From assembly GCF_008831285.2 (NCBI RefSeq), contig NC_045144.1, positions 10,147,672-10,211,671 on the forward strand: a DNA stretch of 64,000 nt, in the 5' to 3' direction. Both the position numbers and the translations under genes were made by a program. Origin of the DNA: Nymphaea colorata. Its lineage: Eukaryota; Streptophyta; Magnoliopsida; Nymphaeales; Nymphaeaceae. A model generated the notes under the pieces. That model saw nothing but the letters and a program-made list of their open reading frames with translations. It was not told the DNA's origin and searched no databases. Below are positions 1 to 64,000 of this stretch, piece by piece (the first letter of the stretch is position 1; every line of letters begins with the position of its first letter).

Positions 1-1850
1 CCTTGTGTCTCGCGTCAGCCTTGAGCTGAAGGGAAGCCGCCTTCACTCGGTTCTTATTATAAAATCTTCTCAACAACTAAATACGGTTTTTTATAATGCT
101 TGGGTCGGGTATTTGGATTTTGAATGTAGGAATTTGGAATTTGGATTCTAGATTGTTTGGTCCAGTTTGGGCATATGTTGTTGGTTCAATTCTCATCCTT
201 ATTGAGTATCTACCGTAGACCCTGCTTCCATTGAAAGTGAACTTCGATTTATACTTGGACTTGGTTGGGGCATTAAGATTGGTTCTAGAATTGAACATGG
301 CTTTCCTACTCGGTATTGGATTAGAGCTCAAACTGATTTGAAGAAATTGAACAAAGTTTCGGTGCATAACATTTGAATGGTTGAATCCCATGGACTCACA
401 ACCCAGATTCATTTAAGGAATACCAATCTAGATCAAATAATAAATAGCAGATCAGATTTGGGTCTGCATCCATTTGGTAGAGAGTCCAATAAAGATATCG
501 GATTATCACATGTAGTCATGTAGATCCATGTTTGTTTTGATCCAATCTTCTAGTTAATTCAATAAATAAATTATTAAAAAACATATTACATGTATATATT
601 CAATGTAAGTTAAAAAAATATTTCAATAAAAAAATTGATTAATGGATTGCATTAATTTATCTTTTATAGTTTATTTGATCAAATGATTTAATTAATTATT
701 AAATCATGCATGTCTGGTATAATATAAAATTTTGTTTAGATAACAAACAACTTATATCAAGTATGCATTGTGAGTCTAAATTACAAAAAGTACATGTTAA
801 AGAAATTTAGAGTCTCAAATAGCAATCACGAATTATTATTTTTATACAACCAAGTTTGACCTTTTAATATAATTATGCTCTATTAAGTTTGTTTTGAAAA
901 TACTAATCATTTATTTTCATTATTTTTTTTTTCTATTATATTCATATGATATTATTTCTTCATTTTAAATAAGTTAAAATTTACTTAAAAAATGTCTGAA
1001 TTTCTACGGTTGGATGTACCTACAATAAGATTCAAATTTATTATGGGTTAGGGTCCATGAGAAAGAAAATATGGTCATGTTAACCTCCATTTTCCAGCTA
1101 TTGGGTGATTAAAAAAGAAAACAGACGTGGGTCAAAGAGGGTGGTTTATAAAAGAATAATAAGTCTTTAAAAGTTTAACTCTTTGTATAAATTTTATGTT
1201 AAGTCATTGTCAAGAATTTACACTGGTTCCGTTGGCTACTGCTTCAGCATTTCAAAAGACAATAAAGTTCGAGCGGCCTCAGATTTATAGTTTCGGATTC
1301 CGTTGCAACAGATTAAGATGGATGAATTCAGATTCGGATGGCAACTTCGGATTCGGATATTCTCCCATGCTTCCAGATTCGGATATCCAAATTCAGATTT
1401 GAATATCATGTTATAAGAAATTTGTTATCCCAACGGATAATTATTTACAACCGAATCCAGACCTGAATTCGACGGGATTTTATTTTTTTTAACTCTATAT
1501 CTGATCTGTTTATTATATACCTTGTAATGTTTTTTAAGTTTTTCGTTCGTTCAATGCAATGCTATTGATGCTTTTTGAGCTTTCCGTTTTGTTCAATTCG
1601 ACGCTATTAACCAGAAGGAGGGCAGGGTTTTTAATTGGACGTTAGGAATATGTCTCAAACAGTATCCAAACTTGATGGGTTCTGAAGAAAACCCCAATGT
1701 TTGTCATAAAAACTGAGTTTTACCTCTACGGAGTGTGGATTCTCAATAACGGCCGAGCAGCTGGAGCTCAAACGAGCTTGGAACACGTTTCGTAGTTCTA
1801 TGAAATATTGCTGGCAAGAAAATTAGCTTAAACAAGTCTAGCGACATTGT
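1..1850. other. Gene-free AT-rich DNA with TTCGGAT-rich patch
   Basis: No coding region is supported here. Around 1,270-1,400 the short word TTCGGAT/ATTCGGAT and relatives recur many times, giving open but low-complexity frames; 90-320 has a similar TTTGGATTT-type composition. This looks like decayed repeat sequence, not a gene. Class unknown. Confidence 0.5.
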
Positions 1851-1901
1851 TTATTGGAGTCAAACTCGAGCTCAACTCAAGTTCCAGCCGCGCAAAATTT
1901 A

Positions 1902-2020
1902 AGTAGTGCCAAGTTGATGTCAAACATGTATTTGGTAGCCGGGAGGTGGGAAGATGCAGCTACCATACGGGCCTTGAAGGAAAGGAGGATGAAGAAATCA
2001 CCAGGTTCCAACATTTTAGA
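1902..2020 (+). pseudogene. PPR protein fragment (E motif)
   Basis: An open stretch reads LMSNMYLVAGRWEDAATIR followed by ALKERRMKKSPGSNI. This is the conserved E-motif region found near the C-terminus of PLS-class pentatricopeptide repeat proteins (family pattern: L-S-N-x-Y-A-x-x-G-R-W, then K-K-x-P-G-C-S). PPR proteins bind organellar RNA and act in editing and processing. Only this piece is visible: no PPR repeats lie upstream, the usual Cys after PG is absent, and the text after it does not continue as an E+ or DYW domain. It is best read as a relic copied or left from a PPR gene. The motif match is clear; how it arrived is unknown. Confidence 0.7.
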
Positions 2021-2734
2021 TACAAGAAACTTTGTTGCTTCACAGGAAACATTGTGAATTATGAAAACCTTGTTAAGGCATTTTGTATGTATTTTTTTTG
2101 GGGGGGCTCTTAGTCACAAATGTTTCACTTATGAGAGGCTAGTTTAGAGGGAGAGAGGATGTACATCACATACATGTAGACCTATTTTTTCCTTGTGACT
2201 GCCAAGTTGGAGTCATAAATCTGTTCCAAGTTAATCTATCTACTGACCAGTAACTTGATCCAAAAAGGGGAGACAGAAAAAAAGAAAAAGAAAAGGATAA
2301 ATATTATTTGCCATGGAAGTCCACAAGTACTTTTCATTGCTGGTGTGGATTGAGAAATCAGTTTGTTCGGCACTTCCCCTGACTGCATCTGCTCTCGTTT
2401 TTCTTCTTTCCTATCTTATTGGTTTCTTTCTTTTCTTCTCTTTCTTTAGTCTATTTCGTGATGGATCATTTTTCACTCCAGTCCAGGGTTCCACCATGTT
2501 TTTTGGGTCAACTTGTTTTGGAAAAGTTCAGTAGTTTTAGTTTCTTGAAAGAGACAGATAGTCTTGTCCCATTATGTAGCCAATATCTCTCTAGGCAGCT
2601 GAAATGAAACAATTGCAATCCCACCAAAACTCATGTTAAGATGACAAGAAACTGGTTTTCTTTTTCCTTTGTCAACTCAAGGAATTCAGGAGACAGGAAA
2701 ACATGAAGGAATGGAGCTTAGAATGCATGCCTAC

Positions 2735-3311
2735 ATGAAAAGCATAGGAATTTTCAGCCTATTGATTAGTTCCCTTGTACTTGACTTCTTGTAAAAGTCT
2801 TCAATTCTATCAAATCCATAGGAAACCATAGAGATTGCCTTGTCAAAATCACACACAGAATTTGCTGACAGAGCTTCTTCCACATTGAAGCCCTTTCCTC
2901 TTCCCTGAAAGAGCTCCTAAGAGCAATACATAAGGCTTAGTTTCACTTAAAGAATAGCAATTTAGTAGTGAAACTAATGTGAACAAATATACAGGTTTCT
3001 TCTTCATTAGCAAAAAATTTTTTAGTGCAAACACAAACCTTGTTAGCTGGATATCTTGCAATCCCTCTGTAAATTTTTGATCAGGAATAATATGAGAAGG
3101 GTTTGACCTTGTGGCGTCCTCTAAGTCAAATGGAGTATTAATGCATGCAACTGCTATGATTGTTGATCTCTTGAAAACTTCATTAAGGTATTTGATGAGC
3201 ATATTTGCTTCATATCCCCATCCAACAGCCAGCAATGTTGACCATGTCCTTGACCTGCTAATAAATTGCACAACAATGCCTACATCGTCACTATTTGCAG
3301 CAGTAAACAAC
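2735..3311 (-). pseudogene. EMB8-like alpha/beta-hydrolase gene fragment, two exons
   Basis: Two minus-strand exons match the embryogenesis-associated EMB8-like alpha/beta-hydrolase family. Exon 1 (3,311 to 3,039) begins after an acceptor CTATAG and reads LFTAANSDDVGIVVQFI, then GWGYEANMLIKYL and NTPFDLEDATRS, all typical of the family core. Exon 2 (2,916 to 2,735) begins after TCTTAG, reads ELFQGRGKGFNVEEAL, then AISMVSYGFDRIEDFY and NRLKIPMLF, and stops at a GTAGGC donor. The frame is broken near 3,048: one missing base turns an expected L-A-N-K end of exon 1 into QLTR, so exon 1 cannot join exon 2 in frame. The N-terminal exons and the last catalytic exon are absent, and decayed copia sequence lies beyond 3,500. 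A relic gene, probably cut up by transposon insertions. Confidence 0.8.
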
Positions 3312-4379
3312 CTATAGAAAAGGGATAACTGAAAATTACTGCAAGGAAATAACCCGACAAAAAAGCAACAGTAAGAAAGTGAAAATTGTTCCTTGCAAGA
3401 AATATTTTGGAGATGACAATATGGACATAGAAAAGGAATTCATAGTATAATCATCCAACACCAAAATTAAAAGAGAGGGAACAGTATATCAAAATTGTCC
3501 ATTGTTAGAATCTAAAGAACAGAAAGGTGTTAGATGCCCTAAATGATGATACATATGTGATTGTAACAAAAGATGTTACATGTGTGAATTTAGAAGAGAA
3601 TTTAGTGTGACTCGAGTAAGTCATCCATTAGTCGCGTTAGAGGTGATAACTTTGCACACTTTAACCTATCAACAAGTACATATGCATGTATTATTCAATC
3701 ATAAGGCAATGAAATGATATCTTGCGTAAATATTCCTTTAGGCATATGGATATGTTCCTTAATTATTATACGTAGGTTTCAAATTCATTCATAGCTATAT
3801 GTCTTCATGTAGGTATTACCTAAGATTGACTAGACGTCAATGCTCTATAAGACCCCATGATATTGAATGTTCTCATAAGCAACATTTTTAGATTGGTTTC
3901 AAGATGGCACATGTGTTTGTACCATTAAAATCCACTAACTTATCATACAAATAAACAATATGCTACATCTAATATTCATATTTTCTATGTAACAAATTTG
4001 TCAAAAATGTGATTATCAAAGTTAACATGTTCTACATGATAATGTATGGTTGTCTCAATTTTTTAGAAAAATTAGGCTGTGATGCAATAGCTTCATACCT
4101 AATGAGTTTAGATTTCATACAAGGAGCAAAGAAATCAACATGAAGTACAAAATTAGTAGTGTACTTGTTATTGCATAGACCTCTAATTTCTGGAGTTCAA
4201 GAGATACGAATCTTACGATTGGTGGAGTTCAATGCCATGAATTTGTCACAAACATATAGAGGTCACTTATAGAGAGACTCTAAAGTTTGTTTTGTTCACA
4301 TGTGAATAATATGTTGTTCTTAGTTCACATGGTTGTGAAAGAACTTTTATTCTAAATATTGCATTTCTATTTGATTTAC
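3312..4379. other. No gene seen; probable 5' part of the adjacent copia remnant
   Basis: No coding region can be supported. The stretch from about 3,500 to 4,379 leads directly into recognisable copia integrase sequence and may contain its eroded LTR, gag and protease, but no motif is readable. Confidence 0.35.
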
Positions 4380-6610
4380 ATGTCTCCATACCTCGCAACA
4401 AAATAGAGTTGCCAAGAGAAAGCATCACCAACTGATTGTTACACATATATTATGTTACATATCATTTACCTACTTATTTTTTGAGAGATACTATCCTAAC
4501 AACCTACTATTTTATCAATCATTTCATCATTTAGCATCATCTTCCATTGACAATCAAGTGTCCCTCAAACTTGTTTATCTTACTCATCCATTATTTTCAG
4601 TTGCTCCCAAAGTTTTGGATGTATGTACTGCATTCAAATTCTTAGACCTAAATGTGATAAACTAGTTGTCAAGCAATCAAGTGTGTGTTCATTGGCTATC
4701 CTCGAAACAAAAAAAGATAAAAGTGTTTTGATCATTTATATCAAAAAAAGTATATTAGTGTGGATGACACTTTCTTTTAAGTCTTAGTCTTACTTTACTC
4801 AACCTCTTACACTCGTGGAAATGCCAACCTTGGTTCCTTTGCCTATCTCTCTAGTACCACTACAATCTTGTCCATCTAACTTCTCACTTAATGTGAGGCA
4901 GTTTCATTATCTTTTGTTGGTCTACACATGTTGATAGGACCTCACCCATGCTCATCCACCAAAATCTTTTCAAGATGTACGTATTACTAAGGTGAGTAAA
5001 TGTGATTCATTTGCTCCACATATAGATGTATCTGACCATTGTCATGACTTGCCCATTGCCCTATGCAAAGGAAGCAGCAATGTACCTTGCTTCATATCAT
5101 ATTTCATAGTTTGTATTTGCTAACCACGTTAGTGACAACTTGCAACAATTCCTATATGTCATGTCAGCTCATGTCATTTCTGCCTGTTATCAATAGGCAT
5201 TGTTGGAATGTAAATAGCGGTAGACTATGCAGGATGAGATGGATGCACTATTGCAATGTAGCACATGGTACTTAGTTGATCCTCCTACTGACCGCGATGT
5301 GTTTGGCTCCAAATGGCTTTGTAGAACTGTACAAAGCTTGCTTGGTAGCTAAGGACTATACTTAGACTTACGGAGGCGACTTTTTTGAAACTTTTTATGT
5401 GGTGGCTAGATTGGGAACTAGTTGTCTTATTATCTCTGTTATTGTCTATTCTAAGTGGCCCATGTGTCAGTTGTGAAAAATGCATTCATGTATGACGACT
5501 TTAAAGTGATCGTCTATGTGCGGCAACCTCCCAAGTTTGAAAGTTTGAATGAGTGTGGAAAAGTATGGACTCAAGTAGAGTCCTCATGCATATTCCACAA
5601 ACTATCTGCAGTGATTTTACAATGTGAATTTAAGAGATCTTCACTTGACTATTCTCTGTTTATAAAGAAGACCTTCAAATTTATAGTTATTATAGTAGTC
5701 TATGTTGATGACATTATTTTAATAGGTGATTGTGATCAAGAGATTTTGGCTTCAAAGGCGATCTTTTATAAGCACTTTGTCATGAAAGATCTCAGTTCAT
5801 TGTGATACTTTTATGAGATTGAAGTTGCCCTTAAAAAGAAATGTACAGTCATATCATCGAAGAAGTATGTTCTTGATATGCTGCAAGATAGAAGGGTGTT
5901 AGAATGCAAGCTTGGCACTCTACCCATTCTCCACCTTCATGATAATCAGTCAGAGTTAGTTGATTCATGGTCTTATAGATCTCTCATTGTCAAGCTTCTT
6001 TATGTCACCATGATTGGCCCGGATATTAGTTTCGTATATGGTTGCAAAAATATTTGAAGTCAAACCCAGGTAAAGTTTTCTATTCAAGAAAGGTGAGACA
6101 CTAGAAATTGAAGCATTTAATGATGTAGACTACGCAAGGTCAATAAAATATAGAAAGTCCACCATTGGTTTATATTTCTTTGTAGGTAGAAACCTTGTAT
6201 CGTGAAGAAGAAAGAAGCAAAATGTAGTCTCTTGGTTGAGTGTCTGAATATAAAGTAATGACTCAAATTGCTTTTGAGATAACTTGGGCTAAATCAATGT
6301 TGACTAGCCTAAGTATATCAATTTCTCTTTCTATTGAAATGTATTGTGATAACAGGGCTGCCACATATATTGCCAACAATTTAATCTTTCATAAGAGAAC
6401 AAAACACATTGAGGTGAATTGTTATTATATTCACGATCTTGTTCAAGGAGGAATATTGTCTACTATGCATGTGGCTTCTGATGATCATGCAATTGATGTG
6501 TTTACTAAGGCTCTTTTCATTGGTGACTTTTTTATATATAACAAGCCGAGCATGATGAATATTTGCGCCCTAGTTAGAGGGGGAGTATCAAAACAAAAAC
6601 ATCATTGGAT
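4380..6610 (+). mobile_element. Degenerate Ty1/copia retrotransposon (pol remnant)
   Basis: Scattered frames follow copia pol order. Near 4,390-4,580 is a worn integrase core (relic of TPQQNGVAERK, then an alanine-poor ILT-TYF-IN stretch). 4,610-4,790 resembles the integrase C-terminal region (VFGC, DKL, GY-like). 5,230-5,480 holds the start of reverse transcriptase (EMDALLQCSTWYLVDPP, KNAFMY). 5,455-5,805 is the RT core with YVDDIILIG and MKDLSSL. 6,110-6,590 is RNase H (ST-GLYFFVGRNLVS, KKQNVVS, MYCDNRAA, FHKRTKHIEV, TKAL). A purine-rich tract at 6,573-6,584 looks like the polypurine tract before a 3' LTR. Many stops and shifts make it dead. A 5' LTR could not be identified. Confidence 0.85.
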
Positions 6611-6959
6611 AGTTTTTTGAATTATTATAAAGTTAAAGTCTTCTTTAATATTTTCTTATTTTATGGTGGATTAGTTTTGTAATCTATTTTCCACCCCCTG
6701 ATCTTTTATTTTGAGTTTAGGGTTAGTTAATGAAGAATCTTTTCTCTCTCCTATTGTGCTTTCCAACAATAGAAGACTCAAAATCAAGATTGGCTTTGAT
6801 AAAATATGGTAACTTGGATGGCAGGAATGAAACAAGGTAACTTGGTTTTTGGGAGTCATCTCTAGTTTCTTTTTGTTTTTGACTTAGCATCTTTGGTTTT
6901 CTTTTGTTTCTGTCATAGCTAATAGAGATTATAGCTTTTGATTTTCTTTGCAATGTTGA

Positions 6960-7226
6960 TGTTCTGCATCGAATTTTTGACTTGTGTACTTATTCATACC
7001 TTTTTGTAATAAAGGGCTGGGAGCTCGGTTTTTTTTGTGCAGAAATACTTTAATTCTAATCATGACATTTTTGTAGAAGTGGATAGTGGTTAAGGTCCTT
7101 TGTTAATGGGCCTTAAGGTTTAGGCTCATCCTTGGTCTCTAATTTTGTTAAGGCTTGATGGCCTTCCCTTTTTCTGTACATGTTATTTGTCTTAATAAAG
7201 GCAGAGGCCTAATCCCCAAAAAAAGG
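6960..7226 (+). other. Possible 3' end(s) of non-LTR retroelements
   Basis: Two AATAAAGG words (about 7,008 and 7,195) occur; the second is followed shortly by a run of A at 7,217-7,223. GT-rich 3'-tail-like text with a final A run is typical of plant L1 tails, but no coding motif is attached. Tentative. Confidence 0.25.
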
Positions 7227-8480
7227 CAAGCTTTTACCTCAAAGGGCTGAGAGCCTACCTCCCAGCATCCCTCTATTAAAACTTATACCTCAATTACTTG
7301 CTAATGTAGCAGCTGCCCAGAGTACTAGAAAAATGTCATGATTGTCCACCTTCCATAAGACTTCTAGTATTCAATGTTACTCGAGGTATATCTTCATCAA
7401 CTTTTCATAATTGGTGTTAGTTTTGTTTGTCCACCTCGTTGCTAGCTTGTTATTAACTACAAATTTTTTTACTCCATAATATATGATGTCATTGTGCATT
7501 CTGAATGTACTCATGAACTCTTATTATGGTTTGCGGTTTTAAGAAATAATTGGCGAGATGATAGGATGCAGTTGGACTGAGCATCTGCCTCTACATATGC
7601 CTGTTTCGGGGATTTCTTATGTGAACCATGTTCTACTGTGGGCCATCTATTCTTAGTTTGACCATTATTTTAATTTATAAATATATTGGTATTCAATTTT
7701 GAAGCTAATAAACTTTTCCCTGACATTAGTTCACAACTTCCCCTTGTTCTCTACAATTTTTTAATATTTCCTATTATTGTTATTTGTATTTGACTTTCTT
7801 GCACCATTGGTTTAGTATTTTGGTATGTATTACCTGCATTTGGTTTAGGATACAAGCAACCCTCAAGTACACGAGGGACTTCAAAAGAAAGGAAGCTAAG
7901 CTGTGAGCAGAATCACTGGTATAGATTTTAGTTTTAGTGGGATTTTCCTTGCTGATATAGCAAGGATGATTGTCGATAGATGTTCTTAGCTTTCACTAGC
8001 TCGACTATAACGGTGATCTTTTTCACCATGTAGGCCTCTTTTCTTGCAGTTCAATATCCTATCTTGAAAATTATCTAGTTGTTATTTTTATAGGATATTT
8101 GTGGACTCGTAAATTTTGGTGTGACCCGCTGAATAATATGGATGCTTTGTGATTTAATTTGGACGTCGGTTAATGATATGACATGCTGGCCCTTGGGATT
8201 GTGAAACTGATCATATTATGCTTTTAATTAAGATGATAGCTTTTAATTATTCACTAATAGACCACAGTCTGTGGTTGGCAACATGGTTGAATTGGTTTGA
8301 TACTTGAAAGAAGCCTTAATGTGAGACTCTTTGTAACCATATCCTCCACGGTCCACTTCCTCACATGCATGCTCTAGCCAACAATTACTACGGCTACATG
8401 ATGCAGTGCATGGGAACCACCTATGCGGCCAGATTTCTACTCACATTCTTCAATCCCTCCAAAACCAAACTCATCAATCA
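7227..8480. other. No gene seen
   Basis: AT-rich sequence without a recognisable protein motif, RNA gene or clear terminal repeat. A short open stretch near 8,360-8,500 was examined and not supported. Confidence 0.4.
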
Positions 8481-8499
8481 AGCCATAGTCGAAAAGGGT

Positions 8500-8565
8500 G
8501 TATATAGCTGGTCAAGCTGGTGAGCAGGTAAAAGCATGGTCATCAGTTCAATTCTCATAATTGCT
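8500..8565 (+). repeat. tRNA-derived SINE-like promoter remnant
   Basis: TAGCTGGTCAAGCTGG resembles a pol III A box, and about 35 bases later CAGTTCAATTCTC resembles a B box (GGTTCRANNCC). Spacing fits a tRNA-derived SINE head. No cloverleaf or poly-A tail was confirmed. Confidence 0.3.
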
Positions 8566-8722
8566 ATTTTTTTAAACTGCAAATGGTGGCAGATGCAACT
8601 CTTGAAGAGAGTAACCGTAAGTTCACCCATGTCCCGTAGCTCTAAACACCAAAAATAGGGGGAAGGATAAGGGGTTTCGGTTTTTTCGTGCTATCTTTCC
8701 TACCCAACTAGCTACCCTATGC

Positions 8723-8928
8723 CAGTAGCAGAGCTACCATGGAGCTGGAGTGGGCAACTGCCCACGCCAGCCGGTGGAAAGCTTTATAAAAGTTTTATTA
8801 TCATGTGTTTGGACTCAAGCCTAGCCATATGAGGTGCTCACACCAGACTAGTTCTACATGCACCCAACTCATTGTAATAATAAGATGGATCAATGCTCCT
8901 CAACTAAAACTTTCTAGCTTCGCCGCTG
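8723..8928. mobile_element. hAT-type MITE, 206 bp
   Basis: The left end CAGTAGCAGAGCTA and the right end TAGCTTCGCCGCTG are imperfect inverted repeats, close to the CAGTGGCGGAGC ends common in plant hAT elements. The flanks are CCCTATGC (8,715-8,722) and CCCTATAC (8,929-8,936), a 7-of-8 match to an 8-bp target duplication, the hAT size. There is no coding capacity, so it is non-autonomous. Related ends occur at several other places in the window. Confidence 0.65.
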
Positions 8929-8936
8929 CCCTATAC

Positions 8937-11900
8937 CCCTTGAGGCTTTCTTTTTTCATTGTATTGGACGTCATTGCACTTTAGTCCTTGGTAGAGAGGT
9001 TAAATAAGCTCCTAGCTTTTCAAGTTCCTTTTTGAAAATGCCCTTGCACTTTATACATTAAGACACTTTAGTCCTTTTGTTAGACCACCATTCGTTTAGT
9101 CCTAGCCAAGGTGTAACCACCAACCGTGGTTAAACGTACACTACATTGACAAAATTCTGCCGAAGATCAAGTAGGCTTAGATAGCTCGCTTTCTCTATAA
9201 TTCACTGAGACTGAAATCATCTTTATCTTCTACGTCTTTACAAAGAGATTTTAATGACTTTACTAAGAAACTTCATTCTCATATTTCCTTTTTATTATTA
9301 GTCAATTTCACAAAGCCATCGGATGTGAGGGTAAAAATGTCACTATATAATACTGTTTGGTTCCCCCGGAAAGATAGCATCGGGAATATCTTTGAAAAAA
9401 GAAATGATAGACATGGGTGTGTTTGTTTCACGGCCAAACGGATACCCTTGGTAATTTCATATTCATTGATTTAAGGTCGGACTCTCCCCCCACCATCCAA
9501 CTTTAAATCCATGGTTTTAAACATGTAACATGAATTTAAAATTCATGCTATTGTTTAAGCTGAAGATCTCCCAAAATATATCTTTGTATGCAGTCTCTAA
9601 ATGAAAATATGTATAACGGTGGAGTGTCTTTACTCAACAGGGTATTTTTACGTATAGTTTGAACAAAAACAAAACAAAAGAACGATTAGATAGAACAAAA
9701 ATTTCTTTACTAATTAAGTTCAGTGCACAACTTCTAATCAATTATTATAGTGATTAGTTGTCTAAAAAATTATGTTTGTCCAAAGGGTTTGGGGACATTT
9801 TCTAATTTTAGCAAAACCTTAACAACTCAAAAAACGACTTTTAAAACACTAGAAACTATCTGTCAAAAAATAAAAATAAAAAGGGAAAAAGAGAATTGAT
9901 GTCGGTCGATGCATGCGCAGAATCCATTCCATGTAGAAATGAATTCTATAATTTTACAATTACCCTACAAGAAATTTGACGTACGAATCCAACTCAGAGC
10001 AGCCGGTTTAATAGTTTTTGCATTTTCATTTTAGTTGTAATATTTTAATACTTATTTAAAATTTAAAAGAAAAGGTACACATCAGCACGAGTAGGGTGGG
10101 CATGACAGAAGCGTGTATAGTCACCCTTTTTTATTTATGCTCATTTCAATACAAATGTTGGAATAGGCATGGTGAGATCTAGCAGCTTAGGCTGACAACA
10201 GCCAGACAAAACCTTGTTGTCACTTTGATTCCTGTAAGTATATGTCCTTACGCCTTAAAGTGAGCATGAACCCTGACTCTACCTCAAAAAACTTTTTAAA
10301 AAGAATTTACATGTAAGTTTAAAAAAAAAAATGAGATTTCGCCCCATGTCAAAATTTAGAAACTTTAATTCGGCTTTTCTTATGAAAAATTTCTAGCTCC
10401 GCCCCTGTTAGAGTAAGCATTGGTTCCCTTGAAGCCCGAAAACATATGTCCTTATGTCTTAAAGTGATCATTGGTACCCAAAGAAATGGATCCATTGTTT
10501 CTACTTCTCTTTTTACTTCTGGTGCCAAAGTAGCCCGCTATGTCGCACAGACCCGGCGATGGGTAACCCGTGCTCGCCTAAAATAAATATAAATGTCACA
10601 GACAAAACATCTAAGTTCTGAAATTTTTGAGGGGTGTGATGGAAATCTTTAGGCACATTATGCTTTTGAATGTGGTTTAGTGGAGGATGCCGTTTTCTCC
10701 GTTTTGGTGTTAATGTAAGCACAACTAAAGGTGTTCTTTTTGAAGGTGGAGGTGCACCAAAACCTTTCTTTAGTTTCATGGTGGATATTCTTCGTGAAAT
10801 AGTATCAGTAAAAGCACCTTGTTTCCCATCAAGTACAAGAACAAGACAACATAACGGTGAAAGTTTTCATGAGAAGATGAACAAAGTAGATTGTTTTATT
10901 TGCTTTGTTTCCATTTTCGTTGGTGTGTTCAACTATTAGAAGGCAGCGGAAGTAACTTGTTATGGAATTTGAATGCCACGTGTCATAAAAGGGGGGAGAA
11001 CATTTGCCGTAACATGTAAGGGCTAACATTACAAGGCTGTCAAAAGTTGAAAAAAATGGGTATATATATATATAGACTACCCAGTATACATAAGGACTTG
11101 GGCATAAATCACGTAAGGCTATTCTAGGCATTTCCACCTTATTAGTTCATGTAGACTTTAAAAATAAGTAATACTAAACAAAAAAAAAAAAGTGCAAGAG
11201 TTGGCTGTTTTTCTCAATATTGAAGAATTGGTTTTTCTCTGATCATCACCGTATTTTAGGTGTTTTTTCCAAAAATTTCCAAAAGTTACATAAAGACCAT
11301 GTACGTGCTCTTGTGTACACCTATCCACACTTGTTTCCTCTACAATTTTCAATAGATAACAGGCCCTCCCGTTAAAGAATTCAAACGGAAGCATGTTTCC
11401 AGTAAGCAAGTGTATATGAATTCATCTAACGTGAACCGTGTATGACGTTGACACTGTTATTCATTTCTTAGCTGTCATGATTTGTATGGACCAATTACAA
11501 TGCATGTATGTGCATCAATAACCTAAACTAATATTTTGAGAATCAGGTTTACATGCTACGTCAATTTAGTTATTTATGACAACCTGGTAATGCCATAGTA
11601 GCTTCTAAACATTAGCTAACATCCTGTCCATGCTTTTCCGAACAGCTTCCCATAAATTTTCAGCCCCTAGATCAAGAGAGAAGATCACCTTTCCCAGCTT
11701 AAAAGTGGGATGACAAGTCGCGAGTCGGCTAAGATCATCCATTTACTAGGTCAACTTGCCGAATCACTTGGGATCCTCAACAAGCTGCATGTCTTCTATT
11801 GTGCGTTGCTAAATACTAAAGTTTGCTATTTTTTGAATTGTGAAATATCACAAATTTTACTAAGTATACACAAATACTCATATTACACGTTATTCAGTTT

Positions 11901-13329
11901 TAGTTAATGAAAAAATCAAACATCACGTCCCCATAGACTTGACTTCTGCATCTATTTATAGAAAAAATATATATTATAAAATTTATAACTTAACCCAGCC
12001 AAGACGCTGAGTCAACACTCTGAGACAGTGACCCAGCCTTCAGCCAAACGAGTCCAAGGCATGGGCTTGCAAACTATAATGTCAAGGCCCAAAGCCCAAT
12101 CTATACCTAACTGCTGGTGAAGAAAACTTCATAATGTTAAGACCCAAGTTTAACACACAGAATTATGCCCAAATTGGACCTTAGATCAACTAAAATCCAA
12201 TCTAGCTACATCTAAAAGTTCCAAAAATTATGCAATTCAAACCATTGGTCTGGTTTACGAATTTATCGTCATTCTGACATAATGCGATTTCATCAACATA
12301 AAGAGTTAAAGTACAGTTACCAACCCCATTGTGGCCGCTGATTTCCAAAGCAGGAAAATGACAGAAGTAATGGGGAATAAATTTATTAGTCGCCTCGAGG
12401 GTCTCCCTGCCAACTATGATCCAAGCAAAAGAATACATGAAAAGCTCCAGGCTCCAATGACCTTACAAACTTAAATGATACAAAAGAAAGAGAACTTAGG
12501 TACGGAAAAGAAGCAGTCAGAAAGGGTCAGAAAGTTGTTCAAGCTCGGCAACACACTGAAGCAGTCTTCCGCCCATTCACCTGCCATGGTTCCTACAAGC
12601 AACTTGCCGGAGAAATAACTAACCATCTTCATCATAAGCCATCTATTGCAAATAAAGGACAACAGTCTTTATTCAACTTATCTCAACAATTGATGAATCC
12701 TCAGGAACCAACCTTCCAATAGGAAGCAAAAGCACAAGCATTCCACCTAAACAAGATAAACAAGAACTGACAAGGACTAAGCAGTTGAGTGCAGTTGCAT
12801 GAAGCATCTGATGAGCAAGAAATGGAAATCCCTTTCACACTTGCAACATCCATATTGACATTCAACACATGGTGGACCACAAAAAACACCTACAAGCTTC
12901 ATATTGATGAGTGATTGAGATGCTGCTGCATAAGATCACATCCAAGCATTATGAGCATTCTCTTTATGAATCATCTTCTAACATGATCTAATCATTCAAC
13001 TTTCTGATAGATATAGTTGAAAGAAAAGGTCAAAAGATCTCTTCAAAGAGAAAATAAAAAGATACAAACAGCAACAAAATTGCCAAAAACAACTAAATAT
13101 ATGATCATCATTTTATATGAACCTCATAAATGAAGTCAAACACATTATAATAGATTGCATGTGGCATCACATGATACTAACAAATAATGTGACATTATGT
13201 CAAACAATAAACGCATATAGAAAGCATGCTACTACTATATCGAGATGTTCACAAGGAGAACTTAACAGATGATCAAGATTTCTTTTTCAAATTAGTCCCT
13301 AAATGGTGGCAACAATGGCTGCAGTTGGG
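8937..13329. other. Long gene-free interval with repeat debris
   Basis: No coding gene is supported. Visible debris: CACTTTAGTCC-type words near 8,980-9,090; a stretch at 9,465-9,530 (TTTAAATCCATGG then TTTTAAACATGTAA) that recurs at about 17,120-17,200; and a hAT-like end (TTTCTAGCTCCGCCCCTG) near 10,385-10,405. Open frames at 10,513-10,939 on both strands carry no family motif. Confidence 0.4.
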
Positions 13330-13440
13330 AACGCAACCGGTTAGCACAAGGTGAGAGGCCATGGCCAGTAAGTGGTTAAAGGTTTAATCCTCAATTCTGG
13401 ATTCTTGAAGACCCTTGAAGAAAAGAAAATGACTGGTTTT
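13330..13440 (+). repeat. Possible SINE-like tRNA-derived segment
   Basis: GGTTAGCACAAGGTGAG resembles an A box and GGTTTAATCCTC, about 45 bases on, a B box. No tail or second copy was seen, so this is weak. Confidence 0.25.
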
Positions 13441-15990
13441 ATCAAAATAAGTATGCAGCTGACCAATGTATCTAATGTTTGGAATTCAAAGTTGGTTTTT
13501 GCCTGACGCTCTTGAAGTTTTAACCCCTACTGAAAGGAGTTCAGATCAATTGACTGTTAGAACTTAATAATCAGTACGTCACTACACATTCCTCTAGAAA
13601 TAAGTCATGCAGTACATTTTTCATGAGAATACGAGTGTTTATTTTTTATGTTAAATACTTGCAAGTCATTAATATTTTGCACATCTTAATAACTTGCAGG
13701 CATATTCATCTTAGATGCATAAACGGTCACCCTAATACCTGTAGAAAACTTACCTTCATATATGTGTAAAATTTTCACACCTTGAGGCAGAAGGAAAATG
13801 TTCTATGCGTGGTACTTGCTTCAGCTTTCAAGGATACAAGCTTTTCACACCTTAAATCATTGTCACAAAATCATTTACAGGTTTTAAATGGCAGCTTTTC
13901 TCAGGTGTAATACGGCAAGTTGTTTTTCTTGAAAAAAATTTGGCAAGTTTTAAATAAAACAAAACAAATGAAATGAAAAAAAAATAAAAAAATAAAAATG
14001 CAGTAATAAAAAATGCAAAAAAACTAAAAATGAGGAAAAATGCATTTTAAGCATTCTTTTGGAACTTTTTCGTTTGGGCATCCTTTCATAAAAAACGGTC
14101 TGCAGTTTTTTTAGCTGACCTATTTTGATGTATAAAATGGGTTTTTTTTTTTTTAAATGTGTTTCTGTGACAATGCATTAAATATGAACTTATATCTGGG
14201 CTTAAAAAAACCCTTATTTTTAAGAAGACATACACCCACCCACTCCCCTAGCCCCACGGTGGATTCACCCTCTACCTGAATACCATGTGACAAGGATGGA
14301 AGCCCATGGTATTAACATTTGAACCATACCAACTGCTTTTTCACTAGCTAAGTGACATCTAAGACCAAAAAAAGAATCTAGAACTATACTTATAGATGCA
14401 AACCATACCCAACCAAGAAAGATTTGACATCAGGAGCCCTACTTGATTAATCTAATACACTTCTCCATATTGCTTCTACCATCCTATTTTATATCTTCAA
14501 GTCCAAAGCATATCACAGGCTCACAGCTTCCAATGCCACAATCACTAATGGGATGGACGGTCGAGCAGAAAAGGATCTCGAACTTAATCTGAAATGTCAA
14601 GGATTTACAAGCCACCACCTTGATCCACTTGGCTACTTTAACTTGAAATAATCACACTTTATCTTTATTTATGATTCTGACATATCTGCAGATGTGCTTA
14701 AGAACTCCAATGACAATATCCTTCCTCTTCATAAGTATATTGCATAAATATTCCTTGCCGCACTTATTTAACATTCTTGCTACTTCTTTCATGCTGCATT
14801 AACAGAAACAGAAAAAAATAAATAGAATTTCAATGTCATGGTAATGAATGCTCCAACTAGGGAATGGAACAAGCTGCTTTTCATGAAGGAATCTGGCTTG
14901 GTTTGATCCCATCTGTTTTACAAACAAGTTAAGATTTAGCAAGGGGGACCAAAGACATGTAAAATCAACAAAAATAAGCATAGCATGTTACTTTTCAGTT
15001 TTTTAAGATATTTCATCTACTTGATGCGGAGTAACGAACTTTGATAAAGGCGGTCACATATATTATTCCTATTCCTGAGGGTTCAGAACCATCATTTCTT
15101 TTAAACCAATTTGAGAATGCAAACTTGGAAGCTATGTACAACAGCTAGATATACTTTCAAGAGCATTTGAAGTGTTTAGAGGCCAAAGACGTAAACCACT
15201 TTTAAAAGATACATATATCTAACACGTACTCTTTTTGGTTTTTGGGTTTCTGATTTCGGAAATACCGCGATTGCAATATTGTAAACCAAAGAGAACTTAG
15301 ACAATCCGTTTGGTTACGAGGTTTAACATTGGTGCCACCTAAAGTAACATTTACAGGGCCATTTCCAAATCTGAAGTCTCCTCGTGTCGCAAATATGTTT
15401 CAAATTTCCACTAGATTACGATCTTCAAATAGACAAAATAAGTCTATATTAGCTTTTCTAGAAGATCCCAAAGGGGGACAGTACTAAGGTTGATTAATTT
15501 GATGACTACAGATGCCGAAACTTCTTTGGCTTAACACCTTGTTGTCCCTGATGTATATGATTCCGAAGACTAAGGATGCAATCAGTGGAAGAAAAGTACT
15601 TCTGAATCTTAGCAGTCAATCAACATGGATTTTCTAACTACCTCCGCATTGAACTTGGCTGCTTTTAATCAAAGACCAACGTTCGAAATCCAATCCATAA
15701 TATTGATGTTTTCCAGGTTTGTTCTAGCTCTCGCTTCAATATGTCAATTTCAACATTTTGGTGCAGTATTTTGTTTTTCCCAAGATGCATTAGATCAGGA
15801 AATTTCACAGAATTCAGAAACAAGGGCTCGAATTTCTCCCCGCCAAAGAATGATATTCTGAAAGATATGGAAGTCAAAACTGAAACAGCAAAGGAAAGAG
15901 GGAAAAACAAAGGAGAAAACACTGAAGAGAGATGTGTAGGCAAGGGAAGTACCGGTTAGGAAGTAAAGAATCCGTTCAGGTCCTTGACCT
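13441..15990. other. No gene seen; downstream side of the ISD11 gene
   Basis: AT-rich sequence with A- and T-runs near 13,970-14,150. Open frames at 15,625-15,943 flank or overlap the 3' side of the ISD11 coding region and have no independent support; part is probably its 3' UTR. Confidence 0.4.
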
Positions 15991-16263
15991 TCAGGCGGTT
16001 CCGATATCCATGATGCTCTTGACCTTCGGGGCGTACAGAGAATAGACAACAGCCTGCCTCTTAGCGGCCTCAAGCTGCGATTTACCGTCGGCGAAAGCGG
16101 AAGAAATTGAAGACGCGTCAGTGAGGACGCGGTTCTCCCGAAACCCATCAGCTGCCCTCCGCCTCACGTACTCCCTGATGTTGTAGTCGGGAAATTTTCC
16201 AGAGATCCTCAGCAATGATCTAAACAGACAGAGTATCTCAGACCTCGATGGAACAGCCGCCAT
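15991..16263 (-). CDS. ISD11: ISD11 / LYRM4-like LYR-motif protein
   Basis: A single uninterrupted frame of 90 codons starts MAAVPSRSEILCLFRSLLR and ends with PKVKSIMDIGTA before TGA. ISD11 (LYRM4) is a small mitochondrial-matrix protein that binds and stabilises the cysteine desulfurase NFS1 and connects it to acyl carrier protein in iron-sulfur cluster assembly. Visible features: the LYR-type tripeptide is LFR at residues 13-15, as I recall for plant members; then FPDYNIREYVRRR, DGFREN with the distal Phe of the LYR family, and the very conserved AKRQAVVYSLYAPKVKSIM tail. An upstream in-frame ATG at 16,308 would add 15 residues (MKLEAEPLKPWEETS), but family length and alignment favour the internal start at 16,263. 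The leader contains a CT-rich tract at 16,320-16,360. No lesion is seen, so it is probably functional. Confidence 0.9.
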   Translation of the reverse strand: MAAVPSRSEILCLFRSLLRISGKFPDYNIREYVRRRAADGFRENRVLTDASSISSAFADGKSQLEAAKRQAVVYSLYAPKVKSIMDIGTA

Positions 16264-16319
16264 AGACGTTTCTTCCCAGGGTTTCAATGGCTCGGCTTCA
16301 AGCTTCAACGCTAACGCTC

Positions 16320-16360
16320 TCTATCTCTCTCTCCCTCTCCTCTCTCTCTCTCTCTCTCGG
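16320..16360. repeat. (CT)n tract in the ISD11 leader
   Basis: A CT-rich microsatellite (purine-rich GA on the gene's own strand) lies about 60-100 bases upstream of the ISD11 start, within the likely 5' UTR or promoter. Confidence 0.8.
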
Positions 16361-16426
16361 GACGGAGTGGACTGCAGTAGACGGTCGAGGCCCTATTTGA
16401 TCTACAGTAAATACTAAATATGATCT

Positions 16427-16935
16427 AAGGAATTAAAAGAAATATAAACTGTTTAAGTAATTAACAAAATAGATATTCCATTGAATAAAACTCCGGTTAT
16501 TTAATTATTGATTTAGAACTTTTATATTATTTTTAAATACCATGGAATATCTACCATTTTCTTTGAAACAAGTACTTTATTCATGAAAACTTGTTTAGTT
16601 GGTTGGGTTAATTATAAAAGTTTGTTTGATTTCAAATTGTTTAATTAAAGGAAACATCTTTTAAATGATTAAATAAAATTAACTTTTATCCTAAGGAATT
16701 AAAAGAAATATAAACTGTTTAATTATTTTAGAAAATAGATACTTCATTGAATAAAACTCTGGTCGTTTAATTATTGATTTAGAAATTCTATAATTATTTT
16801 TAAACACTATAGAATATCTAACATTTGCTTTGAAACAAGTGAATTGTTTATGAAAACTTGTTTACTTGATTGGGTTTATTCTAAACGTTTGTTTGATTTA
16901 AACTTTTTTAATTAAAGAAAGCATCTTTAACAAGA
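16427..16935. repeat. Tandem duplication, period about 267 bp
   Basis: Two diverged direct copies begin at about 16,427 and 16,693, each with AAGGAATTAAAAGAAATATA. Both run through GAATAAAACTC, TTTAATTATTGATTTAGAA, GAATATCTA, TTTGAAACAAGT, GAAAACTTGTTTA and GTTTGATTT to AAGAAA/AAGGAAA-CATCTTT. Many substitutions separate them, so the duplication is old. No coding content. Confidence 0.85.
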
Positions 16936-18303
16936 ACCAACATGGTCCCTGCTATTGAATGGTGGAGAAACAAAGAACTTCAACTAACACTAATGCCAAA
17001 GAACAAGGCCGAATCATTTCATGAAAACAGTAATGGTTCATGAATGCCCAATAGACTTGGGTTTGATCCATATTCTGATTCAAATCAAATATGAGAACCT
17101 CGGTGATCTGAGACCCTTAAGATCTCAAATCCATGGATTTAAGATTGGACACTCCTCCCTCATCCGACCTTAAATCCGTAGTTTTTAACATGTAAAAGTG
17201 AACTCCACGTTCCAAGGATCAGCACATCTTTTAGTACAGCCTCAGATCTTAAAAGGCAGCCTGATATTTCAATGCAAAAGTATCAAATAAGTATAATTAA
17301 AATACCAAATGCCTACAATAGACTTGAGTTAGTCGATGTTGTAGTGTGGTTGTATTTTATGTGGGCAAGCACCTTTATATAAAATTTGTATTCACTAATT
17401 ATTATATGTTTGAACTTGCTATTCTTGGCTAAAGGTTTTGCTAAAAGGACCACCAGGTGGCAACTTCTAAACCATCAGGATGTCATTTTTAAGATGGAAC
17501 TCATTCTCATTTCTTAATCGGTCTTAAAAACTTTTTCACATCTGTCGTTTAAAATAATTTGGTTGGACATTCAATTTGAATCTGATCACATCCTTTTTTT
17601 TTTTTTACATTTACTTAAAAGAAAACTGAGTTTGGCATGAAACGTGAGTACCTTATACTTGTTCTACCTTGCTTCGGGGCTTGGTAGACATATGTTATCC
17701 TTAAACGCAGATGTGGCAACTATAAAAGCAAATTGATTGATATATTATCTGAGTATGAGCTATTGAACCATGTGTACTGTAGTGCAAGTTTCCTTCGTTT
17801 AAATATTGGAAGCGTTGACAAGAAAGCATACTGAAATTTAAACTCATGGAGGCAAAGTTTATGTGGACTTGTACTGAACTGTGTTATATAAAAGTTGATA
17901 CCCTCTATGTTATGATCTAGGAAGATTTTTATAATGCCCTTGAAAGCTTTTCATGAACATTAGAGAATATTCTTATTGAAGGTGCAATCTCATCTTACAG
18001 AGAGAAAAGAAAAAAAAACATCCCCGAGGGTTTGTGCAATAGAAGGAGCAGGAGTTGGTAGGTTAGTCTTCACTTTGAATTTGAGGAGCATCAATTTCCG
18101 GTAATGCCAAGAGATTGGCACTCAATTTCCGGTAATGCCAAGAGATGACACTGACGTGTAAGTTCAAGCATAGCAGAGTTTTCACTCAGAGGTACTGAAC
18201 TTTGACTCTCTTGTTGAATGGTACGATGAAATATTCGTGGACAGTTGCCCATACTAGTCTGTTAAAAGTTCTTTATTTTTAAACAAAAATTTTAAATATT
18301 TAT

Positions 18304-18305
<2 letters not shown>
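16936..18305. other. No gene seen; short duplication at 18,091-18,146
   Basis: No supported gene. TCAATTTCCGGTAATGCCAA with GAGAT occurs twice, at 18,091-18,115 and 18,122-18,146 (31-bp period). The 17,120-17,200 text resembles that at 9,465-9,530, so a dispersed repeat is present. Confidence 0.5.

Positions 18306-18372
<67 letters not shown>
18306..18372. repeat. (TA)n microsatellite
   Basis: About 67 bases of nearly pure TA. It is followed by GCAGATTTTTCTGACTCCGC and TACTG, which resembles the CAGTGGCGGAGCCAG-type hAT terminus in reverse. Confidence 0.95.
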
Positions 18373-18373
<1 letters not shown>

Positions 18374-20096
18374 CAAGTGCCCCTCGAGCAGATTTTTCTG
18401 ACTCCGCTACTGCTGCCAACTCCCACCACCTTCTAGTAATTGTTAAAAACTTTAATGATCTCAATGAAAATCTCACAAATTCAAAGGCCCAATATAATGT
18501 CATTTGGACAAAGCCATCTTTGAGTAATTTTCAAATGGTATTCCTTGCCAAGGTTTTCTAGAAAACAAGATTTACTGTTGGTTTGTTCATAATGGATAGT
18601 TGTCTACAACTATTGTTCCTTGCGTTGAATCATTTACTTGTAGCTACTGAAAATATGCACAAAGAAAAATAATATGGATTCAATCAAATGCAAGATATAA
18701 GTTATTTGAAAATAACAAATGATCCCTTTGCTCGTTCTTTTCTTAAAAATAATCGAAGAGATAAAATATTTCCTCCCAACTTATGTTCACTTTCCCAAAT
18801 AAATGTTTTCAAAACGGGGAAGCAAACCTGTTATTAAAAGCTTGTGTCCCTTTTGGGAAGACGATGAGCCATCTAAAGACCAAGAACAAACTGGTAAAAA
18901 ACTTAAAAGATTCAAACCTTAAGATTGGTATTGAACAAAGTTCTTCCCCGTGATATTCTTATCATATCACCTGCCCTCCATTACGGAAGTACTCGGACTT
19001 GGTAAGATCCATTCTTTTATTGAGTTTGAATAAATAATTAAGTTTGAACCGAGAAATCAGATTAGACTTTATTGGATCCCACTGAAAACTAGATTCATGT
19101 TTAGTTCGGTTGTAAAATTATACGCAGTCTAATTGCTATTCGGACCTAACTTATAATGCTACGATATGACTAAAGAGACCTAAAATTGAGCCATTTGCGA
19201 TCAGATATATCCAACCCATTTACATCACACGAAGTAACCAACAAGTGAATTTTTAATACTTCTTAGGTCAGAAATATTTCACCATTTCACTTGTGTTACC
19301 TTAAAAAATTTGACCCAAATCTTTAAAAAAAAAAAAATCCAGTGCTATAGGAGAGTTGGGATTTTCTCACGTCCTTCTATTTGAAGATGTCAATGGATCA
19401 GATTTGAACCAGACAAATGAAATTGAATTGTTTTAAATAAGCCAGATGTATATATAAAAAAACCAAACATCTACCTAACTGAAAAATTGGTTCATATTTG
19501 TTTTTAAAGACATGTGATAGGATTCCAATATTAAGTAAATATCTAAATTGAATAATAATTAACTTATCATATGGGTATCTAAATTTGAATCTAGACGTCC
19601 CACTTCAATAGCCACTACAGCAAGAAGGACGAACCCCTAGATCTCAGTTAACGATTTATATGATCAGGATTGATTCCCTGAATATGAATTAATCAATATG
19701 AATATGCATAACATGCGCAGCACGAAGACCTAAAACTATGCTCCTATTCTCTACGTAAAAATGCAATCTACCTGGCAATGAAGTTAACCTAAAGATGAGC
19801 AAAGTGCAATTTTGTTTCAATTCATTTCAATTCGTAGTGCTCCCTATCGGTTTTGAAAATATTGATTTGCCAAACGTAACTTCTTCAAAACTACCATATT
19901 AGGTGGACGTTAGATTTATATGAAAAGTTTACATACATTATAGCATTCATTAAAACTATCATAAAAAATAAAAATTCCAAGTGAACTATTACAGGCATAC
20001 GGTATTTTAATTATATTTATGTCGTACTTCTGTATTGAACTAACATAGATAATATTGTAGATTGGACCCAAGTTTATTGTAGGCATTTTCAAACCA
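18373..20096. other. No gene seen
   Basis: AT-rich DNA without coding motifs, RNA genes or clear element ends apart from the hAT-like terminus at its left edge. Confidence 0.45.
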
Positions 20097-20286
20097 CACT
20101 ACAACATTTACAGGGTTTAGCTCTGGCGCAGCGAAGACCAGCGTCAGTTTTCCTTTCAGCATTGAGGGATACTGCCACGAATCGTGTCGGCGCTTAGTTA
20201 GTCAGCACCAGAAATGTTCAGGAAGAAGCTTTTTGCCTTCGTAGCGCCAGAGAGACGTGTCTGTTGGTGCCAGTTTTTGTGTAGTG
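20097..20286. mobile_element. CACTA-type MITE, 190 bp
   Basis: The left end is CACTACAACATTTACAGGG. The right end is the inverse type, GGTGCCAGTTTTTGTGTAGTG read to 20,286, so both termini give CACTACA. The trinucleotide CCA flanks both sides (20,094-20,096 and 20,287-20,289), the 3-bp target duplication expected of CACTA (En/Spm) elements. Inside, short words around GCGCCAG, GTGCCAG and CTGGCGC occur in both orientations, like the subterminal repeats bound by CACTA transposase. There is no coding capacity. Confidence 0.75.
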
Positions 20287-20289
20287 CCA

Positions 20290-21120
20290 GTGGCAGATCT
20301 TTGGTGCTGCATGAACCAGTGCCAGAACCAAAATATTTTACGCTTGAACCAGAGATAACTGAAGGCATTCGAGCGTTCGTTCTCCACCTGCACCTTCGAC
20401 CCTCCATGCCTGCTGCCAGTTCGTTGGCCCGATGCTTGTGATCCCTGAATAGGCCCGCCCAGGCTGTAGCTTTTGCTCGACGGTCATTTTATTCGAAGAA
20501 AACCAAGCATCCCTGCAGTCGTGATGATCGCTCTAGAACGACAAGGAATCTCCTGAAGTTGAACGCCCTTGATCAGTATCTGGCGACAAGGAATCTTACC
20601 TTCGATCTGATGAAAATGCAAAAAATAAAAAAAAAAATAAAAACGTGTGGATGTTTATGAAGAAGGTGAAGGGTTCAACTTTTGAGTTCACCAAAAGTTT
20701 CATGTGCCCCTTCACTTTACCTATTTTAATTTTCAGTTTTTTGTTTTTAATATGTCAATAATGACCATAGTGGAATCACCAAGAGTCATGTCATTTATTT
20801 TTCAATTTTTTTGACATGTATATATATACCCCTTTGGATTGGCTAAACATGAGCGAGAGAAGCATTTCAAGTGTGCCCAAAAATTTAGTGTTGTGTGTGT
20901 TTAGATTTTTGCTCCTATCTTGTGTCATGCCTTGTGATCACTTGTAGAGACAAGTGCTCCATTAGTTGTTGTGTTGTGTGTTGTGTCATTCACAGGAGCA
21001 CAAGAAAAAGACGTGCAGACAGGTCTTTCCTTTAGCTAACATATCTTCTCTGCCCAGTGATAGAGGTCTTCAATTAGCAAAAAGGTTCATGTTGTTTAAA
21101 TTCATTTGTTTTTGTTTAGT
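20290..21120. other. No gene seen between the CACTA MITE and the LINE
   Basis: Further GTGCCAG-type words continue to about 20,430. A TATATATATACCCC block near 20,820 and GTGTTGTGT-rich text near 20,890-20,985 give a promoter-like or LTR-like impression, but no second copy was found. Confidence 0.35.
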
Positions 21121-23423
21121 TCACCAACTTGGAAGAAATTCAGGATGTTCGCGACCCCTTCACCTGGTCAAATAGAAGCGACTCTTCAGCTCTTGTGCGA
21201 AGCAAGATTGATAAATGTTTCTTTAATCAAACTTGGGTGACTCTATGCAAGGAGAATCACGGTTGGTTGTGGATCATAGAGCTTCTTCAGATCGTGCAAT
21301 CTTGATATACTCCCCTAATCCAAGCACTGTTCAGCATTATGGTAAAAAAGTGTTCAGATACTTCAAACACTGGGAAACTCATGCTGGCTGTGATATTATT
21401 GTTTCATCAGCTTGGAATAGTGAAGTGCATGGTTGCCCAATGGTCAAATGTCTTCTCAAAATGGAAAAGGTCACAAGGGGATTAATTCTATGGACTTCGT
21501 TTGGTCTTGAAAAATTGGAGATTATGGTGAAGAAGCTACAGGGACTTCAAGATTCCTATGACCTAACTGCTCTCAGTGGACAAACAAAGAAAAGCAAATT
21601 TGAAAAGCTATCTTGGATGCTCTTGCGGAGGAAGAGATTATGCTTAAGCAAAAAGCTAGAGTAAGATGGTTGCAAGCTGTTGATGGGAATAATAGTTTTT
21701 TTCATGTTTTTAATAAAGGTCGCATCAAGAAAAAGTAAATTACTCTAATCGAGACAGATGATGGGAGGTTTACAGATCCTGGTTCAATTCAGACTGCCTG
21801 CATACTTTAAAGACTTCTTTAGTAAGGGAGAAGCAACTGGTGTGTTAACGCCTAATTTATGGCCTGATAACATGGTTTTGGACTCTGAAAATGACCAGTT
21901 TATGAGACCCATTGAAGTTGCAGAAATTTATCATGCTGTAATGGGTGCCAATAAGGACAGCTACCCTGGTCCTCATGGCTTCCCCAATAGCCTCTTCCAA
22001 AAATATTGGCATCTTGTTTAGGGAGATTTGTCCAATGCTGTAAATAATTTCTTTGCTAAGGGTAGAATGGTCAAGTAGCTTGGTCAAAACCACTTGGTTT
22101 TACTTCCTAACAAAGGTGACTCAAAGCATACTACTGACTATCCATAGCCCTGGGACATAGTGTGTTTAAATTTATATCTCTAGTGATGGTTGCAAGGATG
22201 AAACCAATTCTACACAGGATTATTTCAAAACAGCAGGGTGCTGTTTTGGCAGGCAGAAATATACATCAAGCTTACCTTTTAGCGCATGAAATGATTCATG
22301 CTATGGCACGAAGCAAGTCGGCTAGCATCCGGATCAAGATTGACTTGTCAAAAAGCCTAGATAGAGTAGACTGGGATTTTTAAAGGCCTCCCTGATCTAT
22401 CTTGGGTTTCATCCAATTTGGGTGGAAAGGATCATGACTTGTGTGGTCACCGTATCTTACTCTATGCTTATCAATGGAAGAGTGGGCAACTTTTTTAATA
22501 GTGAACGAGGTCTAAGACAAGACAATCCACTGTCACCATATCTTTTTCTTATTGTTCTTGAGATTTTTACAAGGAAATACCAAGCAGCAATAATGAGGCA
22601 GAAAATTTCTATTCCGAAGATTGGTCGAGGAGTAGATGGCGCTTCTACAACTTTGTATGCGGATGATATGCTTCTTTTTCTTAAGGCTTCCCCTCGTTCT
22701 CTTTTTATTTTTGTTGAGATTTGAGAACTCTGCCGGGATGAAAACTAATTCCTCGAAAATCCAATTTTTTCAGCTTTGCTATGCCAAATAGCGACATTAC
22801 TGCTATCAGTGAACAATATGGTTGGATATTAGGTACCTTTCCAACTAAGTATCTTGGTTTACCTCTATCTACATGTCACCTAGCTACTGCTGATTGGGAT
22901 TGTGTTGCTATTAAGATGCAAAACAGATTGAGCCAGCAGAAAAGCAGCATCTTGTCATATGCTGGAAAATTTTATCTTATCAAATCCGTACTTGCTGGCT
23001 CGAAACTATTGGTCTATGGTTCTTAAATGCCCAGCAGTAGTGCTTAAGAAGATTGGAGATGTGACGATTCAATTTCTATGGGGAGACTCAGACATCTCAA
23101 GAAAAATGCATCTCTTATCAACCAAAGTTCTTACATTACCAATTATTGAAGGTGGAGTAGGACTAAAGAGACCAGGGGAGGTCAATGTATCTTCTTTCAG
23201 TTTTATGGGATGCCTTGCAGTCATGGATCATGGTATTTGGGCCAACTAATTATATCTTGGCAAGAAAGATGCTTGGGATGACCTAAATAGTAGAAATCAT
23301 TCTCCACTATGGAAAGACATTTTCCAAGCTTGGAAGAGAGTTAGACATGACATTTGTTGGGAGCTCAGAAATAGAGAGATGGCTAGATTCTGGACAGACC
23401 CTCGGAAGAATGAGAGAATCATA
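21121..23423 (+). mobile_element. LINE (L1-like), 5' segment, truncated and decayed
   Basis: Frames in several registers follow LINE ORF2. 21,133-21,330 carries the C-terminal end of the endonuclease domain (DPFTWSNRSD, SKIDKCFFNQ, ESRLVVDHRASSD). 21,690-22,080 is the linker and start of RT (FFHVFNKGRIK, YHAVMGANKDSYPGPHGF). 22,160-22,700 is the RT core (QQGAVLAGRNIHQAYLLAHE, IKIDLSKSLDRVDWDF, GLRQDNPLSPYLF, and catalytic YADDMLLF near 22,655). 22,780-23,420 is the thumb and beyond (LGTFPTKYLGLPLS, YAGKFYLIKSVL). ORF1 and most of the endonuclease are missing, the usual 5' truncation of target-primed insertion. Stops and shifts are frequent. A copia element splits it at 23,423; it resumes at 28,898. 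Confidence 0.9.
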
Positions 23424-23458
23424 TGTTAGAATGTATGTATTCATATATATATATATAT

Positions 23459-23556
<98 letters not shown>

Positions 23557-24002
23557 ATGTACATTACATATATTAGTGTGCTAATATATGTCTTTCATAT
23601 ATAGATATGTGTATATTTTAGGGTACCTAGGTCATACTTGTAATTTTCCTTTTTCTTTTATGTATTTTTCTATTTCTTTTTACACCTTTATTATTATTTA
23701 AGAGGGGAACTACCTGTTGGGCCTCTCTCCAACTGCTAGAATTCTAGCCGTTGGAAATGGCCCAACAGCCATTTCCCCTCCTCCTCTCTTCTTCCCTTGT
23801 ATTATAAATAAGGGACTGTTGTCCCCTTTTAGGTTATGGCTTGTTAAGCCACATCTTGTAGTATTTTGCCTTGTTTGGTTGAAGATCAATATATTTTCCT
23901 TATCCTTTTGTTAGAGGATTCTTGTGTAGTGCCTTGTTGAGTTAGTGAGAGATTCAAGAGTGATATTCTTGAAGTATTTGCCTAACTTGGGCCTGATTTA
24001 CA
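23424..24002 (+). repeat. 5' LTR of the copia element
   Basis: 579 bp, TG...CA. It contains an expanded (TA)n then (TG)n tract (23,443-23,555), a near-palindrome at 23,729-23,754, and a TATA box ATTATAAATA at 23,801-23,810, which should start the genomic RNA. It is 84 bp longer than the 3' LTR, almost wholly through the microsatellite. Confidence 0.95.
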
Positions 24003-24015
24003 TGGTACCAGAGCC
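24003..24015 (+). other. Primer binding site (initiator Met tRNA type)
   Basis: TGGTACCAGAGCC directly follows the 5' LTR. It matches the common plant copia PBS TGGTATCAGAGC with one change and should pair with the 3' end of initiator methionine tRNA to prime minus-strand synthesis. Confidence 0.9.
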
Positions 24016-24330
24016 TCGTCTTTGGCTCTTTGTCTTGCTGCCATTCAAGATTGAAGGTTCAGTTTTTATTCTTACGTTGGAGTTGTGAAGCACTCCAAGT
24101 GTTCGAGATATTGCTTGCTGCAGTTTTACACAAGAAGAAGAGTGTTTTTGTTGGCTTCTTTTTGGTGATTTCTTGACGAAATCTAGCTCCCTTGGTGGTG
24201 AGCTCGTGGCTGTTGGAAGGGTGACTGGTTGCTATTATTGTTGAGTCTTTATCCTTGCCGTGGACTTCTTTTCATGTGGCTGCCAACTTCTTCATAACTT
24301 GTAAGTGGATCTACCTTATTGATTGTGCCC

Positions 24331-25222
24331 ATGGATGACAAATTTTCTTCTCTTCATTTTCCCAAACTCTCGTCAACAAATTACATACAATGGGCTAGAA
24401 CTATGGAACACTTTATTCGTAGTAAAAGTCTTTGGGGACTAGTTGATGGGACAAAACTTGAACTACAACTAGTCCTTACGAAAGTTGTTGATGAAAGGGC
24501 TATGGAATTGGATGCAACCGAAAAAGAGAAGGTAATGGCTGAATACAACAAGAAATGGGGAAAATGGAGTGTTGGTCATCACAAAATTATTACTTGGATC
24601 TTGACTTGTGTTGACAATGCTACTAGCGGGCAAATCTCTAAATTAAATTCTGCCCTAGAAGCTTGGGAATATCTAAAGAAAACTCATACTGTGAGAGATG
24701 TTTCTTATATGCATCATGTTTAACTCAAAATTCACAATCTTCAACAAGGAGATAGATCCATTAAAGATTATGTGGCTGAAATGGATCAATTGTATGATGA
24801 ATTGAGTATTTTTGAACCACATTGGACACAAAATCTTATTCTTAGAGAAAAGCAAATACAACGTGAGAAGTTTTACAAGTTTATCATAGGTCTTAGACCG
24901 GAATTTGATGGTGTCAAAACCGCTTTACTTCATCGTTCTAAAACACCATCTATGAATGAGACTATTGCGGAGCTTCAAATGGAGGAATCGTCTTTGTCTT
25001 GATAAAGAAAAAGTCAACAATGTGCTTGCCACATCTAGGCCGGGGGCCCATTTGAGACCTTATAGACCTCCTCACTTCAATCGTACAAATGAAGGAGCAA
25101 GAAGAAAAGTTATTTGCTATCATTGTCAAGAAGAAGGACATACCAAGCCAGGATGTCCAAAACTTAGAACTTTTGACAAAAGAAGCAATGTTGCGGCTCC
25201 AATCCAAGAAGAAAGAAAATAA
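24331..25222 (+). pseudogene. copia gag (broken)
   Basis: Starts MDDKFSSLHFPKLSSTNY, the usual copia gag opening with the Y-x-x-W-A region, followed by a UBN2-type gag body (LNSALEAWEYLKKTHTV, IKDYVAEMDQLYDEL, FIIGLRPEFDGV). It ends in a CCHC zinc knuckle CYHCQEEGHTKPGC (CX2CX4HX4C), which binds genomic RNA in the particle. Lesions: a TAA at 24,721 in place of a probable CAA, a frameshift between about 24,960 and 25,000, and a TAA at 25,220 just before the protease. Gag and pol would otherwise be one continuous frame, as usual in copia. Confidence 0.92.
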
Positions 25223-25285
25223 GCAAGCTCATTCCAACTTGATCAACTCATAAGTGGTCTTCAACCATTTCTAAAGGGAGGAGGC

Positions 25286-28200
25286 ATGCCTTCCACTTTG
25301 GGAGCTACCGTGGCATCTACTTCTTCAAGTAAGTATTCTTGGATTATTGATTCGGGTGCATCTTTTCATATGACGCCTTGTGGATCCCTTCTCACCGAAT
25401 GCACTAAAAATGATTCTTATTCCTTTGTGAAAACGGTGGATGGTACTTCTCTTGAAATTGATTTTATTGGAAATCTTGACCTAGATTTTGGATCTAAAAC
25501 TTTAAAAGTACATCAAGTAAGACACATTCCTAAATTAAGCTTAAATTTATTGTCCGTTTCTCAAATAGCCGACATTGGTTTTGATATAATCTTCTCACAA
25601 TCCAAATGTTTGATACAGGACCGAGTATCCAAGAAGACGATTGGGGAAGGTTTTAGAACAAAAGATCTCTACTACATAGACTTTTTGGATCTTTCAAGAC
25701 CATCTTGCAATATCTCCAAAGAATGTGACATTCAAACTTGGCATCAAAGAATTGGACATTCCAATATAGAAAAAATTTCTCATCTTCCCTTCATGGAGAA
25801 TTTTTGTCAAAAAAACTTTTGTTGTAATGATTGTATCAAGGCTAAAATGAAAGTCTTACCTTTTGATAATAGAAACTTTATTGCCCAAAAATCTTTTGAT
25901 TTAGTGCATTCGGATGTGTGGGGACCCGCTCCTATTATGTCGAAAGGAGGATTATTGTACTATGTGATTTTTATTGATGATTATTCTAGGCATACTTGGG
26001 TTTACTTTCTCAAACACAAATCAGAGGTTTTCATAAACTTTAAAAATTTTTACAACATGATCTATACCCAATTTGGCTCAAATATCAAAGTCTTTAGAAG
26101 TGATTCGGGAGGAGAATTTATGTCAAATGAATTTCAACAATTTCTAAAAAAAAAAGGCATTGTTCATCAAAGATCTTGTCCTAACACTCCACAACAAAAT
26201 GGAGTGGCCGAGCGTAAACATAGGCACATTATTGAAACTACTAGAGCCCTTCTTTTATTTAAAAATGTTCCCAAAAACTTTTGGGCTGAGGCCGTTTTGA
26301 CTTCAACCTATTTAATTAATAGAATGCCTACCAAACTTTTGAAACATGTTTCTCCTTTTGAGAAACTTCACCATGTTAAACCTAATTACAATAGACTTAA
26401 AGTCTTTGGTTGCAAATATTTTGTGTTAAGTGACAAAGATGATAAGCTTTCTTCCAAAGCCATTTCTTGTGTTTTTATTGGGTATTTCGAAACTCAAAAG
26501 GGTTATAGATGTTATGATATTGAAAAAGATAAAGTTTATGTTTCAAGAAATGTGATCTTTCTAAAAAATGAAGATGGTTTCAAAGATGAACCTAAGAAAC
26601 TAGAAGATTATACTTTTCTTTGGACTAATGATATTGATGATGATGAACCCGATAAAGTTGTAGAAGTGCCAATTGAAGAAGTCAACAATGACAATTCTAC
26701 TCATTTGATTCCTCCAAAAGAGATCTTAGTTTATAGAAGAAGAGATACCCAAAATCAAGAAACTAATCAATCTCTCCCTAGGAGATCCCAAAGGCACACT
26801 AGACCTCCTCAAAGATTTATCTCTTATGAGTCTTTTTCCTCAAAATTTCGAGTTTGTCTTATGGCACATCATTCTTTTTATGAGCCAACTTCTTACCTTG
26901 AAGGTAAGGAAGATCCCAATTGGATTGAAGCCATGAATCTTGAACTTAAAGCTCTTGAAAGCAACTAAGACTTGGGATATTGTGCCTCTACCAACAGGGT
27001 TGTAGATGGATCTACAAAATCAAAACTAGAAGTCATGGAACCTTAGAAAGATACAAGGCCAAACTTGTTGCCAAGGGATATGCTCAAGAATATGAGATTG
27101 ATTATGAAGAAACCTTTGCTCCTGTTGCTCGCATGACTTCTGTTAGAACTTTTATTGTCATTGCTTCTGTTAAACATTGGACTATTTTTCAAATGGATGT
27201 TAAAAATGCTTTCTTATATGGTCAACTGCATGAAGAAGTTTTTATGAGTGCTCCCCTTGGTTTTGATCTACCTCAAAATAAAGTTTTATGTCTTAAGAAA
27301 GCCCTTTATGGTTTAAAACAAGCTTCCAAGGTCTGATTTGATAAGTTTAGTAGTGTAATGTTTAATCAAGGTTTTCAATCTTGCTACTCTGACACTGCCA
27401 TGTTTGTAAAAACCACCTCCGTAGGTGTAATTGTTTTATTATTGTATGTTGATGATATGGTTATTACTGGGAGTGATGATAAATGGATTATAGAGGTTAA
27501 ACATTTTCTTAACAAATGCTTTCAGATGACTGATTTGGGAAGACTAACTTATTTTCTTGGAATTGAAGTTGCTTATAGCAAACAGGGTTATCTTCTTTCT
27601 CAAATGAAGTTTGCCAGTGAATTAGTTGACAGAACAGGTATCTCAGATGACAAAGTTGTGGATACTCCAGAGGCACTGGGAGTAAAAATGAAAATTGATG
27701 ATGGAGAGATATTGGAGAATCCCACTCCTTTTCGGCAAATAGTTGGCGCTCTCTCTTATCTCTCCATCACCAGACCTGACATTGGTCATGCCGTGCATGT
27801 GATAAGCCAATTTCAACAAAGACCCACCTCAGTGCACATGGGAGCGGCAATGCGGATTGTCCATTATGTGAAAAACACTATCAACAAAGGACTATTTTTG
27901 TCTTCATCTTCTATATTAGAATTAGTTGCTTATACAGATGCTGATTGGGGTGGAGATCCCAATAATAGGCACTCCACCACTGGTTTTTGTGTGTTTTTAG
28001 GTGATTCATTGATCTCCGGGCGATGCAAGAAACAAAATAATGTGTCACTATCATCAACAGAAGCTGAGTATCGTGTGATGGCAACTACAACAATGGAGAT
28101 AGTGTGGCTTAAAAGCTTATTGAAGGACATGGGAATTCATATCATGAATCCTGTCAAGCTTTGTTGCGACAACAAAAGTGCAATCTATATTGCTAGCAAT

Positions 28201-28390
28201 CACACATTTCATGAAAGAACAAAGCATATAGAGATGGACTGTCATTATGTTCGTGAAGAATTTCTTCAGAAAAACATAGATCTCTCCTATGTTCCCTCTG
28301 AATATCAACTAGGAGATTTCTTTACCAAGGCTCTTGCTGCTGCCAGGTTTCAATTTCTCTTTGGCAAACTTTCGGTTATCACACCGTAAG
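25286..28390 (+). pseudogene. copia pol: protease, integrase, RT, RNase H (broken)
   Basis: Protease: WIIDSGASFHMTP near 25,340. Pre-integrase and zinc-binding region: WHQRIGHSNIEK and CCNDCIKAK near 25,740-25,850. Integrase core: DLVHSDVWGPAP, FRSDSGGEF and NGVAERKHRHIIE, giving the DDE triad (25,900-26,240). RT: RYKAKLVAKGYAQ, DVKNAFLYG, LYGLKQASKV and the catalytic LYVDDMVITG (27,040-27,470). RNase H: YTDADWGGDPNNR, SLSSTEAEYRVMA, CDNKSAIYIA, HIEMDCHYVRE, LGDFFTKAL (27,930-28,340). One long frame of 560 codons is intact to 26,968. Two nearby frameshifts follow (about 26,955-26,968 and about 26,990), then a TGA at 27,334 where the family has Trp. The enzyme motifs themselves are undamaged. 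Confidence 0.95.
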
Positions 28391-28402
28391 TTTGAGGGGG
28401 GA
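28389..28402 (+). other. Polypurine tract of the copia element
   Basis: AGTTTGAGGGGGGA lies immediately before the 3' LTR, just after the pol stop. It should be the RNase H-resistant primer for plus-strand synthesis. Confidence 0.9.
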
Positions 28403-28416
28403 TGTTAGAATGTATG

Positions 28417-28450
<34 letters not shown>

Positions 28451-28897
28451 CATGTACATTACATATATTAGTGTGCTAATATATGTCTTACATATATAGA
28501 TATGTGTATATTTTAGGGTACCTAGGTCATACTTGTAATTTTCCTTTTTCTTTTATGTATTTTTCTATTTCTTTTTACACCTTTATTATTATTTAAGAAG
28601 GGAACTAGCTGTTGGGCCTCTCTCCAACGGCTAGAATTCTAGCCGTTGGAAATGGCCCAACAGCCATTTCCCCTCCTCCTCTCTTCTTCCCTTGTATTAT
28701 AAATAAGGGACTGTTGTCCCCTTTTAGGTTATGGCTTGTTAAGCCACATCTTGTAGTATTTTGCCTTGTTTGGCTGAAGATCAATATATTTTCCTTATCC
28801 TCTTGTTAGAGGATTCTTGTGTATTGCCTTGTTGAGTTAGTGAGAGATTCAAGAGTGATATTCTTGAAGTATTTGCCTAACTTGGGCCTGATTTACA
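28403..28897 (+). repeat. 3' LTR of the copia element
   Basis: 495 bp, TG...CA, with a short (TA)n(TG)n tract (28,419-28,449), TATA box ATTATAAATA at 28,696-28,705 and a perfect nested inverted repeat at 28,608-28,664. Confidence 0.95.
28608..28664. repeat. Nested palindrome in the LTR upstream of the TATA box
   Basis: The inner part is a perfect 26-bp palindrome (28,624-28,649; half-site CCAACGGCTAGAA). It is enclosed by an 11-bp inverted repeat GCTGTTGGGCC (28,608-28,618) and GGCCCAACAGC (28,654-28,664). It ends about 30 bp before the TATA box. In the 5' LTR the same structure has one mismatch in each layer. It could be a cruciform, an RNA hairpin if transcribed, or a dimeric transcription-factor site; the sequence alone cannot tell. 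Confidence 0.9.
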
Positions 28898-29930
28898 TCA
28901 TCAACTCTCTTCCTATAAAAGAGATGTTAGAAATGGATCTAAGGGTATTGTTATGAAATGGAGGAAGTGGGTGTGGGACAACAAATCTATTCCGAGAGCA
29001 TGTTGGTTTGTGTATATTGCTATGGCAGATTGCTCACTGATTCCAGATTGCAAAGATATGGGGTTTCTTGGCTTCTAAGTGCAGGTTGTGTCAGCAAACT
29101 ATTGAAGATCACAATCATGTTCTGTTTTACATGTCATTATTCCTTGATGATCTGGAAATTTGTTGCTTCCAAATTTGTGATCTTTGTTAAACCTAGAGAA
29201 ACCTTCTGCTCCATGTTTTTATGGTGGCATGGTAGGCAATTCTCGTGTAAAGAGTTTAAAGTTTGCTGGATGATTTGTTTCAGGCTTTCAGCATCACGGT
29301 TTGGAAAATATGGGGGGATTTAGGAATTTGTACTCCCATGAAGAAACTTATAAAGATGTTCCTGAAGCCAGGCAAGAAGTTTGGTGGGCATGTTTTGAAA
29401 ATATTTTGAAACACCACTGGAAAGATCCGATGTTTATAAGGCAATCCATCTATGGTTGTTGATAGGAGTGTTCAGTCCCTTCTAGCATAATGATAGTTTG
29501 GAAGGATATCTGATTGAGATCGGCTCTGCAAAACCGACAAGCTATTTTTGTGTTGTCGTTTTTTGGTATAATGGAGAAATCATCTCCAAGCAAGCTCTTC
29601 CTGATACTTGATCTAGTGGTTTTGTTGAAACTGACTATGGCTAAGCCTTCTGCAGTATGTTCCTGATTGTGCGAAGAGTTTGGCTCAGAGAAAACAACGT
29701 GCAATGGAAATCATGGCTTCATGGTCTTAAGGAGTCAGCTTTATATCATGATAGTAATGTTCTTGGCAAGATGATAGTATGTAAACAAGCTTTATCTTTT
29801 GATGTTCTTACCTTGCTTTCTGAGCACAGGTTGTTAGACCTTTTGATCGACTTTGATGTACATTTTTTTTTTCTCCAATGGAAGGGGACCACCTTAGCCC
29901 ACTTTCGTCGGACAATCACACTCCCATCCT
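28898..29930 (+). mobile_element. LINE, 3' segment (resumes after the copia insertion)
   Basis: The LINE continues after the copia element. 28,945-29,110 carries the reverse-transcriptase zinc-binding region (IPRACWFVYIAMAD, then LLTDSRLQRYGVSWL and a CQQTIEDHNHVLF stretch in shifting frames). 29,640-29,915 is an RNase H-like domain (MEIMASW, KQALSFDVLTLLSEHRLLD, and a final LAHFRRT like the family's LAH-LA-). It is heavily decayed. No clear poly-A tail was found; A/T runs at 30,090-30,125 may mark the end. Confidence 0.75.
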
Positions 29931-31188
29931 AAATCTGTGCATGTAGAAGGATTACATGTTCGGTGGGAATGTTGAGACATTGCTGATAATTTTCAGAGAG
30001 ACTGGCAGATTACCAACAATAACATATGATGTTAGCCTAATGTTGTAAACATCGGTGTGGCCAATACATATCGGCAAGATCGAGCTCAAAAAAATACATA
30101 TTTTTTTTATAAGATAAAAAATAAAAAATAAAAACTAGACTGGCCCTGGCCAATAGGATGCACGTCCGTCGACATGCTCCAATATGGAATGATATTAACA
30201 CCACAGAGCCAGCCCGAGAATGGCTCTTAATCGTGAAACGCCACTAATTTGCCGACTGCACTTTCAGTAGATTCTGCCTATCTATTACTACCAACTTGAT
30301 GGTGTTTCATTTTAAGTGCATGTTCGTTTGCCAAGGTGATTTCTCTAAGAGGATTAGCAGTCTGCACCGTATATCGGTGAGACAAACACCAGATAAAAAG
30401 TCCGGGACTGCCTCTTCAAGTCTAACACAGCCAACATTGTGTGCCCTTTAAGACTAGTATACCAAACACCCATACGAAATCAATCAAACATTCCCTAAGA
30501 GAGGGATTGACCCATGGTGTGAACCGATACATCTTCATATTCACTCCATCGCTGTTATTTTTCAAAGACTAAACAAGCATCCATAAATCAGTCCAATTTG
30601 CCTGAAAGTTGTATGACCATGTAAGAAAAGTTGATATGGTAGTACTAAAGATCGCAGGTCTCCCATAGAAAAGGCCCAACCAGAATGACAGTAATTTTTT
30701 TATCACACCTGATCTGCCAAAGCTAAAATAAGACAGAAGCACTTTTGCAAAAATGGAAAGATAGAGAATGAAAAACTCATTTGACCTATAGTGCCGAGAT
30801 GCAGAAGGATGACAATAGAATTTTCAAACAAACTTATAGTCGATGTTACTGACAGTATGCAGGAAGAGAATGCGGCTATCAACGAATGTGGACATCAAAA
30901 CATCAAACCCTTTTTCCTAATTTAAATTGCTTTCCAAATATATTATAATGGTTATTGATCATAACTGTGTCCAATGTTTCAGTAATCAGTGGCTTGAGAT
31001 CATCAATTCTCATTGCAGAAATTCACTCTTACAGATATCAACAAGCCGATCTAAAAAGTGAAGTATATGAAGTTTGTCTTAACTGTTACATAAATGGGAG
31101 AGGAAAAAGTATTATATGAACAGCATGAAGTACACCAGAGTTGGATTGTTATATTGACAAGAGCTGGTCTCCCACTGCTGAAAAAGGG
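29931..31188. other. No gene seen; 3' flank of the SNAP33-like gene
   Basis: Includes A/T-rich runs at 30,090-30,130 that may be the LINE tail. The minus-strand text just below 31,188 is probably the 3' UTR of the SNARE gene. No other coding motif or RNA gene was seen. Confidence 0.45.
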
Positions 31189-34100
31189 TTACTTCCCTAG
31201 CAAACGGCGGCCACGTTCATTAGCACCTTTCACTCTATAGTTCAACTCTTCCACATCATCATGGAGGTGATCCAATGCTTTGTTTTGTCTGTCAGCATCC
31301 AAATCAGTACATGAAGTCATGGAACAATATAAAAAATTCACAAAACATTACGGAACACAATAATGCTGTAAATGCAAACCAAGGAAGTCCAATCTGAATG
31401 TCAGACATCTAGTTATGAAGACTATTCAAAAGGATGAAATATCTGAAGAGTAACAAGTTTACAACAATATCTGAAGGAAACCAGCTCAGATAACCATACG
31501 AATCTTACCTTTCTATCTCAGATCCCATGTCAACTGCCATAACCTTCAGGTCACCCAGCAAGTTGCTCAAATCAGAAAGGGCGTCATCTTGCTTTTCTTT
31601 TTCCAACTGTTTTTAGAAGAAAAAGCCAAGCATAAGCTGTGTTGCCAAGTCATATTGTTTTAGGTGGTCTTTATACCGTTCAATGACAGACCTGGATTCT
31701 TTCCTGAGCAGTTGATGCAGAAGGATGCTCTCGAGTCCCAGATTTGTCCTTGGGACCACGAGCTATTCCCAACCGCTCCCTCTGTTCTGTGTGTGCTGCT
31801 CTTCTTTTGAAGGAGTCGCCTGTCAACCAAGGGCTCAAATTCAACAAACTGTAACATTTTTTTATGAAATCAAAACCTCAAGACCGCATGTTACTGTAAA
31901 ACCTGCCTTTTGTAATCACTGGACCAGTAATTTGTCGAGTTTTCTTTGGCTTCCAGGTTTTTGAGAAGATCCCACCGAGACTACCCAGCAGCTTCTCCCC
32001 CTGCTTGAGAAATCTCATAAATTAGGGATCACCAAAAGAAAACAGAAGATTTCAACAAAAGATTCCAGCTGATGAACCATTACAAGTTGTTTGAAATGGT
32101 AGTCAATGGCATGAAAGATGTACTTCTTAGGTAGTTCAAGGAACAGCTGTATGATTACCAAGATTTCACAGCTTGAATGCTGCAGAAGTTATTCCCTGCT
32201 TGCTTATTAAAGAACTTTGATATCATTATACACGTATCTAATATGACTTCGTTACTCTTCAAGTCTTATGCAGAAACAAATGCACTTGAACACACAGAAT
32301 ACAAGCAAAGATGCATGCCCAGAGTAAGGTACTTCCTCTGTAAGAAATTTTTCACTTGATATCCATGCAAAATAATGAACCTCAAAGGACATAACAGAAT
32401 CTTGATATATAGGTCAAATCTAACTATTCAAGGATGCGAACAATCTAGAATATGCGGAAATATACCTAGCTGACAGATTGGCTAATGAATTTGAGGCAAA
32501 CCGGAACCTGGAAAACAACAGATCCCATCATTGACTGCTTGGCAAGTATTGAAGGCAAGCATCCGGACCAGGTTATCAATATACCTACCATCTCAATTAC
32601 CAAGGTAACTTCAGATCAAAAAGCAGCCCAGACTAGGGCCCCTCAAATTCCAAACCAAGTACAAGTAGGTTCTTTTCAGACAGGTTAAATAGAGCATCTG
32701 AAGAAAACTAACTGCACTCCAGGTCCCAGGTCAGAAGATATTTTCATATAGGTGTACAATTTAGGCAAGATGTAGCTGCTAACATTTTTCTTCAGTTGAT
32801 GCAGTAAGCATAACTTCCAACAATTGGAAAGATCATTACGTCATATTTCATTAAAACAAGTGTAAAAGGATAAAAAAATTCACTTTTGTAGTAACTTCAT
32901 GTTATCAAAATATTGCAGCTCATCATCTGCATCTTTCAGTTATTGAAGGAGACTACCATAATAGCACGTTATACAGAAAGAAATCTCTGGCATTTTAAGG
33001 GATTTCCTTCTTCCTGACCAAAATACTTTCAGATGACAGTGTATGACCTAAATTGGTGGGTAGTAGATAATTTTTCTGAGACTAGTTATTCACATAAACT
33101 GTGACAGCATATCCTCATAGCTCATTGTCCATAAAAAATGCCATATAAGATTATGTCTATGAGCGAATACGAACAAATATGAAATGGTTGTCAATATAGA
33201 AAACCAGTCTAACCACACATTACAAACAAAAATCTCCAAACTACTGAGCCACATCAGAAAAAAAAAACACGCAAACAAATCGATGGTAAACAGGAATTGC
33301 ACATGTTTGCCCTACAGCAAACTACATCTCGTTATTCAAATATCAAATGCGAACTGGTAAATTTGTCATAATTGCAACTTCCAAAATTTGAGGATGAGAG
33401 ACTACGAAACTTATATCCACCACTCTCAAAAGTCAAAAGCAAAATTATCATTTCGGTGGAAAGAGAATGTCATTCAGAAGACCGTAGTAGATCTTTTTCA
33501 CAAAAAAATTTGCGACATATAAAGATGATCTTTTTGATGAACAAGATCATGTTGTGTCATTAGTTCCTAGATAAGCATGATCTATTATGAAACCTTTCCA
33601 AGCAAAAAGGAAATGCTGTTTAAGTTTGTTACTATTTGTATCAGACACAGATAAGATGTCAATTCTAGTTTGCCCCCCGGCAGGATCTTTCTACACAAAC
33701 AATAGTCATACTCGATAAGAACCTAACCAACTTTCCAATAAAAATTCCTTAAAACACGTTTCGAAGTGGAGGAAATCTCATATAAAAAAAAACACAAAAA
33801 TTACAAGCGAACTTGCAATATAAGCTTCTCCATCAAGCTAACTTGCAATATAAGCTTCTCCATAAAGCTAACTTGCAATATAAACTTCTCCATCGAAGGA
33901 GAAATTTGTCACATAAAAATTTTAAATTTCCGGGAAAAAATTTCACAAGAACATTTTTCGTTTTCAAATATGAGAAAAGTTATGACTTTTTCAAACTCTT
34001 CAACTTTCCCATTACCAAGCATGCACAACTTTTAAGCCTTCCACAGGGTAAAGGTAAACAACAAAGTAAAGGTAGTCTTCCGTTCCTGAGTTCATTAACA

Positions 34101-35001
34101 ATTAGAATTTCCCATTAAAAAGCTGTTCCAAAAGACCAAATCAACCAAAGAGGAGGACGACTATGATCAGAAAAGTATGTGTAATCATAAGTTAATTAAA
34201 TCGATCATCTCAGCACATCGAGATCGAGTCAAGGTCCAAATGAGAATGGGCAAGAATATTCACCCTGCTAAGTTCTTGATCTACGCCCACTGCCTGCATA
34301 TGTGTCCTTTCAATCTGCTCTCCTTGCTGATGAAGCATGATCATCGTCCTCGTCCCGTCTTCCCTTATATCCTCTGCAATTTTCAGGCAGTTGTTCACGG
34401 CATCCGTCGTCTCCTCCGACTTATAGACCGCATAATTCTCCAGCTCCTGGACCGACTGGTTCTCAAACCCACCCTCATCGCGGAAGTCGTTCTTGTAGCG
34501 ATCTCTCGCCGCCCGCGGCACCGAAAAACGAGAATTTGAAGTGGAATCTTCCACCTGTGCTTGAGACGTGAACAATTCATCCCTCTGCTTCTGCTCTTCT
34601 GCCGTACTCTTGGGCTTTAGCGTCTGAGCTTGCGCAGCCCCGTCTTCCTTCGATTTCCCGACCGTCCACATGGCAGACCCGCCGATGGAGGCGGCCTTCT
34701 CCTTCACCTGGGCGACGAATCCGCCACCCATGATCCTGTAACGACTATTGCCGCCCTTCGACTGTTGCTGACTTTCAGAAACGCCTTCACCATCGCTGAA
34801 TGGGTTTCCGGAACCGGTTTTTCCAGGCCCTGCCTTGTCATGGTCGTCATCAAAGGGGTTGCTGGAGATGGCCGGGAGAACGGGCTCGGACGACCGTCTT
34901 GTGGGCCTCGGCGGGGGCCTTATGTCATCGTCGGAGTCAGAATCAAACGGGTTACTCGCGCGATTTGCAGAATTGGCATAACGTTGCCCAGTTCTTGACA
35001 T
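31189..35001 (-). CDS. SNAP33: SNAP33-like Qb+Qc SNARE, five coding exons
   Basis: A complete SNAP25-type SNARE. Such proteins sit on the plasma membrane or cell plate and give the Qb and Qc helices to complexes with syntaxins (KNOLLE, PEN1) and VAMP72 for cytokinesis and defence secretion. Exons: 35,001-34,264; 32,000-31,907; 31,819-31,692; 31,606-31,509; 31,288-31,189, giving 385 residues. The N-terminus is long and has three NPF motifs (residues 17-19, 48-50, 66-68) in acidic context, known EH-domain ligands. Qb helix about 181-246 (NQSVQELENYAVYKSEE, zero-layer Gln229); Qc about 325-385 (DALSDLSNLLGDLK, zero-layer Gln354, ending GRRLLGK). No Cys palmitoylation cluster joins them, as in plant members. 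Three introns are GT-AG; intron 2 keeps frame only with a GC donor (AAAG/GCAGGT). It is about 85 residues longer than Arabidopsis SNAP33. No lesion is visible. Confidence 0.95.
33811..33900. repeat. Three tandem copies of a 30-bp unit in SNARE intron 1
   Basis: Exactly three 30-base units begin at 33,811, 33,841 and 33,871. Each starts ACTTGCAATATAA and continues with CTTCTCCATC or CATA; the third copy is the most diverged. It lies in the 2.3-kb first intron. Confidence 0.95.
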
Positions 35002-35488
35002 GGTGGCGATGGTGCTAACGCAAGAAAATCAATAAAGTGGGCAAGAAACCAGCGAATCCGAAGAGTGGCAAGAATTGAGAGTCAAATAAGACTCCTGTAA
35101 CCTTAACCAAGAAGTAACTGCGAACAGATTTTATAGCATCATTATAGACAAAGGTAGAGAAACTGGCGAAGCGAGAAGAAGTTTAATTTGACGAAAATGG
35201 CAGAAGAAATATGAAAAGAAGAAGAAATAGCAGAAGACAAGAAGAAACCACGAAGAGAAGGAGAAATAAAAGAAGTTACGAAGTGGGTAGTTGATCAAAT
35301 GACGGAAATGATAAACAAAACATCAAAAGAAGGCAGAGGACGTAGAATTTCCAAATGGGTGTCGTGATTTCCAATTCATTATAACTGAAGACTTTAGCCA
35401 ACCAGAAGAAATAGACGAAGAAACAAATGCGAACAAGAAGAGGAGATTTCAGATGGATGTGGGCGCTGCAAGCCGAGTCAAAACAGCG

Positions 35489-35494
35489 TTTATA
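35489..35494 (-). promoter_or_regulatory. Candidate TATA box for the SNAP33-like gene
   Basis: On the minus strand CCTATAAACG lies about 490 bases upstream of the ATG, followed by pyrimidine-rich text of 5'-UTR type. A second TATATATA word lies further up (about 35,684-35,693). The choice between them is inferred. Confidence 0.3.
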
Positions 35495-35519
35495 GGAAGG
35501 TGGTGAGAAGGAGAATCCT

Positions 35520-38500
35520 CACATACAATACGAAAAACAAAAGGATAATAAAGAAAGGAAGATTCAACTCAGGGAGAGAGATATGGAGAGACCGTTGTGA
35601 ATCCGTCAACATCCGCCATTCACCACAGGAGGTAAACCCCCTAAAAAAAAAAAAGGATAAAGGGGATTTCCATTTTTTCCACAGTATATATATAGAATTT
35701 GAGAACAAGCAAATGACGAACAAGTCCTTAGTTCGCCAGGTCTGAGGTTCTAAGTTGACTCCAACCGCAGGTCAGCTAGGGTACATGTTGGTGCTGCGTC
35801 TTCATACATGCTTTACAATTATTTACCTATATATATCTTAGCCGAAAATTTTTTACTCCGTCACTAATGTCCGCTATTAAAAATAGAGTGAGAAAATTAT
35901 ATTAGTTGACATGCATTAGATTTACAGGCGAATGTGAAATCTAACCTGAGCCGAGGAATGAAACAGAAAGGGTGCCATCTCTGGAGCAATCCCCTTAATC
36001 AACGAAACAGAAAGGGTGCCATCTCTCTTCAAAACAACAGGGAGCAATCCCCTTAATCACCAGGACCATGTTTTTTCCTATTAAAGCACTTTTGCATGAA
36101 CACGTTATTGTTTTGCGCTAACCATGGGGACTTGATGGAAGAGTTCAAAAGCAGAGACGTTGGTACATGGGCTTCAAATTAAATGCCCTTTACAAGGCCC
36201 TTTCTATAACTATCATGCTTTTATTGAAAATACAAGACAGGTACAACTATTAAAAATAAATCACATAGTTCGACAATGACAATGAGATATTGGAGACATG
36301 TTCAAATCATTGCGTTATCTTGGTCTAATCCCAAGCCTAGAATTTAGAAAGTAATGGGGCCTTTACTTACCTTGAATGGAGCTTGTGGTTTTACAGGCGG
36401 GGCTAATCAATAAGTGGTAAACCTGCTAATATCACTAGAACTGACAAAAGCTTTTATATTTTGAAACTATTGGGTTTCTCAGTCATCCATGTTCATAACT
36501 ACCCAATTTACCCAAATGTTAAAAGAACTAGGGCTATGCAGGTGGTCTAAAAGAATTTTGAAGGCTGCCTACAGGCCTGCAAGTTTTCAATTAGTAATAG
36601 ACCTTGGCAGCCATAGGACCCCTCCCCCGGGCCCAAGTTTGCTTGTTGTGTGCCCCTAAACCAGAAATTCTTAGCTCCACCATTGGTCATTGCTGATACC
36701 TTTTACACTTTCTTAGTTTAGAAAAAAGGGAAAACAGAGAAAATATAAGCAGTGGTAAAGCCAGAAAAATTTTGTGGAGGGAGCACTTTTCACATATTTT
36801 CATATCAAAAGGGGCACTCATATATATAGCATAATAAAGATATTAATTTGGAAATAAAGGAACCTTGAGGAACAGCCCATATGTGTCTCTGCCTCTGAAT
36901 ATAGGAACATTATGCCCAACAAACTGCTCATGTCTGCGATGACTTCACATGCATGGCTAAGTAGGTCAGCTTGAAAACTTCATAAATTGAAGCCATTATA
37001 CAGTTAAATATCTGAGGTGGGTCTTTTTTGTTAAACAAGCTACTTTATTATTTTTTTTGGTCAACTATAAACAAAATACGAACATGGGCAACTGTTATCC
37101 AAGTTAAAGTCTTTGAATCCAAGTCATGATTCTACTATTTTTACTGTCAAGTGTTTCTTTGGTGTTGTCACCCTTTATCATTAAAAAAGTAAACGGGCAA
37201 AGAGACATCATGTTCTTGAACAATGGACTAGATTACATGCATTCTGCAATAAAAATTGTTTACTTGTCCAAGATTGAGAGAGAAGTTCAAGTCATAAGAA
37301 CAATAAAAACTGGGAAGGGATGATGCTTCCTAGATTAGGCACTTGATTGACAATTCTTAATTCTTTCCATCACTCTCTAAATATGGTACAAGAGTCGTGA
37401 AAAGTTTTTACTTTCCCTGATTAGGGAGATAAGTAGTCTTTCAAGAATAGGGTAAAATATTTCTTGGTGAAACATTTTCTCCCGGGGATACGGTCGCGTT
37501 TTTGTTCTTGTTGACTAGGTCCGTGCTAACATGGCTAAGTCTTTCTCTTGACTAGCTCGATCGGTCAATTTTGGAGATTGATTGGAGGGCAGACTGGTCA
37601 CTTCGGTATAATGGTAGACTTGGTTGACCTGTGATTTGCTGTCACCGTTTGACACTGGTGGCATTGGAGAGGAGACTTTTTTTAGGTTTGTATTTTAGAT
37701 GCCACAAATTCTCGTCTATTTTTTCCTCTTATTCTATAATTCAATTACTTCTCTGTCACCAGTTCTGACCGATTCAATCTTGCTTTGCTGAAATGTAGCA
37801 GCCAATCGGATCCATCTTCTACAAATTGAGATTTTCTTAGCCGGTACAAAGAATTGACCAATAGATGAACGGAACATGGAGACTGTTCCCTTTTTGCCCT
37901 TTCTTTTGGGGGATATTTTTGTAAATTGAAACATGTTTTACAAGACGTTTTTTAAGTTCACCGTATTTAATTGACAGACTTTTCCAAATTTAAAAATTCT
38001 CAACATCAGTCTTTTCCGCCCTTCAAATGCTAGGAGTGCTATTGGAATCTGCACAATTAAATCAGCAAATCCATTCGTTGGAATTGAATCAGTGGGAAAG
38101 AAATTCGTGGGTGTCACTCTTCAGCTTTTACCTTTTTTTTATTTGAAATTAATTTATATAGATGTTTAGGTCATATTTCTTAAATAATATTTTACTTTTA
38201 GCTATATCTTAAATAATTATTTTTAGTATTTGCGATAATAGCTTAATTTTTTAATTTTAAACTATTTCATATATATGTGTGCATCATGTCTTTTAAATAA
38301 TATGTTTAACTTCAGCTATTCCTTAAATAATTCTTTTTAATATTTGTAGTAGGCAAAATTGAAATATGGTGGCTGCCAGCTGTTATCAATGGGCAAATAT
38401 TTAAAATTGTGGCTTTACTAAAAAAAAAAACTATAAAACATAGGTATACTATAAACGGTTTTTAATGCTTCTGTTGCACGACCTTTTAAATATTCTGCAA

Positions 38501-38860
38501 TCAAACATCATTCACAAGTGATTCTGATCAGCACTATAGTCAATTCAATTCATCACCAGATTTTTCCAACATTCAACACAACTATCTTTTCCTGGTTTTG
38601 TTAAAAAAAAATTATTACTAATTTTTGTCTCCAATTTGTACATATATGATTCAGTTGGTGCAATATTATCTGTGCATGCCTTCATAATACGTGACATCCA
38701 CTTGTATATATAATTGGTCATGCAGGTCAACATTAATGAATAAATAATTTATTTATTACTTTTCATATTTTGAAAATGACATTCAAATTGGCATCCATTA
38801 TCGGGTGGTTTTTATAATGTGGATGCTAAAAACTGTCGCAAATAGCTTGGCCAATGTGGG
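35520..38860. other. Gene-free interval with hAT-like ends and a short duplication
   Basis: No supported gene. GAAACAGAAAGGGTGCCATC plus TCT occurs at 35,960 and 36,004, and GGAGCAATCCCCTTAATCA at 35,983 and 36,041, a composite tandem duplication. Ends resembling the CAGTGGCGGAGCCAG hAT family occur near 35,838-35,868, 36,660-36,690 (TTAGCTCCACCATTG) and 36,752-36,775 (CAGTGGTAAAGCCAG). The open frame at 37,126-37,323 has no recognisable motif. Confidence 0.5.
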
Positions 38861-40763
38861 TGTTGCAGACCGATTATGTATGGCCCGACCATGCCAGTAG
38901 AAGGATATGATACTTGGCCAGCTTAAGTATTGTTCAAAAAGCATGTGAGATTCAATCGGATGCTAAGTCATGCAGAAACCAATGCACGTGGATGTGCAGC
39001 ATGGTGGTGCACTGACAAAGCGTATAAATGCATATGCTGTGTTTACAACCGCGTAGAGTCACGCGGGGATGAACAAGTGAATACTAATCATCGAGTAGGG
39101 CGATGCTTGGCCGCCTTGCTTAATGACATATAGTCGTCAACTGGCTTCAGCTGGAAACTTCTTCCTAAGGGAAGTCTACTTCTACCCAGATTTTGTATGA
39201 AAGTAGATAGACACTTGGCGGAATGACGATGTTCTGACATGGCCTCATGGCCACGGCTTGTCAATGGTTTACAATGGGATAAACCTGGGTGATGGTGTGC
39301 CGAGTGCATAGCACTCCTCATTTAGTATGCAGTCCCAAAAGGTTGATGAAGACTTCCGCTAGTTTAAGAATGAGTCAGGCTGGCCGAAGGCTTGGGAAAC
39401 CCTTCGGCACCACGCGGGCCAAATAGGCTTGAAAAAGTCAGCCTGAGACAAGTGGTATTAGAGCAGACGATTTCTCGAAAAGAACTTGAAAATAAGAATG
39501 CTGCAAAGATAAGCAACAAATGGTTTTGAAAAACATTGGCTTGTTTGGTGCCCCATGGTTTGGGCATGTTTGTCAGACACTAGTTTAAGTGACAACGTTG
39601 GTGTTGACAAGATAGAGATCACATGCTTCGAAGATGGTGTCTGGGTGTCATGAGCATAAAGGCCAAGAGAACTGCTCACTGAGACAGATAGGGTGAGAGG
39701 CCCAACGTGAAAAGGATTGTCCAAGGCAAGTGCCCTTAGTGTTTACATGACTCAAGGGAGCATGTAGAGCAGAAGTTGGCAACACATCTTGAAAACTTGA
39801 GATTTAGTGGTCGTCAGATAAGTTCCAGACTTTACTAAAAAAATGTACTAACAGTGATAGAAAAGTAGGAAGAAACTAAGGATAGATTAGAGGCAGAACA
39901 CCCGATAAGGTCGGTTGCTGCGATGTGACAGGTGCGTCAATCAGACGGATGTAGTCTCAATTGAAAAGAAATGAAGGGGATGGCTGCAGAATTTCTTTTG
40001 CTCGAGACAAAGTCACTACGGACAGTGACGATTTGGCAGTGGGAGAATGTTGCAAACCGACTATGTATGGCCCGGTCAAGCCAGTGGAAGGATGTGCTGC
40101 TTGGTCAACTTAGGCATTGCTCGGGAAGCATGTGGGATCCAATCAGACACTAAGTCAAACAGCAAGCAATGCATGTGGATGTGCAGCGCGGTGGTACAAC
40201 GACAAAACGTATAAATACATCAAGGTCATCAGTCCCTTTGGAAGTACAAGTCCATCATTGGGGAATCAAATGAGTTTTCCACGCGTAGCGTTTAGATGCA
40301 CACGGGGGTACACATGGGTTAGGGGCAATTCTCCCAGTGGATGCATATGTTGCGTTCACAACCGCGTAGAATCACGCGGGGATGAGCAAATGAATGCTTA
40401 TCATTGAGTAGGGCGATGGTCGACCGTCTTGCTTAATGACATATAGTTGTCAACTGGCTTCAGCTGGAGACTTCTTCACATGGGAAGTCTACCCTCACAC
40501 AGATTTCGTATGAAAGTAGATAGACGTTTGGAGGAATGACGATGTTCTGACAGGGCCACATGGTCACGGCTTGCTGATGGTCTACAATGGGATAAACCTG
40601 GGTGATGGTGTGCCAAGTGCATACCACTCCTCGTCTAGTCCGCAGTCCCAAAAAGTTGATGAAGGTTTTCGCTAGGTTAAGAATGAGTCAGGCTGGCTGA
40701 AGGCTTGGGAAACCCTTCGGCACCACATGGGCCAAATAGACTTAAAAAAGTCGACCCGTGACA
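38861..40763 (+). mobile_element. Short non-autonomous LTR element (TRIM/LARD-like)
   Basis: LTR 1 spans 38,861-39,450 and LTR 2 40,048-40,763; both start TGTTGCA and end with -GACA. The flanks are GTGGG on both sides (38,856-38,860 and 40,764-40,768), a perfect 5-bp target duplication. GTGGTATTAGAGC just after LTR 1 resembles the Met-tRNA primer site, and GCAGTGGGAGAA before LTR 2 can serve as the polypurine tract. The 597-bp interior has no gag or pol motif. LTR 1 lacks about 125 bp present in LTR 2 (around 39,028 against 40,216-40,343). The LTRs differ at many sites, mostly transitions, so the insertion is old. Both keep a CGTATAAAT TATA-like word. Confidence 0.9.
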
Positions 40764-40989
40764 GTGGGTGCTAACCCTGCTACTACAAATGATGTGAGTA
40801 ATATCTCATGTACTTGTTTGGTTTCCTTTCATGACCTTCCTTAGATAATAGACATTGGATATGCATATTATATGACCCCTCGATTAAAGCATTTATGTGA
40901 CATCTAAAGTTTAGCACCCAAACCTAAACATGTCAACCTACCCAATGATCATCAAATCATGGCACCCAAGTTGTTCAGATTCACTTCAA

Positions 40990-42880
40990 CACTGGTCTTA
41001 TTCTTTAAGTTATTTTGTTTGTTCCTAGTTTTAGATACAATGTTATATCTATACCCAAATTAACTCATTCTTCCAAATGTGTAGTTACCTTATTCTCATC
41101 ATGTTGTGTTTTTTAGTACCATTTTTGAAGAGGATTATTAAAGCATGTAAACTAAATGGCAAGCCATATCACCTTCTTGATCTTCCTAAACCAGATTCTC
41201 ATGTCTTTGCTTTCACAAACAGTCAGTGTTACCAGTTATGGCTTGTGACATATATCTCATCAATGGCTTGTGACATATATCTCATCATCCTCTTCTTACT
41301 TTGTTGCATGAACATTTACCCATTGGTTCTATGTCTTTGAATTTTATTTGTCATGTTTGCCATAGAGAAAAATTATCTTATATCTTTTTCAGATAGTACT
41401 AGTCGAACTTCATCCACTTGTTTGCTTTGATTCATGTTAATGTTTGAGGAGGATATGCCATTGTTTTTCGTACTAGTCTATGTTATTTTCTTACCATAGT
41501 AGATGATGTTTCTCATACCACATGGATTTTTATATGCAGTATAAATTGGAAACCTTTTCACCTTTAAAATGGTTTTATTTCGGGGTAAAAATATATTTTA
41601 AAAATGTGTGGTATGTGAACAAAGTGATAAAGGATCATAGCCAACAACACTTAAAGACTATTTTCATTAGCATAGCATAGAGCACCAAGCTTCTTGTATT
41701 AGAACCTAACATAGCACAGTACACAAGCATCTTTTGGGTAGCCTGACCTTTTTTATTGTAGCACATTTGGTCAACCTCATTCCAACACTTATTTTGAACA
41801 ACAAAAGTCCACATGAACTTCTTTTTTGGACACCCACCTGATTATCCATATCTTTGTATGTTTGGTTGCTATTATTATCCTAAAGTCATTCTGCTCCAAG
41901 GGATAAATTTGTTGATCATGCTAAATAGTGTATTTTTGTTGGGTATCCTTTTAGAAAAAAATGATATTGAATTTTTTGTGATTTAGAGACTAAATCCTTA
42001 TTTGTTTCTAGAACTGTTGTTTTTCATGAACATAAATTTCCATTTTAAGAGTTCATCTCATATCCTCCATCAACTCTTGCTTTGTCAAAAGCTTTTGATG
42101 AAGCTGAAGCCTGGTCATATATCAAGGCATGCTTGGATATACTCAAATTGCAAGGGTTGGATTATCATGAAACTTTTCATTCATACTGCAAAATTGACTA
42201 CTATGCATTCCTTATTGGCTAGAGTTGCTATCAAGCATTGAAGACTATATCAAATGGACCGGTTAGTAATGGTATGGTTTTTCTATAGTGATCTCGACGA
42301 AAAATATATATGCCACTTCCTTTAGTATTTGCTAGTGATGGGGGAGATCAAGTATGTCACATACATATGTCATTTTATAGACTCAAATAGTCCTCAAAAT
42401 ATTGGATTAACAAATTGACATCAGCTTTCAAGGAATTACATTTTCAAGCAATCAAATGCAAATTACACTTTCTTCATCAGTGAGTGCTTCATAGCCATCT
42501 TTACAGACATGAAATAATGAATAAAACATCACCATGCTCAAAACAATTTTGCATTCACAGTTCAATTTCAAGGCTCTATACTTGCTTGGAACTGGAGTAG
42601 CTTGAACATGGTATGGTATTTTTCTAATGTAAAGAAAATATGTAACTGACATTTTTCATGATGCTAGACTTAATGGTGCAAAGCCCATTGAGTGTCTTAT
42701 GGATCAAAAGCCACATCTAATGAAGGAGACGTTCTATCAGATTTGGCTCAATATAGATGGCTAGTTGGTCATCTCATCTATGTGACTATCACTCGCACTG
42801 ATATAGTATTTACTGTTCATATCGTATCATAATTCATGAAAAATCCAAGGACACACACCTCATTATAAGCTCTTGTCCTA
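40990..42880 (+). mobile_element. Ty1/copia remnant with deleted RT
   Basis: Decayed copia pol on the plus strand. 41,340-41,600 fits pre-integrase and the start of the integrase core (FVCHVCHREK, then MQYKLETF). 41,815-42,050 is the integrase C-terminal region (FFGHPPDYPYLCMFGC, LLGILLEKND, then a VFHEHKF-like end). 42,420-42,660 holds pieces of RT (FKQSNANYTFF, DIFHDARLNGAKPIECLMDQ). 42,740-42,870 is the start of RNase H (LVGHLIYVTITRTDIVF, FMKNPRTH). Sequence stops matching at 42,880, where LTR-like sequence begins. The RT core with its catalytic YVDD is missing. Confidence 0.8.
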
Positions 42881-43260
42881 TGATGAACCCAATTTTTGAG
42901 GTAATTTTTTTTAAATCCAAAATCATTTAAAATTAAAATCATAGTATGCAGAAATGACTTTCAAAGCATCCACTTTTCAAATAGGCATAGTTAACGATTA
43001 ACTTCAAACCACCAAGACTTAAAAAACATCTTCAAAGACAATATTTCATAAAATCAGAATACACCAAATATATATGATATCCTAAATTCTTTAAATATAC
43101 AAAATCTAATTTTACAAAATAGAATGGTTGTGCAGCATCAGATCATCACAACAACATAGCAACATCATCACCATCTCTTCTATTCATGATTACCTAGAAA
43201 GAAAAATTAGGGGTGAGAACTTGGGGAGATTCTCAGTACAATTTCTACTTATGGTTTATG
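42881..43260 (-). repeat. Antisense fragment of a gypsy-type LTR
   Basis: Read on the minus strand, TACTGAGAATCTCC, TTCTCACCCCTAAT and TGTTGTGATGATCTGATG match in order the plus-strand text at 56,610-56,720 (CTACTGAGGACTTTC, TTCTCACCCCAAT, TTGTTGTGATACTCTGATG). Its edge at 42,881 abuts the broken copia RNase H, so the LTR appears to have inserted there. Its other boundary is unclear. Confidence 0.65.
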
Positions 43261-45658
43261 CTAGCATTTCAGTACAAGGTAAATATATATTTTGAAAACA
43301 AGTTGGATCCAAACCAATATTTGGTATCAACTTCAAAACTCTTTGAACATAATTTCAAGACCAATAATACATAAAACCACATTTAAAATTATAAGTAATT
43401 ATTTCTGCTTGTAAAACAGAATTTAAGATTCTTTGAATCAAACCCATAACAAGTTTCAAATCTACCACCAAATGACAAATTTCTGAAAAACTCCTTATTA
43501 ATCAGTGTTGGTCCAAACTACTTTGACTCCCAAAGTTTGGTGAATTCAGGGTAATCTACCTAGCCTGCTTTTGACAAAAATCATATTTCAAATAAAACAG
43601 AATAGGAACTAATGCGTATTCAAAGCATCACTGGTTGGATTAATTGAAATCATATTTTAATTTGAATGTATATAGGACAACTGAATACGAACCAAAACAT
43701 CTACTTTAATGTAAATGGGATCCAAATCCAACTCTACTGATTCTTTAAACCAACTCGTATGTCTTTTATACACCTTAACTTAGAAAATCCCTGCAATAAT
43801 AGGTGTGAACTTATTTTTCTGTGGAAAGCTCGAATCGGCCAAATTACACCCAACTTAGGATCCCAATCCAATTCATCAAAAGTAACCAGTTTATACATAG
43901 AACCATCATAAAAAAAATGGAATAATAAAACTATATCTCAATATTGTTCGTCCAAGCCTCAAATCCAACGTAATCACTCTTTCTAAAATCTCAATTGAGC
44001 AAGAAAAGTATATTTATAAATTAATTTTTAGAAAGCCTAATAGAAACTGTTTTTTGAAGCTGAAGGAGAGGCAAGGATAAATTTTCAGCTTAAGGCCTGT
44101 TTTCAGAAATTTCCAGAAATTTACAAAACTGGGAGGCGATTCATGAACACCATTTTTTGAAAATATGTTCCCAGACATGACGCAGCACAAACAGTTTTCC
44201 AATTGTAACACTGTTTCGGAAGAGGATAGAAAACTAGAGGGCGGGTTTGAAATTTCCCTTATAAAGCATAAAAACCTTCTCCCGCGCCGTTCGTCAATTT
44301 CTTATTTCTTCCCTGTTTTTGAACATTTTAGAAAAATCGTGGGCCGATTTTGAAATTCGTCTTCTAAACCCATAAAAGACCCCAGTGTCACCCGAAACAC
44401 TCATTTTTCTCACCTCTCTTCCCTTCCTTCACTCAATCTCTCCCTCAAGCTGAAGCTTTCTTGGCAATTTCCAACCATGACCGACTTCCGGCGATGCACA
44501 GGAGCGACGACGCCACTGTCGGCGGTCGACCTAAGCGCCGGGAAGAAAACACAAGGTGCATCCTCCTACCCTGTTTGTTAATTTTCTTTTCATTATTATT
44601 ATTATTATTTATTTTTATTTGTTTCAGGTCAGACACCAAATATAAAATTTTAAATTTTAAAAGACACCAACATGTAAGTAAAAAAAATTACTCAAATATG
44701 CAACAAAAAAAAACAACAAATATGCACCCCAATAAAAAGAAGGTGGGGGCATTTTAGAAAATTTGTATCTTTGTATGTACATTTTAGTTTTTTAAATGTT
44801 TTATAATTACCTTTTTGTTTTTTCAAAGTTTTTATTTTCTACTTTAAGGAGGGCGTTTCAGCCATTACGCACACCTATGCATGCACAGCGGTATGCACTT
44901 TTCCAGCTTCGTGCTTAGAGCAGCTGCGCAGGGGAACAAGACACAGAGCGATCGTAAGGGTGCACAAACGAATCAATAGAACATGGGAAACCCTTCTCAA
45001 CGCTCAATTGTAGATCTGAAAATCATGAAATATACTATGCATGCAGGTGAATATGGAATGTCGACATGCAACAAATCGTAAATCAGATGTAGGCATTCAA
45101 TGAACATCACATACGGATGTAGCATCATGTAAGAATGACATATTCTCATTAGAAGCAAAGATAATAGAAGTGGATCCAGATAAGTTTAAAGACATGCATA
45201 GGTTCGAAACATTGCAAACGCATCTTGATCAGAACATCAATGTATGATGTTCTAGATTAACAAGTTGGAAAAGCAACATGTTCACAATCGAAGTGTGAAC
45301 GCCACCACAAGTGATAGTTTAAACGGTAGCACCACTTCCGCAAGTCATAGCATGCATGAAACCACTCTTGATATTGATCATGCACACCCACATTACATAT
45401 TGAATATCATTGAAACCAGGCGAGAGGCATAAGCTAGACAAGAAGCAGACAACGTTCCTAGCCTATGCACTCAGCTCTCAACAACCGTGAACTGGACAGA
45501 CGCATGCACCCCTCAACACTCACGAAGCAGCAAGGACGGAGAAATGAATAAAAGAAAACAAAGAAGGGAAGTTAAGATAATGATGGCTGTATAAGAGGGT
45601 TAGGAATTTAAAGAGGGATTTTTGGGTGAGCAGAAGGCAACCCACCACCCGAAAGAGT

Positions 45659-45727
<69 letters not shown>

Positions 45728-46334
45728 TCATTAAGGTGTGAATACCAGCTATATAAAGCCATGCATGCTAATGAACTAATAAAGAATGCTATAAGTTTTA
45801 TTTGCTCTTACTCACGTAGTTGTGTTTTTTGTGGGTAGTGAAACTGTTTTAGTCTTGGGATGGTGCTCAAGGCTGGCTTCCTTGAGAAATACTAGAATAC
45901 TAGAATATATGTGAAATGACAAATCTTATATTGATACAAAAAAGGACACTGATGTCATGGGACATGTGGTTGCGAACTGAGTTTAGTGGATGGTTTTATC
46001 TTGAGAAGTAGTAGTGTGGCATGAGCTTACTATGGTTGCATGCTCCTGTGTATCTACTAGATTGCCCATAGGCTATTGGGTGTCACAAGTGCCTAGAATG
46101 TTATTATTGTTGTTTTAGAGAGTGAGGCTTGGTCCCTCAACTTAGGACCTAGAGGAGATGGTTTGCCACTTTGGGTAATACCATCAATTATATCTTAAGA
46201 TGCTTCACTAAAGGTTACCTTCAATCATTGTGGATTGTTTGGTAAAGATGATCACTCGGCATTGAACTATCGTCGTAACTTTGTAACTCATTATGGATCG
46301 TGTTATCACATTTGTGATAGTAAGCTATAGCCAT
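43261..46334. other. Unassigned repeat-like DNA
   Basis: No supported gene. Probably includes the rest of the antisense LTR. At 44,400-44,570 a CT-rich leader after CATAAAAG is followed by ATG and a GC-rich open stretch (MTDFRRCTGATTP) ending at a GTGCAT donor-like site; this could be an LTR leader or an orphan first exon. A (TA)n(GA)n tract lies at 45,661-45,726. Confidence 0.35.
45661..45726. repeat. (TA)n(GA)n microsatellite
   Basis: About 48 bases of TA followed by about 18 bases of GA. Confidence 0.95.
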
Positions 46335-46540
46335 GGTGTGGCTAGGGCTGTTCAACGAGTCGAGCTACTCGAGCTCGACTCGTTTAACTCGACTCGTATG
46401 TTTAAATGAGCTGCTTATTTAGTTAAACGAGTAGAGATCGAGTTGATGAGCCGACTCGTTTAATTAATCGAGTCGAGTTTGAGTTCATTTGAGTGAACTC
46501 GTTAAAGCTCGAATCGGCTCGATTATTTAGTGAACCGGTT

Positions 46541-46564
46541 TTTTAAAACCGGTTCAGATGAGAA
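46541..46564. repeat. Inverted repeat in the left arm of the hAT element
   Basis: GAACCGGTTTT and AAAACCGGTTC form an 11-bp inverted repeat with a 2-base spacer, just inside the ACGAG-rich left subterminal region. Confidence 0.85.
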
Positions 46565-48355
46565 AGCGCCAAAGCGGGAAAAATTTTAGGGTTTCCTCAT
46601 TTCCTTTTTTCGTTTTCGTTCTCACTTCTCCCTCTCTGAGCTCTCTCCGACTCTCCCTCTCTCGCCTGACGCGGACGCTTCTCGGTCTCTCCGACTTTTC
46701 CTTCTCCTCTCTTCTCTAGTTCTCCCGTCTAGGAGTCTCCGACATCTGCAGGAGGAACCAGTTGTCCGCGGGCCGCGTCCGTGGGCCACTTCAGCCTTCA
46801 GCCTTCAAGGTCAGCCGGCTGCTCCGCCTTCAGCTCAAGGTGAGGTCTTCCACTTCTCAGTCTCCAGTTCTGTCACTCTAGTTCTCCCGTCTTGAACATG
46901 TAGTTGATAGACTTAGAATATCTATCTTTGCGTGCATGTAACTGGAGTTTGTTGATGTCATATAGTTATTTTTGGGGATTCATTTATGATAACGATATGG
47001 GTGTTATGTAGATAGGTTTTATGTTTCTTTTAAGGGTTAAAGGAATAATCTCGATGGATCTTTCACCCAAAACCGTGAACAGGATCGGCTATTGTTGTAG
47101 TTGATTTTCTAGCGATTTCATCTGTTTTTTACCCCATTTCTTGTTGGATTCCTAACACAGTTGTGATCTAGTGTATAACAACTGATTTGAATGTTAACAC
47201 ATCGTCTTCAGACTGGATTTTGCCAGAAAATGCAGTGTTTTGTACAGTTCTTCCGTCAACATAGAAAGTTATGGCTTCGCCCAATTTTTGGTGCTTACAT
47301 AAACCATAAAAGTGTTTTGTACTTTACCTTCCTCTTTTTATAGTTTTCAACAGTTTATGCAGGATGCATGGTCTGTCAGAATGCGAATATTAATATTCTT
47401 TTGTTAGTAGAAGTCACTTTTGTTGGTTTGAGCTACAAGATATACCTCGCAAAGGTATTTCAGAGACTTAAACAAATGAATAGCCCATAAAGTTTCAAAT
47501 GTTTGAGGCTTGAAAGATATTTGTTCATGGAAAAAAGATCTAAGAGTTTATTCTTGGCAAGATGATTACACTAGAAAGACTTTTGTTCATGAAAAAAGAT
47601 CTAAGAATTGATTCTTAGCTAGATAATCGTGCTGAAAACAGTTGATGTCTGATTTGAGAAACATGTATACCTGTTCTCGTGCTTGATTTTTTTTATTAAC
47701 CATTTTCCTGGATTACAAATAAATTCTTTATGAATAATCTTTCAGAATTTCCAGCTTGTTTGATTGATATACTTTCCATTTGTTATATTGATCAAATCAA
47801 CAATGTATAGGTTTGTGCTTGGAATTTAAATTGCAGAAATTGGTCTGTTGCAACTGTTTTTGTTGATAACAAGAGGGATTGTGCTTGACAGAGAGGTGAG
47901 TTTTCTTTATTTATCAAGAGTTTAACTGGACAGTTGGCTGTGTTTTGTGAGTTTATTTATTTAAATTGCAAATGGTTTATTTATTGCAGCTGACCACCCA
48001 TCTAGCACCCTTGGTGTTGCAGCTGGTTCTTCATTGCTTGCACTGAAAAGTATTATATACCACCCCTTCTCCTCCCTCTGTCTCTCTCGATCTTATTTGA
48101 ATCCACACTTCATGGTATTCAGTATTTCAGTGATACACATAAAAACACACGTTCACTTGTTAGCTAATGATAAGTGCTTTCCACTCAATATATGCACATT
48201 AAACTTGGCTTGTACTAGAGTTTAATGTCGTTAAGTGAGTTATTAATTGACAGAGTCATTTGTTTAATCTTGTAAACATTTGTTGGTTATTTCTATGTAC
48301 AACTTCAAAACTTTTTCTTGCTTTTGATATTAGAAAATGATATGCACATATGTAG

Positions 48356-50130
48356 CCATGCGACACTGGAGCTGCTGGATATACAATCAAGGAGGCAGTA
48401 TCTCTTGTTAGAAGCATGGTGAGCACCAGATCATGTATCATAGCAAGAGCCCTGATATTCTGTTTGCTTCTATAGCTGTTCTGTTACAGTCACCAATGGT
48501 CTACTAAAGTTATGATTCTACTGTTGTATTTGCATTTGACAAGATTCCAGGACAGCGAGCTCTTGCTTTGCAACTTTTGGCTGTTGTACTTGAACAGGCT
48601 TTGTGCAGTTTACAACCACAAAATGTAACTGGTTGCGAACTTGGTGTCGCTCAACATGGTGATGATTCTGTTGACTGTGAAGCTCTTTGGGCTTACGCTA
48701 TTGGTCCAGAACCAGAACTGCTCTTAACTTTAAGGTAGATGTCTCATTATATCTACACATAAATATTTGCTTCACTGAGTTTTCTTTAGTCTTTTTTGGT
48801 TATCATAAGAAGCTTTGGAAGAAACAAAAGTAGATGTGGTGCCATGTACAAATAATCTGTGAACTTGGTGGATTTGTTTCACTGGATTTTCTTTTAGCAT
48901 CCTTTGTTACCATTCTCTTGAAGAAGGAAAAATAAATGTTCAATAGTGTATACATGGTCTGCTAACTTTCTGGTTGTCTTTCGCTTGACATATCTATTGT
49001 CTGACAAGCTATATGGGCTTAGAGCAAACCTCCCAAGCTTGTCTTCTTGTAGGTGTCTTGTGTCCTTTGTAGATATGCAATGTAAACGTGCTTCATTATG
49101 CCACAGTTAATTCATATTTTCTAAATTATAAAAAGGAATTTATGTCTGTGTATTGTATATGTTTCTATTTTTAGTTGCTTTGTTAAGTACAACAGATGTA
49201 AGATGGCTGGAACAATGATATTTTTATTGATTGGAGAAGATGTCTTTCAATATTTTGAAATATTGAAATTCTTGATGAAGCAAACCATTTATACTTTTCT
49301 TTTATTGTTATCTTTATTTTTCTGTTTCATGTACTATGATTCCTTTACTTACTGATTGTGCAAATTGAGAAGCATTTAATTTTACTTTGTCTCTCTCATA
49401 ATCCCGAAAACCTCAACAATTATTTACAGAAGAACTTTGAAACTCTTGGTCCATACCCCAGAAGTTGTGAAGAACCTTCTTTTTTTGCCCTGAACATTCA
49501 TGTGCTTAGAGTCTTAGACTGATCAAAGGTTGCAGGAAATTGCAGCAAGATTGATGAGGATGGGGGTACTCCCAAGAATCCGCTACATCATGGAGGTTAG
49601 CATAATTTTTCTCATTGAATTTTCTCTATTCCATGTGCGTTCCATGTGCTAATTTTGTTTCAACTGTGTAATTAGGGAACTTGCTGTGACCTCCTTCTTG
49701 CACACATATTGGTCAATATGTTCTCTGCAATTTTTTAGGAGTCATTTCCCAAGGTCTGCTTTTTAGCATTGCTGCATCCAAGCAGTATCCATGTATACCA
49801 CTCATGTGGGTCATCAGTGAATCAGTGAATGTGCAATAGTTTTTGATAGTCATTAGTTGTGTCTACCCTGTTGTGATTTTGAAGCACATAATGCTGTTTC
49901 TGTTTTCTCATGCTTGTGGTTATTGTTTTTCAGATGGATCACAATGTTGTTGCTGACTCGCTGAGGAATACCTTCTACCTGTCCTTATTGCTTTTGCACG
50001 TCATTCTCCTGCATGTGCACGTGCTATCATGGAATGTCCTCGGCCTGTCGACACTGTCATTAACTGCTTTGTTAAAACAAAAACCTTACTTTTGAAACTT
50101 ATCATGGGCTTCCTTTCCATTGGTTGCTCT
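48356..50130 (+). pseudogene. Captured MINIYO/RPAP1 C-terminal exons inside the hAT element
   Basis: Four exon-like blocks, all plus strand and in gene order, match MINIYO, the plant RPAP1-type regulator of RNA polymerase II nuclear import and elongation. A: 48,356-48,418, TGAAGYTIKEAVSLVRSM, donor GTGAGC. B: 48,544-48,734, IPGQRALALQLLAVVLEQAL and later CEALWAYAIGPEPELLLTL, fully open for 63 codons, donor GTAGAT. C: 49,536-49,595, acceptor TTGCAG, EIAARLMRMGVLPRIRYIME, donor GTTAGC. D: about 49,957-50,130, AEEYLLPVLIAFARHSPAC and ARAIMECPRPVDTV, donor GTAAGT. Because introns and splice sites are kept, capture was from genomic DNA, not from mRNA. The exon expected between B and C (MALDDNH region) was not seen, and a TGA lies in frame just before block D. 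Further exon-like pieces at 47,836-47,895 and 47,990-48,050 could not be assigned. Confidence 0.8.
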
Positions 50131-50169
50131 GTAAGTACCTAGTTGCAATTACAATGTAAACAATGAAGT

Positions 50170-50200
50170 GCACGTCATTCCCCTGCATGTGCACGTGCTA
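50170..50200. repeat. 31-bp copy of captured exon D (filler-like)
   Basis: This stretch repeats 49,996-50,026 of exon D with one mismatch (it begins GCACGTCATTC and ends GCACGTGCTA). It is bracketed by two copies of AACAATGAAGTG (50,159-50,170 and 50,204-50,215). Confidence 0.9.
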
Positions 50201-50273
50201 CATAACAATGAAGTGAAAAAGATAGCAAAATTTCATCATGTACACCTTAAACGAGCTAAAGGAAGAGTCAGTG

Positions 50274-50357
50274 CCTAAACGAGTTAAACGAGTCAGCCCG
50301 GCCTAAACGAGTTAAACGAGTCAACGCGGCCTAAACGAGCTAAACGAGTAAATTGTT
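50274..50357. repeat. 28-bp tandem subterminal repeats of the hAT element
   Basis: Units of 28 bases start at 50,274, 50,302 and 50,330, each opening CCTAAACGAG(T/C)TAAACGAGT; the third is partial. The repeated AAACGAG word also occurs outside the array, in both arms. Probable transposase-binding array. Confidence 0.85.
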
Positions 50358-50554
50358 AAACAAGTTAACGAGTTATTTGGGTTAATCGAGTCGAGCTCGA
50401 GCTCAACTTTGTGTAGTTGAGTCGAGCTCAAGCTTGATATAAGAAGCTCGACTTGAGCTCGAGTCGAGTTCGAGCTCGAGTAATTTTAATCGAGTCGAGC
50501 TCGAGCTGGCCAAGCTCGGGCTCGGCTCGGCTCGTGTGCAGCCCTAGGTGTGGC

Positions 50555-53209
50555 TTGAAAGCTTCAACTCATGGGTGGTGGTCTTGAGCCTGTATACTAG
50601 AATTAAAGACTTGTTTGATTAGCTTAAGAATGCAAAGGTATTCTCCAAGATTGATCTGAGGATGGGTTATCATCAACTTTTGATATCGGAGGAACATGTT
50701 GTTAAGTCTGCCTTTCGAACTAGATATGGACATTATGAATTCAGGGTCATGCATTTTGGGTTGACCAATGCTCCCACAGCATTTATGGACCTTATGAATC
50801 GGGTTTCCCAAGACTATTTGGATCGGTTTGTTATTGTTTTTGTGGATGATATTTTGGTGTAATCAAATAGTGAGGCAGAACATAGATATCACTTAAGGAG
50901 TGTGTTGGGTATTTTGCACAAACATAAGTTATATGCTAAGTACTCAAAATGTGAATTTTGGTTAGAGAAAGTAAACTTCCTTAATCATGTGATCTCAAAA
51001 GATGGAGTTTCCGTCGATCCGGTTACGGTGTTGGTTGCACAGGACTGGAGGATGTCATGCAACGTAACTGAGGTAAGAAGCTTTTTGGGATTGATAGGAT
51101 ACTATCGCAGGTTTATACAAGACTTTTCAAAAATAGCTACGCCCATAACTAAACTATTAAGAAAAAGAGTGAAATTTGTTTGGAATGAAGAGTGCAAAAG
51201 GAGTTTTCAAACTCTGAAGGACAAGCTTACCACCACCTCCATTTTGATGCTTCCATCAGGTCATTCCGGATTTGTAGTGTACTCCGATGCATTGCTAATC
51301 GGTTATAGTTGTGTTGATGCAACATGATTGCGTAGTGGCTTATGCATCAAGACAGTTGAAAGAACATGAAAAACATTATCCCACTCATGATTTGGAATTG
51401 GGAGCGATAGTGTTCGCACTAAAGATATGAAGACACTATCTCTATGGGGCAATATTTGAGATGTTTACGGATCACAAGTCATTGAAGTATATATTCTCCC
51501 AAAAGGATCTCAATCTGAGACGAAGAAGATGGATTGAATACTTAAAGGATTACACTTTCAAAATATCATATCATCCAGGAAAGGCGAATGTAGTGGCTGA
51601 TGCTTTGAGCAGACATGCTAAGGCAACGATGTGCAGTATGTTGACTCATTCTTGGGCATTGTCGCAAGATATGATAGCATGACTGTCTTACCTATGTGAC
51701 GAGAATAAAGCAACAATGACGGCCTTGATATGATATCATTTGTTGGAAGAGTTTATCTTGAAGCATAAAGAAGATCCTGATTTTGCTAAAAATATAGAAA
51801 AAAGTAAGAAGACATATATATTCTCTTTGGTATCAAGATGAATATGGTTCATTGTGGTTTCGATAAAGATTGTGAGTCCCTAGAGATGAAGATATGAAAC
51901 ATCAGTTGCTTGATAAAGCTCACAAATCTAAATTTGCTATACATCCTAGCGGTACAAAGATGTTTCATGATATGAAACGAAATTTCTAGTGGCCTAAAAT
52001 GAAGCGCGAAATTGCAGAATATGTGGCAAAATGCTTAGTTTGCCAGTGGTTTAAAGCAGAGCATCAAAGGCCAGGAGGCTTGTTGTAGAGTATTAATATT
52101 CCAATGTGAAAATAAGAGGATATTACAATGGATTTTATGGTTGGTTTGCCACACACTAGAAGACAATATGATACCATATAGGTGATTGTTGATCGACTTA
52201 CAAAGTTCGCCCATTTTCTGCCAATCAGAATCAGTCAATCTTTGAAAAATTACAAAGTTATATGTTGGCGAGATAGTGAGATTGCATGAAGTGCCAAAGT
52301 CTAATATTACAGATCGAGATCCACGTTTTACCTCTAGGTTTCAAGGGCAATTACTAAAGGCTTTGGGTACTAAACTTAAGTTGAGCACAGTGTTCCACAC
52401 TCAAACTGATGGGTAATCTAAGAGGACCATCTAGACAATAGAGGACATGTTGCATGCTTGTGTTTTGGAATAGAAAGGACAATGAGATAAACATGTGAAA
52501 TTGGCAGAATTCGTTTGTAATAATAGTTACCACTCTAGTATCAGGATGGTGTCTTTTGAGGCCTTGTATGGAAGGTCATGCAGATCGCCAGCTTGTTGGA
52601 TCGAATTTGGTGATGCCAAGATTGAAAACCCTTTGGTATTGCAACATTACACCGATCAAGTACAATTGATAAGGAAAAGATTGTTGACTGCTCAGAGTAG
52701 ATAGAAAAGTTATGCCGACATTCGACATAGAGAGTTGATTTTTGAGGTTGGTGATCATGTGTTTTTAAAAATTTCTCATACTAAAGGCGTTTTTGGGTTT
52801 GGTATTACGGGAAAGTTGAACCTGAGGTTCATTGGACCTTTTGAGATATTAGAGAAGATTGGAGAGGTGGCATACAAATTGACACTACCACCTAATTTGA
52901 GTCATATTCATGACGTTTTCTATGTTTCCATGCTTCGAAAGTATGTACCAGATCCTACACATGTGATTGACTTCCAATGTATTCAAGTGCAAGATGATGG
53001 AAGAAAAACCTATTAGAATTTTGGATCAAAGAGAGAAAGTACTTCGCACCAAGAGAATTCCTCTAGTAAGAGTGGAATGGCAACACCATGGGTTGAAGGA
53101 GAGCACATGAGAACTCGAAGATGATATGCAAAAGAAATATCCACACTTATTCTTACATTGAGGTATGATTTAAATTTCGAGGACGAAATTTCATTTAGGG
53201 AGGATAAGA
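50555..53209 (+). mobile_element. Ty3/gypsy chromovirus remnant (Tekay/Del-like), 5' half missing
   Basis: RT begins within its second block at about 50,599 ([20 protein letters not shown]) and continues [35 protein letters not shown] and catalytic IVFVDDILV near 50,850. The RT thumb SFLGLIGYYRRFIQDFSKIA is followed by RNase H (51,310-51,610: [34 protein letters not shown]). Integrase spans about 51,900-52,700 (KMFHDMKRNF, CLVCQ, VDRLTKFAHFLPI, ITDRDPRFTSRFQ, EALYGRSCRSP). The C-terminal region VSMLRKYVPDPTHVID leads to a chromodomain-like tail (RILDQREKVLRTK, IPLVRVEWQHHG, LEDDMQKKYPHLF). That tail is typical of Tekay/Del chromoviruses. Many in-frame stops. Gag, protease and the RT start are absent; a hAT element occupies the left junction. 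Confidence 0.88.
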
Positions 53210-53720
53210 TGTAACGTTAATCATTATTGCAGGTTGGATTTGGATCGGGGTCCAGAACTGGACCCCAACCTCACCCGCATGAGAGCCCAACTCGAGGGAA
53301 ATCTTCTCCCTCGTCTTTCCTCTCGGTCTCCCTCTTTGTTGCCTCTCTTGTTGCAAGCGAACACCCAACGTAGAGAAGAAGAAGGTGGAGGTCTGTGCAG
53401 CGGCATGGAGGTAAGCTCGCAGGATTCTTCTTCTTTTTCCTCTCTTTTCTTTCTTCTCCTCCACCCTCTCTCGTTGTTTTGTCGCCTCTCCCTCTGTCCT
53501 GATTCTCCCTGTCGGGTCCTCCCCTTCCTCTCACACTCCTCACACGCCCTCTCTCTACTCACGCTCTCTCTATCAACACTCTCCCCTCTCAGTGAGTGCC
53601 CTCTCTCTGCCCGTCTCTCTCTCTCTCTCCTTCTCTGGCACATGCTCTCTCTCCCATTTCTATTTGTTTTCCCCCCTGACCCGATCCTTCTCCACTCTCC
53701 CTCAACCGAACACTCTCTAC

Positions 53721-53767
<47 letters not shown>

Positions 53768-56211
53768 TGCGCCAATCACTTCTCCTTCACCCAAACCCTT
53801 TGTTTCCCTCTCTTTTTGTTGTCCATTGTTGTTTTCCCCTTTTTTGTGTGCTATCTCTCTTTCTCTCACTCCCATCCTCTCATGCCCTTTCCCACTTGTC
53901 TTCAGCATCCCTCACATATACAATGAGGCTCTTCTAACAACAGACCCCTCTCTTAAACCTCCTTGTCGTTGATATTCACTCTTTTGTGGTTGTTGGATTG
54001 GATTGCAGCTTAGGGACACGTCTTTCCCCTCATAACAGCGAATAGAAGGCATTGGTGGTGGCGGCATTGCATGATTTTTGCTGCTAAGGGATTAATCGAA
54101 CATTGAGGTTGGTGTTGGGAACATTGCAGCAGTTTGGACATTAAGATTGGAGTGAGTGAGGCCTAATAGAGCTTAAATTATCCAAAATTTACTATTAGTG
54201 CATGTATAATTATTATTTGAGCATGTAAAACTCATGATTCGATGATTTAGAATGCATATTAGCGATGTTGCTATTTCGAGAAAAGTTTATGACTATTTTG
54301 ATAATGACGAGGATCTACGTATATAATTGTCTTTTTAGCATGATGAGTTAATTCTCAAAGCGATTTGAAAACATGATAGAGATTTTGATGATGTTGAGAA
54401 TGTTTAGAAAAGTTTTAGTGAGCTCAGGAAATATGTTTCTATTGATGTGCATGCACGTCGTTTGTTGGAAAAGAGTATGTATGTTAGGAATGCACCTCAA
54501 CTAAGGAAGCAAGGGAGAAATATATTAGTGATTGGTTCAAATCGAAAGCACGGAACACAAATCATTTGGTCACAACTCTAGGAGTTGGAAAGAGACCTAT
54601 TGGAGGGCTTGGGTCGATACTACCCATCGACACCCTCTTGAGGTGATAACCTATGCCTCAATGATTCTATTCTATATTTGTATAGATTGTAAAGCGAAAC
54701 AAGTAGAAATCTTATCGTTTGACTTTGTTTGCAGGTACACCGGCACGTCATGTAGACCTTGAGCAATGAGATTCGAAGCTTAAGGCAATTTGGCGACGCA
54801 CGTCAGGTATAGCGGCATTTTAGGCAAATCTCTGCCTGGGGCCAACTTTTGAATGTGTGTTTTCAAGATCGTTGGATCCTATGATTGTGATGTGATTGAA
54901 TGATTGTGATGTGATTGAATGAATGTATGCATGAGATTGACTGGTTATGTGATTATTAAAATTACTACACAACTTCATTTGCATGCTAGAAATGATAAGT
55001 GTTTAGGACAGATGAGGTGGAGTATCAAGTCGAGTATCTCCTCGATCCCGATTGTGCATTAGAAAGTATCATAGAATAATAATTGTATAAGACAACTAAG
55101 AGCCAATCACGGATCGAAACTACTATCCAAGGTTCGGATAAGTTTTGAAAGATGTGATTGACGTGTTGAATGATGTGAATGTTGCAACATATTTTATATG
55201 CATTGTTGTGGGCATGATGCAAATGAATGAAATTGAAAGATAGTTGTACTAGTATTGGTATGACGGCTAGCTAAAAATGTTAACTATATATGTAGCCCTC
55301 ATGTTGAGGTAATTAGAGGTATGAGTGCAGTCGTGAAGTGAACCAACTTCGTGAGCTAGCCGGTCATTTTGTGAATGTGCTTTCATAATGATAAGTAAGA
55401 AAGAATAAGAGATGAGAGACCAGTGGGTTGTGGCTATTTGTTTGGGAGATGTCCCGCCTTCGCCACTAATCTCGCCTGCTCGGAGCATAGGCGGTGCAAA
55501 GCCCCAGGGTACCGGTTGTGTGATGTGAATGGATCCATATCGTTTCGGGCCACCACGGGGGTTATCTCTCGACTGTATGTCATCTGTGGTGTGAACATGT
55601 TTGTGTTTTGCACCCACAAGAACTATCAATTCACTAAAGCTAATGTAAATAAAAAAAATGTGAATAAAGTGTATATAAATGAAGTGTGTGATTGTCAAAT
55701 GTGTTTAGTCTGGCCATTGAGTGGCCTTTACATGTCATGGTATATGTAAGGGGCTTCCATGACAAGTCATGTGAATGTATGCCCTATCGTGACATGATAG
55801 TGATTTGCTTTCATATTTGTTATGTCTCATATTTGAGCCCTTACCTTAGAGGGTTAGGGATTTATCTGGCTTGTTGCCATACTGCGAAGGCTAAGCCTTC
55901 AGTTGTCTTTCTTTTTCAGGTTTTGGCAGACCCAGTGCAATAGGTTGATCAGATGAGTCTATTCGCATCCTACTGGGGAGGTTTTGGGTCTATTGTAGTG
56001 CCGGCGCATTTTGTTTTGGTCATATGTATTATTGAGAAGTATGATGTCATTTTTGTGTGAACTAAAAATTGTTATATAAATGAAAGTTTGCCCCATTGTT
56101 TTGAATTGCATAGTTCATTTCCTTTTGAATTGATGCATCGTCGCACCTCAATGTTTTGTGTTTTAACAAAAAAAAGAAAAATATTTGAGGTCAAAGGGTT
56201 GGGGTGTGACA
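53210..56211 (+). repeat. 3' LTR of the chromovirus, about 3.0 kb
   Basis: Follows a purine-rich tract (TTTAGGGAGGATAAGA, 53,194-53,209) directly after pol. It starts TGTAACG and ends GGGGTGTGACA, the TG...CA pattern typical of this lineage. It contains CT-rich text with a pure (TC)n run at 53,721-53,764, which creates long but meaningless open frames on both strands. The matching 5' LTR was not found in the window. Confidence 0.7.
53721..53764. repeat. (TC)n microsatellite within the LTR
   Basis: About 44 bases of pure TC within a 600-bp CT-rich tract. Confidence 0.95.
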
Positions 56212-56559
56212 GATAATGGTCGATGTGTGAGTCTAGTACTAGCATGTGTTGCATATGACACCTTGTAGTGGCTATTGGTTGTTCTCTTGGGCTTTGTAAC
56301 AAAATTTTGTATGAAAATACTAATGGTGCCTGAGGCACCACTTGTGTAGTGCCCATAGTGAATTGATAAGAGAAACTTAATTGTGGATGCAAGCATGTGA
56401 TATATATATATATATACATAGTTGTCTTGTACAATGCATATTGTTATCTGTTTCGTATTATGATTGTATGCATAAGTTGATGAATATTGACATGATTAGT
56501 TACTTGATGTAGTTACATTTCATAGCTACGTATATCCTTTGCTTTAAACATGGTTACCT

Positions 56560-56955
56560 AATTTGAGTTGGATTACAAGTATGTAGATTATAACATGGTA
56601 AACCTAAGATAGTTGCCTACTGAGGACTTTCAAATTCTCACCCCAATATCTTTTCAAGTGATTGGGGATAGAGGAGAGTGGTGACATGGCTGCTACATTG
56701 TTGTGATACTCTGATGATGCCAATGTTGATGTTAAAATTTTAGGACTTGGATGTCAGAAACTTTATTTCTTTGTTTTTTTATTATGCAGGGTCGAACTTA
56801 TTAGCTATGTTCACTTTATTTTGTTGGTGTAGTTGTGACTAGTAAGATGTAATGACTACTAAATGCTTTAAGAGATAAAGGTTGTTGTTTATTTTCACAC
56901 ACTATGTTTCAAAAAAATATATATGCCTTAAAATTTTCGGGTCATTCCAAGCATG
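56560..56955 (+). repeat. Second gypsy-type LTR fragment
   Basis: Contains the ordered blocks shared with the antisense fragment at 42,881-43,260 and ends CCTTAAAATTTTCGGGTCA, similar to that fragment's end CCTCAAAAATTGGGTTCATCA when read on the minus strand. No coding sequence. Left boundary uncertain; 56,212-56,560 has no recognisable content. Confidence 0.55.
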
Positions 56956-57219
56956 CCTTCGACCATCACTACATTATTATGCTTCTAAAAGTCCTCAATC
57001 GTTTGATTTGTATATGGTTTCAAGTTCTACTTTGTCCTCCCTCCATGTTGGCAACTCCATAATTTGATTAGTTGTTGACTGGAATTGTGATTGTAATGGA
57101 AAGGCCTTACTTTCTCCACCATTTTGATATGCTAGGTCATATACTTGTTTGCAAACAAGTATATGACTATGGCATTGATATTGTTTGCCAACAACAAGTT
57201 TATATTCATCAATGATCTC

Positions 57220-58303
57220 TACTTAAGTCATTAAATGACTCATTTGACTTTAAGGCATGGACTAACTGCAAAAGCATGGTACTTTCTTGGATTTATAATC
57301 CTCTCAAAGGGATGTTACAACCAAAATTATCTTTGTTGGTGTTGATGCCCAAGTGTAGCAAGAATTGCATGAGCAATTGCTGAATGGTTCCCATACATTC
57401 CAATTGGATTTTCCATTATGTGACCTAGAATGATAACTTACTCATTTCTACTTCTTGTACTAAAATGAAATTATTTTGGGATGAGTTGGGTGCATTGATA
57501 ATGTTACCCTCTTGAATGGTCCCCATACATTCCAATTGGAATGTTCCTTTGCCACAACCTTGAAGGATAACTTATTCATTTATGCATTTTGTACCAAAAT
57601 GAAATTATTTTGGGATGAGATTGGTGCATTGAAAATGTTACCTTCTTATTCACGTGGCTCTTCAATATCTTTATGTATTTATAGAGGAAGTAAGAATCCT
57701 AGTCAATTCTTTATGGGATTAAAAGACTCATATGCAAGAACTCAAAGTAATTCAAAGTAATTTATTGACTATACATCTTTTACCCTCAAATAATAAAGCC
57801 TACAATATGCTTTTTTAAGAAGAATGATATACCATCATCCTCTATGGATGAGGATATTATGACAATGGTTAGTTAAAAATATTATTTAAATGCAGATTTT
57901 GTGGCAAAGTAAGATATACTAAATTGTTTGAAGGCTTGCATCTAGCAATCATTTCAAAGGAAACGAATTATCAAAATGTAACCATTATGACAAACTTGAA
58001 CACATCTAAGGCAAATCCTACCAAATTTGTGGATTCTCGCCTCATACCAATTCATCTTTCAACTACCATGAATTAATATGTAATGCTTCTCCAATACTAA
58101 CCAAGCTACTATCATACCAATGATTGCTTCTTATCTGCAGTCAACAATAGCTTTGCCTTTAGTTTATCAGTTTACCATGGATCAGTATCAATGAATCTTG
58201 TCTTTTACTGCATCAAGTAAACCAAATCTAAGAGTCAACATGCAGGTACTTCTCTACCTCTTTGTTCATTTTCTTTCTCTAGTTGTCTTGATACTGGAGC
58301 TAT
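57220..58303 (+). mobile_element. Copia remnant, gag to protease (first part)
   Basis: 57,250-57,790 resembles copia gag: W-x-x-C-N-SMVLSWIYN-type start, CTKMKLFWDELGAL (family: L-R-x-x-W-D-E-L), and FFMGLKDSYARTQSN (family: F-L-x-G-L-N-D-x-Y). 58,170-58,300 reads MDQYQ-ILSF-ASSKPNLRVNM, then DTGA of the aspartic protease near 58,290. The reading then stops at an inserted LTR piece. It is full of stops and carries an internal tandem duplication. Confidence 0.75.
57382..57643. repeat. 131-bp tandem duplication within copia gag
   Basis: GAATGGTTCCCATACATTCC begins copy 1 at about 57,382, and GAATGGTCCCCATACATTCC copy 2 at about 57,513. Both continue through AATGAAATTATTTTGGGATG to ATGTTACC(C/T)TCTT. 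The copies are diverged at roughly a tenth of sites. Confidence 0.9.
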
Positions 58304-59005
58304 AGCTCTGACGCCTTCCTATGGTAGGGTGGACAGTGTCCACCTCCGGACCTATGATGCCACTGCATGAAGAAAACCTGATGGTGGGGGCATCTCACCT
58401 TCTTTCGCTGTTTTGCATTAATGAAGAGGAATAGAAGACATATAAATGTCTGTGTGAGATTGATTGATTATGAGATAACTGTTTTTAAAATGTTACGTGA
58501 TGACATATGCATGCTAGAAGTTTTAACTGCATAGGACAACTTAGGCGGGGTATCAAATTGAGTACCTCCTCAACCTCGATTGTGCATTAGTGAGCTTCTT
58601 AGCATGATATTTGCTTAGAACAACTATGATCCAATCACATATCAAGATTACTCTTCATGGTTTGGCTAAGTTTCCATATGAAGTCATTGTTATGGTTTGG
58701 TTGTTGTGATTGTTATGTGATTTTTATCTACTTTGCCACTGGGATTGCTTGATTGAATAGACTTAACAAGTAGAAGTATCTACAGAGAGTGGTTTGGCTA
58801 GCCAAGAGTATTGATTGAATATATGACATTCTTACGGAGGCAGTTTGGGGTCTACACTCATAAAGTGAACAAACCTTGAGTGCTAGCCAATTATAATGTG
58901 TTTTAATAATAATAAATTGAGCTCCATTTTGATCGTTGTGTCGTCAAACCTCGATGTGTTATGTCGAAAAAAAAAAGAAATCAGGTAAAAAGTCAAAGTG
59001 TCTCA
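58304..59005 (+). mobile_element. Gypsy LTR fragment inserted in the copia protease
   Basis: About 702 bp lie between two copies of GGAGCTAT (58,296-58,303 and 59,006-59,013). The interior from about 58,445 to 58,680 matches 54,920-55,140 of the 3-kb LTR (GAGATTGA then ATGCATGCTAGAA, GTATCAA, GAGTA-CTCCTC, GATTGTGCATTAG, CCAATCAC), and 58,930-59,000 matches the LTR end (CGTCAAACCTCGATGTGTT then an A run). It is a diverged, internally deleted LTR, possibly a solo LTR. The copia frame continues after it (GAINHMCGSLSLF). Confidence 0.75.
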
Positions 59006-61010
59006 GGAGCTATCAATCACATGTGTGGATCTCTATCATTATTTTCAAAAAAAACCTAAAAATACTTTTGGTTCTAAGCTAACCAAATTTCAAAATTGAT
59101 TCACCAAGCCATCAACCACATTGAAGGCGAAGTTTTATATTCATCTTGTTCTTCACAATGTCTTATTTGTTTCCCTTCTTTGTAGTTAAACCTCATTCCT
59201 TTCCTAAATGTTTTGAGCATATCATTCTAATGTCATTTTCATCATGCATCTTGTTGCATGCAAACCCTAAGGACAGAAGAGATGTTTGGATTGGTTATGG
59301 CTTGCTTTAAACTTTATTTTCTTGAAGATAATGAGACACCAGTTGTGGCTGATTTTTTAAATAATGACATGGATTCTTGGAATATGTGGTTTGGACATGT
59401 TTCAAGATATTTAAAGACACTTGGTAATGTTGTTCATAACATCAATAAACTTGTTCATGTGTAAGTTTACTAGGTTGCTTTTCTCACTAGTAACTAAATG
59501 ATATCTTTAACGTTATTCACTTTGAAATATGGGGTGAATACCACTTGACATCTTTTGTTGAGCACATTCATTTTTTTACTATTGTTGATGATTTACAAAA
59601 GCTCTGGGATACACTTAATGCAAAACAAATCTCAAGTACAATGCAACTTAAAATGACTGTAAGGTTTGTGGAAGGACATTTTCAAAACTAGGTCAAGTTT
59701 TCCCAATCTGACAATAATTCTAAATTATTTTCAAATGATATTCGCATTCACTTAGAAAATAATAAAATAATACATTTTTCATCAACATTCTTGTATTGGG
59801 ACATCCCCTATGATTGATGAATGCAAACACCACCATTTATCTGAAGTTTTTAGGCAAATTTTCCATCCAATTTTTGAGACAAATGTGCTTTTAACGTTGT
59901 CTATTTTAATCAAGTATATTCTTACATGATCCTCATAAAAAAACCCTTTAAAAAATCCACATGAAATTTTTTCCAAACGCCTTATTCAATATGTCAATCT
60001 CAAAGTGTTAGTATGCATTTGCTTAGTTGACTATGCACATCTCAATAAGCTTGATCTCTAGCAAAAATATGTATATTTATTGAGCACAATTTGGACCAAA
60101 AGGATACAATGTCTTTGACTTTGAAACTAATTCCAGTTTTATTAGTTGAGTTGCCATGTTTCATGAATTTTTTTTCTCATTTCATGACTAAAATTTTTTT
60201 AATGATTTTTCACAATGTTTTCATGGTGTCATCTTATCCAAACCCTTTGATGATATCATTAAAAAACATCCTTACACCTTTGGATGTCAATGTGGGCAAC
60301 CCAAATTCAAATATTAATTTGGACCCCTTCCACCAATTGGGATATGGTTGACTATGAGATAAGACCAGCAACTCATAGATCTTCTTGACCACAAACTAGA
60401 TTTTGTTATTTTCTTGACTATGATTGCAACCAAGTTAAACTTTATGTTCTTCTATCACCATTATCTCCCCATCCCACTCGCCATACTATTTTAAATTATC
60501 TTCATTTTTCTTGTCTCTCTAATTCTCACATAATTTCTTAGCAAACATACCTACACTTGAAGTCCAAAAGGTCATTTTGTAGCAATCAAAGATCGTAAAA
60601 GAAAGGCTGTCATAAATGTTCAATTAAAGGATCAACAATGAAACAACACTTGGACTTCATACACTTGTCCCTAGATAAACATGTCATCAGTTTAAATGGG
60701 TCTAAAAAATCAAGTACGATTGTGATGGGAGCATAAGATGATACAAGGTGTGGCTTGCAGCATAGGGATATGCTAAACAAGACAAATTAGATGAAGGATG
60801 GCACCTTTACTATTGTTTCCAAGTTGCTAACTATGTATTGCCTTCTTTATTTTGCTACTTTTAAAAGCTGGCCCCTCAACAAGCTTGATGTCAAACCATG
60901 CATTTCTTTTGCTATTTTTCTCCCATGTATGTTGACTTTATAAAGCATTATATAGCTTAAAACAAGCATTGTGGTTGTTTCCCTGTGTCTAGAGTTTGTA
61001 TAGTCATTTG
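59006..61010 (+). mobile_element. Copia remnant, protease to RT (second part)
   Basis: Continues the copia element. Protease remainder and connector at 59,010-59,200 (LHNVLFVSLL, family L-x-x-V-L-Y-V-P). Pre-integrase near 59,370 (WFGHVSRYLKTL). Integrase core at 59,500-59,900 (a LVHLDIWG-like relic, FVIV-D, V-RSDN-like text). Integrase C-terminus at about 59,990-60,180 (YAHLNKLD, VVFHEF-like). RT start at about 60,590-60,900 (AIKDRKRKAVINVQL, LLYFATFKSWPLNKLDV). It ends just before the LTR-like sequence at about 61,014. Heavily mutated. Confidence 0.65.
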
Positions 61011-61013
61011 CTT

Positions 61014-61371
61014 TGTTATGTACTTCCTTTGTTTATGTTGAGTCTTTGGTTTATGCTTGAGTATTTACCTGCGATGAAGCACCCTCCAATCCGGTCCCAA
61101 GTGTATGTAGTGGGATTCTTTGTTTTGGTTGGTTGGCAGGAATCTTGCGGCTTCAACCAACCCTATGTAAGCAAGTTGATATTATTCTTCTTTCTTACCT
61201 CCCTTGTGATATACAAGTTTTTCAATAAAAATACATTGTAAGTTTTCTTTATTCACACTTTGTTTATGCACTTTACTTTTCAAATGATCTCTGAACCCTT
61301 TGCGATTGTTTAAGGCGAAAGGCGTGAGGTGCTTATTGTGCCGCAAGGATTGAAGTTGTCAGCCCGTGACA
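61014..61371 (+). repeat. Probable 5' LTR of a gypsy element
   Basis: The right end is firm: AGCCCGTGACA at 61,371 is followed by ACTGGTATCAAAGTC, a Met-tRNA-type primer site (TGG at 61,374). The left end is inferred as TGTTATGTAC at 61,014, where copia RT text stops. The length would be about 358 bp. The 3' LTR lies beyond the window. Confidence 0.45.
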
Positions 61372-64000
61372 ACTGGTATCAAAGTCTCATTCGCATATCT
61401 GGCAAGGTAGGATGAAGTGAATTAAGTCACTATAGAGGTAGCTAGAGGTAGCCAATGGTTAGCTGCAATTGTTGGCGGCATGGCGGGAGATCAAACAGGT
61501 TCACTGCTGAAGGTGGACCTCTGACTTGTCTACATAGAAATCAGGGAATTGGTGCTGCGATGTCAAGCACATCAGTGGAAGCTCGACTAGTTGTTGTCGA
61601 GATGGCAATTGATGTTCAACAACTCGATGTCAAAAGCGGCTAGAGGGTTTGAGGATTACAATGTTGGGATAAATTAGAATTTGGAACAGATGAACTCAAT
61701 GTTGGAGGATGCTATGTCACACATTTCTGCCTTGGAGGACGCTTTGGCATGCCACCTTGGAGGATGAGGTACAAGTCCTCAAGGTTCACAATAGGTCCTT
61801 GGAGAATCGGTTCACTTTCTTGGGTGAAGTTGGAGGTGTTGGTGTGGCACCTCGATTGAAAGTCCCTTAACCAAAGAGATACAATAGAACTCGAGATGTT
61901 AAAGAGTTCGAGAACTTCCTCTATCATGTGGAGAAGTTTTTCAGGGTAAACTGAATCTTCGATGATGACACGAAGATTTTCATGGCAACAATTTTCTTGG
62001 GGGACAATGCCATATTTTGATGGTGTCAAAGGAAAAGTGATATGGAAAAAGACCTATGTGTCGTTGATAGTTGGGAAGGATTTAAGCAAGATATGCGTAA
62101 CTTCTTTTGCCCAAGAATACTGAGTACACAACCAAACGAAAGCTCAAGGACTTGAAACAGATAAGTTCAATCCATGACTATGTAAAAGCCTTTTCAAGGA
62201 AGATGCTAGAGATTACAAGTATGTCAGATGAAGATAGACTTTTCAACTTCATGAACGGTTTATAGTCATGAATGGAACAAGAACTTTGTCGACAAGACCC
62301 AAAAGATTTGAGTAGTGCTCTTGCAGCTGCCAAGCGGTTGATCAACACAAATAGACGGCACAAGTTTAAATATAAGCCCTTCAACGGGTGCAAAGAAAGG
62401 TGGGAACACTAACAACAATGGTGATAGTAATAGTAGGAGGACTAGGCAGCAAGACAAAGGAACTAATAGTTTGACTATCCAGAGAAGCGCTGGTGGAAAT
62501 GGACGAAATAATAACAACCTCAAATCTTACCATTCACATGAACAATCATTGAAATGTTGGCACTGTAGTGGCCTCCATCTCTCGTTTAGATGCACAAACC
62601 AAGGAAACAACCAAGCAAGTTCTTCAAAACAATCGGCTAATGCGGTACAAAGTGAAGAAGAGGAAGGCCCAAAATAATGGGTGCTCTCTAATTTCTGAAT
62701 GCTTTGAAAAGAACGGCAAAAGCAGAGGTGACAGCGACACCTTTCAATGGTCTCATGCATCTAGACATCCTGGTAAATGGAAAGCCCACGATGGCTATGG
62801 TGGATATGAGTGCAATGCATAACTTCGTCTCGGATAAAAAAGCAATGAGATTAGGCCTCACCCTCGAGAAGGAAGAGTTATGCATGAAGGCTCTGAACTT
62901 AGAGGCAAAGTCCATCCGCGGAGTAGCCTAAGATATGACCGTGAAAATTAAAAGTTGGTCAGGTAAAGCCAGCTTATCGGTGGTCCCGATGGATAATTTT
63001 GAAATTATTCTAGGAATGAATTTCCTTAGTGTTGCGAAGATTGTTCTGATGCCGCACTTGCATAGTATTGTTATTATGGATGAGAAGTACCCCCACATGG
63101 TCCTTAGAGGAATTTATAGGGGCAAAGTTTGCGGAAATCCATAGATGGTTGCCACCTCATCATGAGGTAGATCATGTCACAAAACTCTTTTCTAGTGCCA
63201 AACCCTTGGCGATGACACCCTATAGGATGGGCCCTGATGAGTTGAAGGAGCTTCATCGATAACTAGATGAGGTGCTTGCTAGATGCATAATGAGACCCTC
63301 CAAAGCTCCTTTTGGTGCACTAGTGTTGTTTCAAGCAAAACATGATAGCTCTAAAAGATTATGTGTGGATTATAGAGCATTGAACAAAGTAATGGTGAAG
63401 AACAAATATCTCTTACCTTTGATTGCGGATCTTTTCGATCAGCTTGGGGGAGCATGAGTATTTTTCAAGTTGGATCTTCGATCAAGATATTGGCAAGTTT
63501 AGATTGTTGATGGTGACGAGCCAAAGACAATTTATGTCACTTACTACAGTGTGGCAACCTTTTTGAATTTGATGAACAAGATATTCTACCCATACTTAGA
63601 TAAATTTATGGTGGTCTATCTTGAAGATATTGTAGTGTACAACAGCTCTATGGACAGTGTTCGAGGTGTTGAAGGAAAATGAACTCTATGTGAAGCGTGA
63701 AAAGTGTTTATTTGGACAACAAGAAATCAGCTTCCTTGGTCATATTGTGGGAAACAGTTAGTTATGGATGGACATAGAAAAGGTAAGAACTATTTAGGAC
63801 TAGAAACTGCCAACCAATGTGCAAGAGTTGCATTCATTTCTCGGCTTGGGGAACTACTATCAGCGATTCATTGAAGAGTATTCTTTGATAGCAGTGCCCC
63901 TTATTGATTTATTGAAGAAGAACTGAACTTGGGCTTAAGAAAACTTGCAGGAGATGTCTTTGATTGCTTGAAGAGGGTCTTGACGCAGGAGTCAATGGTC
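61372..64000 (+). mobile_element. Ty3/gypsy element interior, truncated by the window edge
   Basis: Gag at about 61,700-62,400 (RKLKDLKQISSIHDYVKAFS, MSDEDRLFNFMNGL, DLSSALAAAKRLI). A zinc-knuckle-like CWHCSGLHLSFRC near 62,554 has one residue fewer than the usual CX2CX4HX4C. Retropepsin at about 62,740-63,100 (VDMSAMHNFVSDKKA, FEIILGMNFLS). RT from about 63,180 ([48 protein letters not shown]) to 63,640 with YLEDIVVYN in place of the usual YLDD. The thumb and start of RNase H reach the end of the window (LRKLAGDVFDCLKRVLTQES). Stops and shifts make it inactive. Confidence 0.88.

Follow-up and report, generated by a model that had tools for sequence, protein, structure and literature searches.

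A non-autonomous Pack-hAT element of Nymphaea colorata carrying pieces of MINIYO and RHIP1

Introduction

Pack-hAT elements of maize and rice combine hAT terminal inverted repeats (TIRs) and an 8-bp target site duplication (TSD) with pieces of host genes, and in maize these pieces often come from more than one source locus (Gisby and Catoni, 2022, PMC8903248). Gene fragments have also been found within the maize elements Ds2 and Ds-l4, where capture is rare (two Ds2 and nine Ds-l4 copies; PMC3260210), and in the western clawed frog Pack-hAT-N8_XT has multiplied together with its captured gene piece, its copies lying at several sites that each have a TSD of their own, a case for which template switching is discussed (PMC8277862). 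Gene capture has been little documented among hAT elements, and the mechanism by which cut-and-paste elements take up their cargo is still debated. Outside this superfamily, Pack-MULEs are gene-piece carriers of the Mutator superfamily and have long TIRs. Mutator TIRs supply a promoter to Pack-MULE cargo (PMC3310237), and in the Tgm-Express CACTA elements of soybean moved gene fragments are spliced into new exon combinations (PMC1947982). The comparisons made here hold for the accessible portions of these accounts.

The element described here lies in a 64-kb stretch of Nymphaea colorata DNA, the whole of which is called the window, and is a non-autonomous Pack-hAT, that is, a member of a known but thinly described kind. 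It resembles the maize and rice Pack-hATs in its hAT TIRs, 8-bp TSD and host gene pieces; those elements belong to other hosts, and their TIRs were chosen from Ac and Bg. Two features seen in the Nymphaea family, a shared leader in front of cargo in sense orientation and the presence of cargo in a copy with transposase, go unmentioned in the accessible part of that account (PMC8903248). Ds2 and Ds-l4 are likewise hAT elements with an 8-bp TSD and intron-containing gene pieces inside, but in the Nymphaea family cargo is present in a transposase-bearing copy as well (compare PMC3260210). Pack-hAT-N8_XT shares with the Nymphaea family its superfamily and the presence of cargo at several sites with distinct TSDs, whereas its cargo is a 291-bp 5'-UTR piece of a single gene in an animal host (PMC8277862). 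Tgm-Express is similar in its transposon-borne gene fragments and differs in being a CACTA element (PMC1947982). Pack-MULEs, too, carry gene pieces behind an element-supplied promoter, as the Nymphaea family probably does; they are Mutator elements with long TIRs, whereas the Nymphaea leader adjoins the subterminal repeats of a hAT family. No published description of this Nymphaea family was found in the literature searched, which consisted mostly of papers available without subscription.

Ends and classification of the element

The ends of the element comprise the following features.

46343..50546, + strand: whole non-autonomous hAT element, 4204 bp, with TIR, TSD and subterminal motif
46335..46342 and 50547..50554, no strand: both copies of the TSD GGTGTGGC, 8/8 identical
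46343..46350, + strand: left TIR TAGGGCTG, pairing with the reverse complement of the right end
50539..50546, + strand: right TIR CAGCCCTA, pairing with the left TIR
46351..46560, + strand: left subterminal region with repeats CGAGTCGAG / AAACGAG
50242..50538, + strand: right subterminal region, in which the CGAGTCGAG / AAACGAG motifs recur

The original prediction had proposed a hAT element at these coordinates with matching TIRs, an exact 8-bp TSD and no transposase motif, and this description stands, since relatives with the same ends exist and no transposase domain was found by Pfam in the six frames of the window element. The only named Pfam match with E < 0.01 is RPAP1_C (E 2.2e-4, below the Pfam cut-off). 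However, the perfect TIR is only 8 bp long, and the 16-bp match of TIR plus TSD was dropped as stand-alone evidence because it is insignificant against shuffled sequence: dinucleotide shuffles yield 0.53 such pairs per window and at least one pair in 28 of 60 shuffles. The real window holds 11 pairs, the other ten being seven AT-rich runs and three in the 23.5-28.7 kb repeat. The call is made solid instead by relatives that have both ends and a TSD and by the confinement of CGAGTCGAG, all seven copies of which in the 64-kb window lie inside the two element ends. The right subterminal region also found matches genome-wide: of 1177 candidates, 40 were scored, and these matched.

hAT elements have TIRs whose consensus starts with YARNG. 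Short hAT-type TIRs (TAGGGCTG at both ends) are present in the window element, the 8-bp TSD occurs in it and in its relatives, and a transposase with RNase-H and dimerisation domains is encoded by the same-ended relatives L034 and L035. As in Pack-TYPE elements, a non-autonomous element contains host gene fragments (MINIYO and RHIP1); for MINIYO, the parent gene (L009) lies elsewhere and the copy is an intron-containing DNA copy; and the same cargo occurs at independent sites, the TSDs of the window element, L010, L015 and L035 being different. Assignment to the Pack-MULEs fails, as these have long Mutator TIRs whereas the perfect TIR here is short and the relatives' transposase is of the hAT type. 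Assignment to Ac/Ds fails as well: Ac and Ds have 11-bp TIRs and AAACGG subterminal repeats (PMC3260210), in contrast to the 8-bp TAGGGCTG and the CGAGTCGAG / AAACGAG repeats of the Nymphaea element.

Captured pieces of MINIYO and RHIP1

Between the two ends, the following captured and associated sequences were located.

47965..48048, + strand: exon piece of RHIP1 (RGS1-HXK1-interacting protein 1), inside a module at 47797-48163 common to L017-L019
about 48360..48418, + strand: MINIYO exon piece 1, starting at aa 389; 5' capture junction at ~48360
48419..48543, + strand: captured MINIYO intron, with 4 differences from the parent intron in 124 aligned bases
48544..48734, + strand: MINIYO exon piece 2, spanning aa 408-471 and carrying W452C; 92% to Nymphaea thermarum MINIYO
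49533..49595, + strand: MINIYO exon piece 3, spanning aa 572-592, with loss of its original 5' side
about 49934..50088, + strand: MINIYO exon piece 4, reaching aa 641 and shifted in frame; 3' capture junction at ~50088
50089..50130, + strand: stretch shared with L012, before a donor-like GTAAGT
50169..50200, + strand: 32-bp filler in which exon 4 sequence recurs, flanked on either side by AACAATGAAGTG

The four blocks match MINIYO (RPAP1), not a different family, and they are in the correct order, as predicted; protein alignment places them at 48362-48421, 48544-48735, 49533-49598 and 49960-50088. They cover aa 389-641 of 1547, which is the middle of the protein and not the C-terminal region named originally; RPAP1_C itself lies at 357-425 in P0002. 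The exons are not continuous with a full MINIYO gene here. The intact locus, L009, is on a different contig and is the sole MINIYO gene found, and the blocks align collinearly with it at 88-93% DNA identity over exons and introns. Because introns are present, MINIYO was copied from DNA and a retrocopy is ruled out. A plain retro- or segmental duplicate whose flanks merely resemble hAT ends could draw on the fact that a 16-bp TIR and TSD match is expected by chance about once per two windows; nevertheless, the introns, the parent's position on another contig, a sibling that has both of these ends but another TSD, and relatives that encode a hAT transposase render such a duplicate extremely improbable.

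The copy in the window is eroded. The exon for aa 471-507, which is still present in L012, the 5' part of the next exon (to ~aa 571) and the original acceptor of block 3 have been deleted, so that the splice sites are not all kept, contrary to the initial reading. Exon 4 is shifted in frame by an 8-nt insertion. The exons differ from the parent by 18 nonsynonymous and 7 synonymous codons, counts that include changes along the parent gene's own lineage, and 18.9 nonsynonymous changes would be expected without constraint. These counts reveal no coding constraint on the MINIYO exons of the window copy and do not bear out a functional chimeric gene. Because of the frame shift, the lost exons and the unconstrained-looking substitutions, a MINIYO-like protein or new MINIYO-derived peptide, as had been proposed, seems unlikely for this copy, and it was set aside as a candidate product.

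MINIYO is not the only cargo, and to this extent the proposal of a hAT element with captured MINIYO was incomplete, although the capture itself holds: the RHIP1 piece had been overlooked, and MINIYO is one of several cargoes in the family. The RHIP1 piece and P0006 are 82% identical across 28 aa (E 1.8e-4 in a search of 5.8e9 sequences), and the piece is recovered in the window by tblastn with E 4e-9. RHIP1 cargo is also carried by L017-L019; in L017 the exon was found by tblastn and gave no Pfam match.

Several observations bear on how MINIYO was taken up. The string at the 5' MINIYO junction is identical in the window, L010, L012, L014, L015 and L027 (six of eight Pack loci, no anchor being found in the remaining two), and L016 and L028 also match through this junction. 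Of 39 variable sites, eight are fixed in the eight Pack copies relative to the parent, without polarisation. The common junction and the fixed differences fit a single capture of MINIYO. There is little microhomology at the 5' junction. The joins of three internal deletions, as placed by BLAST, overlap by 6, 7 and 2 nt, and the 32-bp filler, which is 97% identical to 49995-50026, is also present in L012. Template switching would fit the filler on the 3' side and the overlaps at the deletion joins. Alternatively, the cargo might have been gained by fusion, in which the outer ends of two nearby insertions are mobilised together, as has been proposed for Pack-CACTA and Pack-TYPE elements and also for Pack-hATs (PMC8903248); a mosaic of modules from different subfamilies could arise in this way too. 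However, TAGGGCTG and CAGCCCTA each occur once in the window with no internal TIR remnant, CGAGTCGAG is restricted to the ends, and the filler and deletion overlaps indicate copying, so that fusion is disfavoured and appears rather unlikely. Internal ends could have been lost by deletion.

Relatives in the genome

The genome search for same-ended copies compared 27 loci, L009-L035, of which L009 is the MINIYO parent. Both ends and a TSD are present at 11 of the 27, or ten after removal of the duplicate L011, and some of these carry other cargo. The TSD matches at 8/8 positions in L015, L017, L024, L026, L029, L030, L033, L034 and L035 and at 7/8 in L010. Their TIRs are identical to those of the window element or have one mismatch; in L017 and L030 there is one mismatch between the element's own two TIRs. 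In the stretches retrieved for the 15 loci L012-L014, L016, L018-L023, L025, L027, L028, L031 and L032, both ends plus TSD were not found. L016, when extended as L035, does possess them, and L018 offers a weak end and TSD candidate only, with two mismatches in each. L010, L011 and L013 are 99.4-99.6% alike, flanks included, and were therefore counted as one insertion and not three. A near-full sibling at another site, with another TSD, is 97% identical over query 210-4204. The TSDs suggest that the family copies transposed.

Cargo differs among the relatives: L024, L029 and L030 contain PDS5, phytase-like, Tubby and kinase pieces, with three of eight cargo matches lying below the Pfam cut-off. 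Pfam found no cargo in L021 and L026 (three frames each) or in L033 (six frames). L022 and L023 have weak Pfam matches, to O-methyltransferase and to matrixin plus PG_binding_1, respectively. L034 (6750 bp) has a 698-aa open reading frame with hAT-like_RNase-H (2.5e-28) and Dimer_Tnp_hAT (3.4e-28), and the 6922-bp element of L035 holds a MINIYO piece and transposase sequence together, the latter split over a 452-aa frame with hAT domains and a 230-aa frame without a Pfam match. Compared with the window at the same loci, MINIYO is 91-98% and RHIP1 91-96% identical, and the ends are 68-85% identical. Cargo that is more alike than the ends fits exchange between subfamilies, and by this comparison the window element reads as a mosaic of modules found across different subfamilies.

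The leader and a possible chimeric RNA

One further module precedes the cargo.

46560..46844, + strand: CT-rich leader common to relatives, followed by a splice-donor-like site (CAAG / GTGAGG)

The donor-like site follows the leader in eight of ten aligned left ends, being absent from L026 and L033, and no such site turned up in L034 or L035. The leader also stands ahead of the transposase in L034 (left end, 86%, same strand). It fronts other cargo and the transposase, which rules it out as the 5'-UTR of RHIP1 or MINIYO. It probably represents the promoter and 5' untranslated sequence of the transposase gene native to the family. Across six elements, eight cargo pieces were found, every one of them in sense orientation to the left-end leader. 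This layout gives no support to the suggested antisense action on the parent gene, as cargo and leader share a strand.

A sense chimeric RNA from the window element is possible, and is hinted at by P0008, an annotated Nymphaea thermarum gene model that joins the leader to MINIYO; the leader matches its N-terminal part, and the W-to-C change of exon piece 2 recurs in it. This might lead one to think of a chimeric transcript with a host function, either as a sense RNA from which small RNAs against MINIYO arise or as a P0008-like peptide, in keeping with the uniform sense orientation and the annotation of P0008 as a protein. Yet the P0008-like leader reading frame is interrupted by a stop in the window copy, and the exon substitutions are as expected without constraint, so such a function is quite improbable.

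Discussion

Overall, it is highly probable that the element is a Pack-hAT with a DNA-copied middle piece of MINIYO and a piece of RHIP1, in which a single capture was followed by spread, and whose family leader may give rise to mostly non-coding chimeric RNA. MINIYO would have been taken up a single time, in a relative, through template switching while a DNA break within an element was being repaired. The piece would then have been eroded through internal deletions, come to be common to several subfamilies and been spread by transposition. With the leader acting as promoter and 5' part of the transposase gene, sense cargo downstream could be transcribed as chimeric, mostly non-coding RNA.

Three features look new: sense-only cargo behind a common leader, cargo common to subfamilies, and cargo beside a transposase. 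More tentatively, and with considerable doubt, the family may act as a directional exon trap, in which a fixed promoter and leader are followed by sense cargo placed ahead of the transposase gene, sometimes in transposase-carrying copies. Such an arrangement would lend the same first exon to many genes, allow cargo exchange and generate chimeric gene models like P0008.

A single assembled genome, from a lineage that branched off early among the angiosperms, supplies the parent gene, one fuller copy, copies that have eroded and been re-mobilised, and an element that carries cargo together with transposase, so that the order of capture, filler, deletions, exchange and spread can be read by comparison. 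In addition, a testable prediction on how captured exons are transcribed follows from the common leader and the sense cargo. If the exon trap is true, the family can give many host genes one first exon and swap cargo between subfamilies.

The hAT element and its surroundings

The window contains a non-autonomous hAT transposon whose MINIYO parent gene, copies and transposase-bearing relatives are present in the 407.8-Mb, 783-contig N. colorata assembly used for the genome searches. The features concerned are as follows.

46343–50546, + strand: hAT element, 4204 bp, TAGGGCTG at both ends, exact target site duplication (TSD) GGTGTGGC
46560–46844, + strand: CT-rich leader inside the left end
50169–50200: 32-bp repeat that duplicates exon 4 sequence, flanked by two copies of AACAATGAAGTG

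These ends and duplications confirm the matching terminal inverted repeats (TIRs) and exact 8-bp TSD of the original prediction, and its statement that a transposase motif is lacking holds in that a six-frame Pfam scan of the element found no transposase domain; with E up to 1, its matches were a TopBP1 domain (0.082) and RPAP1_C, which at 2.2e-4 misses Pfam's cut-off. Paired TIRs and TSDs arise by chance at 0.53 per shuffled window (28 of 60 shuffles had one or more), and the real window has 11, of which seven are AT-rich runs and three lie in the 23.5–28.7 kb repeat; the bare TIR and TSD match of the element could thus be due to chance. The subterminal motif CGAGTCGAG occurs seven times in the whole window, each time within the two element ends.

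On the 3' side, at 50557–53000, are Ty3/gypsy-type reverse transcriptase (RT), RNase H, integrase zinc-binding and SH3_Tf2-1 fragments that shift between frames. The RT piece adjoining the element downstream (RVT_1, profile 56–203) begins only at position 56 of the profile, and no Pfam domain was found in the three + frames upstream (44000–46342); the element thus inserted next to or into a broken retrotransposon. Elsewhere in the window, a 468-bp direct repeat (23536–24003/28431–28898; 98.5% identity, copies separated by 4.9 kb) resembles the LTR pair of a fairly young retrotransposon, and diverged direct duplications (87%) are found at 39028–39455/40341–40767 (429 bp) and 16425–16661/16691–16928 (239 bp).

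Captured MINIYO sequence

The predicted order of the MINIYO blocks is borne out by tblastn, which places four collinear blocks at aa 389–408, 408–471, 572–593 and 599–641 of 1547. A protein search with captured exon 2 gave hits to three of 97 candidates, namely MINIYO from Nymphaea thermarum (92%) and from Abrus precatorius (55%), and an unnamed Victoria cruziana protein of identical domain content (73%). The parent gene (L009) was located on C4 at 22.0 Mb; the 9.9-kb stretch examined includes the exons encoding aa 1 to 985. The element is collinear with this gene, introns included, in four pieces at 93%, 88%, 92% and 89% identity (BLAST), and lacks three stretches of the parent, with BLAST overlaps of 6, 7 and 2 nt at the joins; the first deletion covers the exon for aa 471–507 and extends through the 5' part of the following exon as far as about aa 571. 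Captured exon 4 has an 8-nt insertion relative to the parent. An exact 8-bp tandem duplication relative to L009, ATCAGTGA, lies in a captured intron (49812–49828) and has the size of a hAT footprint; further 8-bp indels are the exon 4 insertion and a difference near 49460.

The window copy differs from the parent at 28/429 exon sites and at 4/124 and 43/779 intron sites. Its exons have 18 nonsynonymous and 7 synonymous codons (simulated nonsynonymous mean 18.9, P 0.41), and these changes fit an absence of constraint. All these figures include changes on the parent's own line.

Copies of the MINIYO-bearing element

The search for further copies, in which 40 of 1657 candidates were scored so that counts are lower bounds, revealed a sibling element, L010 (C9, 4040 bp, 97% identity, TSD 7/8), and the MINIYO piece at at least six other loci (L012, L014, L015, L016, L027 and L028). 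L011 and L013 duplicate the L010 insertion together with its flanks. This segment exists in three copies at about 99.5% identity (C9 twice, C647), L013 matching only up to part of the element, and would represent either a segmental duplication of recent origin or redundancy in the assembly.

The 60 bases 5' of the MINIYO anchor are identical in the window, L010, L012, L014, L015 and L027, apart from a single base of the window copy that lies on the MINIYO side. The anchor sequence was not detected in L016 or L028, and both align across the 5' junction by BLAST. Given this common junction and the eight of 39 variable sites (unpolarised) that are fixed in the eight MINIYO-bearing copies relative to the parent, a single capture explains these copies best. 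L012 retains an exon missing from the window element, and the deletions in the latter are therefore secondary; L012 also shares the 32-bp repeat of exon 4 sequence, which thus dates from the capture or shortly afterwards.

Other captured genes

The translation of 47965–48048 matches N. colorata RGS1-HXK1-interacting protein 1 (RHIP1) along 28 aa (82%); of 11 candidates, no other protein was reported with an E value of 10 or less. The module bearing it (47797–48163) recurs at 91–96% in L017, L018 and L019, each with the RHIP1 exon. Other cargo occurs in three elements for which the two ends and a TSD were identified: PDS5 (5.8e-15) and PTP-like phytase (1.2e-12) in L024, a kinase (6.9e-8) and Tubby (2.1e-4, below the Pfam cut-off) in L029, and a different PDS5 part (6.5e-6) and a kinase (5.8e-4), both below cut-off, in L030. 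No Pfam cargo was found in L026 (three leader-direction frames), L021 (three frames) or L033 (six frames).

All eight cargo pieces (MINIYO, RHIP1, two PDS5 parts, phytase, two kinases and Tubby) are in sense orientation to the leader of the left end, or to the left end itself; antisense frames were scanned in the window, L017, L024, L029, L030 and L033. By simple arithmetic the two-sided chance is 0.008, or 0.06 (5/5) without the three sub-cut-off matches. The two pieces of PDS5 may be non-independent, as may those of the kinases.

The leader and Nymphaea thermarum gene models

The CT-rich stretch can be aligned across ten left ends, and CAAG|GTGAG stands at its end in eight of them. Since this motif is absent from L026 and L033, and was not found in the transposase-bearing elements L034 and L035, we only infer that the leader is an untranslated first exon.

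P0008, a predicted 194-aa N. thermarum protein on a different contig from the full MINIYO gene, comprises the leader (residues 4–51), some 40–50 residues of other origin and then MINIYO exon 2, and would be a leader–MINIYO chimera known as a gene model. Its exon 2 has the same W-to-C change as the window copy, at a position that is W in the parent gene and in the full MINIYO-type proteins P0002–P0004. This layout and shared change suggest that the capture and the leader–cargo pairing are older than the split between the two species. A second short N. thermarum model, P0007 (154 aa), ends within one residue of the 3' capture junction in the window copy.

Transposase-bearing relatives

A search for the hAT dimerisation domain gave 1113 candidates, and all 150 scored matched. 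Three of these loci (C13, C3 and C11) lie between family left and right ends, among the 40 of 574 left-end and 40 of 1177 right-end candidates scored, with a 699-codon open frame. The C13 element, L034 (6750 bp, TSD CACACGGG, 8/8), has the leader at its left end and, on the same strand, a 698-aa ORF with two hAT domains. L035 (C4, same place as L016; 6922 bp, TSD TTGGTGAC, 8/8) has the MINIYO piece at element positions 1006–1635, upstream of frames of 230 and 452 aa, and cargo can therefore precede transposase sequence. Since both hAT domains are in the 452-aa frame and the 230-aa frame has no Pfam match, its transposase may be broken or intron-split. The alignment of L015 (2970 bp) to L035 skips from 2405 to 6304, beyond which the right part of L015 is 99.5% identical; judged by this, L015 is a deletion derivative of an L035-type element.

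Possible cargo exchange and mechanism

In L012, L014, L015, L016, L027 and L028, MINIYO cargo is 91–98% identical to that of the window element, versus 68–69% for left ends and 85% for the L015 right end; for RHIP1 (L017–L019), the values are 91–96% versus 74–83% for the ends. Ends changing faster than cargo would be an alternative account of these values. Cargo that is more alike than the ends of the same loci fits an exchange of pieces between subfamilies, with the window element as a composite of at least three.

Gene fragments in maize Ds elements were reported in 2011 as rare among hATs (PMC3260210), and animal Pack-TIRs, many of them hAT (PMC8277862, 2021), and Pack-hATs in maize and rice (PMC8903248, 2022) have since been described; a search of the main text of a 2026 review for hAT gave no match (PMC13317346). 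Stem-cell differentiation is reported to require MINIYO and RPAP1 for its onset (PMC6748027).

A break inside an element may have been repaired with template switches into MINIYO, and the transposase of L034- or L035-like elements would mobilize the resulting copies. The family promoter might then transcribe sense cargo, and the RNA produced would likely be mostly non-coding.
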